Assembly (NCBI RefSeq): GCF_900100335.1
Contig: NZ_FNFE01000004.1
Location: 248,001-312,000 of the forward strand
Source of the DNA: Natronorubrum texcoconense
GTDB taxonomy: Archaea; Halobacteriota; Halobacteria; Halobacteriales; Natrialbaceae
Length of the DNA stretch: 64,000 nucleotides
Direction of reading: 5' to 3'
Below are positions 1 through 64,000 of this stretch, one piece after another. The notes below the pieces were generated by a model, which had not been told where the DNA came from, made no database searches, and worked only from the letters and a program-made list of their open reading frames with translations. The translations under genes and the position numbers were made by a program. Each line of letters opens with the position of its first letter. The first letter of the stretch is position 1.

Positions 1-1
1 T

Positions 2-448
2 CGAGACGACCGGGCAATCGAGGGCCTGCCGATCCGACTCGTGATCGCGCTGGTCGTCGGTGTGGCGGCGCTGGCGCTGATGCTGAATATGCTCGGTGGG
101 ATCGGTGATGTTGGGGATACTGAGGTGACCGTTGAAATTGAAAATGATGATCAAATAATCGACCCTGATTCGGACACCGAAGTGACTGTCTATGTGATTG
201 ATGAGAACGGTAATGATGTTGAAGATGCGACCGTGGTTGCAACAGCTGGATCTGCTCAATTAGAAGGTGTTGTGAGAGCAGATACTGATTCTGACAGTAA
301 TGAGGCTGAATTGGATTTTGATGAAGAACAAAGTCTTCGTGCTGATCAAGATATGGGCACCTTGGAATTAGAGATAATTCCTCCATCTGACAGCAATTAT
401 ATTGACGAGCAACCAAATCCAGAGATCCGCGTTGCGGAAACAAATTAA
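2..448 (+). CDS. Pilin-like / single-TM anchored surface protein, 5'-truncated
   Basis: The reading frame is open to the left edge of the window, so the gene starts upstream; an internal GTG at 41 is not the likely start, because codons before it give a conserved-looking haloarchaeal stretch (RAIEGLPIRLVIALVVGVAA). That stretch is a basic residue cluster followed by one hydrophobic helix, as in archaeal prepilin-like or N-terminally anchored surface proteins. The rest (about 115 residues) is acidic and threonine/valine rich, compatible with a small extracellular beta-sandwich of the carboxypeptidase-regulatory type. GC content drops abruptly after the helix (about position 110). The next surface gene follows 8 nt later, so the two are probably cotranscribed. 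The exact family is inferred. Confidence 0.7.
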   Translation, partial: RDDRAIEGLPIRLVIALVVGVAALALMLNMLGGIGDVGDTEVTVEIENDDQIIDPDSDTEVTVYVIDENGNDVEDATVVATAGSAQLEGVVRADTDSDSNEAELDFDEEQSLRADQDMGTLELEIIPPSDSNYIDEQPNPEIRVAETN

Positions 449-456
449 AATACCAC

Positions 457-2751
457 ATGATAATGAATTATTTATGTCGAGCATGCTTAATTTCTACTTT
501 TATAGTTCTCTCGATTTTAATCATATTTTCTGGCTCTGTAGTAGCAATGGAGTTGACTTTGGATGACTTGGACGGTGAGGGTACAACAGAGAACCCTTAC
601 AAAATCACCGAGGTTGACGAGTTGCAATTGATGAACGAGGACCTTAGTGCGCACTATGTTCTCGAAGAGGACATCGGCGCAAGTGAAACAGAAACATGGA
701 ATGGAGGTGCAGGGTTCGAACCAATCGGAGACCGCGATAGTCCATTCTCTGGATCATTTGACGGACAAGACCACGCTATCGAAGACCTCACAATTAATCG
801 TGCTGGCGAAGATGATATTGCCTTGTTCGGTGCAACAACCGGTCCAGTCGAATCAGTTTATATTGAAGACGCATTTGTAAGCGGAGACCGCGCAGCGGTT
901 GTTGTTAGCTACCTCGGTGGCGATCTTCGTTCAGTGTATGCGAGTGGTGAAATTGAAACTGAAAGAGGAGGTGGCTTAGTCAGGACGGATGATCGAGACT
1001 TGGAAAACACAATTGAACGATCGGGTTCGGATGTTGCGGTCAGAGGTGGTGATACTCGAGGATTTGGCGGAATAATTGGTAACGGCCAAGGAAATATCGA
1101 GATACTCAACTCGTATGCAACCGGAGAAGTTGAGGCTGAAGGTCGACAAGTTGGTGGACTAGTCGGAACACTAGGATCCAATTCAGCGATTCGAAATTCC
1201 TACGCAACTGGTAGTGTTACTGGTGATCGTGAGGTGGGTGGGCTCGTTGGAAACAACGAGGGCCCAGTCACAGACGTCTTTGCTCTCGGAACAATTCGCG
1301 GTAATTCAGAAACTGGTGCACTGGCTGGTGTAAATCAAGGTGATCGGTCTGGAACTGATGGAAGCATAACTAACGGATATTGGAATGCCGCTCTGTCGAA
1401 TCAGAACGTTGGTGATTCGAACGATGATGTTGGTACCTCTATTCGAACTAACGAGATTACTGGTTCCGATGCCACTGACAATTTAGATATAGACTTCGAC
1501 AACTTCTGGACGCTCACCGACGACTACCCAGTCCTCGAGTGGCAAGTCCAAGACCTCTCGATCGCCCTCGACGACTCGACCGTCGGCGAAGGCCAGCAAA
1601 CGGGAGTCACCGTCACGCTCACACTCGATGACGGCTCGACGGTCACCGCCTCCGAAGTCGCTGACTACGACGCCGGCGGCATCGTCGATGTCGATGCTGG
1701 CGTCGTCGACGCCAACCAGCAGGGGACAACCGAGATCACGGCTACCGTCGCCGATCAGAGCGACAGTGCCGAACTCGAGGTCGTCGAACCACCGAATATC
1801 GAACTCGAGGAGAGCGACCTCGATGCGGACGCCGTCGTCGAAGGCAGTCCGCTCACTGCGACGGCGACCTACGAGAACGACGGCGGGCCGGGCAGCCACA
1901 CCGCGGAACTGACGGCCAATGGCGAGGTCGTCGACACGCAGACCGTCTCGCTCGAGGCCGACGCGGAGACAGACGTCGACTTCGAATGGACGCCGGACGG
2001 TCCCGTCGGCACCGAGTACGACGTCTCCGTCGACGGGGCCGACCTCGGCTCGGTCGCGGTCGTCGAACCCGGCACGATTTCGCTCGCGGATATTTCGGTC
2101 CCCGAGGAGGTCGGCTCCGGCGAACCGTACGAGTTCACGGTCGACCTCGAGAACGCGGCCGACGAGACGGTGATCGACACCGTCGAGTACGAACTCGAGA
2201 GCCAGACTGCAATCACGGAACCGGTTGCCGTCGATTCCGACGGCTCGACTGCAACCCTCGGCTACGAGACCGATGTCGATACCGGTCTCACCGTCGTGCA
2301 CGCGGTGACGGTCGACGACGAAACGCTCGAAGCGACGAGCCAGGTCACCGAGCCTCCGTTGTTCGACGTCACTGACGTCGAGTCGCCCGAGGACGTCGAA
2401 TCCGGCGACGAGTTCGACCTCTCGGTGACGGTCGAGAACACCGGCGGCGTCGAGGGGACGCAGTCGGTCACCGTCTCGGACAACGACAGCGAAATCGCGA
2501 CCGAAGAACTGACGCTCGAGGCCGACTCGAGCGAGACGATCTCGCTGGCAGTGAGCGAGGACGCGACGGGCGAGTACGAGTACACGGTCGCGACCGACGA
2601 CGACGAGACCGATGTCACAGTCACGGTCTCGGAGGAGGCCGATGACGACGGGGCGGACGATTCGGATGGACTGCCCGGATTCGGTGCGGTCGTCGCGGTT
2701 GGTGCACTCGCGGTTGCGGTGGCAGTTGCGACACTGCGACGCCGAAACTAG
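457..2751 (+). CDS. Secreted surface protein with GLUG repeats, CARDB-like domains and PGF-CTERM anchor
   Basis: Signal peptide at residues 1-30 (hydrophobic core ending near VVAME). Residues about 200-300 carry GLUG-type repeats (SYATG...VGGLVG, three or four copies). Residues about 360-730 hold repeated acidic beta-domains resembling Big/CARDB modules. The C-terminus is a PGF motif, a hydrophobic helix and RRR: the PGF-CTERM signal recognised by archaeosortase A, so the mature protein should be lipid-anchored at the cell surface. The first about 345 codons are AT-rich with low halophilic codon bias, while the C-terminal half is GC-rich; the switch is near 1490. This suggests a recombined adhesin-like protein. 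Ligand unknown. Confidence 0.85.
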   Translation: MIMNYLCRACLISTFIVLSILIIFSGSVVAMELTLDDLDGEGTTENPYKITEVDELQLMNEDLSAHYVLEEDIGASETETWNGGAGFEPIGDRDSPFSGSFDGQDHAIEDLTINRAGEDDIALFGATTGPVESVYIEDAFVSGDRAAVVVSYLGGDLRSVYASGEIETERGGGLVRTDDRDLENTIERSGSDVAVRGGDTRGFGGIIGNGQGNIEILNSYATGEVEAEGRQVGGLVGTLGSNSAIRNSYATGSVTGDREVGGLVGNNEGPVTDVFALGTIRGNSETGALAGVNQGDRSGTDGSITNGYWNAALSNQNVGDSNDDVGTSIRTNEITGSDATDNLDIDFDNFWTLTDDYPVLEWQVQDLSIALDDSTVGEGQQTGVTVTLTLDDGSTVTASEVADYDAGGIVDVDAGVVDANQQGTTEITATVADQSDSAELEVVEPPNIELEESDLDADAVVEGSPLTATATYENDGGPGSHTAELTANGEVVDTQTVSLEADAETDVDFEWTPDGPVGTEYDVSVDGADLGSVAVVEPGTISLADISVPEEVGSGEPYEFTVDLENAADETVIDTVEYELESQTAITEPVAVDSDGSTATLGYETDVDTGLTVVHAVTVDDETLEATSQVTEPPLFDVTDVESPEDVESGDEFDLSVTVENTGGVEGTQSVTVSDNDSEIATEELTLEADSSETISLAVSEDATGEYEYTVATDDDETDVTVTVSEEADDDGADDSDGLPGFGAVVAVGALAVAVAVATLRRRN

Positions 2752-2936
2752 GTTGTCGAGACGTCTATCGGTACGATTCCAACGAGACACTTACGATCAG
2801 CTATGAACTGCAGACGCACGATTCGGTGGTATCCGGGGAACGGGAGTGGGACGGCTCCGAGCGGACGGAAAGCTTCGCGAGTAACGCCCTCGAGAGCGGG
2901 CAAGCACCGATCTCGAGACCGACGTACGAGGTGTCG

Positions 2937-4247
2937 ATGATCCCGTTGTTCGTAACGCCCGTCGAAATTCTCACGGGTGTGTCCATCGCCCTCCTGTTCG
3001 GCACCGTCTGTGCCGCAGTCGTCGGCTGTGCCTCCGTCGTGATCGGCTACGTCACAGACGAGGGGATCCCGTCGGTCGTAGGCGGTGTTGCGACCGTCGT
3101 ACTCACCGGCGCCGGCCTGTACGCCGCGGCCGTCGTCGACGGGAGTACGATCCAGCCCGGCCTGCTTCTCGGCGTCGGACTCGGCTTCGTCCTCGGGCTG
3201 TACGCGACGAGCTGGGGGAATCAGCTCGCTGTCGACTTGCCGCGGACTACCGCCGGCTCAACCGAACGTACGCAACCGCTCGCAGCGGACGCGATCGACG
3301 CGGTCGACGCGATGGGCCAGGTAACGATTCGCTCGAGCGGCGGCGTCCGCGAGTTCGAGGGGTACCCGCCGCTGGGTCCGGAGCTCCGAGCTACACTCGA
3401 GGACGGTGCTTGGCGACTCCCTGCGGACTGCCCGATCGCTGAACTCGAGACGCGCCTCGAGGATCGACTGCGGACGAGCTACGGTTTCGAGGCAGTGTCC
3501 GTCTCCGTCGACGGCCGTGGCCGGGCGACGATCACCGCGGCGCCACCCGCCAACGGTGTCGCGAAGCGAGTGCCGGAGGGGTGGCGTGCCGTGTCGACTC
3601 GAGCGCTTCTCCCGACAGGATTGGCGCCAGGCGACGACGTCCTCGTCGCCACCGAGTCGTCGACCGTCTCCGGAACGGTGCTCAGCGCGACCGCTGCCCC
3701 AGTTGCAGATTGTGGGTACACCAGTCCGAACACGGCTCCACATGACGATGGGCCGAGCGACAACCGATCCAAGAGCGGCAGTGGTTCGCTCTCGCCTGAC
3801 GCTGTAACGGGTGGGGGCGATGGATACGTGACCGTCGCCGTTCCGACCACTGATACGGATGTGCTTCTCGAGGACAAACAGGCCAGAATCGTCGTCAGGC
3901 CGTCCGGCTCTACCCACGAGTTCGACGCGATTTCGTTGCTCGAGCGGGATGGTACCGCGATTCGGCAGACAACCGTAACAGACGCGGTACGAGACGCCGT
4001 CTCCGACGAGGAGAGCGATCTCGATGTATTCGCGATCCGAAACGGAGAGCCGAGCGGTAGTGAGCCGGCAGCCGAGTACGAGTGGCGGTTCGAACCCGAT
4101 TCGGACGCACTCGAGATTGGTAGCGAGGTGTTCCTCCTGGGCTCAGATGTGGCCGCCTTCGGTCCCGAACCGGACGAAGAAGACGAGCAGGGTGAAAGGG
4201 GCGAGCGGGACGACGGAGAACCGGCAACTCCCGAGGTGAGTCACTGA
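2937..4247 (+). CDS. Membrane protein with TrkA_C/RCK-like C-terminus (first of a pair)
   Basis: About 436 residues. The N-terminus has three hydrophobic segments (roughly residues 8-35, 40-60 and 65-85), followed by a long soluble region. The C-terminal about 60 residues (ending in a strand like EIGSEVFLLGSD) fit the TrkA_C regulatory fold found in K+ transport and channel regulators. ATG 2937 is chosen because it places the first helix near the N-terminus; the frame is open to 2826, and GTG 2931 is an alternative. A low-complexity Ser/Asp-rich linker sits around 3720-3800. The paralogous next gene starts 1 nt after the stop codon, so the two are translationally linked. Likely role: regulatory partner of cation transport; specific ion unknown. 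Confidence 0.72.
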   Translation: MIPLFVTPVEILTGVSIALLFGTVCAAVVGCASVVIGYVTDEGIPSVVGGVATVVLTGAGLYAAAVVDGSTIQPGLLLGVGLGFVLGLYATSWGNQLAVDLPRTTAGSTERTQPLAADAIDAVDAMGQVTIRSSGGVREFEGYPPLGPELRATLEDGAWRLPADCPIAELETRLEDRLRTSYGFEAVSVSVDGRGRATITAAPPANGVAKRVPEGWRAVSTRALLPTGLAPGDDVLVATESSTVSGTVLSATAAPVADCGYTSPNTAPHDDGPSDNRSKSGSGSLSPDAVTGGGDGYVTVAVPTTDTDVLLEDKQARIVVRPSGSTHEFDAISLLERDGTAIRQTTVTDAVRDAVSDEESDLDVFAIRNGEPSGSEPAAEYEWRFEPDSDALEIGSEVFLLGSDVAAFGPEPDEEDEQGERGERDDGEPATPEVSH

Positions 4248-4248
4248 G

Positions 4249-5487
4249 ATGACGATCGCACTCGGACTCGAGGCAGTCGCTTCGACACACCCGCTGCAGA
4301 CCGGTGGGGAGTTCGGCGGCAACACGACGCTCGAATGGACGCGAACCGCACTGCTCGGCATTCTCGGCTACGGACTGCTGGCGGGCGTCGGAGGGCTCGT
4401 GGTCGCGTTCGGCTATCGAGCGCTGACCGTTCGCGAACTCCCGATCGGACCGGCAGTCCTCGCCGGGACTGCCCTGCCGGCGGGCTGGCTGACGGCGGAG
4501 GCGCTTCGCCACGGCGAGGTCGTCGCTGACTCGCCGCTGGTTCACTACACCTCGGGGACGTTCCTTCTCGGCGTGTTGTTCGTCGGCTGTGTCGCCGCGT
4601 TCGGAGGTCATCGGCTCGGCGACCACCTCGCCTGTGGCGTCTATGAGATTACGACGATCGAGCACAGCGGCCCGGTCGCGACGCTCGTCCAGTCGGCCGG
4701 CCTCGCGACCGTCGTGCAGTTGCCTGCGTCGATCGACGACGCCGAAGGCTACCCGCCCGTCGACGACGAACGCAAGCGAGCGCTCGCGGATCGGCAGTTC
4801 CTGTTCCCGAGCGGGCTGTCGGTCCCGGAGCGTCGGTCTCGACTGGAGTCTCGTATCGAGTCGGATTTCGGCGTCGGCTACGTTCGCGCCGATCTCACCG
4901 ACGCAGGTGCCGTGACGTCGATCGCCGTCGGCGACCAACAGGCTGGTGTGAGTTCGACGCTGGGGCCGGATCAGGTGGCCGTCGCGATCGCCGGCGACCC
5001 GTCGCCGCGAGCGAGCGCCGGCGATCCGATCGAGATCTGGACGGCCGACGAGGACTCGAGCCGGCTCGTCACGACCGGAATGTTACGGGCGAGTGCCGGT
5101 TCGGTCACGACCGTGGTTGTCGACGCGGACGACGCGGACGCGTTCGAACCGAACGGCCGCTACCAGCTCACGACGCGGCCGGAGACGCCGAGCGACGGGC
5201 ATGCGCTCGTCTCCGCGATCCGGGCTGGAGATGAGACGGTCACGGCGATCACCGTCGAGGATGAGGGCCCGCTCGCGAGCGAGTTCGCCGGCTGGGTTCC
5301 CGGGACCGTCCTCGTGATCGACCGAGGCGAAGAGATCCTCTCGCTACCGGCTGACAAGGAGCCGCTGCAGCCCGACGACAGGGTGTACGTCTTCGGGACG
5401 CCGACGGAACTCGAGGCGCTTGCAACCGAACTCGAGCCATCTCTCACACCGGAGACACGGACCGAACGGACCAACGCTACGAACTGA
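4249..5487 (+). CDS. Membrane protein with TrkA_C domain (second of a pair)
   Basis: 412 residues, same plan as the upstream gene: three or four hydrophobic helices in the first 130 residues, then a conserved EGYPP motif also present in the partner (GYPPLGPE there, GYPPVDDE here), then a soluble region ending in a TrkA_C-like segment (DDRVYVFGTPTELEALA). The shared motif and order show that the two genes arose by duplication and probably make a hetero-oligomer. ATG 4249 follows the preceding TGA immediately. TrkA_C domains bind nucleotide or ion ligands in K+ and other transport systems; which transporter this pair serves cannot be read from the window. Confidence 0.75.
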   Translation: MTIALGLEAVASTHPLQTGGEFGGNTTLEWTRTALLGILGYGLLAGVGGLVVAFGYRALTVRELPIGPAVLAGTALPAGWLTAEALRHGEVVADSPLVHYTSGTFLLGVLFVGCVAAFGGHRLGDHLACGVYEITTIEHSGPVATLVQSAGLATVVQLPASIDDAEGYPPVDDERKRALADRQFLFPSGLSVPERRSRLESRIESDFGVGYVRADLTDAGAVTSIAVGDQQAGVSSTLGPDQVAVAIAGDPSPRASAGDPIEIWTADEDSSRLVTTGMLRASAGSVTTVVVDADDADAFEPNGRYQLTTRPETPSDGHALVSAIRAGDETVTAITVEDEGPLASEFAGWVPGTVLVIDRGEEILSLPADKEPLQPDDRVYVFGTPTELEALATELEPSLTPETRTERTNATN

Positions 5488-5572
5488 TCGACACGGTTCG
5501 AAGCGCGCGGTATCGGTCGGCTAGTCGCCCGTTTCCGTGATGATTCACCGACTCGGTCGATCTGCTCTGGTC

Positions 5573-6502
5573 TCAGTCTTCCGATGCGAACGACACGTGA
5601 TTGGGGTCGATCGTTCGGCCGCTGAACGGCAGTCGCTCCTGAAGCCACTCGACCGGTGGCCAGTCGTTCATCCGTTCGGCGACGATCGGGACGGCTAAAA
5701 TTGCGCCGGTCACGGCCGCGTAGCCGATGATTTCGACGGCGTCAAGGAGCACGTGATCCGGCCAGAAGACGGGTACCGCCCGAAGGCCGAGAATCACCGG
5801 AATACAGAGGTACGCCAGAAGCAAGATCGCTGCGCCGCGTGGCTGTGGCGACCGCGATTTGACGTACTGCCAGGAGACGGTCGCGCCGAGTGCGGCACCG
5901 ATCGTCATCGTCGTGAATTCCCGCGAGCCTAGGCCCAATGCCAGAATCGCGATGATGCCCGAGAGGACGAAGATCGAGCCCGGTTCGGCGGTTTTACCGT
6001 GGAACACGACTGCGACGAAGACGAGCCCGATACCGACGCCCACGAGTACGTCGCCAACGAAGTGAACGCCGATAACGATCCGCGAGAGCGCGATCAGGAA
6101 GATGATCGTGCCGGCGGCAACGTACCGTTGGAGTCGCGTGCCGGTGTCTGCGACCACTGCGAGCGCGCCGTAGAAGGCGGCCGCACCCATCGCGTGCGCG
6201 CTCGGAAAGCTGTACCCACCGTAGCCGCCCGACAGTTCCGGCCGAGGACGGACGAATATCCCCTTCATCCCGGCGCTGATCGCGAGCGCACCGAGTCCGA
6301 TCGCGATTACGAGCGTGCGCTGCTCGCGGCGGGATTCGGCGCCGAACCAGTAGAGTAGCGTCGCGAAGACGATCAACACCGCGCCGTCGCCGAGATGTGT
6401 GACGTACTCGAAAAGCGTAATCGCGGTCTCCGGAACTACGCTCCTGATCGTCTCGTTCGTCGATTCGTCGAAGAAGACGTCCTCGAGCGTCGCCGTCGCC
6501 AT
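5573..6502 (-). CDS. PAP2-family membrane phosphatase
   Basis: 309 residues from ATG 6502; an upstream in-frame extension to 6685 overlaps the divergent neighbour and lacks conserved features, so it is not used. The three PAP2 phosphatase motifs are present in order: K-x6-RP (KGIFVRPRP), PSAH (PSGH variant) and SR-x5-H-x3-D (SRIVIGVHFVGD). About eight hydrophobic helices are visible. The family hydrolyses phosphatidic acid, isoprenyl pyrophosphates or similar phospholipids at the membrane; in archaea an isoprenoid phosphate substrate is plausible but not shown. It is divergently transcribed from the aminopeptidase gene with a 100-bp shared control region. Confidence 0.9.
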   Translation of the reverse strand: MATATLEDVFFDESTNETIRSVVPETAITLFEYVTHLGDGAVLIVFATLLYWFGAESRREQRTLVIAIGLGALAISAGMKGIFVRPRPELSGGYGGYSFPSAHAMGAAAFYGALAVVADTGTRLQRYVAAGTIIFLIALSRIVIGVHFVGDVLVGVGIGLVFVAVVFHGKTAEPGSIFVLSGIIAILALGLGSREFTTMTIGAALGATVSWQYVKSRSPQPRGAAILLLAYLCIPVILGLRAVPVFWPDHVLLDAVEIIGYAAVTGAILAVPIVAERMNDWPPVEWLQERLPFSGRTIDPNHVSFASED

Positions 6503-6602
6503 GCGTTCCGTGAACAGTTGTATGCCTACCTGAAAACGGTATCGCCCGAGGCGACGGCCGGTAAAGCCAACAGCTTTCGGGGTCGTTGCGTAGATATACG
6601 CT

Positions 6603-7553
6603 ATGTCCGAACTCCGCGCAGCCGCCGAGACGGCAGTTCGCCAGTGTCTGGCCCTCGAGAGCGACGAATCGTGTGCGATCGTCACCGACGATAAACGCGA
6701 GCCGATCGGGAACGTGCTGTACGAGGTCGCTAGCGAGATCGCCGACGAGTCGGTGATCGTTCGCTATCCGCCCGGAGAGACCCACGGCAGCGAGCCGCCC
6801 GCACCCGTCGCGGCGGCGATGGCCGGCGCGGACGTCGTGCTCGCGCCGACGACGAAGAGTCTGAGCCACACCCGTGCTCGAACCGAGGCCAACGACGCCG
6901 GCGCTCGCGTCGCGACGCTGCCGGGGATCACCGAGGACGTCTTCACGACGGGGCTGGACGCCGACTACGAGTCCATCGCGGCCCACTGCGACGACGTGAT
7001 CGAGCAGGTCGCCGACGCGGACGAGATTCGGGTCACGACGCCGGCCGGCACCGACATCGCCTTCGGAATCGGCGACCGAGAGTGGCTCGCAGACACCGGT
7101 ATCGTTCACGAACCCGGCATCATGTCGAACCTGCCGGCGGGCGAAGTGTTCGTCAGTCCCGAAACCGCGACCGGGACGTTCGTCGTCGACGGGACGATGC
7201 GTCCCCACGGGCTACTCGAGGCAGACCACCAGCTGACGTTCGAGGTCGAAGATGGACTCGTCACGCACATCTCGGACGACGAAATTCGCGCGACAGTCGA
7301 GGGCGCGGCCGAAGACGTCGGTGACGCCGCCTACAACCTCGCGGAGCTGGGTATCGGGACGAACGTGGCCGTCACCGAACTCGTCGGCTCCGTTCTGCTC
7401 GACGAAAAGGCCGCTGGAACCGTTCACATCGCGATCGGTGACAACGCTGGCATCGGCGGCGAGACGGAGGCTCCGATCCACCTCGACGGAATCCTGCGGG
7501 AGCCGACGGTGTATGCGGACGACGCGGAAGTGAAACTTCCGCGGGCAGAGTGA
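6603..7553 (+). CDS. Aminopeptidase, M29-like metallopeptidase
   Basis: 316 residues. The sequence shows the M29 (thermophilic aminopeptidase T/S) signature: a SNLPAGEVF stretch with a metal-binding Glu, a downstream region with alternating Gly and acidic residues around ELGIGTN, and a C-terminal IHLDG segment supplying His/Asp ligands. These enzymes are cytosolic, use two divalent metal ions and remove N-terminal residues from peptides. It lacks the extra N-terminal length of bacterial aminopeptidase T (about 400 residues), as is common for haloarchaeal members. ATG 6603 lies just after an AT-rich block (gtagatatac). The last codons run into a hairpin array. Confidence 0.85.
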   Translation: MSELRAAAETAVRQCLALESDESCAIVTDDKREPIGNVLYEVASEIADESVIVRYPPGETHGSEPPAPVAAAMAGADVVLAPTTKSLSHTRARTEANDAGARVATLPGITEDVFTTGLDADYESIAAHCDDVIEQVADADEIRVTTPAGTDIAFGIGDREWLADTGIVHEPGIMSNLPAGEVFVSPETATGTFVVDGTMRPHGLLEADHQLTFEVEDGLVTHISDDEIRATVEGAAEDVGDAAYNLAELGIGTNVAVTELVGSVLLDEKAAGTVHIAIGDNAGIGGETEAPIHLDGILREPTVYADDAEVKLPRAE

Positions 7554-7661
7554 GCGGCGAGAGCCGCGAACAGGGAAGTCGTTAGACTTCCAGCAGCGAA
7601 GGGCGATCAGCCGTGAGCAGGGGAGGTCGTAGACCTCCCGAAAGGCGAGCGGTGAAACCGC
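7524..7661 (+). repeat. Array of five short hairpins at the 3' end of the aminopeptidase gene
   Basis: Five perfect small inverted repeats follow each other: 7524-7542 (arms gcggaagt/acttccgc), 7554-7567 (gcggc/gccgc), 7574-7591 (ggaagtc/gacttcc), 7621-7639 (gggaggtc/gacctccc) and 7649-7661 (gcggt/accgc). The spacers share the words gcgagc and agcaggg(g)aagtc, so the array looks like three degenerate tandem units of about 45 nt. It begins inside the last codons of the upstream gene. It could be a transcription end or RNA-stability region; its function is unknown. Confidence 0.8.
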
Positions 7662-7717
7662 GAGCAGGGGAAGTCAAACGGTAAAGACGCTCGAGCCCGT
7701 CCGATAGCCCAGATCGA

Positions 7718-8638
7718 ATGGACGACGCCGAAACCACAGCGAGCGGAAACGGGGCCGAAAACCGCACCGTCGAGGACGTCGATCCCGCAGCGGCGTTCGC
7801 CGCGCTCGGCAACTCGACGCGCGTCGAGATTCTGCAGGCGTTTCGCGAGCACCATCTGGCGAATCCGACGGCGTCGGCGGCCGCGTTCTCGACGCTCCGA
7901 AAGGCCGTCGGGATCAGGGATTCGGGCCAGTTCCGGTACCACCTCGAGCAGCTCCGGGGAACGTTCGTCGAGAAGTGCGACGAGGACTATCGACTCACGT
8001 ACGCCGGCTCGAAGGTGATCGACGCGATCATCGCGGGCACCTACACCGGTCGGACGCGACTCGGCCCGGTTGCCCTCGACAGCGGCTGTAGCCGTTGCGG
8101 GACGGCTGCCCACGCGAGCTACCGAGACGGCATTCTCGAGGTGACCTGCGAGGACGATCACCCGTTGTTTTACTGGTCGGTGCCGCCGAACGCCGCGGTC
8201 GAGGCCTCGCTCGAGGAATTGGTCGAACTGGCGACGACGCTGGCCCTGCAGTCCTATGAACTGGTCGCCGACGGCACCTGTTCGGAGTGTTACTCCGCCG
8301 TCGAGCCGACCATTCGAACCGTCCACAGCGAGGAAGCCGGCGGATCGGTCCGGTTTTCAGCCCGGTGTCGAGCCTGCGCCGCCACCTGGGACGCACCGGT
8401 CGGCTTCGTCCTGCTCGACCATCCCGAGATCGAGTTGCTGTATCACCAGCAGGGGCGACCGATCAGCAGCCAGTACTGGTGGGAGCTCGAGGTCGTCGAT
8501 CGAACCGAGATTACGGTTCTCGAGGAGGACCCGCTCCGCGTTCGGCTGTCGGTCACGATCGGCGAGACGCCCGTCCGGGCGACGGTGGACGAATCGGCTC
8601 GCGTCGTCGGTCTCGACTGTCCGGCGAACATGGACTGA
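7718..8638 (+). CDS. Winged-helix (ArsR-like) transcriptional regulator with zinc ribbons
   Basis: 306 residues. Residues about 25-95 form an ArsR-type winged helix (AAFAALGNSTRVEILQAF; recognition region ending in FRYHLEQL). The middle and C-terminal parts hold CxxC pairs (CSRC, CSEC, CRAC), typical of the haloarchaeal DUF7351-type regulators with zinc-ribbon effector domains. ATG 7718 starts just upstream of the first acidic segment. It probably binds DNA as a dimer; target genes and ligand are unknown. It stands alone, between the hairpin array and a long non-coding leader of the peptidase gene. Confidence 0.85.
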   Translation: MDDAETTASGNGAENRTVEDVDPAAAFAALGNSTRVEILQAFREHHLANPTASAAAFSTLRKAVGIRDSGQFRYHLEQLRGTFVEKCDEDYRLTYAGSKVIDAIIAGTYTGRTRLGPVALDSGCSRCGTAAHASYRDGILEVTCEDDHPLFYWSVPPNAAVEASLEELVELATTLALQSYELVADGTCSECYSAVEPTIRTVHSEEAGGSVRFSARCRACAATWDAPVGFVLLDHPEIELLYHQQGRPISSQYWWELEVVDRTEITVLEEDPLRVRLSVTIGETPVRATVDESARVVGLDCPANMD

Positions 8639-8795
8639 GCTGCGACAACGTGACAGAACTGTCCGTTCGTCGCCGTTCCGATTGTCTACCAACTGGCAGT
8701 GCATCGGCTCGGTACGTACCGACTGGACTGATTGTGGACGGACGCGAGCGGCCTCGAGTCGCTTCGGATCGCCCGCTTGCTTTTGTGATATTTCG

Positions 8796-8803
8796 CTTAT
8801 AGA
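8796..8803 (+). promoter_or_regulatory. Probable TATA box of the M23 peptidase gene
   Basis: The AT-rich element cttataga stands out from GC-rich surroundings, 48 nt before the ATG at 8851. Spacing allows a short leader. No BRE was verified. Confidence 0.35.
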
Positions 8804-8850
8804 AAAACCCTTCGCCAAACGTTGATTCTCTCGGACGCATTCGAGAGCGT

Positions 8851-10008
8851 ATGGCAGTTTCACATCCGATCGGTCCGGGGTCCGAACCCGAGACCGAAAC
8901 CGAGTCGGGGCGACTGGCGGCGATCCGTCGCCGGTTTCCCGATCCGATGTACGTATTCCTGCTGGGTTTTCTCTCGATTCCCGGCTATCTGTTCGAGTCG
9001 CTCGCGGGGCTCCAACTCTTCGCGCTGTTCTTTCTCGCCGGGCTGTGGCCGCTGGTCGTCGCCATCGTCGGGACGGTTCTCGGTCTGGGGAGCGACGACG
9101 ATGCGGACGAGACCGTGCCGACGGATTGGATCGACATGGGTGACCGAGCCACCAACGTCCGCGCGCTCGTCGCGATGCTGGCCCTCCAGTTTCAGCCGAT
9201 CCTCTTCGTTACGGGGGTGTTCCAGATGGGCGGTCACATCCCCATCCTCGCACGCCACCGCGGAAGCCCGCCCTCGCCGTCGACCTTCGAGAGCGACGTC
9301 GACTATCGACTGCCCGTCGAGGGGACGTGGTCCGTCGTCAACGGCAGTCCGGATCGCGACTACTCCCACTCGTGGGGGATCCTTACCCAGCGATACGCCT
9401 ACGACTTCGTGATCACCGACGACGACGGCCGAACGCACGAGGGCGAGCGCGGCCCGCCCGAGGCGTACCACTGCTTCGGCGAACCGATCCTCGCGCCCGC
9501 GGACGGGGTCGTCGCAAGCGTTCGGAACGACCACCGCGATTATCACCGGACCGACGGCTGGATGGATCCCCTCCAGCGGAGCATTCTGGGCAACAACGTC
9601 GTGATCGAACACGCCGACGACGAGTACAGCGTACTGGCTCACTTAGAACGGGGAAGCGTGCAGGTCGAACCGGGCGATCGAGTCGAACGCGGCCAGCGGA
9701 TCGCCCGCTGTGGCAACTCCGGCAACTCGACGGAACCCCACCTCCACTTCCACGTCCAGGATCACCCGAACTTCTTCCTGGGGGCCGGGCTGCCGGTTCG
9801 GTTCCGGGGCGTCGAGACCGACCATCCGCGGACCGGGCCCGAACGCCACGACGAGACGTACGTTCACGCGGGCCAGCGCGTGCGGCACGTCGTCGATCGT
9901 GAGGACGTCGACGGTTGTGAAATCGCCTCCAGCGATGATGTCGTTGGCGAACCCGTCCCCAACACGGTCGGACACTCCGACGCGGAACCCGAGCGCACCG
10001 ACTCCTGA
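8851..10008 (+). CDS. Membrane-anchored M23-family metallopeptidase
   Basis: 385 residues. Residues about 30-75 and 105-130 are hydrophobic (two or three membrane segments), followed by a conserved subfamily region with SHSWG...YAYDF, where the His and Asp of the first M23 zinc motif would lie. The second zinc motif HLHFHV is complete near residue 300, preceded by GNSGNSTEP. The central LytM core (NNVVIEH, YSVLAHL, GDRVERGQ) is intact. Bacterial M23 enzymes cut peptide crosslinks in murein; haloarchaea have none, so the substrate here is probably a surface glycoprotein or unrelated peptide. This is family-based inference. Encoded alone. Confidence 0.85.
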   Translation: MAVSHPIGPGSEPETETESGRLAAIRRRFPDPMYVFLLGFLSIPGYLFESLAGLQLFALFFLAGLWPLVVAIVGTVLGLGSDDDADETVPTDWIDMGDRATNVRALVAMLALQFQPILFVTGVFQMGGHIPILARHRGSPPSPSTFESDVDYRLPVEGTWSVVNGSPDRDYSHSWGILTQRYAYDFVITDDDGRTHEGERGPPEAYHCFGEPILAPADGVVASVRNDHRDYHRTDGWMDPLQRSILGNNVVIEHADDEYSVLAHLERGSVQVEPGDRVERGQRIARCGNSGNSTEPHLHFHVQDHPNFFLGAGLPVRFRGVETDHPRTGPERHDETYVHAGQRVRHVVDREDVDGCEIASSDDVVGEPVPNTVGHSDAEPERTDS

Positions 10009-10110
10009 TTCGATCGCTTCGACTCGCGTTCCGAGCGCATCCACGTGTGACTCGAGACCACTCCGCTGGACCCTGGCCGCCGTTCAGTAGACCCAGCCCG
10101 CAGTTCAGTT

Positions 10111-10120
10111 CGCTTTTAGG
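10111..10120 (+). promoter_or_regulatory. Probable TATA box of the HVO_0476-like gene
   Basis: The element cgcttttagg is centred about 26 nt before the ATG at 10142, the spacing expected for a leaderless haloarchaeal transcript. Confidence 0.45.
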
Positions 10121-10141
10121 TGCGCGGCGTCTACGACGGGT

Positions 10142-10801
10142 ATGAACGATATTCCGGACCGGGTTCCGACGAACTGCCCGTCCTGTTCGCCGGACCTCGA
10201 GACGGTCCACGAGGTCCTGACGGCGACGGAAGGCGGCGGGACCGTAACCGTCCGCTGTAGCGAGTGTGCCCACGTCCACAAGATCCAGCCCGAACAGGAG
10301 AGCGAGGTGACGCTCGACGTCATCGTCTCCCAGGAGGGCGAGTCCTTCACGGCGAACGTAACGACTCCCGAAGGCGAGACCATCGAGACGGGCGACGAGT
10401 TCATCCTCGAGACGGACGAAGTGCTCTCGACGGTTCGCGTCACGAGCCTCGAACTCGACGGCCAGAAGCGCCGCGAGGAGGCCGTCGTCGACGACGTCGA
10501 GACCGTCTGGACCCGCGAGGTCGACAACGTCGCCGTCAACGTCACCGTCCATCCCCAGGACGGTTCGCGAAACGACAGCCGGTCCATTACGGTTCACGTG
10601 CCCGGCGACTACGAGTTCACCGTCGGCGAGACGGAGGAGTTCGGCGACGACGAGTTCGAGATCGACGCCTTCGTCGTCCGCAAGGATTCCTCGGGCTACC
10701 ACCGTGATCGCTACGAAGAGCGCGGCGACACGATCCTCGCGAAGGACGCGAAACGGGTCTACGCCTACGACGAACAGAGCAGCGCCTGGTCCGCCTGGTA
10801 G
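10142..10801 (+). CDS. HVO_0476-family zinc finger protein
   Basis: 219 residues. The N-terminus carries CPSC and CSEC, a four-cysteine zinc ribbon at residues about 14-42, followed by an acidic beta-rich body (residues 50-219). This architecture and the sequence match the conserved haloarchaeal family named after HVO_0476 of Haloferax. No biochemical role is established for the family; the zinc ribbon suggests nucleic acid or ribosome contact. A TATA-like element at leaderless spacing precedes it. The PCMT gene 100 nt downstream is on the same strand. Confidence 0.85.
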   Translation: MNDIPDRVPTNCPSCSPDLETVHEVLTATEGGGTVTVRCSECAHVHKIQPEQESEVTLDVIVSQEGESFTANVTTPEGETIETGDEFILETDEVLSTVRVTSLELDGQKRREEAVVDDVETVWTREVDNVAVNVTVHPQDGSRNDSRSITVHVPGDYEFTVGETEEFGDDEFEIDAFVVRKDSSGYHRDRYEERGDTILAKDAKRVYAYDEQSSAWSAW

Positions 10802-10900
10802 CGCTGTCGCTCTCGAGCGCATCAGACTCGTCACTCCCGTCGCTGCCCGGCACTCGCCACGAACACCCTCTTGCTCACGAGAGACTAACTCGCAGTATCC

Positions 10901-11533
10901 ATGTCCGACAGCGACGAGGCCGCTCGCGAGCGTATGGTTCGGACCGTCGCCTCGCGCGTCGACGACGAGCGCGTCCTCGAGGCACTCGAGTCGGTCCCTC
11001 GACACGCCTTCGTCCCGCCGAACCGTCGGGACAGCGCCTACGAAGACCGGCCGCTGCCGATCGGCGACGGACAGACGATCAGCGCGCCCCACATGGTCGC
11101 AATCATGGCCGATACGCTCGACCTCGAGCCGGGGTCGGAAGTCCTCGAGATCGGAACCGGCTGTGGCTACCACGCCGCGGTGACGGCGGAGCTGGTCGGC
11201 CCGGAGCACGTTTACAGCGTCGAGTACGGCGACGAATTGGCCGAACAGGCCCGCGAGCAACTCGCGCAGGTCGGCTACGAGGACGTCTCGGTTCGAGCAG
11301 GTGACGGTCGCGAGGGGTGGCCCGACCACGCGCCGTTCGACGCCGCGTATTTCACCTGTGCGACCCCGGCGTTTCCCGATCCGGTCGTCGAACAGGTACG
11401 TCCCGGCGGACAGCTTCTCGCGCCGATCGGAACTCGATTTCAGACGCTCGTCGAAGCCACGAAACGCGAGGAAGGCGGACTTGAGCGAACCGAACACGGC
11501 GGCGTTCGATTCGTCGAGATGCGCGGCGAGTAA
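10901..11533 (+). CDS. pcm: Protein-L-isoaspartate O-methyltransferase
   Basis: 210 residues, the usual length. Class I SAM methyltransferase fold with motif I EIGTGCGYHAAV (residues about 83-94) and the substrate-side PCMT motif DGQTISAPHMVA (about 57-68). The enzyme methylates abnormal L-isoaspartyl residues with S-adenosylmethionine to start repair of aged cytosolic proteins. ATG 10901 follows a 100-nt spacer. A diverged paralogue starts 64 nt downstream on the same strand, so the pair probably forms a transcription unit. Confidence 0.92.
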   Translation: MSDSDEAARERMVRTVASRVDDERVLEALESVPRHAFVPPNRRDSAYEDRPLPIGDGQTISAPHMVAIMADTLDLEPGSEVLEIGTGCGYHAAVTAELVGPEHVYSVEYGDELAEQAREQLAQVGYEDVSVRAGDGREGWPDHAPFDAAYFTCATPAFPDPVVEQVRPGGQLLAPIGTRFQTLVEATKREEGGLERTEHGGVRFVEMRGE

Positions 11534-11597
11534 CGCCGTCTTACCCGCCGGGTCGCGCAAGCGCGTCTTTGATTACCGACCGACCGATACTCTCGGT

Positions 11598-12347
11598 ATG
11601 GACCCCGCGGTACTGCGAGAGGATATGGTCGACGGTCTCGAGTCCGACGCCAAGGACGTCCTCCACGACGAGACCGTCGCCGTCGCGATGCGCGACGTTC
11701 CCCGCCACGAGTTCCTCGAGGACGATCGGTCGGCCTACGCCGACCGGGAGCACGAGGTTCTCGGCACTCGCGTGCTCGCACCGAGTACGGTCGCCCGACT
11801 GTTGCAACCGCTCGACCTCGAGGACGGCCACGACGTATTACTCGTCGGGGCCGGCGTCGGCTACACGGCCGCCGTCGTGGCCGAAATTGTCGGTGACACG
11901 AACGTCCACGCGGTCGACATCTCCCGGCCGCTCGTCATCGAGGCCCGCCAGAATCTCGCTCGAGCGGGCTACGACGGCGTGCTCGTCGACTGCCGCGACG
12001 GGGCGAACGGATTCCCCGAGTACGCGCCGTTCGATCGCATTCTCCTCGAGGCCGCCGCCGTCGATCCACCGCGAGCGCTGCTCGAACAACTGACCGACGA
12101 CGGCCGAATCGTCTTTCCGTGCGGGACGCAGCGACAACGCCTCGAGGCCGTCTCCGCCGACGACGAGCGGGCGACGTTCGCGGCCGTCTCGTTCGACCCG
12201 CTGCTGGTCGAGGGCGAACAGTCGGGTGCCGTCGAACGCAACCGAATGACCCGCGAGGACCGCGAACACGCGATGCGTCGGGCCGAATCGCGTCGCGGCT
12301 GGGAGCAGGAGTGGATCGAGTGGGAGGAATCGGTCGGCACCCGGTAA
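11598..12347 (+). CDS. PCMT-like methyltransferase paralogue, substrate motif altered
   Basis: 249 residues from ATG 11598; the frame is open upstream to 11301 but only inside the pcm gene. The SAM-binding region is recognisable (LLVGAGVGYTAAV), and the overall order follows pcm. The GQTIS substrate motif is replaced by LGTRVLAPSTVA, so classical isoaspartyl repair activity is doubtful. A C-terminal extension of about 40 residues is rich in Arg/Glu and ends EWIEWEESVGTR. It is annotated in haloarchaea as a second protein-L-isoaspartate methyltransferase; its real substrate is unknown. Confidence 0.85.
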   Translation: MDPAVLREDMVDGLESDAKDVLHDETVAVAMRDVPRHEFLEDDRSAYADREHEVLGTRVLAPSTVARLLQPLDLEDGHDVLLVGAGVGYTAAVVAEIVGDTNVHAVDISRPLVIEARQNLARAGYDGVLVDCRDGANGFPEYAPFDRILLEAAAVDPPRALLEQLTDDGRIVFPCGTQRQRLEAVSADDERATFAAVSFDPLLVEGEQSGAVERNRMTREDREHAMRRAESRRGWEQEWIEWEESVGTR

Positions 12348-12524
12348 GCGGACGTTCCCGTCGCGAGTACCACCAGTCGACGTGATCTACCGACGCAGCA
12401 GGGAGTGCGTTCACGCCAGTAGTCAGCAGCAACGATCGGGCCAGCAGCCTGTCGATCACTGTACGAGTTTCATATCGACGGATCGAACGGATACAGCGGA
12501 CGCTCGCTGTCCGGTACCGCGCAA

Positions 12525-12627
12525 AAGTGGGGGGTGGGGGGGGGATTGGGGGTGGCGAGAGGTATCGCAGATCGCCAGTTATCGGTACGATCGACTGGGG
12601 GTTAACTATACTTCCTAATTAGTTAGC
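12525..12627 (+). repeat. G-tract direct repeat, copy 1
   Basis: This copy starts with three runs of G (6, 9 and 5 bases, ending at 12552), then an ATCGCAGATCGCCA-like core, then taactatacttcctaattagttagc. Copy 2 lies 329 bp downstream with the same order and similar spacing. The G runs meet the pattern of a possible four-stranded G structure. Located in a gene-free stretch 3' of the PCMT-like gene and of the convergent Bat-like gene. Confidence 0.85.
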
Positions 12628-12644
12628 TACGGCTTGCCCGAGAT

Positions 12645-12670
12645 TACTACATAATTAGTACCCCACACTG
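12645..12670 (+). promoter_or_regulatory. Candidate operator, copy A
   Basis: Contains ATAATTAGTACCCCACAC. It matches the site at 15146-15171 at about 19 of 26 positions in register. The shared core is TTAGT-n3-CCACAC. A regulator binding site is inferred. Confidence 0.4.
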
Positions 12671-12853
12671 AACGCCTGGTTCAGCAGCGGACAGTCCAGT
12701 TCGACTCGAGTGTTCCACACGGATAAATTTCGACTCTATTGCTCCTGAACGACTACACGACATGATCTCGCCGATACCGATCTCTCTTGGCGTCCGTTCG
12801 AAGCTGAACGTCGTCGACGACGGATGCCTCTCGAAAGGAGTAGTTCGGGGGGA

Positions 12854-12955
12854 AAGTTGGGGGGGTGGGGGATTGGGGGTGGCGATAGACTATCGCAGAT
12901 CGCCAACGTATCGTACGAACTGATTGGAAGTAAGTATACCTTCTAATCAGTTAGC
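12854..12955 (+). repeat. G-tract direct repeat, copy 2
   Basis: Second copy of the about 102-bp repeat: G runs of 7, 5 and 5 bases, then ATCGCAGATCGCCA, then a taagtatac/ttctaatcagttagc tail. It ends 22 nt from the stop codon of the Bat-like gene. Identity to copy 1 is estimated by eye at about 80 percent. Confidence 0.85.
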
Positions 12956-12977
12956 CAGGGGTAGGTATCGATACTAA

Positions 12978-15089
12978 TCACCTAGATTTCCCGTCGAACG
13001 CCAGCGTGACGAGCTTTCGCTCGGCCGCTCGCAAGTGGTAATGGTAGGTTGGCGGTGATACGCCGAGCGCGTCCGCAAGCTCTTCACCGGTGCTCTCGCG
13101 CGGCCACTCGAAGAACCCGCTGTAGTGAGCCGCCTGTAGCGCCTCGAGCTGTTTGGCCGTGAGCCGTTCCTCGAGATGCGTATCGAGCTGCCGCGCCGAG
13201 CGCACACTGGTTGTCTCGCGTCGGGCCTCGAGCTCCGTCTCCGGATACCCCTCCCTGATCGCTTCGACCAGCGATCGGGGCTCGACCTGCTGTGGCACGT
13301 CGAGGACGAGGGTCGTCGTCCCGTCTTTGGCGATCGCGGTCTGCAGATGGACGTCGTAGGTTCGCAGGATGTCCAGAATCGGGGAGGACGTAACCGTCAG
13401 TTCGAACAGCGTCTCGTCGTCACCTTCGGAGACGATCGAGAGGGTATCTATCGACGCCCACTGATCTAGCGGCGTGAGATCCGCCGTCGTCGGGACGCTG
13501 ACGAACACGACGACCTCGTCATCTCGGTAGATCACCCCCTCGATGGCGACCGTCCCGTCGATGCGCTCGGCGACGCGATTCAGGAGCAGTCGCGAGTCGT
13601 AAATCGCGAGTTCGAGCTCGAGCCGGCTATCGGTCAACATCGCGCGCGTGCGCTCGACCGATCGGATCGCGTGGCCGATCGTCTCGCCGAGTTCGCCGAG
13701 CACCTCCCGCTCGCTGTCGCCGAGCGAGTCGACGCCCGCGACGTGGACGAGCAACACGCCGTACTGACGCTCGGTGTCGGCGAGCGGAACCGCGAGAATG
13801 GTCTGGTAGCCGTACGTTAGCGCCTCCTTCCGGCGCCGGTCCCAGCCGTCGGCCTCGAGGACGTTTCGGACGACCTGCACGCCTCCGGTCTCGAGGGTTT
13901 CCCTGACCATCTCGAGCTCCGGGGCTCGGTCGCCGTCGTCACGGATCCGATCGATGAAGGCCGCGTCGACGCCGGCCCACGCGGTCGGTTCGGGTGGGTC
14001 GTCGTCGGCCGAGGCGATCCAAGCGAAACAGTAGCGTTCGGTGTCGGCAAGTCGATCACACACCGTCGTCTCGATCTCCGTTCGCGTCGAGGCCTGTGCG
14101 ACGCCGTGGTTGATCTCCCTGACGATCTCGTTCGTGTGATTGAGCCGCGTCAGTTCCTCGTTCTGCCTGGTGAGCGTTCGATCGTGCTCCCGAAGCAACT
14201 GCTCGCGTTCCGCGCGGTCTAAGGCCGCTTCGGTGTTCGCCGCCAGAATGTGGAGCAGCTCCGTCATCGTCTCGTCGAATCCGTCGACGTCCTCGGTCCC
14301 CGCAACCAACACGCCGTGGGTTCCGAGCGGGACGATCAGCTCGCTTCGACTCAGCGTCTTGGCGTTTGCACTCCCACCCGCTCGCGTCGCATCCTCGTAG
14401 TAGGTGCTCTCTCCCTCGGAAAACACGTCCCAGATGTGGCCCTCGCCCTGTTCGAACTGCATCTCCGGATCGACGAGCTCTCGCGACTCTCGGGTCGACG
14501 CCGCGTGCTCGAGACGTCCCGCCGTCGGTTCGAACGCGTACGCAGCGGCGACGGGGACGTCGAGGATCTCCCGCGCGGTATCGACTGCCGACTGGTAGAT
14601 CTCTCGTTTCGTCCCCGCTCGCATCAGATCCCGCGTCGTTTCGTGGAGCGTCGTCAGCGTTTGCTCGTATCGGCGCTCGCTCTCGCGTAACTCCGTCTCG
14701 GTCCGGTACTGGGAGACGGCGTTCGTGATCTGATTCGCGAGCAACGCGTACTGCTCCTTGCCGGACTCCTTCTGGAGATACTGCGTCACACCCGCGGCGA
14801 TCGCCTCGCTGGCGATCTCCTCCGAACCGCGACCGGTAAAGAGGATAAACGGGAGATCCGGATCGTCTTCGCGCACGCGCTCGAGCAACTCGAGTCCAGT
14901 CAACGCCGGCATTTCGTAGTCGCTGACGATACAGTCGATCGAGCGTTCCGCGAGGATCTCGAGTGCCTCCTCGGCGTTCGTCGCCGCTTCGGCGACGATC
15001 GCATCGCGTTCGCGTTCGACCATTTCGCCGGCCAGGTTGGCGAATCCCGGTTCGTTATCGACGATGAGGACGGTGATCGGGTTCGTCAT
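12978..15089 (-). CDS. Bat-like regulator: receiver, two GAF domains, bacterioopsin-activator HTH
   Basis: 703 residues. Residues 5-120 are a response-regulator receiver (VLIVDNEP; phospho-acceptor Asp57 in IVSDYEMP; LQKESG). Two GAF-like modules follow (about 150-290 and 320-470), separated by a Leu/Arg-rich coiled coil. Residues about 480-630 form the Bat-associated sensory region, and the C-terminus (LTAKQLEALQAAH...YHYHLRAAERKL) is the HTH-10 DNA-binding domain. Such proteins sense redox, light or small molecules and directly regulate transcription. The receiver implies input from an unlinked histidine kinase. A palindromic site 57-82 nt upstream of the ATG may be autoregulatory. Confidence 0.9.
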   Translation of the reverse strand: MTNPITVLIVDNEPGFANLAGEMVERERDAIVAEAATNAEEALEILAERSIDCIVSDYEMPALTGLELLERVREDDPDLPFILFTGRGSEEIASEAIAAGVTQYLQKESGKEQYALLANQITNAVSQYRTETELRESERRYEQTLTTLHETTRDLMRAGTKREIYQSAVDTAREILDVPVAAAYAFEPTAGRLEHAASTRESRELVDPEMQFEQGEGHIWDVFSEGESTYYEDATRAGGSANAKTLSRSELIVPLGTHGVLVAGTEDVDGFDETMTELLHILAANTEAALDRAEREQLLREHDRTLTRQNEELTRLNHTNEIVREINHGVAQASTRTEIETTVCDRLADTERYCFAWIASADDDPPEPTAWAGVDAAFIDRIRDDGDRAPELEMVRETLETGGVQVVRNVLEADGWDRRRKEALTYGYQTILAVPLADTERQYGVLLVHVAGVDSLGDSEREVLGELGETIGHAIRSVERTRAMLTDSRLELELAIYDSRLLLNRVAERIDGTVAIEGVIYRDDEVVVFVSVPTTADLTPLDQWASIDTLSIVSEGDDETLFELTVTSSPILDILRTYDVHLQTAIAKDGTTTLVLDVPQQVEPRSLVEAIREGYPETELEARRETTSVRSARQLDTHLEERLTAKQLEALQAAHYSGFFEWPRESTGEELADALGVSPPTYHYHLRAAERKLVTLAFDGKSR

Positions 15090-15145
15090 TGGTGAGCGTC
15101 GACGGGCGTCGCTGCAGCCGTCATAGGGTGGAAAGATGGTGCGGA

Positions 15146-15171
15146 TACTAAATGATTAGTGTTCCACACGG
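15146..15171 (-). promoter_or_regulatory. Candidate operator upstream of the Bat-like gene
   Basis: Centred on ACTAA-atga-TTAGT, a perfect 5-bp inverted repeat, continued by gttccacacgg. It lies about 57-82 nt before the Bat-like start codon, and a related sequence is found beyond the other end of the gene (12645-12670). Confidence 0.45.
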
Positions 15172-15214
15172 TGTCGGTCCTGTCGTACTCGAGTAGCCGT
15201 ACGGCCTGCGTTGG

Positions 15215-15628
15215 TTAGGGGATCGTGCCGTCGAACTCGTACGTGTCGGCCCAGTTTATCGACGGATGATCGATTTCGGATTCGAATCGAAGCTCCATCT
15301 TCTGTCCGGTCGCGTCGGCGGCATCGATCCAGTAGAACGTGTCGTTTTTTGGGTAATAGACCAGAAAGGCGTCGATCTCCCCATGGTACGTTTCCTCGTG
15401 ATATGACCCGTCCCTCGTCGTCTGTGAGTGCGTATTGAACCGCATCGTTTCGGTCTTATTCGGCCAGCCGGTCTTGCACTGCACGCGATACAGGTCTCCC
15501 CCGTCGTCGACGACGAGATCGTATCTGTCGTTGTCGCCGAAAGGGATCGAGACGCTGTATCCGTACTCGAGCAGTTCGGTCAGTGCTTTCGATTCCGTTT
15601 GATCACCGATATGCTTCGAGTTGCGCAT
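15215..15628 (-). CDS. PD-(D/E)XK endonuclease-like protein (group I intron-associated type)
   Basis: 137 residues. The N-terminus GDQTESKALTELLEYGYSV provides the Glu-bearing helix, RYDLVVDD the catalytic Asp strand, and YRVQCKTG the QxK variant of (D/E)xK: the order seen in Holliday-resolvase-like nucleases and in the Pfam family of group I intron-associated PD-(D/E)XK nucleases. It would cut DNA with Mg2+. No intron is visible here. It stands alone between the Bat-like gene and the tRNA-Asp cluster, which suggests association with DNA rearrangement, but a housekeeping repair role is equally possible. Confidence 0.8.
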   Translation of the reverse strand: MRNSKHIGDQTESKALTELLEYGYSVSIPFGDNDRYDLVVDDGGDLYRVQCKTGWPNKTETMRFNTHSQTTRDGSYHEETYHGEIDAFLVYYPKNDTFYWIDAADATGQKMELRFESEIDHPSINWADTYEFDGTIP

Positions 15629-15783
15629 AGCGGATCTGGCCCGATGTTCGACTAAAAACTCTCAGTCGGTGGGGTACTGCTCGCGTCCGAAGCGGGAGGT
15701 TTCTCGAGATGTGAGTGTTCGCAACACAGGTAGCCTTCGCTCGTCGTAGATGCTTCTCGCTCGAGAGTTGCAATCGAGAGAAG

Positions 15784-15805
15784 CGCCCGGAGCGGGATTT
15801 GAACC
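15784..15805 (-). pseudogene. tRNA-Asp 3'-end fragment (acceptor strand plus part of T arm)
   Basis: 22 nt identical to the 3' end of the nearby tRNA-Asp genes, including the discriminator position, then divergence inside the T arm. No D or anticodon arm follows. It lies 123 nt downstream (in tRNA direction) of the full tRNA. Confidence 0.85.
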
Positions 15806-15860
15806 GCGATCGTTTCGCTCACTGCGTTCGCTTCACTCCCTGATTCAAATCCCTCGTCGG

Positions 15861-15927
15861 GGTTTCGCTGACGCCGCCACTCGTTCGTCGTTACAGCCCT
15901 CACTCGTGAGTTGGAGTCAGCAGAAAG
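15861..15927 (-). repeat. 3' flank repeat of tRNA-Asp, copy A
   Basis: About 67 bp directly downstream of tRNA-Asp copy A, nearly identical to 16311-16377. It contains an inverted repeat (ccctcactcgtgag) and marks the tRNA region as a segmental duplication. Confidence 0.85.
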
Positions 15928-16000
15928 CGCCCGGAGCGGGATTTGAACCCGCGTCACAACCGTGACAGGGTTGTATGATGGGCCACTACACCATCCGGGC
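15928..16000 (-). tRNA. tRNA-Asp (GUC), copy A
   Basis: 73 nt fold as a cloverleaf: acceptor 5' strand GCCCGGA pairs with TCCGGGC, anticodon stem CAACC/GGTTG encloses loop CTGTCAC with anticodon GUC, and T arm GCGGG/CCCGC encloses TTCAAAT. Discriminator base is G, as expected for archaeal tRNA-Asp. CCA is not encoded. Identical in sequence to copy B. Confidence 0.97.
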
Positions 16001-16031
16001 AACCTGCATCCCTTGATTTCCCGGTGACACT

Positions 16032-16037
16032 CTTAAG
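16032..16037 (-). promoter_or_regulatory. Probable TATA element of tRNA-Asp copy A
   Basis: cttaag lies 32-37 nt upstream of the tRNA 5' end, next to the block tttcccggtgac, which is shared with the other copy. The element is thus part of the duplication. Confidence 0.5.
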
Positions 16038-16211
16038 GGTTGTGTTCCGGCTATTCTTCAACTGCGTTATCACACACCCTTGACAGCAATGAGCTTTCGT
16101 TCAGCTTCGAGTAATGCAGCACTCTCGTGCTGTTTGGTCCGTGGATACCTACCGAGGACTCATCCGTGGGAGAAACGATTGCTACGCTCGTCGGAGTGGT
16201 CCTCGAAAAGT

Positions 16212-16233
16212 GCCCGGAGCGGGATTTGAACCC
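16212..16233 (-). pseudogene. tRNA-Asp 3'-end fragment, second
   Basis: 22 nt identical to the tRNA-Asp 3' end, then an unrelated GC-rich insert. It has the same position relative to tRNA copy B as the first fragment has to copy A. Confidence 0.85.
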
Positions 16234-16310
16234 GGCAGAGACGGTCCGGGCGTGCGGCGCTTCGCGCCGTTCCGGGCCTGCGACTCTTTGTTTTCAAATC
16301 CCTCGTTCGG

Positions 16311-16377
16311 CGTTTCGCTGACGCCGTCGCTCGCTCGTCGTTACAGCCCTCACTCGTGAGTTGGCGTCAGCAGAAAG
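16311..16377 (-). repeat. 3' flank repeat of tRNA-Asp, copy B
   Basis: Near-identical partner of 15861-15927, with only a handful of base changes. It directly abuts the second tRNA-Asp. Confidence 0.85.
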
Positions 16378-16450
16378 CGCCCGGAGCGGGATTTGAACCC
16401 GCGTCACAACCGTGACAGGGTTGTATGATGGGCCACTACACCATCCGGGC
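16378..16450 (-). tRNA. tRNA-Asp (GUC), copy B
   Basis: Same 73-nt sequence as copy A with anticodon GUC. It lies about 310 bp upstream of and divergent from the RNA polymerase operon. Perfect identity with copy A implies recent duplication or ongoing gene conversion. Confidence 0.97.
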
Positions 16451-16478
16451 TTACAACACATCGTTTCCCGGTGACGGT

Positions 16479-16486
16479 ATTAAGAC
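16479..16486 (-). promoter_or_regulatory. Probable TATA element of tRNA-Asp copy B
   Basis: attaagac lies 29-36 nt upstream of the tRNA 5' end, beside the conserved tttcccggtgac block. Confidence 0.5.
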
Positions 16487-16558
16487 TTTCCAATCGATCA
16501 CCGTGTGGTACGGTGAATCGAGCCACGAAAGTGCCTCGAGCCCACTCTTTGCGACACT

Positions 16559-16611
16559 ATCACATGCTCCACAAGGAATTTAACTGATACTGGGGTACTG
16601 TCGCATGTGAT
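16559..16611 (+). promoter_or_regulatory. Inverted repeat around an AT-rich element upstream of rpoH
   Basis: Perfect 9-bp arms atcacatgc (16559-16567) and gcatgtgat (16603-16611) flank 35 bp containing aatttaact, a possible TATA element for the polymerase operon. Either a protein-binding palindrome or chance. Confidence 0.3.
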
Positions 16612-16671
16612 CGGCACCTCCGATCAGGGCTGCCCCGGTCGGATAGCTGTTGCTCCCGCCCGAGTTAGTAA

Positions 16672-16681
16672 CCGTTAAATG
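16672..16681 (+). promoter_or_regulatory. Possible TATA box of the RNA polymerase operon
   Basis: ccgttaaatg lies about 80 nt before the rpoH start codon, which would give a leader of roughly 55 nt. It is an alternative to the AT-rich element at about 16578. Confidence 0.3.
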
Positions 16682-16761
16682 CGTCCCGCCGGTATCTGCC
16701 TGTAGTATCTCGTGACAGCCGCTTCTCTCCCGATAGCCGACACGCACACCAATCCCAACAC

Positions 16762-16989
16762 ATGGTAGACGTAAGCCAACACGAACTCGTACCGGAGCAC
16801 ACCGTGCTCGACGAGGACGTCCTCGAGGAGGTCCTCGCCGAGTACGATATCGATCGCACAGACCTACCGAAAATCAAACGTAACGATTCCGCCCTACCCG
16901 ACGAGGCGGAGATCGGCGACGTCATCAAAATCGTTCGGGACTCACGGACAACCGACCAGGCAGTCGTATACCGACTCGTGGTGGAATAA
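16762..16989 (+). CDS. rpoH: DNA-directed RNA polymerase subunit H
   Basis: 75 residues, the normal size for archaeal RpoH (counterpart of the eukaryotic RPB5 C-terminal domain). The sequence opens with [19 protein letters not shown] and contains the typical [12 protein letters not shown] and [13 protein letters not shown] segments. It sits in the jaw of the polymerase and contacts downstream DNA. First gene of the polymerase operon; its TAA is followed immediately by the ATG of rpoB''. Confidence 0.98.
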
Positions 16990-18564
16990 ATGGCAACAGA
17001 ACTGAACAGATCCAAACGACGCGACATTTCGCGCGAATACTTCTCGAGGGAACGACTCGCCGAACACCACTATCGATCGTTCAACGCCTTCCTCGGCCGA
17101 GGGATGCAGGAGGTCGTCGACGAGAAGGCGACGATCGATACGGATATCGGCGACAAGGAAGGCGAGGAGCCCGTCCACGTCGAACTCGGCGACGTGCGCG
17201 TCGTCACGCCCCGCGTTCGGGAGGCCGACGGCTCCGAAGAACTGCTGTACCCACAGGAGGCTCGCCTCCGGAACATCACCTACTCCGCGCCGGTCTTCAT
17301 GGAGATGTCGATCGTCAAGGGCGAGGAGGGCGACGAGCGCGTCGTCGACTCGACCGAGACGAAGATCGGTCGGATGCCGATCATGGTCGGCTCCGAGAAG
17401 TGTAACATCGCCGGTTTCTCCGATCAGGAACTGATCGAGATTGGTGAGGACCCGGCCGACCCCGGCGGCTACTTCATCGTCAACGGCTCCGAGCGCGTGC
17501 TGATGACCAGCGAGGACCTCGCGCCGAACAAGATCCTCGCCGAATACGACACCAAGTACGGCGACGAGATTCAGGTCGCCAAGACGTTCTCCCAGCGCCG
17601 CGGCTACCGCGCCCTCGTGCTCTGTGAACGAACCCGTGACGGCCTGCTCGAGGTATCCTTCCCCTCGGTGTCGGGATCGATCAACTTCGTCACGCTCGTT
17701 CGGGCACTCGGCCTCGAGTCGGACGAGGAGATCGTCCACAAGGTATCGAACGACCCCGAGGTCGTCAAGTACATGCTCGAGAATCTGGAGGAAGCCGACG
17801 TCCAGACCGAGGAGGAGGCGATCGAGACCCTCGGGAAACGCGTCGCCTCCGGTCAGGGCAAGAACTACCAGCTCAAGCGGGCCAACTACGTCATCGACCG
17901 CTATCTTCTCCCACACCTCCACGAGGAGGGCGTCGAGGAGGAAGACGTTCGGATCAACAAGGCCCACTACCTCTGTCGGATGGCCGAGGCCTGTTTCGAA
18001 CTCGCGTTGGGCCGACGCGACTCCGACGACAAGGACCACTACGCGAACAAACGCCTGAAGGTCAGCGGCGACCTGATGAAAGACCTGTTCCGGACCGCGT
18101 TGAATAAACTGGCCCGGGACGTCAAATACCAGCTCGAGCGCGCCAACATGCGGAACCGAAATCTGTCGGTTTCGACGGTCGTGCGCTCCGACGTGCTCAC
18201 CGAGCGTCTCGAGCACCCGATCGCGACGGGGAACTGGGTCGGTGGCCGCTCCGGCGTCTCCCAGCTGGTAGATCGAACGGACTTCATGGGAGTTCTTTCC
18301 CACCTGCGTCGGCTCCGTTCGCCACTCAGCCGCTCGCAGCCCCATTTCGAGGCGCGGGACCTGCACGCGACCCAGTGGGGTCGTATCTGTCCCTCCGAGA
18401 CGCCGGAAGGGCCGAACTGTGGACTGGTGAAGAACTTCGCGCAGGCGATGGAGCTCTCCCAGAACGTCGAGGACGAACAGGGACTCAAACGTGAACTTGC
18501 ATCGATGGGTGTCGAGGGGATTCCGGGTCTCGAGGGCATCGAACGATCGACTGCGGACGACTAA
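16990..18564 (+). CDS. rpoB2: DNA-directed RNA polymerase subunit B'' (N-terminal half of beta)
   Basis: 524 residues. It covers the protrusion, lobe and fork part of the beta subunit; the segment GYFIVNGSERVL and the C-terminal TQWGRICPSETPEGPNCG are hallmark sequences. In Halobacteria and several other Euryarchaeota the large B subunit is split into B'' and B' genes, so the stop codon before 18571 is normal and not a frameshift. Abuts rpoH with no spacer and precedes rpoB' by 6 nt, indicating one polycistronic message. Confidence 0.98.
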   Translation: MATELNRSKRRDISREYFSRERLAEHHYRSFNAFLGRGMQEVVDEKATIDTDIGDKEGEEPVHVELGDVRVVTPRVREADGSEELLYPQEARLRNITYSAPVFMEMSIVKGEEGDERVVDSTETKIGRMPIMVGSEKCNIAGFSDQELIEIGEDPADPGGYFIVNGSERVLMTSEDLAPNKILAEYDTKYGDEIQVAKTFSQRRGYRALVLCERTRDGLLEVSFPSVSGSINFVTLVRALGLESDEEIVHKVSNDPEVVKYMLENLEEADVQTEEEAIETLGKRVASGQGKNYQLKRANYVIDRYLLPHLHEEGVEEEDVRINKAHYLCRMAEACFELALGRRDSDDKDHYANKRLKVSGDLMKDLFRTALNKLARDVKYQLERANMRNRNLSVSTVVRSDVLTERLEHPIATGNWVGGRSGVSQLVDRTDFMGVLSHLRRLRSPLSRSQPHFEARDLHATQWGRICPSETPEGPNCGLVKNFAQAMELSQNVEDEQGLKRELASMGVEGIPGLEGIERSTADD

Positions 18565-18570
18565 TCAACA

Positions 18571-20400
18571 ATGAGCAGCCAAGAGCGAGAAGCGAAAGTC
18601 TACGTCAACGGGTCGCTGGTGGGGACACACCCCGATCCGCACGAGTTAGCCGCACAGATCCGCGAAGCGCGCCGTATCGGGGACGTCAGCGAGATGGTCA
18701 ACGTCTCGGTCAAAGAGCGCACTCGCGAAGTAATCGTCAACGCCGACGCCGGCCGAGCGCGACGACCGCTCCTGGTCGTCGAAGGCGGCGAGCCCCGCAT
18801 CTCCAATCAGGAGATCGAGGCGCTGCAGGACGGCGACCTCGAGTTCGAGGATCTCGTCGACCACGGCTACATCGAGTTCATCGACGCCGAGGAGGAAGAG
18901 GACATCCTCGTCGCCGTCGACGAAGACGATCTGACCGAGAAACACACCCACCTCGAGATCGATCCGTCGTTGATCTTCGGGATCGGTGCGGGGATGATCC
19001 CCTACCCCGAGCACAACGCCTCCCCGCGTATTACGATGGGGGCAGGGATGGTCAAACAGTCGCTGGGACTGCCGAGCGCGAACTACCGGATCCGACCGGA
19101 CACGCGCCAGCACCTGCTGCACTACCCGCAGCTGTCGATGGTCAAGACGCAGACGACCGAGCAGATCGGCTTCGACGACCGACCCGCCGCCCAGAACTTC
19201 GTCGTCGCCGTGATGAGCTACGAGGGGTTCAACATCGAGGACGCGCTGGTCATGAACAAGGCCAGCGTCGAGCGCGCGCTCGCACGTTCGCACTTCTTCC
19301 GGACTTACGAGGGCGAGGAACGGCGTTACCCCGGTGGTCAGGAAGACCGCTTCGAGATCCCGTCTCAGGATGTCCGCGGAGCACGCGGCGAGGAAGCGTA
19401 CGCACACCTCGACGAGGATGGTCTCGTCAATCCGGAAACGACGGTCGACGAGAACAGCGTGCTGCTCGGGAAGACGAGTCCGCCACGGTTCTTAGAGGAG
19501 CCCGACGACATGGGCGGTCTCTCGCCCCAGAAACGCCGCGAAACGTCCGTCACCATGCGATCGGGCGAGTCCGGTGTCGTCGACACCGTCACGCTCATGG
19601 AGGGCGAGGACGGCTCGAAGCTCTCGAAGGTTTCTGTGCGCGACGAGCGAATTCCCGAACTCGGGGACAAGTTCGCATCGCGGCACGGACAGAAGGGGGT
19701 CGTCGGCCACCTCGCACCACAGGAGGACATGCCGTTTACCGAGGAAGGGGTCGTTCCTGACCTCGTCCTCAACCCGCACGCGCTGCCCTCCCGGATGACC
19801 GTCGGTCACATCTTGGAGATGATCGGCGGCAAACTCGGCGCGATGGAGGGACGACGCGTCGACGGGACGCCGTTCCTCGGCGAGGACGAGGACGAACTTC
19901 GTGGGGGCCTCGAGGACGCCGGCTTCAACTCTGCGGGCAAGGAGACGATGTACTCCGGCGTCACCGGCGAGAAGATCGAGGCCGAGATCTTCGTAGGGAT
20001 CATTTTCTACCAGAAGCTCTACCACATGGTCTCGAACAAGCTGCACGCCCGTTCGCGCGGGCCGGTGCAGGTGCTCACCCGCCAGCCGACCGAGGGACGG
20101 GCCCGCGAAGGCGGACTTCGTATCGGGGAGATGGAACGGGACGTGTTCATCGGCCACGGCGCGGCGATGACGCTGAAAGAACGACTGCTCGACGAGTCCG
20201 ACCGCGAGTTCATCCACGTCTGCGGCCAGTGTGGGATGAGCGCAGTCGAGAACGTCGAACAACGGCGTGTTTACTGCCCGAACTGCGACGAGGAGACCGA
20301 TATCCACGAGATCGAAATGAGCTACGCGTTCAAGCTTCTCCTGGACGAGATGAAGGCGCTGGGTATCGCGCCGCGACTCGAGCTGGCAGACGCCGTCTAA
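18571..20400 (+). CDS. rpoB1: DNA-directed RNA polymerase subunit B' (C-terminal half of beta)
   Basis: 609 residues containing the hybrid-binding and wall regions. Key segments seen: [13 protein letters not shown], the [13 protein letters not shown] loop near the active site, and a zinc site made by C551, C554, C569 and C572 (CGQC and CPNC). These are the conserved features of the catalytic half of archaeal B. Translated from the polymerase operon between rpoB'' and rpoA'. Confidence 0.98.
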
Positions 20401-20409
20401 GCAACCACC

Positions 20410-23337
20410 ATGCAACACAGCACACCAAAAGACATCGGATCGATCAACTTCGGGCTCATGGAGCCCGAGGAGTATCGGGAGATGAGCGCGACGAAGATCA
20501 TCACCGCCGACACGTACGACGACGACGGCTTCCCCATCGACATGGGGCTGATGGATCCCCGGCTGGGCGTCATCGACCCCGGCCTCGAGTGCAAGACCTG
20601 CGGGAAGCACTCGGGTTCGTGTAACGGCCACTTCGGCCACATCGAACTGGCCGCGCCCGTCATCCACGTCGGCTTCACGAAGCTCATTCGGCGGCTCCTG
20701 CGCGGTACCTGCCGGGAGTGTTCGCGACTCCTCCTGACGGAGGACGAGCGCGACGAGTTCCGCGACGACATTACGGAATCCCGAAAGCTGGGTCGCGACC
20801 TCAACGACGTGACCAAGGCGGCGATCCGTCAGGCCCGGAAGAAGGATCGCTGTCCGTTCTGCGGCGAGATTCAGTACGACATCGACCACGAGAAGCCGAC
20901 CACCTACTACGAGGTCCAGCAGGTCCTCACCAGCGAGTACTCCCAGCGCATCGCGGCCGCGATGCAGGGCGACGAAGAGGAAGGCATCGAGCGAACCTCG
21001 CCGGACGAACTCGCCGAGGAGACCGAGATCGAACTTACTCGAGTCAACGAGATTCTCTCGGGTTCGTTCCGACCGCGCGAGAGCCAGCGCAAGGCCATCG
21101 AGAAAGCCTTAGACATCGACCTCACCGAGGAGGACACGAACAAGCTGATGCCGAGCGACATCCGGGACTGGTTCGAGAACATCCCGGACGAGGACATCGA
21201 AGTGCTCGGGATCGATTCCGACCGCTCCCGCCCGGAGTGGATGATCCTGACCGTCCTCCCCGTACCGCCGGTCACCGCGCGACCGTCGATCACGCTCGAC
21301 AACGGTCAGCGCTCCGAGGACGACCTCACCCACAAGCTGGTCGACATCATCCGGATCAACCAGCGGTTCATGGAGAATCGCGAGGCGGGTGCGCCGCAGC
21401 TGATCATCGAGGACCTCTGGGAGCTGCTGCAGTACCACGTCACCACGTTCATGGACAACGAGATTTCGGGGACGCCGCCGGCCCGCCACCGCTCGGGACG
21501 GCCGCTCAAGACCCTTTCCCAGCGACTCAAGGGGAAGGAAGGACGGTTCCGTGGCTCCCTGTCCGGGAAGCGTGTAAACTTCTCCGCCCGGACCGTTATC
21601 TCGCCGGACCCGACGCTCTCGCTCAACGAGGTCGGGGTTCCGGACCGCGTCGCAAAGGAGATGACCCAGACGATGAACGTCACCGAGCGCAATCTCGAGG
21701 ACGCCCGACGGTTCGTTTCCAACGGGCCAGAGGGCCATCCCGGTGCGAACTACGTCCGACGACCGGACGGCCGCCGGCTGAAGGTGACCGAGAAGAACTG
21801 CGAACAGCTCGCGGAGAAGGTCGAGGCCGGTTGGGAGGTCAACCGACACCTCATCGACGGCGACATCGTCATTTTCAACCGCCAGCCGTCGCTCCACCGG
21901 ATGTCGATCATGGCCCACGAGGTCGTGGTCATGCCGTACAAGACGTTCCGACTCAACACCGTCGTCTGTCCGCCGTACAACGCCGACTTCGACGGCGACG
22001 AGATGAACATGCACGCCCTCCAGAACGAGGAGGCCCGTGCGGAAGCCCGCGTCCTCATGCGCGTCCAGGAGCAGATCCTCTCCCCGCGTTTCGGTGAGAA
22101 CATCATCGGCGCCATCCAGGACCACATCTCGGGTACCTACCTACTTACCCACGACAACCCGCGGTTCAACGAGACCCAGGCGCTCGACCTGCTTCGGGCG
22201 ACCCGGATCGACGAACTGCCGGAACCCAGCGGGATCGACGACGAGGACGAGCCGTTCTGGACCGGTCACGACGTCTTCTCCGAACTCCTGCCGGACGACC
22301 TCAACCTCGAGTTCACCGGCACCGTCGGCGACGACGTCATCATCGAGGACGGCCAACTCCTCGAGGGAACTATCGCCGAAGACGAGGTCGGCGAGTTCGG
22401 CGGCGAGATCGTCGACACCATCACGAAGGTCTACGGCAACACGCGCTCGCGGATCTTCATCAACGAGGTCTCGACGCTCGCGATGCGTGCGATCATGCAC
22501 TTCGGGTTCTCGATCGGGATCGACGACGAGACGATCCCGGCGGAGGCCCAGGACCGCATCGACGAGACCATCACCGACGCCAACGACCGCGTCGAGGAAC
22601 TCATCGAGGCCTACGAGAACGGCGAGCTCGAGAGTCTCCCCGGTCGAACGATCGACGAGACGCTCGAGATGAAGATCATGCAAACGCTCTCGCGTGCGCG
22701 TGACAACGCAGGGACCATCGCGGACGAGCACTTCGAGGACGACAACCCGGCCGTGGTCATGGCCAACTCCGGTGCGCGTGGCTCGATGCTCAACCTCACC
22801 CAGATGGCCGGCGCCGTCGGCCAGCAGGCAGTTCGGGGCGAGCGAATCAACCGTGGCTACGAAGACCGAACCCTCAGCCACTACGAGCAGAACGACCTCT
22901 CGGCGGAAGCACACGGCTTCGTCGAGAACTCCTATACGAGCGGGCTGACCCCGCGTGAGTTCTTCTTCCACGCGATGGGTGGCCGCGAGGGGCTGGTCGA
23001 CACGGCAGTCCGGACCTCGAAGTCCGGCTACCTCCAGCGCCGACTGATCAACGCCCTTTCGGAACTCGAGAGCCAGTACGACGGTACCGTCCGGGACACC
23101 TCGGACACCATCGTCCAGTTCGAGTTCGGTGAGGACGGCACCTCGCCGGTCAAGGTGTCCTCGGGTGACGACAACGACGTCGACGTCGAGGCGATTGCGG
23201 ACCGCGTACTCGACTCGGAGTTCGAGTCCGAAGCCGAGCGCGAGGAGTTCTTCGGCACGAAACGAGAGGTGACGAACCTCTCCGAACACGCGGACGAGCG
23301 ACTCGCCGAGGGAGCGGAGGTGACCTCCGATGACTAA
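20410..23337 (+). CDS. rpoA1: DNA-directed RNA polymerase subunit A' (catalytic)
   Basis: 975 residues, the large fragment of beta'/RPB1. The absolutely conserved NADFDGD motif is present at residues 524-530, with D526, D528 and D530 holding the catalytic Mg2+. Two zinc sites are visible near the N-terminus: [17 protein letters not shown] (about 59-75) and CRECS...CPFC. The bridge helix region and the trigger-loop start are intact. The end overlaps the start of rpoA'' by 8 nt. Confidence 0.98.
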
Positions 23338-24523
23338 CGTCCACTACGACGTCGACGACGACACGATCGCCGTCGTCGAGGACACCAACCTTCCGCGCCG
23401 ACTCAAAGACGAGGTCTACGAAACCCTCGAGGACCGCGGTGACGCGACCGTCGAAGACGCCGACGAACTCTCGAAGGCCGTCGAGGCCCGCTACATGGAC
23501 ACGCGCGTCGATCCGCTCGACCCCGTCGGCACCGTCAGCGCGCAGTCGATCGGCGAACCCGGAACGCAGCTGACGATGAACACGTTCCACTACGCCGGTG
23601 TCGCAGAGATCGACGTGACCCAGGGGCTGCCGCGACTCATCGAACTCGTCGACGCTCGGAAGACCCCCGACACGCCGATGATGACGGTCTACCTCGAGGA
23701 CGAGTACGCCACCGAACGCGAGAAGGCCCACGAGGTCGTCTGGAACCTCGAGGCGACGAAGATTCTCGCACTCGGCGACGTCTCGACGAACGTCGCGGAC
23801 ATGCGCGTCCAAATCTCGCTCAACAAGGATACCTTAGAGGAGCGGATGATCACGGCCGAAGAAGTCGCCGAGATCATCGAGGACAATCTCGGCGTGAGCA
23901 CGGTCCAGCAGGGCACCGAGATCCAGTTCGGTCCCGAGGAACCCTCTTACCGCGACCTGCTCCAGCTGGTCGAGGAGCTCCGCGATATCACGTTCAAGGG
24001 AATCGAAGAGGTCTCTCGAGTCGTCATCCGACGCGAGGAACTCGACGAGGGCGAGCAGTTCGTCCTCTACACCGAGGGATCGGCCTTCGGCGACGCACTC
24101 GAGATTGAGGGCGTCGACGCCTCGCGAACGACGTGTAATAACCTTCACGAGATTCATCGTAACCTCGGCATCGAGGCCGCACGCGAGACGATCATCGAGG
24201 AGACGCACAACACGCTCGCCGAACAGGGGCTCGACGACGTGAACGTCCGTCACCTCATGCTGGTCGCGGACATGATGACGAACCGGGGCGAGATCGAGTC
24301 GATCGGTCGCCACGGTATCTCGGGCTCGAAACAGTCCGTCCTCGCCCGTGCAGCGTTCGAGGTGACGGTCAACCACCTACTCAACGCCGCGATCCACGGC
24401 GAGATCGACGACCTCGACGGTGTCACGGAGAACGTCATCGTCGGCAAACCGATCAAGCTCGGAACCGGCGACGTCGACCTCCGAATGGGATCGACCGACT
24501 CCGGCGGCAGTCAAGCTGACTGA
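23330..24523 (+). CDS. rpoA2: DNA-directed RNA polymerase subunit A''
   Basis: 397 residues, the C-terminal fragment of beta'/RPB1 including the rest of the trigger loop ([16 protein letters not shown]). The gene begins 8 nt inside rpoA', a typical translational coupling for this split subunit. No intein is present, although rpoA genes are common intein sites in halophiles. Followed 3 nt later by nusA. Confidence 0.98.
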
Positions 24524-24526
24524 TCG

Positions 24527-24970
24527 ATGGGTGTTACCCTCGACGACGATGCCCGTCAGTACCTCGCCGCGTTCGAAGAGGTCACGGGTGTAAGCGGGCA
24601 GGATTGCCTGGTAACCGACGCGACCGACGCCGACCCCGCGGACGAACGACTCGTCGTCGTCGTCTCGAGCGGCGGGATGAGCGAGGCGATCGGTCCCGGC
24701 GGCCGGACCGTCACGAAGTACGAAGACCGCGTCGGGAAGCCGGTCCGACTCGTCGAAGCCGCCGACGATCCCGAGACGTTCGTCGCGAACACGCTCGCCC
24801 CGGCGGCGGTGTACAACGTCACGATCAGCGAGAACGAGGATACCGTCGCTTACGTCGAGGTCGCGAACGACGACCGTGGCGTCGCGATCGGTACCGGTGG
24901 CCAAACGATCGAGGCCGCGCGTGAACTCGCCGAACGGCACTTCGGGATCGACGACGTTCAGCTGATCTAA
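24527..24970 (+). CDS. nusA: NusA-like transcription termination/antitermination factor
   Basis: 147 residues, the short archaeal NusA made of two KH domains without the bacterial N-terminal and S1 parts. GxxG loops of both KH domains are visible: AIGPGGRTV and AIGTGGQTI. It presumably binds nascent RNA and modulates elongation. Its place directly after rpoA'' is the standard archaeal order. Confidence 0.96.
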   Translation: MGVTLDDDARQYLAAFEEVTGVSGQDCLVTDATDADPADERLVVVVSSGGMSEAIGPGGRTVTKYEDRVGKPVRLVEAADDPETFVANTLAPAAVYNVTISENEDTVAYVEVANDDRGVAIGTGGQTIEAARELAERHFGIDDVQLI

Positions 24971-25125
24971 CGTTCACTCCGATTTTCCGTTCGGCGACCT
25001 CACGCCTGCCGAGGCACGCTACGCCATTCTCTGTCCGTAACTTGTCTCAGCGAAACGCGCTCAGATTCGACGAGCGGGGTACCTCGAGCGTTCTCGAGGC
25101 GTAACGGCGCCTTCGAAACGGGTCG

Positions 25126-25134
25126 CTTAAGTGC
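25126..25134 (+). promoter_or_regulatory. Probable TATA box of rps12
   Basis: gcttaagtg is located 22-30 nt before the ATG of rps12 within a 185-nt gap, so rps12-rps7 can be transcribed from their own leaderless promoter as well as by readthrough from the polymerase genes. Confidence 0.5.
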
Positions 25135-25155
25135 CTTCAACGGATATCGCTTCCC

Positions 25156-25584
25156 ATGGCAAACGGCAAGTACGCCGCGCGCAAGCTCAAGAAGGACCGC
25201 CAGAATCAGCGGTGGTCCGACTCTGACTACGCGCGCCGCGCCCGTGGACTTCGCGAGAAGTCCGACCCACTCGAGGGCGCTCCACAGGCTCGAGGTATCG
25301 TACTCGAAAAGGTCGGCATCGAAGCAAAACAGCCCAACTCGGCAATTCGGAAGTGCGTCCGAGTTCAGCTGATCAAAAACGGCAAGCAGGTCACCGCGTT
25401 CTGTCCCGGTGACGGTGCCATCTCGTTCATCGACGAACACGACGAAGTCACCATCGCCGGTATCGGTGGGGCGAAGGGTCGTGCGATGGGTGACCTCTCC
25501 GGTGTCAACTACAAGGTCGACAAGGTCAACGGTGTCGCCCTGAAGGAACTGGTCCGCGGAAACGCAGAGAAACCGGTGCGATAA
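25156..25584 (+). CDS. rps12: 30S ribosomal protein S12
   Basis: 142 residues, the archaeal/eukaryotic uS12 length. The decoding-centre loop [15 protein letters not shown] and the second conserved PGDG loop ([16 protein letters not shown]) are present, the sites where bacterial streptomycin resistance maps. Forms a two-gene unit with rps7, which starts 2 nt after the stop. Confidence 0.98.
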
Positions 25585-25586
25585 TC

Positions 25587-26195
25587 ATGGCGGCAGAAGA
25601 CCAACCCGACCCTGACGCCCCTGCAGGTGGCGCAGACGTCGGCGCGAAGTTGTTCGGTACGTGGGAGATCGACGAGATCGCGTACAACGATCCGTCCACC
25701 GAACGCTACATCACGGTGACGCCGGTCGCACACACCGCCGGCCGTCACGCCGGCAAGCAGTTCAAAAAGTCCCAGATCTCGGTCGTCGAGCGGTTCATCA
25801 ACCGTCTCATGCAGACCGAGGAGAACACGGGCAAGAAACAGCAGTCGCTCAACCACGTTCGTGACGCGTTCGAACTCATCCACGAGCGCACCGAGGAGAA
25901 CCCGATCCAGGTGCTCGTGACCGCTGTCGAGAACGCAGCCCCGCGCGAAGAGACCGTCCGCCTGAAGTACGGTGGAATTTCGGTCCCGAAGGCCGTCGAC
26001 GTCGCGCCTCAGCGTCGCGTCGATCAGTCCTTGAAGTTCCTCGCCGAGGGTGTCTACAACGAATCGTTCAAGACGCCGACGCCTGTTTCGGAGGCTATCG
26101 CACGGCAGCTGATCGGCGCCTCGAACTACGACGTCCAGACGTACGCGGTTAGCCAGAAAGAAGAGAAAGAGCGCGTCGCGGCAGCTGCACGTTAA
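25587..26195 (+). CDS. rps7: 30S ribosomal protein S7
   Basis: 202 residues, normal for archaeal uS7, which binds the 3' major domain of 16S rRNA near the E site. Recognised by KLFGTWEIDEIAYNDPS near the N-terminus, the TVTPVAHTAGRHAGKQF segment and the C-terminal SNYDVQTYAVSQKEEKERVA. Acidic N-terminal extension as in other halophiles. In related genomes the EF-2 gene usually lies close downstream; here about 8.4 kb separates them. Confidence 0.98.
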   Translation: MAAEDQPDPDAPAGGADVGAKLFGTWEIDEIAYNDPSTERYITVTPVAHTAGRHAGKQFKKSQISVVERFINRLMQTEENTGKKQQSLNHVRDAFELIHERTEENPIQVLVTAVENAAPREETVRLKYGGISVPKAVDVAPQRRVDQSLKFLAEGVYNESFKTPTPVSEAIARQLIGASNYDVQTYAVSQKEEKERVAAAAR

Positions 26196-26207
26196 GCGTC
26201 GCGCTCG

Positions 26208-26231
26208 TTTTGGCTATTTTCTTGTTGTTTT
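26208..26231 (+). terminator. T-rich terminator after rps7
   Basis: Three short T runs (4, 4 and 4 bases, with further Ts) occur within 24 nt after the rps7 stop codon. Archaeal termination is driven by such oligo-T tracts. The convergent CHAT gene ends at 26267. Confidence 0.5.
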
Positions 26232-26266
26232 GCTTGGGGAGTGGAGCATATACTCATTATTGTCTG

Positions 26267-28225
26267 TCACAACTCATTTATTGAAATTTCGTCGCTCCAC
26301 CGCAATTCACCATTCATCAGAACGGGGATATTTTCTAGCTCGAGGAATTCTACGAGTTCTGGTTTTGTTACTGAAAGTGGGCCAAACTTTTTTGGAACCA
26401 GATGGTATGTCTCTACCGACTCAATATATGGATAAAAAACCCCTCCTATATCCATATTGGGGATAGATACATATTCATGTATGTCTATAATTAAATCTCC
26501 GTGTTGTTTGGTTATCGAACACATATTTGGTGCACCATTATTTGGTTGTGCTATTATTGACAATCCATCACCAACAACATGATATTGATGGCCAATTTTG
26601 GTTACTTTTCGTAGAATATCGATAGCACCATACAGTGAGAACCCCTGATTCAACAATCGAGCAATCACGCTTCCTGCGTGAACAGCATCGCTGTTTTGAA
26701 CATCGCTTGATGTAACTACCCCGCCAATACTTCCCGCTTTTATTAACTGAATTCCTTGATTATTCGACTGACACGCATTGAGAAAAAACGATTTTGCGTT
26801 TACTGACTTGAGAGTTGCCACGTTAAGTCGTCCATCTGAACAACGAACGCCATTGCTGTCAATATGTCCTATATAGTGAACAAAATCGCTTTCCCGCACT
26901 AAAACCTTCTTGAGATCCGCTGTGGTGAGTCTGTGATGAACCGTCACATCAATTGGAAAATCATCACGTTCGCTGTAGGCGCTGTAAACACTTGTGAGTT
27001 CGCTATTCATATCTGGGTCATTACAGACAACTTCGATTCTGATCGGTTCCTCTGTTGGTGTTTGAGTAATGCTGTTGGTGTATGCTGATATCGGTGTGGG
27101 ACTCTCGAATTTCGATCCTCCTGTGGAGGACCAAAACTGCTTGATTGTTTGATTTGTCGATTGACTAGTTTTCTCCTGAACGTCAACGATAGAGAGATTA
27201 TTAGCAATGAATGGGAGAAATGGAATGTGTTCTGGAGTGTTCTCTAGTTGTACCTTGAGTCGCCACTCAGGGAGAAATACTTTAGTGAGAGAAAATGGAC
27301 TTTCAAGATATGTCTCAAGTTGTTCGGAGAGCGATTGTTCGTATAATTCTGAAGGATCGAATGGGAGATTTGATTCAATCATCTCTCGCTCGTGAAGGGG
27401 GAGTGGTGTTATCCCCTCAGTCCGTACGATACAATCCAAAAAAAACACATGCTTCAGTAACCGTTCAACTGTTGTCTCAAATTCTTCTTTTGAATCAAGT
27501 GAATAGGAGAAACCGCTATCAGTGATCAACTGGGGTTTCGCTTTAGGAACGACTTTTGCACCGAGGTAGTATGCTAGTGGTGTAATAGTGAATATATGCT
27601 TGAGTGTTGGAGGAACTGCGAGTTTAATATTCGTCTTTGGTCGTTTGATCTCTTCTGGAATGCTTAATTCCTCACCGATTTCAATTGCTGGAGGGTGTCC
27701 ACGTGCTGTCGGAAAAGAACGTTCCGCTGCTGTTGTTTTCAAAGCAGAACCAAACGCTGATATCGCTTTCATTAGATCAGATGGGGCAGTTGTGGTTTCA
27801 ATTGTTCTTGCTGGGCGTGTGTGATATGACCGTGCCCCAATAATCACGTTCGTGTGTTTATCTAGCTCAATATGTGTTTTATTCCTGTCAGAATATATTT
27901 CAACACTACTATCCAGAACAAGGTATACTTTAATAGATGATGATACATCGAGCGTGTGCTTATTTTGGGATAAAACCACCCGCTCATCTGGCTGGACTTC
28001 AGTTGTTATTGATTTATCCTTCCCACGGACGTAGACGGAATTGACCTCTGACAATGAAATCCGGTCCGTTGTGACCTCTACTGCTGCGCCAATTGGGTAG
28101 GCAACTTGATTTTCATCGACAGACTGTGGTGTAACTGGTTCGTGTGTAATAAGACGATCTCGGTACCGCTCGATTGGATCAATGATCTCTATACCATCTT
28201 GGTTCGATTCGAATTTTGGTTTCAT
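26267..28225 (-). CDS. CHAT-domain (caspase-fold) protease, paralogue 1
   Basis: 652 residues, no signal peptide or membrane helix. The C-terminal part (about 395-570) is a CHAT domain: the HYIGHID motif supplies His454 and FFLNACQS supplies Cys485, the expected His-Cys dyad, followed by GSIGGVVTSSDVQ. Residues 1-345 form a conserved N-terminal module (GARSYHTRPA at 130, RGHPPAI at 175, IFTITPLAYYLGA at 211, FFLDC at 261) that aligns without a gap to the second CHAT protein 1 kb away. GC content is far below the neighbouring ribosomal genes, suggesting transfer. Family members act as signal-activated proteases; the partner and substrate here are unknown. Confidence 0.85.
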   Translation of the reverse strand: MKPKFESNQDGIEIIDPIERYRDRLITHEPVTPQSVDENQVAYPIGAAVEVTTDRISLSEVNSVYVRGKDKSITTEVQPDERVVLSQNKHTLDVSSSIKVYLVLDSSVEIYSDRNKTHIELDKHTNVIIGARSYHTRPARTIETTTAPSDLMKAISAFGSALKTTAAERSFPTARGHPPAIEIGEELSIPEEIKRPKTNIKLAVPPTLKHIFTITPLAYYLGAKVVPKAKPQLITDSGFSYSLDSKEEFETTVERLLKHVFFLDCIVRTEGITPLPLHEREMIESNLPFDPSELYEQSLSEQLETYLESPFSLTKVFLPEWRLKVQLENTPEHIPFLPFIANNLSIVDVQEKTSQSTNQTIKQFWSSTGGSKFESPTPISAYTNSITQTPTEEPIRIEVVCNDPDMNSELTSVYSAYSERDDFPIDVTVHHRLTTADLKKVLVRESDFVHYIGHIDSNGVRCSDGRLNVATLKSVNAKSFFLNACQSNNQGIQLIKAGSIGGVVTSSDVQNSDAVHAGSVIARLLNQGFSLYGAIDILRKVTKIGHQYHVVGDGLSIIAQPNNGAPNMCSITKQHGDLIIDIHEYVSIPNMDIGGVFYPYIESVETYHLVPKKFGPLSVTKPELVEFLELENIPVLMNGELRWSDEISINEL

Positions 28226-28402
28226 TGGGAGCGAAGGTTGGACAAGATGTTGCTCATTATCACAACTCCTCTATCAGAGTGGATGGCTAACTATTGAATA
28301 TATGTTATTGCCTTTCAATATGTCTTGTTAGGGACATTGCACCAAATTAACTAATAGTCGATTCTTTCCGGACCACATTTAATAGTATCTGCTCAAGCAG
28401 TA

Positions 28403-28984
28403 TTGATAGAAGCTGTGTTGCTGAAATCTACATCTCAGTTGTTCGTGGTTCATCCTACTCTTTCTCTCAGTAATATGAACGCAGAGCGGGCTCGAGTCGC
28501 TGCTGAAGTCAATATAGTTGACTTCAACCATTCAATTCTTGAACAAATCGATGAACGCTACGATCTGCTCGTTTTGGACTGGAGTCTGCAGACACCAGAT
28601 GCCCGCGGCATCCTTGATGCGTTTCGACAGAATGCTCCGAAGACCCAGATTCTTGTACTCGCTAGTGACGTACCCTCGGATGACCCAGTTGACCGCGGCG
28701 CCGACGAACTTCTCATTGATCCTGTTTCGGACGAGGCATTACAGTTGACGGTTGAACGGTTGCTTCTGCAGAAGGAATATGAGGCTGCGATGGACGAGTT
28801 TTTCAGGTTATCAACCGAGCGTGCATTGCTCGAAAGCGAACTGCAGTCTGGTCTTGATGTCGACGACCAGTACCAATCTGTTGTCTCTAATCTCTACGAT
28901 TATCGCAAGTGGGCAGCCACGATTCGAGACGAACTCTCAAACGATGAGTTCGATCATGTCCTTCGGAAGTTATTTGATGAGTAA
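28403..28984 (+). CDS. HalX-domain protein with degenerate receiver
   Basis: About 193 residues from TTG 28403 (GTG 28415 and ATG 28475 are alternatives). A tttaata element at 28378-28384 suits a leaderless start at the first or second. Residues 10-120 follow the receiver fold with Asp in LLVLDWSL. The acidic pair of the first strand (usually VDDE) is VVHPT, so phosphorylation is doubtful. The C-terminal about 65 residues (ALLESELQ...YDYRKWAATIRDEL) resemble the HalX helical domain of haloarchaeal response regulators. Divergent from CHAT 1 with a 177-bp shared control region. Likely a signalling adaptor; inferred. Confidence 0.7.
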   Translation: MIEAVLLKSTSQLFVVHPTLSLSNMNAERARVAAEVNIVDFNHSILEQIDERYDLLVLDWSLQTPDARGILDAFRQNAPKTQILVLASDVPSDDPVDRGADELLIDPVSDEALQLTVERLLLQKEYEAAMDEFFRLSTERALLESELQSGLDVDDQYQSVVSNLYDYRKWAATIRDELSNDEFDHVLRKLFDE

Positions 28985-29100
28985 AACAGTCCCTGAGTTC
29001 TCCTTTTGCTCGAGATATCGATTCCCTGTATAGCAGATCAGGTGGACGTTACCTTTTCACACAGTTGGCCTATACAATAACACTACTATTTATTTATATG

Positions 29101-29122
29101 ATTTATTAAAATAAATTTATAT
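29101..29122 (+). promoter_or_regulatory. Promoter of the DUF7503 microprotein
   Basis: Inverted repeat atttatt-aa-aataaat is followed by TATA element tttatat (29116-29122), 29-35 nt before the ATG at 29151. Strong AT-rich promoter with leaderless or near-leaderless spacing. Confidence 0.6.
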
Positions 29123-29150
29123 CTGGCCAGCACTACGTCTAAAATGTACC

Positions 29151-29273
29151 ATGGAAGACCTAACCCAATACCTAAAGAATCACCCACGAATGATCGGCGT
29201 CCTGTTCACGATCTCACTAATTCTGTCTCAGGCAGGCACCGTCGCAGCTGGCGGAGTTTACACGGGCCCTTAG
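29151..29273 (+). CDS. DUF7503-family 40-residue membrane microprotein
   Basis: Encodes 40 residues: MEDLTQYLKNHPRM start, a hydrophobic helix at about 14-33, and a short GGVYTGP tail. The pattern (acidic head, YLKxHPRM, helix ending SQAG, alanines, Gly-rich tail) is that of the multicopy haloarchaeal DUF7503 family. It has no known function. SQAGTVAA could be a signal-peptidase site or simply the helix end. Stop codon is 3 nt from the 3' end of the convergent CHAT gene 2. The strong AT-rich promoter just upstream supports expression. Confidence 0.75.
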   Translation: MEDLTQYLKNHPRMIGVLFTISLILSQAGTVAAGGVYTGP

Positions 29274-29276
29274 AGA

Positions 29277-31337
29277 TCATAAATCGTCAATATTGATGCC
29301 TTTGCTCCATTGAACAGACCCGTCTATTATTACAGGAATATCTTCTAGATCAAAAAACTCCTCAATTTGACGTTTCGTAACCTCTATCTTTTCGGTTTCT
29401 CCTGGAGTTAAATAATACTCGTCTGCTGGTTCCACGTATGGCGTAAATAAGCTCCCTTTTCTCACTGAAGATGATTCATATATGTGAACTTTGATGGTGA
29501 ACATATCATCTCTCTGTGATAGCATGCAAACACTTGGAACACCATTTTTTGACTGTGCAATCGTTGTTACTCCATCACCAACTACTCGGTATTGTTCTCC
29601 AACGACACTTTCACCTCTTGCGATGTCTAATGCAGCGTAAAGTGGGAAGCCCTGGTTCAATAAACCTGCAATGGTACTTCCTACACTAATTGCGCCTTTA
29701 TTGACTATATCGTTTAGAGTGACTATGCCACCAATGCTTCCTGCTTCTACTAAATATAGTCCTTGGTCATATGACTGGCATGCATTGAGCAAGAACGCTT
29801 TCACTCCTACTTTAGTTATTTTTGACGCGTCTAATTTCCCATCCAAGCATTGAAATCCATCGTTATCAATATGCCCAATATAATGTAGAAAGTCACTTTC
29901 GCTAGTTAGAATCTCTTGAAACTCTCCGGTTCTAATATCATGGTATAAAGTAACGTCAAATGGGAAGTCTTCCTGTGAATTATACACTTCATTCACTGTC
30001 TCGAGTTCTTCTTGCATGTTTGGATCGTTGCAAATAACTTCTATTTCGATAGGGTCTTCTTTTGGAGATCTGCCAATGTTGTTATAAAATGCAGACAAGG
30101 GTGTTGTGCTTACTATCGTAGATGAATCTTCGCTCTCCCACGATTGTTGCACTATTGACTTATTTGCCGCGATGTGATTATCCTGGTTGTCCTTCTCTAC
30201 TTTTCCACGAACTATACTCATACTGCCTCGTGAAAACTCTTTGATAGCGCTTGTTTGCGCCTCTGACGATGTTTTTCCAACAGTATCATGTATGCTAACT
30301 GGAGATAACCTATTTGCAATAAAAGGAAGGAACTCTATGCTCTCTTCATTCGGTCTGAGCTGTGTTGTGAGTCGCCATTCTGGAAGATGGGGCTTAACCT
30401 TATGAAACGGAATATCAAGGTATGATTTGATTTGGCTTGCAAGTGGTTGATCATACATTTTTTTAATATCAAACCCGATGTCTGATTCGGACAAACTCCG
30501 TTCATGAAGTGGTAATGGTGTAAGCCCTTCTGTTCGGACCACACAATCTAGGAAGAATATTTTTTTGAGTAGCCGTCTTACTTCCGTGTCAAAATGAATA
30601 TCACCCTGCACATCATATGAGTATCCATCTGCGGTTGTTATTTTAGGTTCCTCATTAGGAATTATGTCTGCACCTAAATAATAAGCGAGAGGCGTAATGG
30701 TGAATATGTGATTGAAGTCTGGAGGAATCTCTATTCGGATGCCTGTTTCTGGCTTCTCAAACGAATTTGGTATTTCTAACTCATCGCATAGTTTGATTGC
30801 CGGCGGATGACCCCGTAGTGTTGGATAAGATCGTTCAGCAGTTGTTGTTTTTAGTGCTGATCCGAAAGCAGATACTGCTCGCATTATATCTAGCGGATCT
30901 TTTGTGGTTTTAATCGTATCTGCTGGACGCGTATGATATGATCGAGCACCAATTGTGAGAGGTATCGTGTCTCCAAAAATTACGTGTGTCTGATCGTTAT
31001 CCGCATAAATACTGACCTCCCCATTAAATTGAATGTATATCTTAAGTGGGACCGATATGTCAAGAGTGTATTTTCCCTCTGGCAAGGATATTGGCTCACT
31101 TGGGCTAGCTTCTGCAACCATGGAACCGTCCTGATTGCGAATATAGATGGTTGCATTTGCTGGAAGTGAAATCATTTCAGCTGTAAACTCAACTGCTTTA
31201 TCTACCGGATACTGAAGCTGGTTCGACTCTACTTCTTTAAGTGAAATTGGCTTATGCGTAACGACCCGATGCCGGTGTCTTTCGATTGGGTCTATGATTT
31301 CAAAGCCATTTTTTGTCGGCTCAAATTTCGGTTTCAT
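29277..31337 (-). CDS. CHAT-domain (caspase-fold) protease, paralogue 2
   Basis: 686 residues from ATG 31337, which matches the MKPKFE start of paralogue 1; the frame is open a further 11 codons. His489 (HYIGHID) and Cys520 (LLNACQS) form the predicted CHAT dyad. Residues 1-345 align residue for residue with CHAT 1, with the same landmarks at the same positions. The linker before the CHAT domain is about 36 residues longer. AT-rich coding sequence like its partner. It lies 81 nt downstream of the DUF7504 gene on the same strand, so the two probably share a transcript. Substrate unknown; the DUF7503 microprotein is the nearest non-homologous partner. Confidence 0.85.
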   Translation of the reverse strand: MKPKFEPTKNGFEIIDPIERHRHRVVTHKPISLKEVESNQLQYPVDKAVEFTAEMISLPANATIYIRNQDGSMVAEASPSEPISLPEGKYTLDISVPLKIYIQFNGEVSIYADNDQTHVIFGDTIPLTIGARSYHTRPADTIKTTKDPLDIMRAVSAFGSALKTTTAERSYPTLRGHPPAIKLCDELEIPNSFEKPETGIRIEIPPDFNHIFTITPLAYYLGADIIPNEEPKITTADGYSYDVQGDIHFDTEVRRLLKKIFFLDCVVRTEGLTPLPLHERSLSESDIGFDIKKMYDQPLASQIKSYLDIPFHKVKPHLPEWRLTTQLRPNEESIEFLPFIANRLSPVSIHDTVGKTSSEAQTSAIKEFSRGSMSIVRGKVEKDNQDNHIAANKSIVQQSWESEDSSTIVSTTPLSAFYNNIGRSPKEDPIEIEVICNDPNMQEELETVNEVYNSQEDFPFDVTLYHDIRTGEFQEILTSESDFLHYIGHIDNDGFQCLDGKLDASKITKVGVKAFLLNACQSYDQGLYLVEAGSIGGIVTLNDIVNKGAISVGSTIAGLLNQGFPLYAALDIARGESVVGEQYRVVGDGVTTIAQSKNGVPSVCMLSQRDDMFTIKVHIYESSSVRKGSLFTPYVEPADEYYLTPGETEKIEVTKRQIEEFFDLEDIPVIIDGSVQWSKGINIDDL

Positions 31338-31418
31338 GGGGCAAAGGATGAGCGAAGTAGCTGTTAACAACTAATCGTCGGGCAAGACAATAGATATGGC
31401 TCTCGAGCAACCATAACC

Positions 31419-32144
31419 CTACGACTGATCGATCGAGATCCACCCAGAACTCTGATCGCCGTCGTTGATCGACCACCGTTCCTGAAAGTCGCCGCTCTGT
31501 TCCCGAAGTTCGACGATGATGTCGAACAGTGGTGCCAGCACGGAGACGACATCTGAGTCCCGGTCCATCGGTAGGTGGTAGTGGATCATACCGTCGGCGT
31601 CTCGAGTCCGGCCGTTCGTCAGATGAACGAACTTGAAGACGCGTTCGACACCGTACTCCTCGAGGAGCGGCACCAGCGAATTGATGCCAACGCGGAGTTC
31701 TGCGGGGGCGAGACCGTCCGCTTCTGACTCGAGCGTTTCGATTGCGCTCGAGATAGCGATACCGAGGTCGGCAAGCGCGGTGGTCGTCGTCGGTGATGCC
31801 TCGAGCGACGGGGAGTCGGTCTCCGTCGGATTTGCTCCGACGTCACTCGCGGCGGTGCTGCGGGCCTGTGTGGCATAGCTAACGAGTTTGAGCGTATCGG
31901 ACGTGTTGACGTCCGCGTCGACCAGGTGTGAGACGTCGTGTAAATCGCCGGTGGTCGAAACCAGCACGCGTCGACGTGGCTGGACGGTCGCCTGTCCCAG
32001 CAGTCGTCGACAGACGTTCTGCCGTTGATCAGCTCGAACGGAGCCGACGACGAGAACGCTCGCACCCTCACGTTTCAGTCGGGATAGCGTTTCGGTGAAC
32101 TGCTCGCCGTCCGACCCGCTCCCCCAGTCCTTGCGCGAAAACAT
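31419..32144 (-). CDS. DUF7504 protein, KaiC/GvpD-like with inactive P-loop
   Basis: 241 residues from ATG 32144. The start of the fold (ASVLVVGSVRADQRQNVCRRLLG) is positioned like a RecA/KaiC Walker A strand-loop-helix, but the GxxxxGK(T/S) residues are absent. The C-terminus HYHLPMDRDSDVVSVLAPLFDIIVELR is characteristic of the haloarchaeal DUF7504 (HTR-like) family. Such inactivated KaiC-type proteins are thought to act as signalling hubs. GC content is nearer the chromosome average than the CHAT genes. An acattaaat element (about 32172) at leaderless spacing is the likely promoter for DUF7504-CHAT2. Confidence 0.75.
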   Translation of the reverse strand: MFSRKDWGSGSDGEQFTETLSRLKREGASVLVVGSVRADQRQNVCRRLLGQATVQPRRRVLVSTTGDLHDVSHLVDADVNTSDTLKLVSYATQARSTAASDVGANPTETDSPSLEASPTTTTALADLGIAISSAIETLESEADGLAPAELRVGINSLVPLLEEYGVERVFKFVHLTNGRTRDADGMIHYHLPMDRDSDVVSVLAPLFDIIVELREQSGDFQERWSINDGDQSSGWISIDQS

Positions 32145-32343
32145 CAATATATGTTACGCCATTCGTCGAATCATACATTAAATGTTCGGGTTGAAGCGAA
32201 GCCGTATACTTGAGCCTTATGGCCGCTACGTTCGATTCGTCGTTCTGAGTGGATCTCTGTGCGAAACTTCGCGACGTCCGTTCGACAAAGGGGCTACGTC
32301 TGATTCGTGCACGATTCTCGCGGTTCGGATCGGTGGATGTAGA

Positions 32344-33267
32344 TTACTCGTCGTCGTCGGAATCGTCTCCGTCGTTGCCGGAACCGTCTCCGTCGCCACC
32401 GGTATCGTTGTTACCGTTGTCACCATCATCACCGTCGTCACCGCTCTCGTTGGTATCGTCATCACCGTTCTCGTTAGTATCGTCGTCACTACTCTCGCCA
32501 TCCGTGATGACTTCGGTGCCGTCTGCGACGGCCTCGAGAACGTACGTCCCAGCGTCGTCCTGCTCGACGGGTTGAACGGCCGCGACGAAGGTTGTTTCTC
32601 CGCCGTCGCGAATCTCGAACCGTTCGTCGAACTGGAGGGGTCCGTCATCGGGTGTGGTTACCGTTGCTGGATCGTCGTTCGTCAGCGTTGCATCGATCTC
32701 GCTGACGTCTAACTGCAGGAGCTCGTACTCGTCGACCGGGAGGTCGCGTTCGTCGATCACTTGCGAGCCGTCCTCGAGAGTTACGAGGTCGACGTCTACG
32801 GCGTCGTCGAACTCGTAGTACGCTCGATCGGCGTTGGTATCGGTTTCCGACTGCTCGTCGTTTTCGTCGTCCTCCGATTCGCTTTCATCGTCGGTCTCGC
32901 CGTCATCGGTTTCGTCTGATTCACTTTCCCCGTTCGTTTCACTGTCATCGTTCTCACCCGCTTCGGTTTCGTCGTCCGTCTCTTCGTCGTCGGTCTCGTC
33001 GGCTTCGTCCCCCGGAGCGGGAACGACCCACAGACCCTGAATCGTCGCGGTGAAGTCGTTGAAGTCGTCGAACGCGTCCGCTCCGGCGGCGAATTCCGTG
33101 GTGAGCGTTCCGACCGGTTCGTCGTCACCGTTCCCGTCGTCCGAATCGTCGGTCTCGTCGCCGAGACACCCCGCGAGACCGATGGCACTCGCGACTGCAA
33201 ACCCACTGGCTGCCTGGAGATACGTTCGCCGATCGATGCCACACGTGCTGTCTGTCGCACCAGTCAT
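32344..33267 (-). CDS. DUF4382 Tat lipoprotein with long acidic low-complexity segments
   Basis: 307 residues from ATG 33267. N-terminus has a twin-arginine signal (DRRTYLQAASGFAVAS) followed by lipobox AGCLG, so the protein is exported folded and lipid-anchored. The FTATIQGLWVVP and later TDxDLVTLEDG-like parts fit DUF4382. Two long stretches of D/E/S/N/G (around residues 85-145 and the last 45) interrupt and end the domain. The family is widespread on prokaryotic surfaces without known function. The C-terminal tract is repetitive and could vary in length by slippage. Confidence 0.82.
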   Translation of the reverse strand: MTGATDSTCGIDRRTYLQAASGFAVASAIGLAGCLGDETDDSDDGNGDDEPVGTLTTEFAAGADAFDDFNDFTATIQGLWVVPAPGDEADETDDEETDDETEAGENDDSETNGESESDETDDGETDDESESEDDENDEQSETDTNADRAYYEFDDAVDVDLVTLEDGSQVIDERDLPVDEYELLQLDVSEIDATLTNDDPATVTTPDDGPLQFDERFEIRDGGETTFVAAVQPVEQDDAGTYVLEAVADGTEVITDGESSDDDTNENGDDDTNESGDDGDDGDNGNNDTGGDGDGSGNDGDDSDDDE

Positions 33268-33447
33268 GATCGACTGACATAGGCGCTGTTCGATATATCT
33301 ACTCGCCGGTCGGTCTCCCAATTTGCGATGCATGCCAAAATAGTGATTCTGGGGAGGGGTTGTAGGTGGACGCTGGAAGATCGCTTTCGAAATCTACTGT
33401 TCGCAAAAAGTGTGAGTGGCGTAGTGGTCAGTGGCAGTCAGCGACGG

Positions 33448-34212
33448 TCAGTCCGCGGCGGGCCCCTCGCGCCCGTCCCCACCGACGTACGCACGGGTCG
33501 CGTCGACGAGCACTTGGCGATAGGTACTCGAGTCGGGATCGCGAGCGAGTTCGCGAAAGCGGCGTTTGAATCCCTCGAAGTCGACGTGTGGTGCGTCCAT
33601 CGCGGCCGCGTACGCGAGATCGTACAGCCGGTGGTCGTCGTCGACGAGATCGTGGCGTTCGGCGAGTGCGAGCGCGAACGCGGCGTTGACCGCCGTGATA
33701 TCCGGATCGGCACTCGCCGAGAGACGCTCGAGTCCGGGCCTGGACGGCGTCTCGGGGCGGTCTGCGATCGCCATCGCGAGGCTCGATTCGAGAAAGGAGA
33801 GCAGTTTCTCGCCGGGGCCGACGGCGAGCGTGATGTCGTCGGCGTAGATATCTTTCATGTGGTTGGCGATCTGGTAGCAGTGGGCCAGTTTGCGCCGTTC
33901 GACGCTCTTGCCGGCGAGCGCGAGGTAGAGCACTTCTTCCGTCGACTGTGTGTGTGAGGGATGTTCCTGTTCGTGTCGGGCCATGTGTGCGAACTCGTGG
34001 AGGGCAAGTTCGCGAGCCATGGCGCTCGAGGCGGCCTGTCTCGAGATGTTGAGGACGTGGCGATCGTCGTGGTGGCCGGCCCAGGTCCGTTCGTCGGGAT
34101 CGTCCCGGAGCTGGACGTGAACCGGTAACGAGAGGTCGTGTTCGGTCTCGAATAGATCTCGAGCACCGAGGAACGGGGAGGTAGGGCCGGCGCCTTGCAC
34201 GCGGAGATCCAT
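33448..34212 (-). CDS. DUF5781-family protein, HExxH-containing
   Basis: 254 residues from ATG 34212; longer frames upstream lack conservation and enter the EF-2 control region. Residues 72-76 are HEFAH in a helix (LHEFAHMARHEQEH), the pattern of zinc-dependent peptidases, with a Glu-rich segment downstream (STEEVLYLAL) that could give the third ligand. The rest is helical. The family is conserved in haloarchaea beside the EF-2 gene, as here, where it is divergent from it. Proteolytic activity has not been shown as far as I know. Confidence 0.8.
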   Translation of the reverse strand: MDLRVQGAGPTSPFLGARDLFETEHDLSLPVHVQLRDDPDERTWAGHHDDRHVLNISRQAASSAMARELALHEFAHMARHEQEHPSHTQSTEEVLYLALAGKSVERRKLAHCYQIANHMKDIYADDITLAVGPGEKLLSFLESSLAMAIADRPETPSRPGLERLSASADPDITAVNAAFALALAERHDLVDDDHRLYDLAYAAAMDAPHVDFEGFKRRFRELARDPDSSTYRQVLVDATRAYVGGDGREGPAAD

Positions 34213-34570
34213 GTGTAACAGTACCAAGTTCCGGCGGCGTATGTCTCTTGCGCCCGATTTCGACGGCCGAGGATCGATGCGGTGCGTGACAACCGACGGT
34301 TGCCGAGTAGGGCCCGGTAGTGCGATTCCCGTTCGGTCGGGTTCGTAACAGGTTGCTGCACCGGACGTGACAGCGGATCGCTTTTGTCGACATCGCGGTT
34401 TCGGCCAGCGTCCGATTCGCCGGCGAATACGGCGCCAGATTCGTACTGTTGCTTGTGTGGTATTCACTCACTCAAACTGGAAATTCCGGCGCGAAAACCG
34501 GGAAATTCGACGGATTCCGACGGCGACGAAACACTACCCTTTTGACCCCGCTACCGGTAACAGGGTGTAT
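34213..34570. promoter_or_regulatory. Divergent control region between DUF5781 and EF-2 genes
   Basis: 358 bp without a convincing gene. A ctaccctttt element about 27-36 nt before the EF-2 ATG is the best TATA candidate on the plus strand. No riboswitch-like structure was recognised. Confidence 0.4.
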
Positions 34571-36757
34571 ATGGGCCGACGCAAGAAGATCGTCCAAGAG
34601 TGTGAACGGCTGATGGACGAACCGGAGAACATCCGGAACATCGCCATCGCCGCTCACGTCGACCACGGAAAAACGACCCTTTCTGACAACCTCCTCGCGG
34701 GTGCGGGCATGATCTCCGACGAGACTGCCGGCGAACAGCTCGCGATGGACACGGAGGAAGACGAGCAGGAACGCGGGATCACCATCGACGCGGCGAACGT
34801 TTCGATGACCCACGAGTACGAGGATACCAACCACCTCATCAACCTCATCGACACGCCGGGCCACGTCGACTTCGGTGGCGACGTCACTCGTGCAATGCGT
34901 GCCGTCGACGGTGCGCTCGTCGTCGTTGACGCCGTCGAAGGGGCCATGCCCCAGACAGAGACGGTGCTCCGACAGGCGCTCCGCGAGGGCGTCAAACCGA
35001 CCCTGTTCATCAACAAGGTCGACCGACTCATCTCCGAACTGCAGGAAGGACCCGAGGAGATGCAACAGCGTCTTCTCTCGGTCATCCACGACGTCAACGA
35101 ACTTATCCGTGGGATGACCCAGGACATGGACGACATCGACGACTGGACCGTCTCCGTCGAGGAGGGGACCGTCGGCTTCGGATCCGCTCTCTACAAGTGG
35201 GGCGTCTCGATGCCGTCGATGCAGCGCACCGGGATGGACTTCGGCGAAATCATGGAACTCGAGCGCAACGACAACCGTCAGGAGCTCCACGAGCGGACGC
35301 CGCTGTCGGACGTCGTGCTCGACATGGTCTGTGAGCACTTCCCGAACCCCGTCGACGCCCAGCCGATGCGCATCCCGCGCATCTGGCGCGGCGACGACGA
35401 ATCCGAACTCGCCGAGACGATGCGACTCGTCGACGAGGACGGCGAGGTCGTCTTCATGGTCACCGACATCGCGATGGACCCACACGCCGGCGAAGTCGCC
35501 TCCGGTCGTGTCTTCTCGGGCAGCCTCGAGAAGGGCCAGGAGCTGTACGTCTCCGGAACCGCGGGCAAGAACCGCGTCCAGTCCGTCGGGATCTACATGG
35601 GTGGCGAGCGCGAGGAAGTGGACCACGTTCCCGCGGGGAACATCGCTGCCGTCACCGGTCTGCGAGACGCAATCGCCGGCTCGACGGTCTCCTCCGTCGA
35701 GATGACGCCGTTCGAGTCGATCGAGCACATCTCGGAGCCGGTCATCACGAAGAGCGTGGAGGCCCAGACGATGGACGACCTGCCGAAGCTCATCGAGACG
35801 CTGCGCCAGGTCTCCAAGGAGGACCCCACGATCCAGATTACGATCAACGAGGACACCGGCGAGCACCTGATCTCCGGGCAGGGTGAACTCCACCTCGAGG
35901 TCATCACTCAGCGTATCGAAAAGAACCAGGGGATCCCGGTCAACACCGGTGAACCGATCGTCGTCTACCGCGAGCAGCCCCAGCAGCCGAGCGCCGAAAT
36001 CGAAGGCATTTCGCCGAACCGCCACAACCGCTTCTACGTCTCTATCGAGCCGATGCCGGACGAACTCGTCGAGACGATCAAGATGGGCGAGGCGTCGATG
36101 GACATGCCAGAGCAGGAACGCCGAGAGGCCCTGCAAGAGGCCGGCATGGACAAAGACGACTCCCAAGAAGTCGAGCACATCCACGGGACGAACATCCTCA
36201 TCGACGATACGAAGGGGATTCAGCACCTGAACGAGACGATGGAACTCGTGATCGAGGGATTCGAGGACGCCCTCGACAACGGTCCGCTCGCGAACGAGCC
36301 GGTCCAGGGGACCCTCATCCGACTGCACGACGCCCGACTCCACGAGGACACCATCCACCGTGGCCCAGCACAGGTCATCCCGGCAACCCGAAACGCGCTC
36401 CACAAGGCGCTGATCGACGGGAAGATCAAGCTGCTCGAGCCGATGCAGGACGCTCGGATCGACGTACCGAACGACCACATGGGTGCCGCCTCCGGCGAGA
36501 TCCAGGGTCGTCGTGGCCGCGTCGACGACATGTATCAGGAGGGTGACCTCATGGTCGTCGAGGGTATCGCACCCGTCGACGAGATGATCGGCTTCGCGAG
36601 CGACATCCGCTCCGCGACCGAGGGTCGCGCCGCCTGGAACACCGAGAACGCCGGCTTCGAGGTCATGTCCGACTCCCTCCAGCGCGAGAAGATCATGGAG
36701 ATCCGCGAGCGCAAGGGCATGAAGCTCGAGCTGCCGCCGAGTATCGACTACATCTAA
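34571..36757 (+). CDS. fusA: Translation elongation factor EF-2
   Basis: 728 residues from ATG 34571, the usual aEF-2 length; an in-frame upstream extension to 34367 is not conserved. G-domain motifs: AHVDHGKTT (G1), DTPGHVDF (G3) and NKVD (G4); the effector segment [11 protein letters not shown] is intact. In domain [14 protein letters not shown] contains the His that is converted to diphthamide. It catalyses GTP-driven translocation on the ribosome. Normally clustered with rps12-rps7; here displaced by the accessory island plus two other genes. Confidence 0.98.
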
Positions 36758-37327
36758 GAGCGACGACTGCGACGAGCGGCTACCAAGTCAGTGCTCGGTC
36801 CCGGTCACTTTCCACGCGGAATATACGGCCGACCGACGCCGGCACCGCTCGACGTTCGGTGGGGATCTGACGAAAGGTGGGATCATCGCCGCGAAGGCGA
36901 GTACCGTTCCCCTCACGAAAACGGGACGCTCCCGGAACCGAACACGACTCCGACGATTGAGTCGGTTACATTCTAACGCGAGTTCAGGCGCAGGAGAATA
37001 TCAATGATCTCTCAGTCTGGTTTCCGTCCAGAGATATCCGACGGATTGAGTCGAGTATCGCCGACCGAAAAGATATCGATACGTGGTTCCTGGGTCCGAA
37101 ACCGGCCGGAAACAGTATTCTCATCCGCAATCCGTCTGTTCCTCCAACCAACTGAGTCGGTTTATTGAAAACACTCTCCAATTTATTATCTAACCAAAGA
37201 CGATATTTTAATGATACTACTATCAAAAACACAATGAGTGCAGCGGGAATGCATATGCTAGTAGAGGGCTATTCAACATTGATTCAATTCTAAATAATTT
37301 AAAAAGTATTTAATAATTGGTTTGAAT
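36758..37327. other. 570-bp gene-free region with halolysin promoter
   Basis: No supported gene. The last about 200 bp are strongly AT-rich. A TATA element atttaaaaag at 37297-37306 is 22-31 nt before the protease ATG, indicating a leaderless transcript. Confidence 0.55.
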
Positions 37328-39025
37328 ATGACGTTACGGGCTATGTTAGGAAATAACACCCGTGATTTTGATAGACGATCGGTGCTGCAAGCAGCCGGCG
37401 CACTCGGCGCGCTGTTCGGCCTCAACGGCGTCGTATCCGCGACCCCGGGGCGCGAGCCGGGGCCGAAAAAGAACGAAATCGTCGTCGGCGTCGGTGCCTC
37501 AGTCTCGAGTCCGGAACAGGCGGTTAGGCCGCAGATTCCGACCAACGCAGAGATCGTCCACACTAACGAAACACTCGGCTATGCGGCCGTGGAGTTTCCC
37601 GAAAACGCGGCCAGAACGGCGAAAGAAAACTTCAAGCAGAACGTCCTTCAGGGCGAGGGAATCGAGTACGCCGAAGATAACGTCACCTACGAAACCCTCG
37701 AGATGCAGGCTCTCGAGAGCGACAGTGAGGACGATAGCGCAGGTACCGAAGACGTCGGCGGAAGCGCCGTCAACGATCCCCTGTTCGACAGGCAGTACGC
37801 GCCACAGCAGGTCAACTGTTCCGAAGCCTGGGAGGAAACGCTCGGCGATCCGGACGTGACTATCTCGATCGTCGACCAGGGGGTGCAGTACGACCACCCC
37901 AACCTCGCGGAGAACATGGACGGTACCGTTTCAAACTACGGATACGATTTCGTTTCGGGCGACGGTGATCCCTACCCCGCCAGCGCCGGCGAGAACCACG
38001 GTACCCACGTCGGCGGGATCGCGGCCGGTGGTGCTGACAACGGTGAGGGCCACGCCGGCATCTCGAACTGCTCGATGCTGTCGGCTCGAGCATTAGGCGA
38101 CGGCGGCGGGGGGTCGCTGACCGATATCGCTGATGCGATCCAGTGGTCCGCGGATCAAGGTGCCGACATTATCAACATGTCGCTGGGCGGTGGCGGGTAC
38201 ACCCAGCTGATGGCGGACGCGTGTGCCTACGCCCAGAACGAGGGATCGCTACTCGTCGCAGCGGCTGGTAACGATTACGGCGGCAGCGTCTCGTACCCGG
38301 CCGCCTACGAAACGGTGATGGCTATCTCCTCGCTCGACGAGGGTGAGACGTTGTCGTCGTTCTCGAACGTCGGACCGGAAACCGAACTAGCCGCTCCCGG
38401 GGGTGACGTCCTCTCGACTGTCAACTGGGACGATTACGACTCCTTCTCCGGGACGTCGATGGCATCGCCGGTCGTCGCGGGCGTTGCTGGGCTCGCACTT
38501 TCGGCGTGGCCATCGCTCTCCAACGACGAACTGCGAAGTCACCTTCACGAGACGGCCGTCGATATCGGTCTCTCGGCGGAGGAACAGGGGTACGGGCGCG
38601 TCGATGCGGGGAACGCGGTAACAACCGAACCGGGGACTGAACCGGATCCGGATCCAGACCCGGATCCCGATCCGGAACCTGGCGAATGCGGCGACGAGAG
38701 TAACACTGCAAGCGCCGACGGTGAACTCAGCGACGGCTGGTGGGGCAATCAAAGCGACAGCTACAGCTACGAACTTGCGACTGAGAACCCCTGTAGCGCC
38801 ACCGTCACGCTAGACGGTCCCGCCACTGACGCGACGTTCGACCTCTACCTGACCCTCGACGGTCGCCAGCCAACGACCAGCGACTACGATGAACTCTCGG
38901 CTGACTGGGGTGCTGACGAGGAGATCGAGGTCGATCTCGACGGTGACGAGGAGCTCGGTATTCTGGTCGACAGGTACAGCGGCAGCGGCTCCTACGCGAT
39001 TACGGTCGAGGAACTGGGCAAGTAA
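37328..39025 (+). CDS. Halolysin-type subtilisin protease, Tat-exported, with C-terminal PPC-like domain
   Basis: 565 residues from ATG 37328 (a TTG two codons earlier is less likely). Residues 14-36 form a Tat signal ([17 protein letters not shown]), then an I9-type propeptide to about 145. The S8 catalytic domain has Asp183 ([11 protein letters not shown]), His227 (HGTHVGG), oxyanion Asn315 (AAAGND) and Ser377 (SGTSMASP). A Pro-Asp repeat linker (around residues 436-447) leads to a C-terminal beta-domain with paired cysteines (GECGDE, NPCSAT) like pre-peptidase C-terminal or halolysin extensions. It is secreted and salt-dependent by family knowledge. Confidence 0.95.
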
Positions 39026-39101
39026 TTCGGCAGCCGGCTCCGACGCGGAACCAGAAACACATTTTTCGGACGGTGACAGCAGGACGATGGAAGCACGGCC
39101 G

Positions 39102-40478
39102 TTACTCGCGTTCGCCTGCACCGAGCGCGCTCTCGCCGACCTTCTCGTGGCCCTCGATGATCTCCTGGCCGCCCATATACGGCTGTAGCGCCTCGGGGAT
39201 ATCGACCGTGCCGTCCTCGTTCTGGTAGTACTCGAGGACCGCCACCATCACCCGCGGAATCGCCAGCCCCGAGGCGTTCAGGGTGTGGAGGTACTCGGCC
39301 GACTCGTGGCGTTCGGGCCGGTAGCGCAGGCCGGCGCGGCGAGCCTGGAACTCCTCGAAGTTCGAGGCCGACGAGACCTCGAGCCAGCGGCCGCCTTCCT
39401 CGGGGCCGTCGTCCATGTCGTCGCCGGGTGCCCAGACCTCGATATCGTACGTCTTCGCGCTCGCGAAGGTGAGATCGCCGGTACAGAGTTCGAGGATGCG
39501 GTAGGGAAGGCCGAGCCGTTTGAGGACTTCCTCGGCTTCCTCGAGCAGGGCTTCGAGGCGGTCGTAGCTCTCCTCGGGTTCGACGAAGTTGACGAGTTCG
39601 ACCTTGTTGAACTGGTGGACGCGGACGATGCCGCGCGTTTCGGTGCCGTGCTCGCCGGCCTCTCGCCGGAAGTTTGGCGTGTAGGCCTGATGTTTGAGCG
39701 GGAGATCGTCTTTGAGGAGGATCTCGTCGGCGTACATGTTGGTAACCGGCACTTCGGCGGTGGGACAGAGCCAGAGGTCGTCGTCCTCGTAGTCGTCCTC
39801 GCGGCCGCCGAGTCGGTAGGCGTCGTCGGCGAATTTCGGTAACTGGCCGGTGCCGCGCATCGACTCGCTCGTGACGGGAACCGGCGGGAAGACGTCGACG
39901 TACTCCTGCTCGCGGTGGAGATCCAGCATGAACTGGATCAGCGCGTGCTCGAGTCGCGCGCCGTCGCCTTTGAGGAAGTAAAAGCCCGAGCCGGTCGTCT
40001 TGGCCCCGCGGGCCTCGTCGATGATGTCTAGCGCCTCGCCGAGTTCGTAGTGCGGGGTGATCTCGTCGGCGTCGACGCGGAGGTCGTCGAACCCCCACCG
40101 CCGGTCCTCGACGTTGTGGCGCTCGTCGACGCCCTTCGGAACGCTCTCGTGGGGGAGCTGTGGCACTTCGAGCAGTCGCTCCTCGAGTTCGGCCTGGAGT
40201 TCGGTAGCCTCGCTCTCTACCTCCTCGATGTCGGCTTTGAGCTCTTTCGACTGGGCGATCGCCTCGTCCTTTTCCTCCTGTTTGCCGTCGGCGACCAGTT
40301 CGCCGATCTGCTGGGTGACCTTGTTGCGCTCGTGGCGTAGTTCGTCGCCGCGAGCTTTCAGTTCCCGCCAGCGTTCGTCGATCTCGAGGAGTTCGTCGAG
40401 GTCGACGTCGGCACCTCGAGCCTCGAGGGCGTCGCGTACCTCCTCGGGGTTGTCGCGTAGATAGGTCCGGTCGAGCAT
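39102..40478 (-). CDS. serS: Seryl-tRNA synthetase
   Basis: 458 residues from ATG 40478; the longer frame runs into the divergent gene and is not conserved. N-terminal about 110 residues form the long antiparallel coiled coil that grips tRNA-Ser (residues about 30-100, rich in E/K/L). The class II core contains motif 2 (NFRREAGEHGTETRG) and motif 3 (GLAIPRVMVAVLEYYQ). This is the common bacterial-type SerRS, not the rare methanogen type. Divergent from the PhoU-TrkA_C gene. Confidence 0.98.
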   Translation of the reverse strand: MLDRTYLRDNPEEVRDALEARGADVDLDELLEIDERWRELKARGDELRHERNKVTQQIGELVADGKQEEKDEAIAQSKELKADIEEVESEATELQAELEERLLEVPQLPHESVPKGVDERHNVEDRRWGFDDLRVDADEITPHYELGEALDIIDEARGAKTTGSGFYFLKGDGARLEHALIQFMLDLHREQEYVDVFPPVPVTSESMRGTGQLPKFADDAYRLGGREDDYEDDDLWLCPTAEVPVTNMYADEILLKDDLPLKHQAYTPNFRREAGEHGTETRGIVRVHQFNKVELVNFVEPEESYDRLEALLEEAEEVLKRLGLPYRILELCTGDLTFASAKTYDIEVWAPGDDMDDGPEEGGRWLEVSSASNFEEFQARRAGLRYRPERHESAEYLHTLNASGLAIPRVMVAVLEYYQNEDGTVDIPEALQPYMGGQEIIEGHEKVGESALGAGERE

Positions 40479-40622
40479 TGCTCGTGCGTTCTTTGCGCCC
40501 GGCCAAAACCGTGTCGGAAGCCAGCGTCGAGGTGCTTGCGCTGGTCGATGCGGCCGATCGATCGCCCCCCAGCCCGGACCTCGCGGGAAACGCTTTTTTC
40601 GCCGGGGGTCCGAGTTCGACGT

Positions 40623-41831
40623 ATGGATCCGCTCGAGGGCGAAGCGTCGTCGGTATCGGTGGAGTACGAACCGGTCAGCGTCAAGGACGTACTCGTCGAG
40701 ATGAAAGATACCGCGGAGTTGCTCATCGACCTCTCGTACTCGGCGGTTCTTCACCGCAACGCGGATCTCGCACGGGAGGTGCTCCGACTCGAAGAGCGGA
40801 TGAACGTCCTCGAACTCCGCGCGCGGATGAGCCTCATGATGGCCGTCCGCAAGCCGGCCGACGCGGAGGAGCTCGCGCCCGTGCTGGGAATCGTCGCCGC
40901 CGCCGACGCGATCAGCGACGCGGCGGGCGACATCGCGAAGATCGTCTTAGAGGAGATGGGGCTCCCGGAAGCCATGCGCGCCGCCCTGCCCGAGGCCGCC
41001 GAGGTGCTCGTTCGCGGCGTCGTCGACCCCGACTCCGAGTACTCCGATCGCACGCTCGAGGATATCGATCTCGAGTCCGAGACCGGCGTCCGTATAATCG
41101 CGCTCCGCCGTGGCGAGGACTGGCTGTTGAATCCCGGCCCGACGACAACCGTCTCGAGCGGCGACGTCGCGCTCCTTCGTGGCCCCGATACGGCGATCGG
41201 CGACGTCTGCGAGGTGTTGACCGGCGAGGTCTACGAAACGCCGACCGTCGACGATCCGGGGATTCCGGACCTCGAGCGGGCCGTGGACACGATCATCCAC
41301 ATGAAGAACCTCTCGGAGCTGGCGGTCGATCTGGCCTACAGCAGCGTGCTGTTCGACAGCGCGGAGCTGGCCGAAGAGGTCCGCAATTTGGAGGTCGAGG
41401 TCGACGCCATGCAGTCGCGCTTCGAGGCCTGGACGCTCCGGGCGGCCGCCGACGCGGAGGACCCGGTGGCGCTGCGGGGACTCATCCGGCTGGGGACCAG
41501 CACGGAAGTTATCAGCGACGCGGCGATCGACATCAGCGAGGGCGTGCTTCGGGATATCGAGGTTCACCCCGTCGTCCAGCTCGCCGTCCAGGAGAGCGAC
41601 GAGATAATCACGCGCGTCGAGATCGAACCCGGGAGCGAACTCGACGGGACCGCGGTGGCGGCGGGCGTTCCCGATGTCGAGTCGACGATGTCGGTGATCG
41701 CCATCCGTCGCCCCGACGAGGGGTGGCTGCTGGTGACCGACGCCGACGCCGAACTCCGGGGCGGCGACGTGCTGATCTCGAAGGGGACCCGGACGGCCGC
41801 GGAGGCGTTCGAGGAGCTGGCTCGAGCCTGA
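40623..41831 (+). CDS. Duplicated PhoU-TrkA_C cytosolic regulator (MgtE-associated), locus 1
   Basis: 402 residues from ATG 40623. Two tandem copies of a PhoU-like helical domain followed by TrkA_C: PhoU about 18-120 and 215-315, TrkA_C about 130-195 and 325-400. Parallel motifs show the internal duplication (EMKDTAELLIDLSYSAVL versus HMKNLSELAVDLAYSSVL). No membrane helices. A paralogue at 55388 sits beside another MgtE pair. It probably regulates ion transport by ligand binding; the doubled layout would match two MgtE half-proteins. Channel identity is inferred from context. Confidence 0.85.
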   Translation: MDPLEGEASSVSVEYEPVSVKDVLVEMKDTAELLIDLSYSAVLHRNADLAREVLRLEERMNVLELRARMSLMMAVRKPADAEELAPVLGIVAAADAISDAAGDIAKIVLEEMGLPEAMRAALPEAAEVLVRGVVDPDSEYSDRTLEDIDLESETGVRIIALRRGEDWLLNPGPTTTVSSGDVALLRGPDTAIGDVCEVLTGEVYETPTVDDPGIPDLERAVDTIIHMKNLSELAVDLAYSSVLFDSAELAEEVRNLEVEVDAMQSRFEAWTLRAAADAEDPVALRGLIRLGTSTEVISDAAIDISEGVLRDIEVHPVVQLAVQESDEIITRVEIEPGSELDGTAVAAGVPDVESTMSVIAIRRPDEGWLLVTDADAELRGGDVLISKGTRTAAEAFEELARA

Positions 41832-41886
41832 TCGGGCCGTCGATCTTTTCGTCTCGGTTCGGCTTCGACGTCTCGCGTAAATGGCG

Positions 41887-42027
41887 TTATCCGGTGTAGG
41901 CGAGCAGCATCGAGACCAGTTCGAGGTAGACGAGCGCGCCGAGGACGGCGACGACGATGGCGAGGGTGAGCGGCACGAGCGTGGGCGGCTGCTTCTGGAA
42001 CTGGATCGTACGGAGCAGTCCCATCAT
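41887..42027 (-). CDS. 46-residue single-helix membrane microprotein
   Basis: MMGLLRTIQFQKQPPTLVP start, then one hydrophobic helix (about 17-44). ATG 42027 or 42024. No homology claimed. Codon use (mostly G/C third positions) matches neighbours, and the helix is well formed, unlike shadow frames. Lies on the same strand downstream of the MgtE pair and a 92-residue gene. Confidence 0.55.
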   Translation of the reverse strand: MMGLLRTIQFQKQPPTLVPLTLAIVVAVLGALVYLELVSMLLAYTG

Positions 42028-42297
42028 CGGTTCGCTCGCCTCCGTTCTGGGGCCTCTCGGTGGGGGGACTGTCGGGGTCGGCTGCGTCGGGTCGGGTGGG
42101 TGACCATACAGATGAGGCCCACATCGTCACACTTGAAACTCAGTCAGACGTCCGACGGACGGACAGCAGACGGCAGTTTCACGAGTTTTCGCGCACCTCC
42201 TGAAGCGGTTCTCTACGCCCCGTTAGCCGGCGGTTCGCTCGTCGCTCGTCAGCGGTGTACTCGTCGAACGTCCGCGGGCCGCTCGAACCGATTGCCG

Positions 42298-42576
42298 CTA
42301 CTCGTCTCGAAGCGCGCTCGCAACCGACTCGAGTTCCGCCTTTCGAAGCGGACGCTCGGCGCGCTCCGGATCGTCGTCCTCGAGGGCGCCGATTTTCCAG
42401 AGAATTCCCGCGCGCATCTGCGGTTTCGAGGGGAGGCCGTTCGTCCCGATGTCGTAGTCGACGGCGTCGCAGATGGCGGCGAGCGCTTCTTTCGTAAAGG
42501 CGGTCGACTCCACGCGTTCGTACCGACCCACGGCCTGTCGGATTTCGTTTCGGAGATCGTCGACGGTTGGTGACAC
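42298..42576 (-). CDS. Conserved-looking 92-residue helical protein, unknown
   Basis: Begins MSPTVDDLRNEIRQAVGRYE and is predicted mostly alpha-helical and acidic, with the GTNGLPSKPQMRAGILWKIG segment in the centre. I do not recognise the family with certainty. Good halophilic codon usage and ATG 42576 just downstream of an MgtE gene 64 bp away on the same strand suggest a real gene, perhaps cotranscribed with the MgtE pair. Confidence 0.65.
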   Translation of the reverse strand: MSPTVDDLRNEIRQAVGRYERVESTAFTKEALAAICDAVDYDIGTNGLPSKPQMRAGILWKIGALEDDDPERAERPLRKAELESVASALRDE

Positions 42577-42639
42577 GCGTACAGCAACGAACGGATTCCC
42601 CCTGTAAATTCCGGTCGGGTATCGACCGTGTCCACCGGG

Positions 42640-43224
42640 TCAGAAACCGAGGACGACCGCCGACACGCCGATAAAGATGACCATTCCGAAGACGTCGACG
42701 ACGTTGGTGACGATCGGGATCGTCGTGTCGTCGGGGTCGATTCCCAGCCGATAAGAGCCGTAGGTCGCCGCGAAGCTGAAGACGATCGCGATGACGGCCA
42801 CCGACATTCCGCTGACGAGCGAGATCAGAAGCAGCGGGCCGAACCCGACGACCCCGCCGAACAACATGGCGTCGATCGCCGCGGCCCCGATCGCCAGCGC
42901 CGTGAAGATCGTCGCCGCGAGCGCGAGAACTGCCGCCACGTCTCCCCAGAGCTCTCGGTCGCGCGGATCGAGTTCGGTCGTTCCCAGGTGAAAGCGTGTC
43001 GACAACCGCGAGCTCAGGATCGCCCCGAGGTTGCCGCCCATGTCGACCATCGTCGGTACCATCACCGCGAGGACGGCGAACTCCTCTAACATCTCCTCGG
43101 CGCTCTCGAGTGTGATCCCGGCCCAGAGGACGATGATCGAGAGCACGACGAGCAGCGGGAACATGTTGGCGACGATGCGTTTCCACTCCCAGGTCCCGAG
43201 CGAGCCGCCTGCGGGGACGACCAT
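42640..43224 (-). CDS. mgtE: MgtE-type divalent cation transporter half, locus 1 (second)
   Basis: 194 residues, five predicted membrane helices forming one MgtE transmembrane domain with no N-terminal or CBS domains. Typical segments: VPTMVDMGGNLGAILSSRLS (helix entering the pore) and GIDPDDTTIPIVTNVVDVFG (Asp-rich pore/gating end). Its ATG overlaps the TGA of the upstream half by 1 nt (TGATG style coupling), so the two proteins are made together and likely form a heterodimer like the two domains of SLC41. Ion probably Mg2+; could be other divalents. Confidence 0.88.
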   Translation of the reverse strand: MVVPAGGSLGTWEWKRIVANMFPLLVVLSIIVLWAGITLESAEEMLEEFAVLAVMVPTMVDMGGNLGAILSSRLSTRFHLGTTELDPRDRELWGDVAAVLALAATIFTALAIGAAAIDAMLFGGVVGFGPLLLISLVSGMSVAVIAIVFSFAATYGSYRLGIDPDDTTIPIVTNVVDVFGMVIFIGVSAVVLGF

Positions 43225-43793
43225 CAGACGAGCACCTCCACGAGTCCGATCGCGAACAGCATGAACAGCATCCCGAAGATGTCACCGAGGGTCGTCACGA
43301 TGGGGCCGACGAGGTTGTCGGGGTCGTAACCGTACTTGTAGCCCAGAAAAATCAGCGCGAGTAGGCCGAAGATGAGGACGACCGAGGTCAGCACGCCGGC
43401 GATCAGCATGATCCCGACGAGTTCGTACAGCGCGGCGACCTCCCAGCCGATCACCAGCAACGCGGCCCACGTGACCACGCCGATGACGATCGAGATACCG
43501 ATCCCGTTGATGAACGAGGCGAGAACGGCGTTGACCAGCCGATCGTTCCACTCGAACCGCGGTTCGATAAGCCCCTGGTGGAGCCCGCTCGAGATGCGCC
43601 CACCCAGCGCACCGTAGACGTTCCCTCGTGTCGCCAGAAACACGGGCACCATCACGAGCAGGCCGGGAAACCGCTCGACGCTCTCTAAGATCCCCTCGAG
43701 CACCAATCCGGCGAAGAGTCCGCCGCCCAGTGCGATCAACAGGATGGGGAGCGCTTCCCGGTAGATGGACCAGAAGTCGCCGCGAACGCTCAT
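43224..43793 (-). CDS. mgtE: MgtE-type divalent cation transporter half, locus 1 (first)
   Basis: 189 residues, five membrane helices. Pore-side segments ATRGNVYGALGGRISSGLHQ and DPDNLVGPIVTTLGDIFG correspond to those of the partner gene (PTMVDMGGNLGAILSSRLS and DPDDTTIPIVTNVVDVFG). First gene of the MgtE pair; no cytosolic regulatory domains, which the PhoU-TrkA_C protein may supply. ATG 43793. Confidence 0.88.
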   Translation of the reverse strand: MSVRGDFWSIYREALPILLIALGGGLFAGLVLEGILESVERFPGLLVMVPVFLATRGNVYGALGGRISSGLHQGLIEPRFEWNDRLVNAVLASFINGIGISIVIGVVTWAALLVIGWEVAALYELVGIMLIAGVLTSVVLIFGLLALIFLGYKYGYDPDNLVGPIVTTLGDIFGMLFMLFAIGLVEVLV

Positions 43794-43976
43794 ATCAGCA
43801 AATCACTGAGTCCGATGTTAAACGTACCGGGACCGATCCGCCATCGATCGTGATGGCGATCTATCGGGTATCGATGCGACGTCTCCTCGGGTTGTCACCG
43901 AATGGCGTGGTAGTCGAATACGATATTAGTCCTAGATGGAAAGTGATTTTAGACACTTCTAATATTTTTGTAGTGC

Positions 43977-44153
43977 ATGCTGAATACCAACCACAGCAGT
44001 CGATACGGCATCGATACCGCGATACTCGAGGCCACCAACGCACACTACGAGTTCGGTCGCACGCTCGAGGAACTGATTACCGACCTCCTGCAGGGCGAGT
44101 TCGCCGGCGTCATTCGGTCCCACAGCCGAGGTGAGGTGTATGGGGGCCGCTGA
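43977..44153 (+). CDS. Possible 58-residue protein overlapping the CBS-MgtE start
   Basis: Frame MLNTNHSSRYGIDTA to VYGGR, with a helical FGRTLEELITDLLQGEF part. Different frame from the downstream gene, overlapping it by 14 nt. It is preceded by an AT-rich stretch. Could be a leader-like small gene or a chance frame; weak support. Confidence 0.25.
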   Translation: MLNTNHSSRYGIDTAILEATNAHYEFGRTLEELITDLLQGEFAGVIRSHSRGEVYGGR

Positions 44154-45183
44154 GCGCAATCTCGACCTCGAGTTCCACGCGGATCGCGTGGCAGAGATCG
44201 TCGACGACGAGTACGTCGCCGTCACGCAGGAGTCGTTCGTCGGAGAGGCCGTCGAACGGTTCCGTGAGTTCGAGCCTCGAACCGACGAAACGACCGTCTA
44301 TTACCTCTACGTCACCGACAACTCCGGCCGACTCGTCGGCGTCATGTCCCTTCGGGAACTGCTCAACGCCCAGGAGGACGACGTCGTCGAGGACCACATG
44401 TCGACGGATTTGATCACGATCGACGCCGACGCGGATCCGGAGCTCGCCGCAGCCGAGATGGCCGACCGCGACTTTTCTGCGCTTCCGGTTGTCGACGACG
44501 ACGGCGTACTCGTCGGCGTTCTCAGAACCGACGACATGCTCGAGGTCGTCGAGGAGGAGGCCACCGAAGACATCCTGAAATCGGCCGGCTTCTCCTTCGC
44601 CGACGTCGAGCGGTCCCGGAGTTCGGCTATCCTCGAGTCCTCGATCCCGCGGATCCTGCGGCTCCGACTCCCGTGGTTGATCGTCGCGCTCGCCGGTGGC
44701 TTGCTCGCCGGCGGCGTCATCGAGCAGTTCGAGGACACGCTCGAGGCGGTCGTCGCGCTCGCCTTCTTCGTCCCGGTGATCATGGACATGGGCGGTAACG
44801 TCGGCACGCAGGCGTCGACCATCTTCGTCCGCGGTCTCGCGCTCGGCCAGATCGACGACCGGAACGCGATGCGCTACTTCGCCCGCGAAGGACTCATCGG
44901 CCTGCTGATCGGGCTCATCATCGGCGCCATTGGCGCCGGTGCGGCCTACCTCTGGCAGATCGACGAGCCGTACGCCCTCGAGTTGGCGCTCGTCGTGTTC
45001 ATCGGCCTCGTCTCCGTCTGCGTGGTCGCGTCGGTCGTCGGCTACGTGATCCCGTGGATCATGAACAAACTAGGCTTCGACCCGGCGGCCGCCTCTGATC
45101 CGCTGATCACGACGGTCAAAGACGTGACGGCGCTGCTGATTTACTTCGGACTGGCGGCCGTGTTGCTCCAGGAACTGCTGTGA
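44140..45183 (+). CDS. mgtE: MgtE Mg2+ transporter with CBS pair
   Basis: 347 residues from ATG 44140 (GTG 44131 possible). Residues 15-140 hold two CBS domains (YLYVTDNSGRLVGVMSLRE; ALPVVDDDGVLVGVLRTDD), then residues 165-347 one MgtE membrane domain with FVPVIMDMGGNVGTQASTI and GFDPAAASDPLITTVKDVTA. The N-terminal MgtE_N superhelical domain of bacterial MgtE is missing, so gating would rest on CBS nucleotide/Mg2+ binding alone. Transcribed divergently from the split MgtE pair. Confidence 0.92.
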   Translation: MGAAERNLDLEFHADRVAEIVDDEYVAVTQESFVGEAVERFREFEPRTDETTVYYLYVTDNSGRLVGVMSLRELLNAQEDDVVEDHMSTDLITIDADADPELAAAEMADRDFSALPVVDDDGVLVGVLRTDDMLEVVEEEATEDILKSAGFSFADVERSRSSAILESSIPRILRLRLPWLIVALAGGLLAGGVIEQFEDTLEAVVALAFFVPVIMDMGGNVGTQASTIFVRGLALGQIDDRNAMRYFAREGLIGLLIGLIIGAIGAGAAYLWQIDEPYALELALVVFIGLVSVCVVASVVGYVIPWIMNKLGFDPAAASDPLITTVKDVTALLIYFGLAAVLLQELL

Positions 45184-45296
45184 GCGGTGGATAAGGACGA
45201 CGCCACCGATATTTTCACGGTATCGTTTCCGAACGGAATCGTGGTACCACGACCCTCACAAGGGTTATCCGTGGCCCGGAACTACATTTGTTCGTA

Positions 45297-45491
45297 ATGG
45301 CAAACGGTAACGTTGATTTCTTCAACGACACAGGCGGCTACGGTTTCATTTCGACGGACGACGCGGACGATGACGTTTTCTTCCACATGGAGGACGTTGG
45401 CGGTCCGGACCTCGAGGAAGGCACCGAAATCGAATTCGACATCGAACAGGCCCCCAAGGGTCCCCGCGCGACGAACGTCGTCCGCAACTAA
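45297..45491 (+). CDS. cspA: Cold-shock domain protein
   Basis: 64 residues, one complete CSD barrel. RNP motifs: GGYGFIST (RNP1-like, KGFGFI variant) and DVFFHM (RNP2, VFVHF variant). ATG 45297 chosen over GTG 45288. It binds single-stranded nucleic acid and acts as an RNA chaperone. Alone in its unit; a ggttatcc element about 30 nt upstream could be its TATA box. Confidence 0.95.
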   Translation: MANGNVDFFNDTGGYGFISTDDADDDVFFHMEDVGGPDLEEGTEIEFDIEQAPKGPRATNVVRN

Positions 45492-45506
45492 TTTCTGACT
45501 TCACCG

Positions 45507-45520
45507 TCGCCTGACGGCGA
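45507..45520 (+). terminator. Small hairpin after cspA
   Basis: Arms tcgcc/ggcga with loop tgac, 16 nt after the stop codon. No T run follows, so a role as terminator is uncertain. Confidence 0.25.
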
Positions 45521-45755
45521 TGTTGAACGACGATTTCACGTTTCGCACAGTTAGAGTAACAACTGCAACGGTTTAGACACTGATCACCGCCCCGTCTGGC
45601 GCTCAGGTGTGCACTGACTTGCAGTGGCTACGATACGTCTCGAGCCAGCGCTGACGGGTTGGGTACGCTCTGTCAACGGACGGTGCTTTCCGGCTCGAAT
45701 CACCACCCGTCCCGCGACCGGTATTCCTTTTTGGACACTCTCCCGTTACAATCGT

Positions 45756-46196
45756 ATGGACAACCACGTTCTCGTCCCCGTGGACGGCTCGAGACCCGCG
45801 CGGTCGGCCCTCGAGTACGCACTCGAGCAGTTCCCAGACGCCCGGCTGACGCTACTGTACGTCGTCGACCCCATGATCGACTACAGCCGCCGACAATCGT
45901 TCCCGGGCTACACGGCCGACGACGAACACGGCACCGAACGGCAGAAGGGAGAGGCCGTCCTCGAGTCGCTCCGCGAAACGGTGCCGGACGACAGGACCGT
46001 CGAAACGGCACTCGAGGTCGGTCGACCGGCGAGAGTGATCGTCGGCTACGCCGACGACCGCGGGTTCGACGGCATCGTTCTCGGCAGCCACGGTCGTGCA
46101 GGGTCCGCGCGATATCTGCTGGGGAGCGTGGCGGAGCAGGTCGTCCGGCGGGCGGGCGTTCCGGTAACGGTCGTACGCGGCTCGAACACCGAGTAG
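45756..46196 (+). CDS. Universal stress protein (UspA family)
   Basis: 146 residues from ATG 45756, single Usp domain. VLVPVDGSRPARSALEYAL (first strand and helix) and the ATP-binding G-x2-G-x9-G(S/T) pattern in GSHGRAGSARYLLGSVAE are complete, so it should be an ATP-binding UspA. Function in salt or starvation stress is by family. The convergent neighbour ends 9 bp away. Confidence 0.94.
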   Translation: MDNHVLVPVDGSRPARSALEYALEQFPDARLTLLYVVDPMIDYSRRQSFPGYTADDEHGTERQKGEAVLESLRETVPDDRTVETALEVGRPARVIVGYADDRGFDGIVLGSHGRAGSARYLLGSVAEQVVRRAGVPVTVVRGSNTE

Positions 46197-46204
46197 AACG
46201 CGTC

Positions 46205-46807
46205 TCAGCGTGACTTCGCTACGGATTTGCGATCTCGTCGGCCGTCCACCAGGTGGCCCGGAAGCAACTTGAGGTAGAGGAACGGAACGAACCACTCGAG
46301 ACCGTTCGGAACCGCGACGACGTACAGCGCGACCAGCAGTCCCACGGAGAAGACGCCCATCGCGACCGGCCGCTCGAGGTCGTCGGGTGTGGCGAGGATC
46401 ACCGCAGCACCGCAGACGAGGAATCCGTAGATGACGGCCGCGTCCGCCCACGTCAGTCCGACGAACAGCCAGGCGAGGACGAACGGGTGGAGGTGGCCGG
46501 CGACGAACCGAAGGTGGTCCCGGCGCGTCTGTGCGGGGCGGTGCCACCACCGGGTTCCGGAAACCGTCGTATTCGCGACGATCCCGCCCGCGATGTCGAA
46601 GGCCACGAGGACGACGACGCCCCGCTGGAGCGGGGTCCAGTCCGGTTGCGCGATAGTGGTGTACAGGAGCAGGCCCGTACAGAACACGACGCTGTATCCC
46701 AGTATCAATCCGTTCTCGGCTCGGGTCGACTCCGGTCCGACGAGCCGATCCCACAGTCCGCGGGCTCCGGTTCTGGGTGCGTGAGCGACGCCGTCCTCGC
46801 GTTCCAT
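46205..46807 (-). CDS. Integral membrane protein, unknown
   Basis: 200 residues from ATG 46807; the longer frame to 47059 overlaps the CrcB gene and is rejected. Five or six hydrophobic helices (starting ENGLILGYSVVFCTGLLLY). Conserved-looking segments are DIAGGIVANTTVSGTRWWH and the HLHPFVLAWLF helix, with paired His/Arg that may bind a ligand or cofactor. I do not recognise a named family. Lies downstream of the two CrcB genes on the same strand, with 76 bp between. Confidence 0.75.
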   Translation of the reverse strand: MEREDGVAHAPRTGARGLWDRLVGPESTRAENGLILGYSVVFCTGLLLYTTIAQPDWTPLQRGVVVLVAFDIAGGIVANTTVSGTRWWHRPAQTRRDHLRFVAGHLHPFVLAWLFVGLTWADAAVIYGFLVCGAAVILATPDDLERPVAMGVFSVGLLVALYVVAVPNGLEWFVPFLYLKLLPGHLVDGRRDRKSVAKSR

Positions 46808-46883
46808 ACCGAACGGAAGGTGACGAACGCTGATGAACAAACGGGCCGCTTCGAGGTGGCGGGAGGCGGCTGACTCGAGTTGG

Positions 46884-47279
46884 CTACAGGGAACCGACCG
46901 AAACGAGCCCCCACGCGAGTCCGATCGCCAGAAGCGAGAGCGCGAGGTTCCCCCCGGCGTTGACGACGGCGAGCAGTCGGTCGCCCCGTTCGTACAGTTG
47001 GACGGTCTCGACGGAGAACGAAGAGAACGTCGTGAACGCGCCGCAGATTCCGATTCCAACCAGCTGAATCGCTGACTCGCCCGCGCCGGCGAACATCGCG
47101 AGTCCGAAGACGAAACTGCCGAGCACGTTTACCGCGAGCGTCGGCCACGGGAACCGATCGCTCGAGAACTGCAGATACACCCAGTGGCGCAGCACGGCAC
47201 CGATCGCGCCGCCAGTGCCGACGATGTGGGCGGGTTCGGGATCGAAGGTGACGAACCCGGGAACTGCGCTCCCGATCAC
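46884..47279 (-). CDS. crcB: Fluoride channel subunit CrcB/FluC (second)
   Basis: 131 residues, four membrane helices. FluC motifs: GGAIGAVLRHWV (helix 1), NVLGSFVFG (helix 2) and the phenylalanine/serine track in CGAFTTFSSFSVE (helix 3 with the Na+ site). Overlaps the upstream crcB by 4 nt (ATGA). Fluc channels are dual-topology dimers; two separate genes suggest a fixed-orientation heterodimer that exports F-. Confidence 0.92.
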   Translation of the reverse strand: MIGSAVPGFVTFDPEPAHIVGTGGAIGAVLRHWVYLQFSSDRFPWPTLAVNVLGSFVFGLAMFAGAGESAIQLVGIGICGAFTTFSSFSVETVQLYERGDRLLAVVNAGGNLALSLLAIGLAWGLVSVGSL

Positions 47280-47689
47280 GCCGCCTCACCTCCCGCGGCG
47301 GGAGTGGCGTCGTCGTCACGAAGCCGGCGTGCGAGTTCCCGACTCGCGAGGACGGCGGTGAAGCCGAGCCCGTAGTTGCCGGCGACGATGGCGACGAGCA
47401 GGAGGGGGTCGGCCGCGAGCGCCGACTGGATCGCGAACGTGCTGTAGGTCGTCAGCGACGAGAGGAAGCCGGTCGTGAAGACGGTTCGGGACCGCTTGGC
47501 GACGAGTCCCGCGTACTGGGCCTCGTAGACCAGAAACCCGAGCGCGAAACAGCCCAGGACGTTGACCAGCAACACGGCCTGCACGTCCGAGAACAGGCCG
47601 AGTGCGAAGTACCGGAGGTTCGAACCGGCGAAGCCGCCGATACCGATCAGTGCGAGCGTCTCGAGTCGGACGATGGGGTGGGCTGCCAT
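47276..47689 (-). CDS. crcB: Fluoride channel subunit CrcB/FluC (first)
   Basis: 137 residues with GGFAGSNLRYFA, NVLGCFALG and GFLSSLTTYSTFAIQS. The fluoride-track residues (Asn in the second helix, Thr-Thr-Tyr-Ser-Thr-Phe in the third) are intact. Positive charges near the ends differ from the partner, consistent with opposite orientation in a heterodimer. First gene of the pair. Confidence 0.92.
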   Translation of the reverse strand: MAAHPIVRLETLALIGIGGFAGSNLRYFALGLFSDVQAVLLVNVLGCFALGFLVYEAQYAGLVAKRSRTVFTTGFLSSLTTYSTFAIQSALAADPLLLVAIVAGNYGLGFTAVLASRELARRLRDDDATPAAGGEAA

Positions 47690-48014
47690 GGCTGAAGCGT
47701 TGACAGGGACCGTCAGCCGCCCTCGCGGTCGGACGCGACCGTCGGCGAATCGACGTCGGTCGCGGCGACTGCGAGCGTTCGGCAGTTGGGTCGGGCGGGC
47801 CCCATCGCCCGGATACGCCGGTGTTCTCGCAGGATCGGCTTGAGGATTGCGGAACGTCGACCCGCATCGGCCCGCCGCTGTGGCACCACTCCACGAGACG
47901 ATCGCAAAACCGCGGTCGACTCGAGGCGCCTCGAGCGCATCCTCCGTGCAATACGGTCACAGCGTCGACCGCAGAAGGAAAAGACACAAGTTTAGACTCC
48001 CTCTAATCCCTGCA
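47690..48014. other. 325-bp gap between crcB pair and CDF gene
   Basis: Divergent control region; nothing resembling a crcB (fluoride) riboswitch was recognised, and open frames have shadow character. An element agtttaga (about 47989-47996) 19-26 nt before the CDF start may be its TATA box. Confidence 0.4.
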
Positions 48015-48920
48015 ATGACCGACGCCGAGGCGGATCGACGCGGGTTCACGCGGGCCTCGTGGGCGAACGTCCTCGGCAACGCGGCGAAGATCATCGTCGA
48101 GGGGGCGGCGGGGCTGGCGTTCGGCAGCGTCGCGCTGGTCGCCGACGCGGCCCACTCGGTCGCGGATCTGGTCGCGAGCGTCGTCGTGCTAATCTGGGGT
48201 CGGAGTTCGTACGACGAACCCGACGACACACACCCGCACGGACACGACCGAATCGAACCGCTGACCGCGCTGTTCGTCGGCGCGATCATCGCCGTGCTCG
48301 GACTGTTGTTGCTCTCCGAGTCCATCCAGGGACTGCTCGAGCAGGACCCGCCGGACGCGAACCTGCTGTTGCTCGCCGCGCTGGCCTTTGCGATCGTCGA
48401 CATGTATCTCGTCTACTGGTACACGACGCGGGTCAACGAGGAGCTCGATTCGACCGCGCTCAAGGCGCTCGCGACGGACTGTCTGAACGACATCTACACC
48501 ACGTTCGCGGCCGTCGTCGGTGTCCTCGGCGTCCTCCTCGGATTTCCGCTGCTCGATCCCATCGCCGGCGGTCTCGTCAGTCTGCTGGTCGTCTACCAGG
48601 GCGTCGAGATCGGCCGCGAGAACGTCGACTATCTCATCGGGGCCGCACCGGACCCCGAAAAGCGCGCGGAGATCACCGAGCGCCTGCGCAGTCACCCCGA
48701 GGTTCGGGGCGTTCACGATCTGACCGTCTTCTACGACGGCACCGTCCTCGAGGTCGAAGTTCACGTCGAGGTCGACGGCGACATGCCGTTCCGGCAGGCT
48801 CACGACATCGAGTCGGAGCTGGTGGCCCGACTGCGCGGTCTCGAAGACGTCGGCGACGCGCACGTCCACCTCGATCCGTCGGGGATCGGCGAGTGGAAGG
48901 ATCGCCTGGAGGAGCGATAG
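48015..48920 (+). CDS. Cation diffusion facilitator (CDF) metal transporter
   Basis: 301 residues from ATG 48015 (longer frame rejected). Six membrane helices, then a C-terminal cytosolic domain (about 210-301) with the ferredoxin-like CDF fold (DLTVFYDGTVLEVEVHVEVD). Metal-site signature VADAAHSVAD in helix 2 and ATDCLND in helix 5. A His-containing loop HPHGHDR follows helix 2. Exports Zn2+, Fe2+, Mn2+ or similar; the ion cannot be told from the sequence. Confidence 0.93.
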   Translation: MTDAEADRRGFTRASWANVLGNAAKIIVEGAAGLAFGSVALVADAAHSVADLVASVVVLIWGRSSYDEPDDTHPHGHDRIEPLTALFVGAIIAVLGLLLLSESIQGLLEQDPPDANLLLLAALAFAIVDMYLVYWYTTRVNEELDSTALKALATDCLNDIYTTFAAVVGVLGVLLGFPLLDPIAGGLVSLLVVYQGVEIGRENVDYLIGAAPDPEKRAEITERLRSHPEVRGVHDLTVFYDGTVLEVEVHVEVDGDMPFRQAHDIESELVARLRGLEDVGDAHVHLDPSGIGEWKDRLEER

Positions 48921-49026
48921 CGAACCGTTGTCGGACGGTTCTGGCCTCGCTGATGGGCGTTCGACGGCTCGTCGACGGGAGACGAGCGGCAGCCGGCCCG
49001 CAGGCGGCATCTCGCGTCCCTCCAGT

Positions 49027-50262
49027 TCAGGGTAGCCCCGCGTCCCCGTCGTCCGATTGTGATCCCGTTCGCGAGATCGGCTCGCTCTCCGCGCTTCCCG
49101 TCGTTTCCGTCCCGTGGGCTGTGTCCGTCTTTGGGTCACGCGTCGGTTCGCCATCGTCGTCTGTAGCGTCCGCTCGAGCCAGCGTGATCGAGAACACGCT
49201 GCCCTGTGGCCCGGTCTCCGTCAGTTCGACCGAGCCCCCATACCTGTGTACCAGAATGTAGACGAGATACAGCCCCAGCCCGTGGTTTCTCGACTTCCGA
49301 TCGAACAGCGTCTCGCGCGTTTCTGCCGAAATACCCGGCCCGTTGTCCGCGATGCGGACGGTCACTGTTTCGGCTTGCGTCTCTACCGTGACCGCGATCC
49401 GCGGGTGCTCGCTGTCGTTGTGTTCGACGGCGTTCTCGAGTACGTTCGCGAAGACCCATCTAAGGCCCTCGTTTCCCGACACGAACACGGCGTCGGGGAC
49501 GTCGGCGTCGATCTCCAGTTCGTCGATCCGGTCGTCGAGAGCCGTCACTTCGGCGTCCAGCAGGTCGCCGAGATCGACGCGCTCGGTCGCGTCCGACTCC
49601 CGACTCGCGTTCAGCATCGCCCGGACGTCGTCGATCACGTCGGTGAGCGCGTCGCTCTTGCGGTCGATCGTCTCGAGGTGGGTTCGCGACCGATCGTCGG
49701 CGTCCTCGAGGAGCAACGAGGCGTGACCGTTGATGATCTGGGCGCTGTTCAACACCTCGTGTCGCAGGAGATCGTTCAGGTAGGTGAGCACCTCTCGTTC
49801 CTCCGCGAGTCGCTCGGCGCGAACGGTGGCCGCGGTCGCCTCGACCTCGCGCTGGATCGCCCGGGCTTCGACGTAGCCGACGGTGAGTCCGGCGACGGCG
49901 CCCACGTTCAGCGAGAACTGCGCCCAAGAGATGTTACCGGAGGTCGTGTGCCAGGGAAAGAAGATCATGATAAGAGCGTTGACCGCCAGAAAGCCGACTC
50001 CGCAGCCGAAACACCACTGGGCGATACGACGGTGTCGGTCGACGCCGATCGTGCTCCGCTCGAGTCGGTAGCCGCCCCAGACCAGTCCGAGTGCGGGAAC
50101 GGCGACCGTCACGAAGCCGAGTGCGATAGCCGTCGGGTCGAGTTCCGACGCGAACCAAAGGCTCCAGCCGAAAAAGAAGGCGAACGAGAGCGCGCCGAGG
50201 CCGCCGACGAGCCACGGAACTGTCGCGTCGGTCGGTCGCCGAACGGCGGCGCCGTCGCTCAT
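49027..50262 (-). CDS. Membrane sensor histidine kinase
   Basis: 411 residues. Four hydrophobic helices in residues 15-132 (no extracellular domain), a short coiled coil, then the H-box DLLRHEVLNSAQI with phospho-acceptor His168. HATPase: N-box NVLENAVEHN, G1 ADNGPGIS, G2 GLGLYLVYI. The acidic C-terminal about 50 residues are disordered. The 7TM-like sensory membrane module resembles haloarchaeal kinases with few helices; the signal is unknown. No response regulator adjacent. Confidence 0.92.
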   Translation of the reverse strand: MSDGAAVRRPTDATVPWLVGGLGALSFAFFFGWSLWFASELDPTAIALGFVTVAVPALGLVWGGYRLERSTIGVDRHRRIAQWCFGCGVGFLAVNALIMIFFPWHTTSGNISWAQFSLNVGAVAGLTVGYVEARAIQREVEATAATVRAERLAEEREVLTYLNDLLRHEVLNSAQIINGHASLLLEDADDRSRTHLETIDRKSDALTDVIDDVRAMLNASRESDATERVDLGDLLDAEVTALDDRIDELEIDADVPDAVFVSGNEGLRWVFANVLENAVEHNDSEHPRIAVTVETQAETVTVRIADNGPGISAETRETLFDRKSRNHGLGLYLVYILVHRYGGSVELTETGPQGSVFSITLARADATDDDGEPTRDPKTDTAHGTETTGSAESEPISRTGSQSDDGDAGLP

Positions 50263-50419
50263 GGCAGTCTCGTCGATGCTGGTGCGGTGTGCTCCCCCAT
50301 ACAGGGTAGCAACGGCTTCCCGTGGTAAAGGGTGTAACGGCCACGGTCGACGCCGGGCCTCGCAGTCGTCCGGTCGCCGCGATGCTAGCTTTTTTCCCGC
50401 ACGGCGACAGGCTACCGGT

Positions 50420-51346
50420 ATGGGACCGGATATCGGCGACGTTCACGAGGTGACGGCCGGCGACTGTACGGACTGTTACTACATCGACACCGGCATGTAC
50501 GACACGCCGGAGTACGGCGCGGCCTTCATCATCGACGACGAGCGACCCGCAATCGTCGAGACGGGACTCGGCACCAACCACGAGTTCCTCCTCGAGGCGC
50601 TCGACGACCTCGGGATCGACCGATCGGACCTCGAAGTGATCGCGGTGACCCACATTCACCTCGATCACGCCGGCGGAGCGGGCTTTCTCGCCGAGGCCTG
50701 CCCGAACGCGGACGTCTACGTCCCGGCGGCCGGTGCGGGACTGCTCATCGATCCCGAGCGCCTCGTCGCCGGGACGAAAGCCGCCGTCGGCGAGCAGTGG
50801 GAGTACTACGTCGAGCCGCGGCCGCTCGACGAGGAACGCGTCGTCGAGATCGAAGACGGCGACGTCGTCGACCTCGGCGACCACGAACTGCGCGTCCACG
50901 CGGCGCCGGGCCACGCGTTCCACCAGGTCGTTTTCGAAGATCCCGCGAACGACGCCGTCTTCACCGGCGACGCGGCGGGGATCTGGGTGCCGAGTACCGA
51001 GGAGATTCGGGAGACGTCGCCGCCGTCGGACTTCCACCTCGAGCAGTGTCTCGAGGACTGCGAAACGCTGAAATCGATCGACCCGGACGTGTTGCTCTAC
51101 ACGCACTTCGGCCCGCGGGAGGTCGGCGACGACCTCGACCGCGCGCTCGAGGAGTACGAGACCGTCCTCAGTGAGTGGGTCGTTGCCGTCGAGACGAAGC
51201 GGGCGGAACTCGCGGACGACGACGCCGTGATCGAGCACTTCGCGACCTCGAGTGAGATGGTCGACGTCTGGGGCGAGGAGAAGGCTACCGCCGAGGCGGC
51301 GATGAACACGCGGGGCGTTCTGGGCTACCTCGACGGGCGCGACTGA
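50420..51346 (+). CDS. Metallo-beta-lactamase fold hydrolase
   Basis: 308 residues from ATG 50420. Zinc motif HIHLDH (THIHLDHAGG), later HAFHQV and FTGDAAG, and YTHFGPR complete the glyoxalase II-like dinuclear metal site. Cys-rich DCTDCYYIDTGMYD near the N-terminus. Members hydrolyse thioesters or lactones such as hydroxyacylglutathione analogues; the substrate here is unknown. Single gene. Confidence 0.9.
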   Translation: MGPDIGDVHEVTAGDCTDCYYIDTGMYDTPEYGAAFIIDDERPAIVETGLGTNHEFLLEALDDLGIDRSDLEVIAVTHIHLDHAGGAGFLAEACPNADVYVPAAGAGLLIDPERLVAGTKAAVGEQWEYYVEPRPLDEERVVEIEDGDVVDLGDHELRVHAAPGHAFHQVVFEDPANDAVFTGDAAGIWVPSTEEIRETSPPSDFHLEQCLEDCETLKSIDPDVLLYTHFGPREVGDDLDRALEEYETVLSEWVVAVETKRAELADDDAVIEHFATSSEMVDVWGEEKATAEAAMNTRGVLGYLDGRD

Positions 51347-51709
51347 TCGTCGGCAATGGCTCGGTCGCCGAATAGCGGGTGAATCGCGGCTCCGCCGGTC
51401 GCCGAGCGCGGTTCTGCCGGCCACCGAGCGCGGCCGGACCGCACCGCTGCCGATCGAACTGTACGAACGTTCGCTTCGTTCCGTATCTCCGATGGATGTC
51501 CACGTTCGGTGCCGCTTCCCGACGCAATTGTGTCGGTTGTTACCATAAACCTCCGAACAGTGGGGAAACGGCTCGGTTATTTTCGCCATAATGGCCGATT
51601 TCGGGCGAGACAGATCCGTTGAGTCGTCCTACGGAACGTAAATAAACGCAACTACAGATGAGTTCCGTTTCATCACGTTTTATCGCACGGGAGGTACTGT
51701 CACACGCAT
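51347..51709. other. 363-bp gap upstream of acyl-CoA synthetase
   Basis: No gene supported. It contains two imperfect copies of a gccgg-n2-gccgagcgcgg word around 51398-51435. A gttttatcgc element (about 51677-51686) 24-33 nt before the synthetase start is the likely TATA box. Confidence 0.45.
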
Positions 51710-53668
51710 ATGAACTGGCGGGATGCCGAACGAGAGTACGAGGACGAGGTAATCGGGGAGACGACGCTCGCGCGAATGTTCGAGGAGTCCGCCGAACGGA
51801 ACGCGAACCGTCCGGCGCAAAAATACAAGGGTGGGATCTACGACCGATCCCTAACCGACTCGGTGCTCCCGGCCGCGACGCCCGGCGAGTTCCGGACCAT
51901 CTCCTACACCGAGATGCGCGACGTCGTCCGCAAGCTCTCGGCGGGCTTTCACGACCTCGGCGTCGAGCAGGGGGACCGCGTGGGAATCTTCGCCGACACC
52001 CGGATGGAGTGGGCGCAGTCTGACTTCGCCCTGCTCGGTGCCGGGGCAGCCGTCACGACGGTCTACACGAGTTCCTCGCCGAATCAGGTCGAGTACCTGC
52101 TCGACGACCCCGGCGCGTCCGCCGTCGTCGTCGAGAACGAGGACCTGCTCGAGAACGTCCTCGAGGTCGAGGACGAACTCGACCTCGAGTTCATCGTCTC
52201 GATGGACGAACTCGAGGGGTATGACGACCGCGACGACGTCTACACGTTGGACGAGGTCTACGACCGCGGCGAGGAGACGTTCGACCTCGAGGCCTACCAG
52301 GAGCGCGTCGACGCGCCCGAGCTCGACGATCTGGCGAGTCTGATCTACACCAGCGGGACGACGGGCCAGCCGAAGGGCGTCCAGCTGACCCACTGGAACT
52401 TCCGGTCGAACGTGAACGCGGTGCGCAAGCGGTTCGCGCCGCGGCCGGACAAACCCGACGACGTGCCGGCGCTCGACGAAGACTCGCAAGCGGTCTCCTA
52501 CCTGCCGTTGGCGCACGTCTTCGAGCGGACGGCGGGTCACTTCGTCCTCTTCGCGACGGGCGCGTGCGTCGCTTACGCGGAGAGTTCGGAGACGCTGCAG
52601 GAGGACTTTAGTCTCGTCCAGCCGACGACGGCGACCAGCGTGCCACGAGTCTACGAGAAGATCTACGACGCGATTCGCGAGCAGGCCAGCGAGTCGTCGG
52701 TCAAAGAGCGGATCTTCGAGTGGGCGACGGACGTGGGCGTCGAGTACCAGCGGGCCGACTCGCCCGGGGCGATCCTGAACGCCAAGCGATCGCTCGCGGA
52801 CAAACTCGTCTTCTCGACGGTTCGGGAGGCGCTCGGGGGCGAGATCGAACTGCTGATCAGCGGCGGCGGCAGTCTCTCCCCGGAGCTTTGCCAGCTCTAC
52901 CACGCGATGGGACTGCCCATCTACGAGGGGTACGGCCTGACCGAGACCTCGCCGGTCGTCACGACGAACCCGCCGGAGGCGGTGAAGATCGGAACGATCG
53001 GCCCGGCGCTTCCGGGGATCGACCTGCAGATCGACGAGACCGTCGTCGATCAGGAGACGTTCGACGACGATCCCGGCGAGGTCGGCGAACTCCTCGTCAA
53101 GGGACCGAACGTCACGCAGGGCTACTGGAACAAGCCCGGCGCGACCGAGGGTGCGTTCACCGAGGACGAAGACGGCGAACGGTGGTTCCGCACCGGCGAC
53201 ATCGTCCATCTCCGCCCCGACGACTACATCGAGTTCCGCGACCGCGCGAAACAGATCATCGTCCTCTCGACGGGGAAAAACGTCGCGCCGGGCCCGCTCG
53301 AGGACGGCTTCGCGGCGAGCGAGATCATCGAGCAGGCGATGGTCGTCGGCGACGGCGAGAAGTTCATCGGCGCGTTGTTGGTGCCGAACACGGAGCACAT
53401 TCGTGAGTGGGCCGAAGAGGAAGGGATCGACCTGCCCGACGACCCCGAAGCGATGTGTGACGACGAGCGCGTCCGCGAATACGTCCAACAGGAGGTCGAT
53501 CGGGTCAACGCGGGCTTCGAGAAACACGAGACGATCAAGCAGTTCGAACTCGTGCCCCGGGAGTTCACCGAGGAGAACAAGATGCTGACGCCGTCGATGA
53601 AGAAGAAGCGTCGCGTGATCTTGGACGAGTTCGAGGACCGCGTCGATCGGATCTACGCTGACGACTAG
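51710..53668 (+). CDS. Long-chain fatty acyl-CoA synthetase (AMP-forming)
   Basis: 652 residues. ANL superfamily signatures: LIYTSGTTGQPKGVQLTH (A3 loop, residues about 207-224), YEGYGLTETSPVV (A5), WFRTGDIV (A7) and the hinge region with ARSRAKQI-like RDRAKQIIV and the A10 Lys region at the C-terminus. The enzyme activates fatty acids with ATP and CoA. The FadD15-like size and N-terminal region suit long-chain acids. A likely TATA lies about 30 nt upstream, so it is leaderless. Stands alone. Confidence 0.94.
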   Translation: MNWRDAEREYEDEVIGETTLARMFEESAERNANRPAQKYKGGIYDRSLTDSVLPAATPGEFRTISYTEMRDVVRKLSAGFHDLGVEQGDRVGIFADTRMEWAQSDFALLGAGAAVTTVYTSSSPNQVEYLLDDPGASAVVVENEDLLENVLEVEDELDLEFIVSMDELEGYDDRDDVYTLDEVYDRGEETFDLEAYQERVDAPELDDLASLIYTSGTTGQPKGVQLTHWNFRSNVNAVRKRFAPRPDKPDDVPALDEDSQAVSYLPLAHVFERTAGHFVLFATGACVAYAESSETLQEDFSLVQPTTATSVPRVYEKIYDAIREQASESSVKERIFEWATDVGVEYQRADSPGAILNAKRSLADKLVFSTVREALGGEIELLISGGGSLSPELCQLYHAMGLPIYEGYGLTETSPVVTTNPPEAVKIGTIGPALPGIDLQIDETVVDQETFDDDPGEVGELLVKGPNVTQGYWNKPGATEGAFTEDEDGERWFRTGDIVHLRPDDYIEFRDRAKQIIVLSTGKNVAPGPLEDGFAASEIIEQAMVVGDGEKFIGALLVPNTEHIREWAEEEGIDLPDDPEAMCDDERVREYVQQEVDRVNAGFEKHETIKQFELVPREFTEENKMLTPSMKKKRRVILDEFEDRVDRIYADD

Positions 53669-53758
53669 ACGGTCTCCGCGGACGCTTTCGGCTCCGTACT
53701 GACGTCGCGTTCACGTCCGATCACACCGTGACCGACGATGCGCTCGGACGATCGCTCG

Positions 53759-53908
53759 TCACCGGTGGTCCTGCCGCACGTCCCGACTCTCGCCGTCGAA
53801 AAACCGTTTCAACGCCACGGTCGTTCCGACGTAGGATGCGGCGACGACGCCGACGAGGAGCAGGATAGTGACGAATACTGAGACACTCAATAGTACTTGT
53901 ACGACCAT
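53759..53908 (-). CDS. 49-residue single-helix membrane microprotein
   Basis: MVVQVLLSVSVFVTILLLVG opens a single long hydrophobic helix, followed by a basic-acidic tail (KRFFDGESRDVRQDHR). Lies on the same strand 100 bp after the second MgtE pair. Halophilic codon use from residue 20 on supports coding, as does the clean helix. It parallels the 46-residue protein near the first MgtE pair, but sequences are not similar. Confidence 0.6.
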   Translation of the reverse strand: MVVQVLLSVSVFVTILLLVGVVAASYVGTTVALKRFFDGESRDVRQDHR

Positions 53909-54007
53909 AGTCCACGCTCACAGACTACTGTAAAAAACATGATGGTCGATCGACCCGTTCGTCGTGGCCGATCGACGAGTCGGATGTAAACGCCGCTCTC
54001 GTGCCGC

Positions 54008-54634
54008 TCAGAGCACGATCCAGACCACGGCGAAGAGGATCAACACGCCCGTGATGTCACAGACGTTCGTGACGACGGGGATCGTCGTGTCGTCGGGATC
54101 GTAGCCGAGTTTGTAGGAGCCGTACACCGACAGCGTGCTGACGACGACGACCCAGACGGCGAGCAACATCCCGCTGACGATCGTGACGAACAGGAGCGTG
54201 CCGAGGCCGAGGGTCCCGCCGAGGGCCCGTCCGATCCCCCACGAGGCGATGCCGAGCAGGACGAAGACGGTCGCCGCCAGCCCGAAGACGGCCCCGATGT
54301 TCGCCCGGATGTCGGGGTTGGCCGGCGAGAACTCGAGCGTCCCCAGGTGTAGCTGCGTCGAGAGCCGCGAGCACATGATCGAGCCCAAATTCCCCGCGGT
54401 GCCGATCATCACCGGCACAATGACGAGCAGCGACGGGTTCTCGAGCAACTGGTCTTCGAACGTCTCGAGGACGGTGCCCGAGACCATCTGCAGGATCGAG
54501 AGCGCGATCAGGAGGGGGACGAGCGTCGAGACGATGTTGCCGACGGTCCAGTCGGCCAGCAGGTCGTCCTCTAAGTCCTCCCCCTGCAGGAGGTCGCTGC
54601 CGACGCTCAACGGGTCCCTGTCGCTGCCGCTCAC
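54008..54634 (-). CDS. mgtE: MgtE-type cation transporter half, locus 2 (second)
   Basis: 208 residues, five helices, one MgtE membrane domain. VPVMIGTAGNLGSIMCSRLS and GYDPDDTTIPVVTNVCDITG match the same positions in the locus 1 protein at 42640. Starts 4 nt inside the upstream gene (ATGA overlap). No regulatory domain. An acidic N-terminal about 25 residues precede the first helix. Confidence 0.88.
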   Translation of the reverse strand: MSGSDRDPLSVGSDLLQGEDLEDDLLADWTVGNIVSTLVPLLIALSILQMVSGTVLETFEDQLLENPSLLVIVPVMIGTAGNLGSIMCSRLSTQLHLGTLEFSPANPDIRANIGAVFGLAATVFVLLGIASWGIGRALGGTLGLGTLLFVTIVSGMLLAVWVVVVSTLSVYGSYKLGYDPDDTTIPVVTNVCDITGVLILFAVVWIVL

Positions 54635-55203
54635 AGGATCACCCCGGCGACGGCGATGCCGACGAGCAGGAAGGCGACGCCGAAGACGTCACCGACGGTC
54701 GTCACGACGGGACCGATGACGTTGTCCGGGTCCAGTCCCCGGCGATACCCCTTGAATATCACGGTGAGCAACACCCCGAGCATCGCGAACGCGCTCAACA
54801 GCGCGGCGACGAACAGGATGATGACGAGTTCGATCAAGCTGCCGCCCCGACCGAGTGCGAGCAGGATGCCCCACGCCAGCACCGCGATAAAGACGGAGAC
54901 GATCAACCCGTTCAGGAACGAGGCGACGATCGCGTTCCGCAGGCGGTCGTTCCACTCGAAGTGGGGATCGACCAGCCCCTGGTGGAGGCCGCTCGAGAGC
55001 CGTGCGCCGAGCGAGCCGTAGACGCCACCGCGCGTCGCGAGAAATGCGGGAAGGAGGAGCAAGATACCGGGGACGCTTTCGATCCCCTCGCGCATGGTTT
55101 CGGTGCCAAGTAACGTGCCGGCGAACAGTCCTGCCACGAGACTGACGAGAATGACCGGCAACGCCTGTCTGTAGACGTCGGCGGCGGAGTCGTGGCCTAT
55201 CAT
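54631..55203 (-). CDS. mgtE: MgtE-type cation transporter half, locus 2 (first)
   Basis: 190 residues, five helices. ATRGGVYGSLGARLSSGLHQ and GLDPDNVIGPVVTTVGDVFG correspond closely to the first half at locus 1 (43224). Divergent from the PhoU-TrkA_C gene with 184 bp between. The start codon ATG 55203 is followed at once by IGHDSAADVYRQALPVIL. Confidence 0.88.
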   Translation of the reverse strand: MIGHDSAADVYRQALPVILVSLVAGLFAGTLLGTETMREGIESVPGILLLLPAFLATRGGVYGSLGARLSSGLHQGLVDPHFEWNDRLRNAIVASFLNGLIVSVFIAVLAWGILLALGRGGSLIELVIILFVAALLSAFAMLGVLLTVIFKGYRRGLDPDNVIGPVVTTVGDVFGVAFLLVGIAVAGVIL

Positions 55204-55387
55204 CTGTCAGTAGGTAATTCTCCGGCGCATTAAGTTTCCCTACTCCCGTCCAGTCAGCTATTCAATAGTAGCTGTGTTGACCGTTTGCCTTTGTTCAATC
55301 TCTCACTGTCCGCTCTCCGTCACGTTCGGTGCCGAGCGCTGACCGATGTCCCAATCTTGATTAGTGTGCCACGTCAGGTCAGGGGTA

Positions 55388-56584
55388 ATGCGCGAAATCT
55401 CCTACGAGCCCCGGAACGTCCGGGAGACGCTCGTCGAACTCAAGGACTCCTCGGAGCTCGCGGTCGATCTCGCCTACTCTGCCGTGCGCTACGACGACGC
55501 CGATCTCGCCGACGAAGTCGTCGAACTCGAAGCCCGGGTGAACTACCTGCAGTACCACAGCCGGATCGCCCTGATGCTCGCCGCGAAACGCGCCGAGGAG
55601 GCCGAACGGCTCGTCGGCCTCTTTCAGGTCGCCTCGAGCGCCGTTCGGATCACCGAGGCCGCGGGCGACGTCGCCAGAATCGTCCTCGAGGAGGACGGCG
55701 TTCCGGCCGCGTTCGAACACGCCTTCCCGGATGCCGACGAGCGACTCGTTCGCGCGACCGTCAGCGAGGACTCCGACTTCGCCGGGAGCCGATTGCGGGA
55801 GCTCGAACTCGACCTCGAGGAGGGCGTCCGGCTCATCGCGATCCGACGCGACGGCGAGTGGTCGTTCTCGCCCGAGGGCGACGACCGGCTGCAGGCGGGC
55901 GACGTCATCGTCGGCCGCGGGTCACGCGACGGGATCGAAACGGTCTATCGACGGGCGACCGGTGAAGCGTTTCCCGCCCCGACCGAGCCGCCGGAGACGA
56001 CCGACGACCTCGAGCGCGCGGCCGAGGCCGTCGTCGAACTCAAGGACATGGCCGAACTCGCGGTCGGGCTGGCCTACGGCGCAGCGCGGTTCGACAGCGA
56101 CGAACTCGCGCGGGAGGTCATCTCGCTCGAGGAGCAATCCGACGTCCGGAAGGCCGACCTCGAGACGTGGGTCATCGAGACCGGCGGCGACTGGAACGCC
56201 GACGAACTCCGGGGACTGCTCCACCTCGCGGCCGCCTCCGAGGCGATCTGTGACGCCGCCGTCGACATCGCCGAGGTCGTCCTCCGTGACGTCGAACTCC
56301 CGCCCGTGTTCGGCGCGGCGCTCGAGGACAGCGAGGAGGTCATCGCGGCCGTGACCGTCGGCTCGGGGAGCGAACTGGACGACACGACGATCGCCGACCT
56401 CGAGTTCGAGGAGGGTGCGGGCGTGGTCGTCCTCGCGATCCGCCGGGGTGACGACAACGGATGGACGTTCGATCCGACCGGGGAACTGGTCTGTGCAGCC
56501 GGCGACTCGCTGCTCGTTCGCGGCCCGCCCGTCGGCGTCGATCACCTGCGCGAACTCGCCGGTAACGGGGACGGCCTCGAGTAG
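55388..56584 (+). CDS. Duplicated PhoU-TrkA_C cytosolic regulator, locus 2
   Basis: 398 residues from ATG 55388. Same two-fold layout as the 40623 protein: PhoU-like helices (about 12-110 and 205-305) each followed by TrkA_C (about 125-190 and 320-390). Repeated motif VELKDSSELAVDLAYSAV / VELKDMAELAVGLAYGAA. Divergent from the MgtE pair at 54008-55203. Likely cytosolic regulator of that transporter. Transport substrate inferred only. Confidence 0.85.
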   Translation: MREISYEPRNVRETLVELKDSSELAVDLAYSAVRYDDADLADEVVELEARVNYLQYHSRIALMLAAKRAEEAERLVGLFQVASSAVRITEAAGDVARIVLEEDGVPAAFEHAFPDADERLVRATVSEDSDFAGSRLRELELDLEEGVRLIAIRRDGEWSFSPEGDDRLQAGDVIVGRGSRDGIETVYRRATGEAFPAPTEPPETTDDLERAAEAVVELKDMAELAVGLAYGAARFDSDELAREVISLEEQSDVRKADLETWVIETGGDWNADELRGLLHLAAASEAICDAAVDIAEVVLRDVELPPVFGAALEDSEEVIAAVTVGSGSELDDTTIADLEFEEGAGVVVLAIRRGDDNGWTFDPTGELVCAAGDSLLVRGPPVGVDHLRELAGNGDGLE

Positions 56585-56727
56585 TCGGCGTCGATCGATC
56601 GCCACGTGCGGTGCGGTTCTGGTCTTGTTCTCGTGTGAGTCTGCTCTCGCTCCCGTCCGATACCCTCCGCCGCGCGGTCCGAGGCGTGCTCCACAAAAGA
56701 TATAATCGCCTCCGAACGTGGTCGCGT

Positions 56728-57000
56728 ATGGACTTCCCCCGTCCGCTTCCCCTCCAAACGACCGCTGCGGCCCTCTTCCCCGGCACGACCGTCCACTACT
56801 CCTACCGAACCGGCGACTCGCTCGCGACCGTCGTCGAGCGCACCGAGCGCTTCGTGACGTTCGTCGGCGCGGAGTGTGACGGCCGGTTCACCCACGAGCA
56901 GATCGATCGGTTGATCGAGGATGGACGGCTCGAGGTCGTGCTGGACGACGAGTTGCACGTTCCGGACCACGAGATTCCGAAACTGCAGTCGACGGAGTAG
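56728..57000 (+). CDS. 90-residue protein, unknown
   Basis: ATG 56728, starting MDFPRPLPLQTTAAALFPG. The body is beta-rich then a helix-turn (FTHEQIDRLIEDGRLEVVLDDEL), compatible with a small DNA- or ligand-binding domain. I do not recognise the family. Codon use is typical of the genome. It sits between the PhoU gene and the left end of an imperfect inverted repeat. Confidence 0.65.
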   Translation: MDFPRPLPLQTTAAALFPGTTVHYSYRTGDSLATVVERTERFVTFVGAECDGRFTHEQIDRLIEDGRLEVVLDDELHVPDHEIPKLQSTE

Positions 57001-57058
57001 GGTTCTCGAGCGATTCGCGTGCTCGCTCGTTTCTCGTACGATTCTCGGGTGGACCTGA

Positions 57059-57100
57059 GGGTGTCATAGAACGGTTCGCATCCCTTCTCTGCAATCACCC
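57059..57100. repeat. Imperfect inverted repeat, left arm
   Basis: gggtgtcatagaacggttcg begins a 42-bp arm whose reverse complement resembles 60368-60406. Both arms lie outside the six-PAS kinase gene, about 3.3 kb apart. Confidence 0.55.
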
Positions 57101-57254
57101 AGCGAACGGTAAGTACAGGCCGAGGCGTTACCGGAGCAGCTCCCCACCTCTCGGATAGGCGTCAGAAACGACCTGCCGAATATAGGGAAAGTGTTCGGCG
57201 CGACGAGATCGTTTCTTACAAGCGCTTATTTCATCCGAATGCTTATCGCCCTCA

Positions 57255-60161
57255 ATGGTCGACCGAGCACAGTCCGTCGATGCCCTCTTCTGGGGGGAAA
57301 CAAACGAGTCAGAGGCTCTCTGCCGTTATCGAACGCTCGTCAACACGATCGACGACGGCATCTACCAACTCGATTCCGACGGATGCTTCGTCGGAGTCAA
57401 CGAGGCCATCGTTGAACTCACGGGCTACAGCCGCGACGACTTGCTCGATGAACACGTCTCGCTCGTTTTCGATGAGACCGACATCGAGCGTTTCGAGAAC
57501 GATTTTCGCCGACCCGGAGACGGCGACGGAGTCAGCAACGATGGCACGTACGAGGCCACTATCGAAACCGCTACGAACGACTCGTTACACTGCGAGTTGC
57601 AGGTCAATTTTCTCACTTCTAACGGCGAGTTCGACGGTTCGATTGGGATCGTCCGGAACATCTCCGAACGCAACCAAAGAGAACACCGGCTCGAGAGCGA
57701 ACTGAACGAGATTTTCGAACGGATCTCCGACGCGTTCTACGCGCTCGACGAGGACTTCCGGTTCGTACACGTCAACGATCGAGCGGCAGAGCTTTTCGAG
57801 CGCCCGAAAGACGAACTACTGGGGCAGACCGTCTGGGAGGTATTCCCCGAGGTCCGCGAATCTCGCGGCTTCGACGAGTTTTCCCGAGCGCTCGAAACCG
57901 GAGAGCCGAGGACGTACGAAGAGCGCTTTTTCGGGACGTGGTTCGAGGTGAACGCCTACCCGTCCGAGAGCGGGCTCTCGGTGTACTTCCGCGACGTGAC
58001 CGATCGCAAGGAGCGCGAACGCGAACTCGAGAAGACCGAACACCGCTATCGAACGCTCGTCGAACACTTCCCTAACGGTGCCGTTGCGCTCGTCGACACC
58101 GAACTCCGATACACGACGTTCGGGGGCACACCGGAAGGGGACACGGACGTGACGAGAACCGATATCGAGGGCAGCTCCGTTCGCGACCTGCCGCGAAACG
58201 TTCGGGAGGCTGTCCAGCCGGGCTACGAGGCGGCTCTCAACGGTGATCCCTCGACGGTCGAGGAGACGATCGACGACAGGGTCTACCAGTTCCGATTCGT
58301 TCCGGTTCGTGACGATTCTGGCGACATCTTTGCCGCGCTGGGGATGTCACAAGACGTTACCGAGCAAAACGAACGCGAGCAAGAGCTGAAACGGTACGAG
58401 AAGACGATCGAGACCATCTGGGACGGCGTGGCGACGCTCGACGCCGACGACCGGTTCGTGATGGTTAACGAGGCGTTCTGCGAACTAACGGGATACGAGC
58501 GCGACGACCTGCTCGGCGAACACGTCACGCTCATCCACGACGAGACGATCAACGAGCAGGCGGAGGAGCTGGCCGACAACGTTCTCGCAGATAAACAGGA
58601 GTACGCATCTCTCGAGTTCGACCTCGATACTGCCTCCGACGAAACGATTCCCGTCGAGGGGCGGTTCGGACCGTACGAATACGAAGATGGAATGACCGGG
58701 AGAACGGGCGTCGTCCGTGATATCACCGAGCGAAAAGAGCGGGAGCGAGAACTCGAACAGTACGAAACGATCGTCGAAACCGTCAACGACGGTATCTACG
58801 TCGTCGACGCGGACAATCGGTTCACGATGGTCAACGACGCCTACACCGAGCTCACCGGCTACTCTCGCGAGGAACTGCTCGGCTCACACGCCTCGCTGGT
58901 CGTCGACGACGAGACGATCGAGCAAGCGAACGCGACGGAGACCGAGATCGTGGACGGACGTGCCGACGATCCCAAGCTAGAGGCGGCGGTACGGACGGCA
59001 GACGGCGACCGTGTGCCTGCCGAAGCGACGTTCTCGGTCTTGCCCGGCGACGAGCGCAGACGAATCGGCGTCGTCCGTGACATCACCGAACGGAAGGCAC
59101 GCGAACGGGCCGTAGAGGAGAGCGAACGTCGGTACCGGTCGCTCGTGGAAAACTTCCCAGACGGGGCAGTCGGCCTCTACGACGACGACCTGACCTACAC
59201 CGTCGCCGGTGGCGAACTCCTGGGAGACCTCGGCATTTCTCCCGACGAAATCGTCGGTGCCAGTATCTACGAGCGCTATCCCGACGAACTGATCGAAACG
59301 ATAAAACCGCACTTCCAAGCCGTCTTCGACGGCGACGCACGGTCGTTCGAGGTGGAGTATCACGACCGAGACCTGTTCGCACAGACGCTTCCCATTCGGA
59401 ACATCGACGACGAGATTTACGCGGGGATGTTGCTAGTCCAGGACATCACCGAGCGGCGGGAGTATCAGCGCCAGCTCGAACTGTCGAACGAACGACTGGA
59501 ACAGTTCGCGTACGTCGCGTCCCACGATCTGCAGGAACCGCTCCGGATGGTGACGAGCTATCTCCAGTTGATCGATAGCCGGTACGGGGACGCGTTCGAC
59601 GAAGATGGCGAAGAGTTCCTCGACTTTGCGATCGACGGCGCCGACCGCATGCGCGAGATGATTGACGGCCTCCTCGAGTACTCGCGGATCGAAACGAAAG
59701 GCGAGACGTTCGAGCCGGTCGACCTCGACAGCGTCCTCGGGACGGTGTTGAAGGATCTCGAGATGCGAATCGAAGAGAACGACGCTACTATTTCGACCGA
59801 CGACTTACCGCGCGTCGAGGGCGACGAAAGCCAGTTACGCCAGCTCTTCCAAAACCTGCTGAGTAACGCGATCACGTACAGCGGCGACGAGCCGCCACAG
59901 GTCGATATCACTGCTGAGCGCGACGGCGAGTACTGGGTAATCTCCGTCCGTGACGAGGGAATCGGGATAGATCCCGACGCGACCGACCGTATCTTCGAGG
60001 TGTTCCAGCGACTCCACAGTCAGACCGAACAGCCGGGCTCTGGAATCGGGCTCGCGCTCTGTCGGCGAATTGTGGAACGTCACGGCGGCGAAATCTGGGT
60101 CGACTCCGAACCCGGCGAGGGGACGACGTTCACGTTTACGATCCCTGCCGACGGCGTGTGA
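57255..60161 (+). CDS. Sensor histidine kinase with six PAS domains
   Basis: 968 residues, no membrane helix. Six PAS modules in order: starting about residues 26, 150, 270, 390, 510 and 630; several carry the typical VNxAxxELTGYSRxDLLGEH pattern, with PAC segments ending RDITERKERERELE. Kinase core: HisKA with His757 (VASHDLQEPL), HATPase N-box NLLSNAITYS, G1 DEGIGIDPD and G2 SGIGLALCRRI. A cytoplasmic multi-input kinase (redox, light or oxygen cofactors possible, none proven). No adjacent regulator gene. Flanked by inverted repeat arms. Confidence 0.95.
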   Translation: MVDRAQSVDALFWGETNESEALCRYRTLVNTIDDGIYQLDSDGCFVGVNEAIVELTGYSRDDLLDEHVSLVFDETDIERFENDFRRPGDGDGVSNDGTYEATIETATNDSLHCELQVNFLTSNGEFDGSIGIVRNISERNQREHRLESELNEIFERISDAFYALDEDFRFVHVNDRAAELFERPKDELLGQTVWEVFPEVRESRGFDEFSRALETGEPRTYEERFFGTWFEVNAYPSESGLSVYFRDVTDRKERERELEKTEHRYRTLVEHFPNGAVALVDTELRYTTFGGTPEGDTDVTRTDIEGSSVRDLPRNVREAVQPGYEAALNGDPSTVEETIDDRVYQFRFVPVRDDSGDIFAALGMSQDVTEQNEREQELKRYEKTIETIWDGVATLDADDRFVMVNEAFCELTGYERDDLLGEHVTLIHDETINEQAEELADNVLADKQEYASLEFDLDTASDETIPVEGRFGPYEYEDGMTGRTGVVRDITERKERERELEQYETIVETVNDGIYVVDADNRFTMVNDAYTELTGYSREELLGSHASLVVDDETIEQANATETEIVDGRADDPKLEAAVRTADGDRVPAEATFSVLPGDERRRIGVVRDITERKARERAVEESERRYRSLVENFPDGAVGLYDDDLTYTVAGGELLGDLGISPDEIVGASIYERYPDELIETIKPHFQAVFDGDARSFEVEYHDRDLFAQTLPIRNIDDEIYAGMLLVQDITERREYQRQLELSNERLEQFAYVASHDLQEPLRMVTSYLQLIDSRYGDAFDEDGEEFLDFAIDGADRMREMIDGLLEYSRIETKGETFEPVDLDSVLGTVLKDLEMRIEENDATISTDDLPRVEGDESQLRQLFQNLLSNAITYSGDEPPQVDITAERDGEYWVISVRDEGIGIDPDATDRIFEVFQRLHSQTEQPGSGIGLALCRRIVERHGGEIWVDSEPGEGTTFTFTIPADGV

Positions 60162-60709
60162 ACGTCCCGTTCTGACCGCTCGTCTCGGTACTGGCCGCGC
60201 TGGATACGCGCCCTTTACCGATCGCTAGTGGGAGTTGCAAATCAAGTCGAATCTCGCAGGACAGTCGCGCGCTGTATTCAACACGACTCGTCGGTCATCA
60301 TCTGTAACTGGGAGGAACCACAGCGGTCAGTTCGTACGTACAATGATCGGATAGTTCAGCACAGATGGGGTGAAAAGAAGATCGTGCGAATCGTTCTACG
60401 ACACCCCTAAAATCATCTACTCTGCTTTCACTGGCACCGAGGAATTCCACGTCCTCCCCAGCCGATTTCTGCTCACGGGTCGCTCCGTTCTCCTCGCGGT
60501 TCTCGCTCGCTTCGTTCACTCCGAACCGCGCACCGTTCGCATAGTTCGTGGGACCTTCGGTCCCGCGCTAACGCTCGTTCGCTCTACTCACTCATCCGCA
60601 GGACGACGTTCCCCGTCTTCCGCGCAGTCGCTCGTAGTACTCGCGACGACCTCGCGCGACCCAGCGCGCGCCACCGCACGTGTTCCAATCTCGCTTGTGA
60701 CGGAATCGA
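60162..60709. other. 548-bp gene-free region after the PAS kinase
   Basis: No gene supported. Contains the right arm of the inverted repeat (60368-60406) and a block with repeated cgctcg/gttcg words (60480-60600), common filler in haloarchaeal intergenic DNA. Confidence 0.5.
60368..60406. repeat. Imperfect inverted repeat, right arm
   Basis: Contains tgcgaatcgttctacgacac, which pairs with the complement of the left arm (tgcgaaccgttctatgacac), 18 of 20 identical in this core. Confidence 0.55.
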
Positions 60710-61279
60710 TCAGTCCTCGCCGGGAATGATGTCACCCAGCGAGCCGCCGACGGCCATCCCGGTGAAGATCACCGACACCTGACAGAGGTTGACCCACGGC
60801 TCGTCCCAGGTGACCCGGCCCCACAGCGTCATCATCGCCGTCGCGGTCACGAACGCGATTCCCAGCACCCAGACGGGCCGACGCGGGAGCACGCCGAAGT
60901 AGGGGTTGTGTATCTGGACCTCGCGGAAGTCGGCGACGTAGAGGATGCCGACGACGAGCGAGACCGCGAGCGCGAGGTTGATCGCGAAAAAGATCGGCGT
61001 CTCGGCGAGGAACTCGCCGATTTCGATGACGCCGTCCTCGACGAGCAGCGGCAGGCCGATGAGCATGCTACCGACGAACGCCTCCGCCTTGTCCTTCCCG
61101 GTGAACTGCGTGATCACCCGGTTGACCATCCCGTTGTGTGAGAGTCGGTCGGCCAGCCGCATCGTCCGCCGAACTTCCGTTCGCTCGTCGGGGTCGTCGA
61201 CCGTCTCCGCTAAGGTCTCGAGTTGTTCGTAGAGATCGTCCAGCGTCGGGTCGTCGGGTTGACCCTCCGATCGTGACAT
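60710..61279 (-). CDS. DUF2391 integral membrane protein
   Basis: 189 residues. Acidic N-terminal 45 residues, helix-rich KDKAEAFVGSMLIGLPLLVEDGV, then four or five membrane helices, ending GMAVGGSLGDIIPGED. Matches the size and the conserved GLPLL / LWG / GGSLGD features of DUF2391 (TIGR02587-type) proteins, which have no known function. Single gene. Confidence 0.85.
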   Translation of the reverse strand: MSRSEGQPDDPTLDDLYEQLETLAETVDDPDERTEVRRTMRLADRLSHNGMVNRVITQFTGKDKAEAFVGSMLIGLPLLVEDGVIEIGEFLAETPIFFAINLALAVSLVVGILYVADFREVQIHNPYFGVLPRRPVWVLGIAFVTATAMMTLWGRVTWDEPWVNLCQVSVIFTGMAVGGSLGDIIPGED

Positions 61280-61453
61280 TGTCGAGTGCTCACACCAAGA
61301 CGGCTAAAGTTCGTCGGACTACGCGTCCACATGACGGGTACCGAACCGGTTTCGAACACGAGATGCCCGTCGTATCGATCAGCGAACAGAACCCTGTGTC
61401 CGTGTAACAGGAACCGGTAGCATTTTGCAGTCGGGGAGGGCATAATCGTGTAT

Positions 61454-63139
61454 ATGAAACACGTACGGGGACCGCTGTGTACGGTCGACGTCGGCGCACG
61501 AACGAGCGAGACCGAGAACATCGACGACGTCCTCGAGGAGTACCTCGGCGGGCGCGCGCTCGGTACGAAACTGGCACACGACCGCGTTCCGTTCGACGTC
61601 GACCCGTTGGGGGCCGACAACCGCCTCTACTTCGCGACGGGGCCGCTCCAGCACTCGACGATGAGCTTCACCGGCCGAATGTCGGCGACGAGCGTCTCGC
61701 CGCTCACCGGCGGCCTACTCTCCTCGAACGCGGGCGGGTTCCTCTCGCGGAACTTCACCGGGACGGGTTACAGCGCGGTCGAGATCACGGGCGCGAGCGA
61801 CGACCTCGTCATCGTCCACGTCACCGACGAGGGCGTCGAGTTCGAGGAGGTGCCGGATCTCGAGGAGGCGACCGTTCCCGAAACCTGCGACTACATCGAG
61901 GAGGAACACGGCCTCGAGAACGAACACACGGTCGTCATCGGACCCGGCGGCGAGAATCAGGTTCGCTTCGCCTCGATCATGACCTCGAAGGAGCGCGCGT
62001 TCGGCCGCGGCGGACTGGGTGCCGTCCTCGGCGCGAAGAACGTCAAGGCGATCACCTTCGACGGCGACTCGACTCACGAGATCGAGATCCCGCCGGTCCA
62101 GATGGAGATCCACGGCGAGGCCGCCCAGGCCGAACATCCGATGAAGGAGTCGGGAACGACCTCCGTCACCGAGTACGCGAACATGGTCGAGGCGCTGCCG
62201 ACCCGCTACTTCTCGGAGCTCTCGTTCGAGGGCGCCGCCGGGATCGGCGGCGACGCGGTCGCCGAAAAGAAGTACAAGAAGGGGACCTGTTCGGCGTGCG
62301 CGTTCGCCTGCAAACTGCCGACGAAAGACGAGGAGTCGGGGGTCGTCACCGAAGGACCGGAGTACGAGACCGTGATGGCCTTCGGCTCGAACTCGGGGAT
62401 CGACGACGTCGTCGACGTGATGAAGTCGAACAAGCTCTGTGACGACCTCGGGCTGGACACGATTTCGGCCGGCGACGCCGTCGCGGCGTACCTCGCCAGC
62501 GAGGACGAGTTCGGCAACGCCGATCTCATCCACGAGACGGTCGAGAAAATCGCCTACCGAGAGGGGATCGGCGACACGCTCGCGGAGGGCATCGACGAGT
62601 TCCACGACGAACTCGGCGTCGAGAACTGGACCGTCAAGGGGATGGAGTTCCCCGCCCACGACGGCCGCACGCTGAACGGACAGGGACTCGCCTTCGCCAC
62701 GTCGAACCGCGGCGCCGACCACATGTACGCCGAGTTCTACCCCTACGAGTACCCGCTCGTCGACGCCGACGACGCCTTCGACAAGGACGGCCTCGAGAAC
62801 AAGCCGCCGAAGGTGATCGAACTCGAGAACGTCAACGTCATCAAAGACAGCGGCGTCCTCTGTAAGTTCTCCCGAGACTTCGTGACGCCCGAGCGCCTCG
62901 AGACGCTACTGGACGCCGACTACGAGGAACTCCTCGACCTCGGCGGCGAGGTCGTCTCGCTCGAGCGCCACTTCAACAACCAGCGCGGCTTCGACCGCGG
63001 CGACGACGCGCTGCCCTACGAGATCCCCGACTTCGATCAGGGGCTCGCGGAGTACTACGACGAACGCGGCTGGAACGACGACGGCACGGTGCCCGACGAC
63101 CAGTTCGGCGGCGACACTGCCGCACCGGCCGACGACTGA
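61454..63139 (+). CDS. aor: Aldehyde ferredoxin oxidoreductase family enzyme
   Basis: 561 residues from ATG 61454 (GTG 61448 is an alternative). N-terminal AFOR domain with GRALGTKLAHD and TGPLQHSTMSFTGRMSATS for tungsto- or molybdopterin binding. The [4Fe-4S] ligands are CSACAFAC (C-x2-C-x3-C) around residues 280-290 and a distant Cys in DSGVLCKF near 474. Oxidises aldehydes to acids with ferredoxin as acceptor; substrate unknown. Haloarchaeal members are aerobic-organism enzymes. The last about 25 residues are acidic. No molybdenum or tungsten cofactor gene nearby. Confidence 0.93.
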   Translation: MKHVRGPLCTVDVGARTSETENIDDVLEEYLGGRALGTKLAHDRVPFDVDPLGADNRLYFATGPLQHSTMSFTGRMSATSVSPLTGGLLSSNAGGFLSRNFTGTGYSAVEITGASDDLVIVHVTDEGVEFEEVPDLEEATVPETCDYIEEEHGLENEHTVVIGPGGENQVRFASIMTSKERAFGRGGLGAVLGAKNVKAITFDGDSTHEIEIPPVQMEIHGEAAQAEHPMKESGTTSVTEYANMVEALPTRYFSELSFEGAAGIGGDAVAEKKYKKGTCSACAFACKLPTKDEESGVVTEGPEYETVMAFGSNSGIDDVVDVMKSNKLCDDLGLDTISAGDAVAAYLASEDEFGNADLIHETVEKIAYREGIGDTLAEGIDEFHDELGVENWTVKGMEFPAHDGRTLNGQGLAFATSNRGADHMYAEFYPYEYPLVDADDAFDKDGLENKPPKVIELENVNVIKDSGVLCKFSRDFVTPERLETLLDADYEELLDLGGEVVSLERHFNNQRGFDRGDDALPYEIPDFDQGLAEYYDERGWNDDGTVPDDQFGGDTAAPADD

Positions 63140-63205
63140 TCACGGGACGTCGATACGACGACTCGACTCGGTTATCGATCGACCGGACTCGTTTTTTGCG
63201 CGCGG

Positions 63206-64000
63206 TCATACGCCCAGGAATCCGAACTGGACCAGAAACCAGACGAACGCGAGGCCGAGTCCGGTGAGGACCGTCTGGTGGATCCGAGCGCGTCGCGACC
63301 AGTAACCCCGCTGCCACGCGAGGACCGATCCGATCGCGGTCGCGAGGGCCAACGCACCCACGAGCGGCGGCAGCGCGAGCGCGAACCGAAACGGCGTCGG
63401 TACCGTGGCGAACGCGAACTCGCCGTCGACGCCGAGTCCCCACAGGAACGAGCCGACGAACGCCAGCGAGACGACACAGAGCGCCGTCCCGGGGGCGCGA
63501 GCGAGCCACGGCGGATGCCGCAGTCGGTCGCTGAGTCGCTCGCGGAGCGAGCCTCGAGCGGGGTCGTCGCTGGTGGTACCGAGTTCTTCTTCGCTGGGCT
63601 CGTGGCCCGTTCGCCAGGCCTGCACGCGTCGCCACGTTGCGAATCCGATCCAGCCGAGGACCGATAGCGCGAAGCCGAGGACCGCGACGCCGACGCTGCT
63701 CCCGACGACGAGCGTTCGCTCGTGGGCCGCCACGGGTTCGTAGGCCAGCATCGGCGCGCTGCTCGCGTGGAGTGACTCGACTTCGCCGTCCACGACGTCG
63801 GCGACGAGCACGTCGTGGCCGCCGACCTCGTGGTAGACGTAGGGCTCAGTCTCGACCCACTCCTGTTCGTTGAACCCGAGCGTATCGCTCTCGAGTCGCC
63901 CGTCACCGGTCGCTTCGACGGAGAACCGCATCGCCAGATCGACGACCTGCTCCGGCCCGTCTGTCGGAGCCATCGTGGTCCGATACTCGCCCGCGACCGC
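63206..64000 (-). CDS. Serine hydrolase (beta-lactamase-like), C-terminal part, truncated by window end
   Basis: The frame is open through the right end, so the start lies beyond 64000; the in-frame ATG at 63973 is internal. The first visible residues (VAGEYRTT...) fit the C-terminal beta-sandwich that follows the class C beta-lactamase-like domain in haloarchaeal serine hydrolases. It is followed by four membrane helices and an acidic linker. The catalytic SxxK would be outside the window. It is likely membrane-bound and its target is unknown. Confidence 0.7.
   Translation of the reverse strand, partial: AVAGEYRTTMAPTDGPEQVVDLAMRFSVEATGDGRLESDTLGFNEQEWVETEPYVYHEVGGHDVLVADVVDGEVESLHASSAPMLAYEPVAAHERTLVVGSSVGVAVLGFALSVLGWIGFATWRRVQAWRTGHEPSEEELGTTSDDPARGSLRERLSDRLRHPPWLARAPGTALCVVSLAFVGSFLWGLGVDGEFAFATVPTPFRFALALPPLVGALALATAIGSVLAWQRGYWSRRARIHQTVLTGLGLAFVWFLVQFGFLGV

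Follow-up and report, generated by a model that had tools for sequence, protein, structure and literature searches.

RESULTS

A putative CHAT peptidase gene is paired with a convergent microprotein gene across Halobacteriales

Judged from gene order, the genes of a CHAT peptidase and of a short peptide ending in Gly-Pro (GP) form a two-gene module in the order Halobacteriales, with HalX and DUF7504 as frequent but optional companions. This pairing points to an undescribed protease-peptide system in haloarchaea. The starting point was a 64,000-nucleotide stretch of the Natronorubrum texcoconense genome (the window), for which a sequence-only reading had proposed a module of five families: two CHAT proteases, a HalX-type protein, a DUF7503 microprotein, and DUF7504. 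The five genes were confirmed at the position it had given (Table 1), and their linkage does recur in other genomes, but the unit that recurs consists of two genes rather than five.

A convergent CHAT neighbor was found for 137 of the 138 DUF7503 genes examined in the order, with a median gap of 3 nt, which is more than chance would produce; 134 pairs lie within 100 bp of each other, and 16 overlap. The stop codons of CHATb and DUF7503 in the window are likewise 3 nt apart. When loci were fetched by DUF7503 alone, CHAT was present in 30 out of 30. Seen from the CHAT side, 154 of 167 distinct 3' ends of main-clade CHAT genes face a convergent open reading frame (ORF) that encodes DUF7503, the repeat form, or another product ending in GP, and 11 of the 13 ends lacking a partner belong to second copies located beside a partnered CHAT. 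No peptide gene converges on CHATa, whose downstream neighbor in the window is rps7, just as none does on these 11 second copies at other loci. The distances among the CHAT proteins correlate with those among the DUF7503 peptides (Mantel r, 0.45), a result that shared ancestry could also produce.

Table 1. Features of the locus (window positions; CHATb is counted from the ATG at 31337, while its start in the ORF list is the TTG at 31370)
Feature	Position	Strand	Remark
CHATa, second clan-CD (CHAT/separase-like) peptidase paralogue, 652 aa	26267..28225	-	His/Cys invariant
Receiver-HalX protein, putative TTG start	28403..28984	+	PF08663; same strand as and upstream of DUF7503
AT-rich TATA-like element aaaataaatttatat	29108..29122	+	~30-40 nt upstream of the DUF7503 ATG
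DUF7503 microprotein, 40 aa	29151..29273	+	PF24335
DUF7503 C-terminal GP tail, GGVYTGP	29250..29270	+	Kept or amplified in relatives where the rest is replaced
CHATb, clan-CD (CHAT/separase-like) peptidase, 686 aa	29277..31337	-	Convergent with DUF7503
CHATb catalytic codon, His489	29871-29873	-	
CHATb catalytic codon, Cys520	29778-29780	-	
DUF7504, KaiC/RecA fold without Walker A	31419..32144	-	PF24336; upstream of CHATb, same strand

A comparison by eye of 33 loci revealed an AT-rich element similar to that of the window upstream of DUF7503 elsewhere, so the microprotein gene is probably transcribed from a promoter of its own, with a short leader.

Genomic context of the locus

The five genes are flanked by rps7 and EF-2, and the GC content is 40 to 46% over 26 to 31 kb of the window versus 61 to 67% on most of both flanks. 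The low GC content from which a horizontal gain had been proposed is thus real. Its value as a sign of transfer is weakened by its presence at only some loci, almost all of them in Natrialbaceae, and a recent transfer is made less plausible by the rps7-DUF5781 site being filled throughout the fetched Natrialbaceae loci. The proposed role in defense also lost ground, as PADLOC gave no match among the five window proteins, no CHAT was found in phages, and the neighborhoods are those of rps7 and EF-2 or of regulators (TbsP and TrmB, among others). A viral origin was rejected given the lack of CHAT in phages and of any PHROG for CHAT or DUF7503; DUF7504 had only a weak, uncharacterized match.

The CHAT proteins have a predicted caspase-like fold and an invariant His-Cys dyad

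The two paralogues had been singled out by their His-Cys dyads, and these held up in a broader comparison: H489 and C520 of CHATb (in the motifs HYIGHID and NACQS) did not vary among 20 or among 54 homologues. The active-site fold was borne out by a predicted model of CHATb (AF2; pLDDT, 83.7). Foldseek matched it to SAVED-CHAT (3.5e-7), SAVED-CHAT/Craspase being the closest solved folds, and structure comparison (VIA) gave Z scores of 18.8 for gingipain, 16.7 for SAVED-CHAT, and 15.8 for separase. The clan-CD catalytic fold spans approximately residues 321 to 628 of the model (Z, 13 to 19 against separase and gingipains), which predicts a CHAT/separase/gingipain fold of the caspase-haemoglobinase type.

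Neither CHAT protein of the window matches the Pfam CHAT family PF12770, and 19 of the 54 relatives do (best, 7.2e-5, in a table that does not carry the curated cutoff); the assignment to CHAT is therefore made by fold and dyad, not as curated membership of PF12770. A profile search of the PDB returned no sequence relatives at E values of up to 1. The most hydrophobic stretch of CHAT reaches a KD value of only 1.3, so the protein looks cytosolic. No internal GP-like pseudo-ligand is conserved in CHAT, and no alignment column clearly tracks the type of tail (GP versus I-type), the top-scoring columns being variable positions.

The conserved element of the microprotein is its C-terminal tail

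The microprotein of the window belongs to DUF7503 (PF24335; 5.5e-20, 71.1 bits, cutoff 27). Members of this family consist of an [HN]P[RK]M motif, one hydrophobic helix, an [AV]xA site, and a variable tail ending in Gly-Pro. A basic residue (R or K) stands just ahead of the helix in 116 of 117 sequences. After the hydrophobic stretch, [AV] occupies position -3 in 111/117, and position -1 is A in 111/117 and G in 6/117; the 7 to 9 residues that follow are almost uncharged and less constrained than the helix, and the spacing from helix to end differs by up to 4 residues among members. About 10 tails have other endings (such as ..AIS or ..TID). A spurious ORF was ruled out by a pN/pS of 0.07 in the helix region. 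The GP ending was likewise rejected as a DNA-level element: its codons differ synonymously, the full sets of four Gly, four Pro, and three stop codons being in use.

Relatives in which the rest of the peptide has changed point to the tail, not the membrane helix, as the conserved element. Nine Haloplanus genomes retain the DUF7503 promoter and N terminus, but the helix is swapped for 2 to 14 or more tandem copies of the tail, with the repeat unit [TN]ADGNSGGISGP. In one Haloplanus species, 13 tail copies that are distinct in DNA show no amino acid change at all (pS, 0.577; pN, 0.000), the pattern of protein-level selection on the tail; no convincing copies of the repeat peptide were found elsewhere in two Haloplanus genomes. 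The TbsP-linked CHAT clade is a different subfamily, and in 26 of 30 Natrialbaceae loci its partner is an unrelated microprotein ending in S[TS]YxGP, in which pN/pS is 0.38 over the last 10 codons versus 0.98 in the middle. Among 33,027 background ORFs, 0.8% end in GP and 0.14% in YxGP. No partner could be recognized at 9 of 36 loci of this clade. The Halococcus form lacks the helix as well and keeps the tail, and in one Natrinema the helix is scrambled while the C-terminal tail is retained. DUF7503 takes its name from its helix, but its last nine residues would define it better; convergent GP-ending microproteins of this kind escape annotation.

These replacements bear on the suggestion of the sequence-only reading that the output of the pathway might be a membrane peptide. 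Several clan-CD peptidases cleave after basic residues, and the microprotein is hydrophobic and carries a conserved basic residue before its helix, as would suit a substrate that CHAT cleaves to free a toxin-like membrane effector. We nevertheless regard such an effector as improbable, since the nine Haloplanus forms and the TbsP-linked and Halococcus forms lack the helix, one Natrinema has it scrambled, and all of them keep the tail.

The tail-to-tail layout might itself be what matters, through overlapping transcripts with mutual antisense control or through ribosome stalling at the GP-stop, in which case the peptide would not be a ligand. The short median distance between the stop codons and the overlapping pairs fit such a cis-acting element, and the Gly-Pro at the terminus is reminiscent of arrest motifs like that of SecM. 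We consider this reading about as improbable as the membrane effector, because antisense control leaves the conserved tail unexplained, tandem GP copies that are internal and under protein-level purifying selection misfit a terminal stall, and the helix-to-end spacing is not constant.

A GP-tailed peptide as a candidate ligand or substrate of CHAT

The account that we favor, and to which we give somewhat better than even chances, is that the GP-tail peptide of the module is dedicated to its CHAT peptidase, as cognate ligand or substrate. The separately promoted convergent gene would yield a short peptide that functions through its C-terminal 7 to 13 residues, which end in Gly-Pro; by occupying the CHAT protein, this peptide would set whether the protease acts. 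We infer that CHAT is active as a protease and contacts the peptide directly, the latter serving as inhibitor, activator, or substrate. The carriers would differ in presentation, DUF7503 offering one copy of the tail beside a membrane helix, the TbsP-linked form a tail on a soluble 40-aa carrier, and the Haloplanus form a tandem array. If DUF7503 adopts an N-in/C-out orientation, its tail would be extracellular and could reach a cytosolic CHAT only after processing or re-import.

A rival account, which we hold to be possible though rather unlikely, is that the microprotein is a prepropeptide from which a GP peptide is released, exported, and sensed, with CHAT as the processing protease or the intracellular receptor, as in Rgg-SHP/Rap-Phr. 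DUF7503 would then be a signal peptide followed by a mature peptide of 7 to 9 aa, and cleavage would follow Lys-Arg in the TbsP-linked form and Asp or Pro in the Haloplanus array. The [AV]-x-A site followed by a near-uncharged tail agrees with this, as do the KR that most TbsP-linked forms carry ahead of the tail (K in 17/26 and R in 18/26) and the near-identical tandem units, whose protein sequence is conserved while their DNA varies, a pattern typical of multicopy peptide precursors. On the other hand, a signal peptide is lacking in both the TbsP-linked and the Haloplanus forms, the DUF7503 helix is more conserved than is usual for signal peptides, and no exporter or importer is linked. Quorum sensing does exist in haloarchaea, its signal and receptor not having been identified, but the Haloferax signal characterized to date is proteinase K resistant and has been termed a small molecule (PMC12240190).

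The module has parallels in several known systems. Like SAVED-CHAT/Craspase (Csx29/TPR-CHAT; type III CRISPR), the module has a His-Cys CHAT domain, an accessory, putatively regulatory N-terminal region (about residues 1 to 320), and a dedicated protein partner; unlike them, it is chromosomal and order-wide, its partner is a convergent GP-tailed microprotein, and no CRISPR genes, SAVED domain, or TPR domain were found here. Separase (with securin) and the gingipains have the same clan-CD catalytic fold but a different N-terminal region, and there is no securin-like protein in the module. As in Rgg-SHP/Rap-Phr, a short hydrophobic or soluble precursor with functional C-terminal residues is encoded beside a cytosolic protein, and some rgg-shp pairs are convergent; here, however, the partner is a peptidase instead of a DNA-binding or phosphatase receptor, and the Gly-Pro end is fixed. 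As expected of a peptide pheromone system, the precursor carries a short C-terminal peptide under selection; a signal-peptidase-like pattern is seen in DUF7503 and in none of the other forms. The tandem, near-identical, protein-level-conserved units of Haloplanus resemble multicopy pheromone precursors such as yeast alpha-factor, except that the array has no signal peptide. A search of the open-access literature returned no paper mentioning DUF7503 or DUF7504, nothing connecting CHAT with haloarchaea, and no haloarchaeal peptide pheromones; the link to CHAT and the apparent importance of the tail were thus not found in the literature searched.

Extracts of Haloferax volcanii have an Asp-specific caspase-like activity that is inhibited by zVAD-FMK, and gene homologues are said to be lacking (PMC3615174). 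This genetically tractable species was matched by both the DUF7503 and the DUF7504 searches, so that a widespread candidate clan-CD peptidase with a dedicated peptide partner makes the questions of caspase-like activity and quorum sensing testable, the CHAT genes being candidates only. As a tentative extension, possible but on balance doubtful, GP-ended peptides presented singly, on a soluble carrier, or as an array may control a caspase-like peptidase in an order-wide, hitherto unrecognized haloarchaeal signaling or licensing system. Such a system would be the first gene-encoded peptide regulatory circuit of its type known from archaea, and it might account for that activity.

DUF7504 and HalX as optional companions

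DUF7504 and HalX would be lineage-specific regulatory inputs to the CHAT-peptide module. The families DUF7503 and DUF7504 carry no assigned function. The DUF7504 protein of the window is a member of PF24336 (1.3e-58, 198.8 bits, cutoff 27). It had been described as KaiC-like and P-loop-less, and both points proved correct: it has a KaiC/RecA fold (Z, 16.8; 185 aligned; rmsd, 3.2), and the Walker A motif GxxxxGK[TS] is absent from all 31 aligned members, so that we class it as a KaiC-fold pseudo-ATPase and not an ATPase.

The HalX protein matches PF08663 (3.8e-6, 27.6 bits, cutoff 23.2), whereas its receiver match reaches only 0.021. As had been claimed, the receiver has lost its acidic pair (HPT versus EDE in intact homologues), but it is not fully degenerate: of the elements of a functional receiver, acidic pair and phospho-acceptor Asp, it retains the Asp (LDW). 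The degenerate pocket is common to five Natrialbaceae homologues, and the orthologues of Haloferacales are intact.

Gene content and origin of the locus

The window derives from a Halobacteriales chromosome, and the genome searched comprised 4.64 Mb. All five genes named in the sequence-only reading were found in place, in a segment flanked by rps12-rps7 on one side and DUF5781-EF-2 on the other, with a GC content of 40 to 46% versus 61 to 67% for most of both flanks. As a recent event, the horizontal gain proposed earlier was not supported: only some loci had low GC (a deficit of up to 16 to 20 points), almost all of them from Natrialbaceae and many at the rps7/DUF5781 site; in the remaining loci CHAT GC was near that of the flanks. 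Since low GC is so limited and the first 16 loci, drawn from the window genome and related Natrialbaceae, have this site in common, the module appears to be an old resident of Natrialbaceae, not a recent arrival. The searches also turned up no linkage to defense, the context suggested previously. An adjoining ORF without a Pfam match encodes a low-complexity, acidic (Asp/Glu-rich), lipoprotein-like protein with a TAT/lipobox-like start.

Features of the window and of the loci compared
Feature	Location	Strand
CHATa peptidase	window 26267-28225	-
HalX	window 28403-28984	+
DUF7503	window 29151-29273	+
CHATb peptidase	window 29277-31337	-
DUF7504	window 31419-32144	-
Lipoprotein-like ORF	window 32344-33333	-
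DUF7503, HalX, TrmB-family regulator	Haloferax L066 12351-14166	
HalOD1-fused DUF7504, second locus	window genome L142 10811-12100	-
TbsP-linked CHAT	window genome C4, L141 8967-11084 (strand is that of L141); also L170-L199	-
TbsP-clade microprotein	window genome C4, L141 about 8170-8970; also L170-L199	
Haloplanus array loci	L200, L201, L206-L211, L213	

Neither window CHAT protein reached a family in Pfam, NCBIfam, or PADLOC, and 19 of 54 homologues matched PF12770 weakly (best, 7.2e-5). His489 and Cys520 were invariant among 20 and among 54 homologues. The AF2 model of CHATb (pLDDT, 83.7) matched SAVED-CHAT by predicted fold (Foldseek, 3.5e-7), as well as separases and gingipains, over residues about 321 to 628; its VIA Z scores were 18.8 for gingipain (rmsd, 2.7; 234 aligned), 16.7 for SAVED-CHAT, and 15.8 for separase. 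DUF7504, with a predicted KaiC/RecA fold (Z, 16.8; rmsd, 3.2; 185 aligned) and no Walker A motif in the 31 members compared, lay close to CHAT in 47 of 80 CHAT-anchored loci, almost always directly upstream. HalX is frequent in Natrialbaceae and Haloferacales and variably arranged in other lineages; the window protein has lost the receiver acidic pair and kept the phospho-Asp. This defect is common to Natrialbaceae, and the Haloferacales orthologues are intact.

Linkage of CHAT and DUF7503

CHATb homologues occurred in 54 of 61 genomes sampled, while DUF7503 matched 163 of 195, H. volcanii being the sole match among 14 control genomes. Across loci L001 to L140, 137 of 138 DUF7503 genes converged with CHAT (median gap, 3 nt; 134 pairs within ≤100 bp; 16 overlaps), and CHAT was present in 30/30 loci retrieved via DUF7503 alone. 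The 167 distinct main-clade CHAT 3' ends faced DUF7503 (139), an array (9), another Gly-Pro (GP)-ending ORF (6), or no partner (13, of which 11 were CHATa-kind second copies beside a paired CHAT). The window genome also carries a TbsP-linked CHAT and a second CHAT-DUF7503-DUF7504 locus, whose DUF7504 is fused to a HalOD1 output domain and adjoined by DUF7344 and a KaiC-type (DUF7125) gene. Plasmid copies were seen in 25 records, and 11 of the best 12 matches listed were annotated as hypothetical.

Comparison of its sequences indicates that DUF7503 is a genuine protein. In close pairs, pN/pS was 0.07 for the helix part and 0.31 for the tail, and AT-rich TATA-like elements preceded the gene in the compared loci. 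The layout is fixed: a variable N-terminus, [HN]P[RK]M, GxLFTxxLLLSQAG, [AV]xA, and 7 to 9 variable uncharged residues, ending in GP in 103/117. Another tail class (L023, L024, L026, L028, L061, L092, L102, L105, and L107) ends in, e.g., AIS, TIS, AIR, TID, or TIV.

The GP tail on other carriers

Three lines of evidence from related loci indicate that the tail is the unit. The second CHAT subfamily, almost always adjoining the regulator TbsP, converges in 26/30 Natrialbaceae loci with a distinct, unannotated microprotein of ~40 aa, MG..(R)LWW..AKR[VI]S[TS]YxGP, whose middle evolves freely (pN/pS, 0.98) versus 0.38 for the last ten codons; a GP-ending ORF was present at 27 of 36 CHAT genes of this clade, the background among 33,027 ORFs being 0.8% for GP and 0.14% for YxGP ends. 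Natrinema gelatinilyticum (L041) keeps ..NGGLFTGP although the helix region is scrambled, as if by compensating frameshifts, and Halococcus has a further soluble form ending in ACTYSGP. Among 12 Haloplanus genomes, three species retain DUF7503 (tails such as GNSGAISGP), and in nine genomes the helix is replaced by 2 to 14 or more tandem [TN]ADGN[SG][GS]GISGP-type units, in ORFs that share promoter sequence and N-terminus with DUF7503 and converge with CHAT. In L200, 13/13 units differ in DNA (pS, 0.577, saturated in this one species) with zero amino acid differences. The repeat had no convincing occurrence elsewhere in two Haloplanus genomes searched. Internal units all carry [TN]AD|GN at the position of AA|GN in DUF7503, possibly a caspase-like Asp site in place of a signal-peptidase-like one.

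Possible role of the peptide

These comparisons indicate that selection keeps a CHAT peptidase and a short GP-ended peptide, encoded tail to tail. On the simplest reading, the peptide would be a ligand or substrate of the peptidase, its carriers would be interchangeable, and the Haloplanus arrays would give higher valency or dose; the peptide may inhibit or activate the peptidase or be cut by it. The membrane-peptide output put forward earlier fits poorly with related loci that lost the helix and retained the tail; because of this loss, the membrane would be a location for DUF7503, not an output. DUF7503 could instead, though less probably, be the precursor of an exported peptide acting as a secreted signal: it resembles a signal peptide plus a product of 7 to 9 residues, and the arrays and Lys-Arg sites are consistent with a peptide precursor, but two of the forms lack a signal peptide. 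Proteinase K does not destroy the one disk-forming signal so far reported from Haloferax (PMC12240190).

The gene neighborhood offers a lead only. TbsP adjoins the second CHAT clade, and a TrmB-family gene adjoins the Haloferax CHAT locus, where it follows DUF7503 and an intact receiver-HalX gene; TbsP and TrmB reportedly govern glucose metabolism in H. volcanii and thereby motility and biofilm formation (PMC13286277, citing Hackley et al. 2024).
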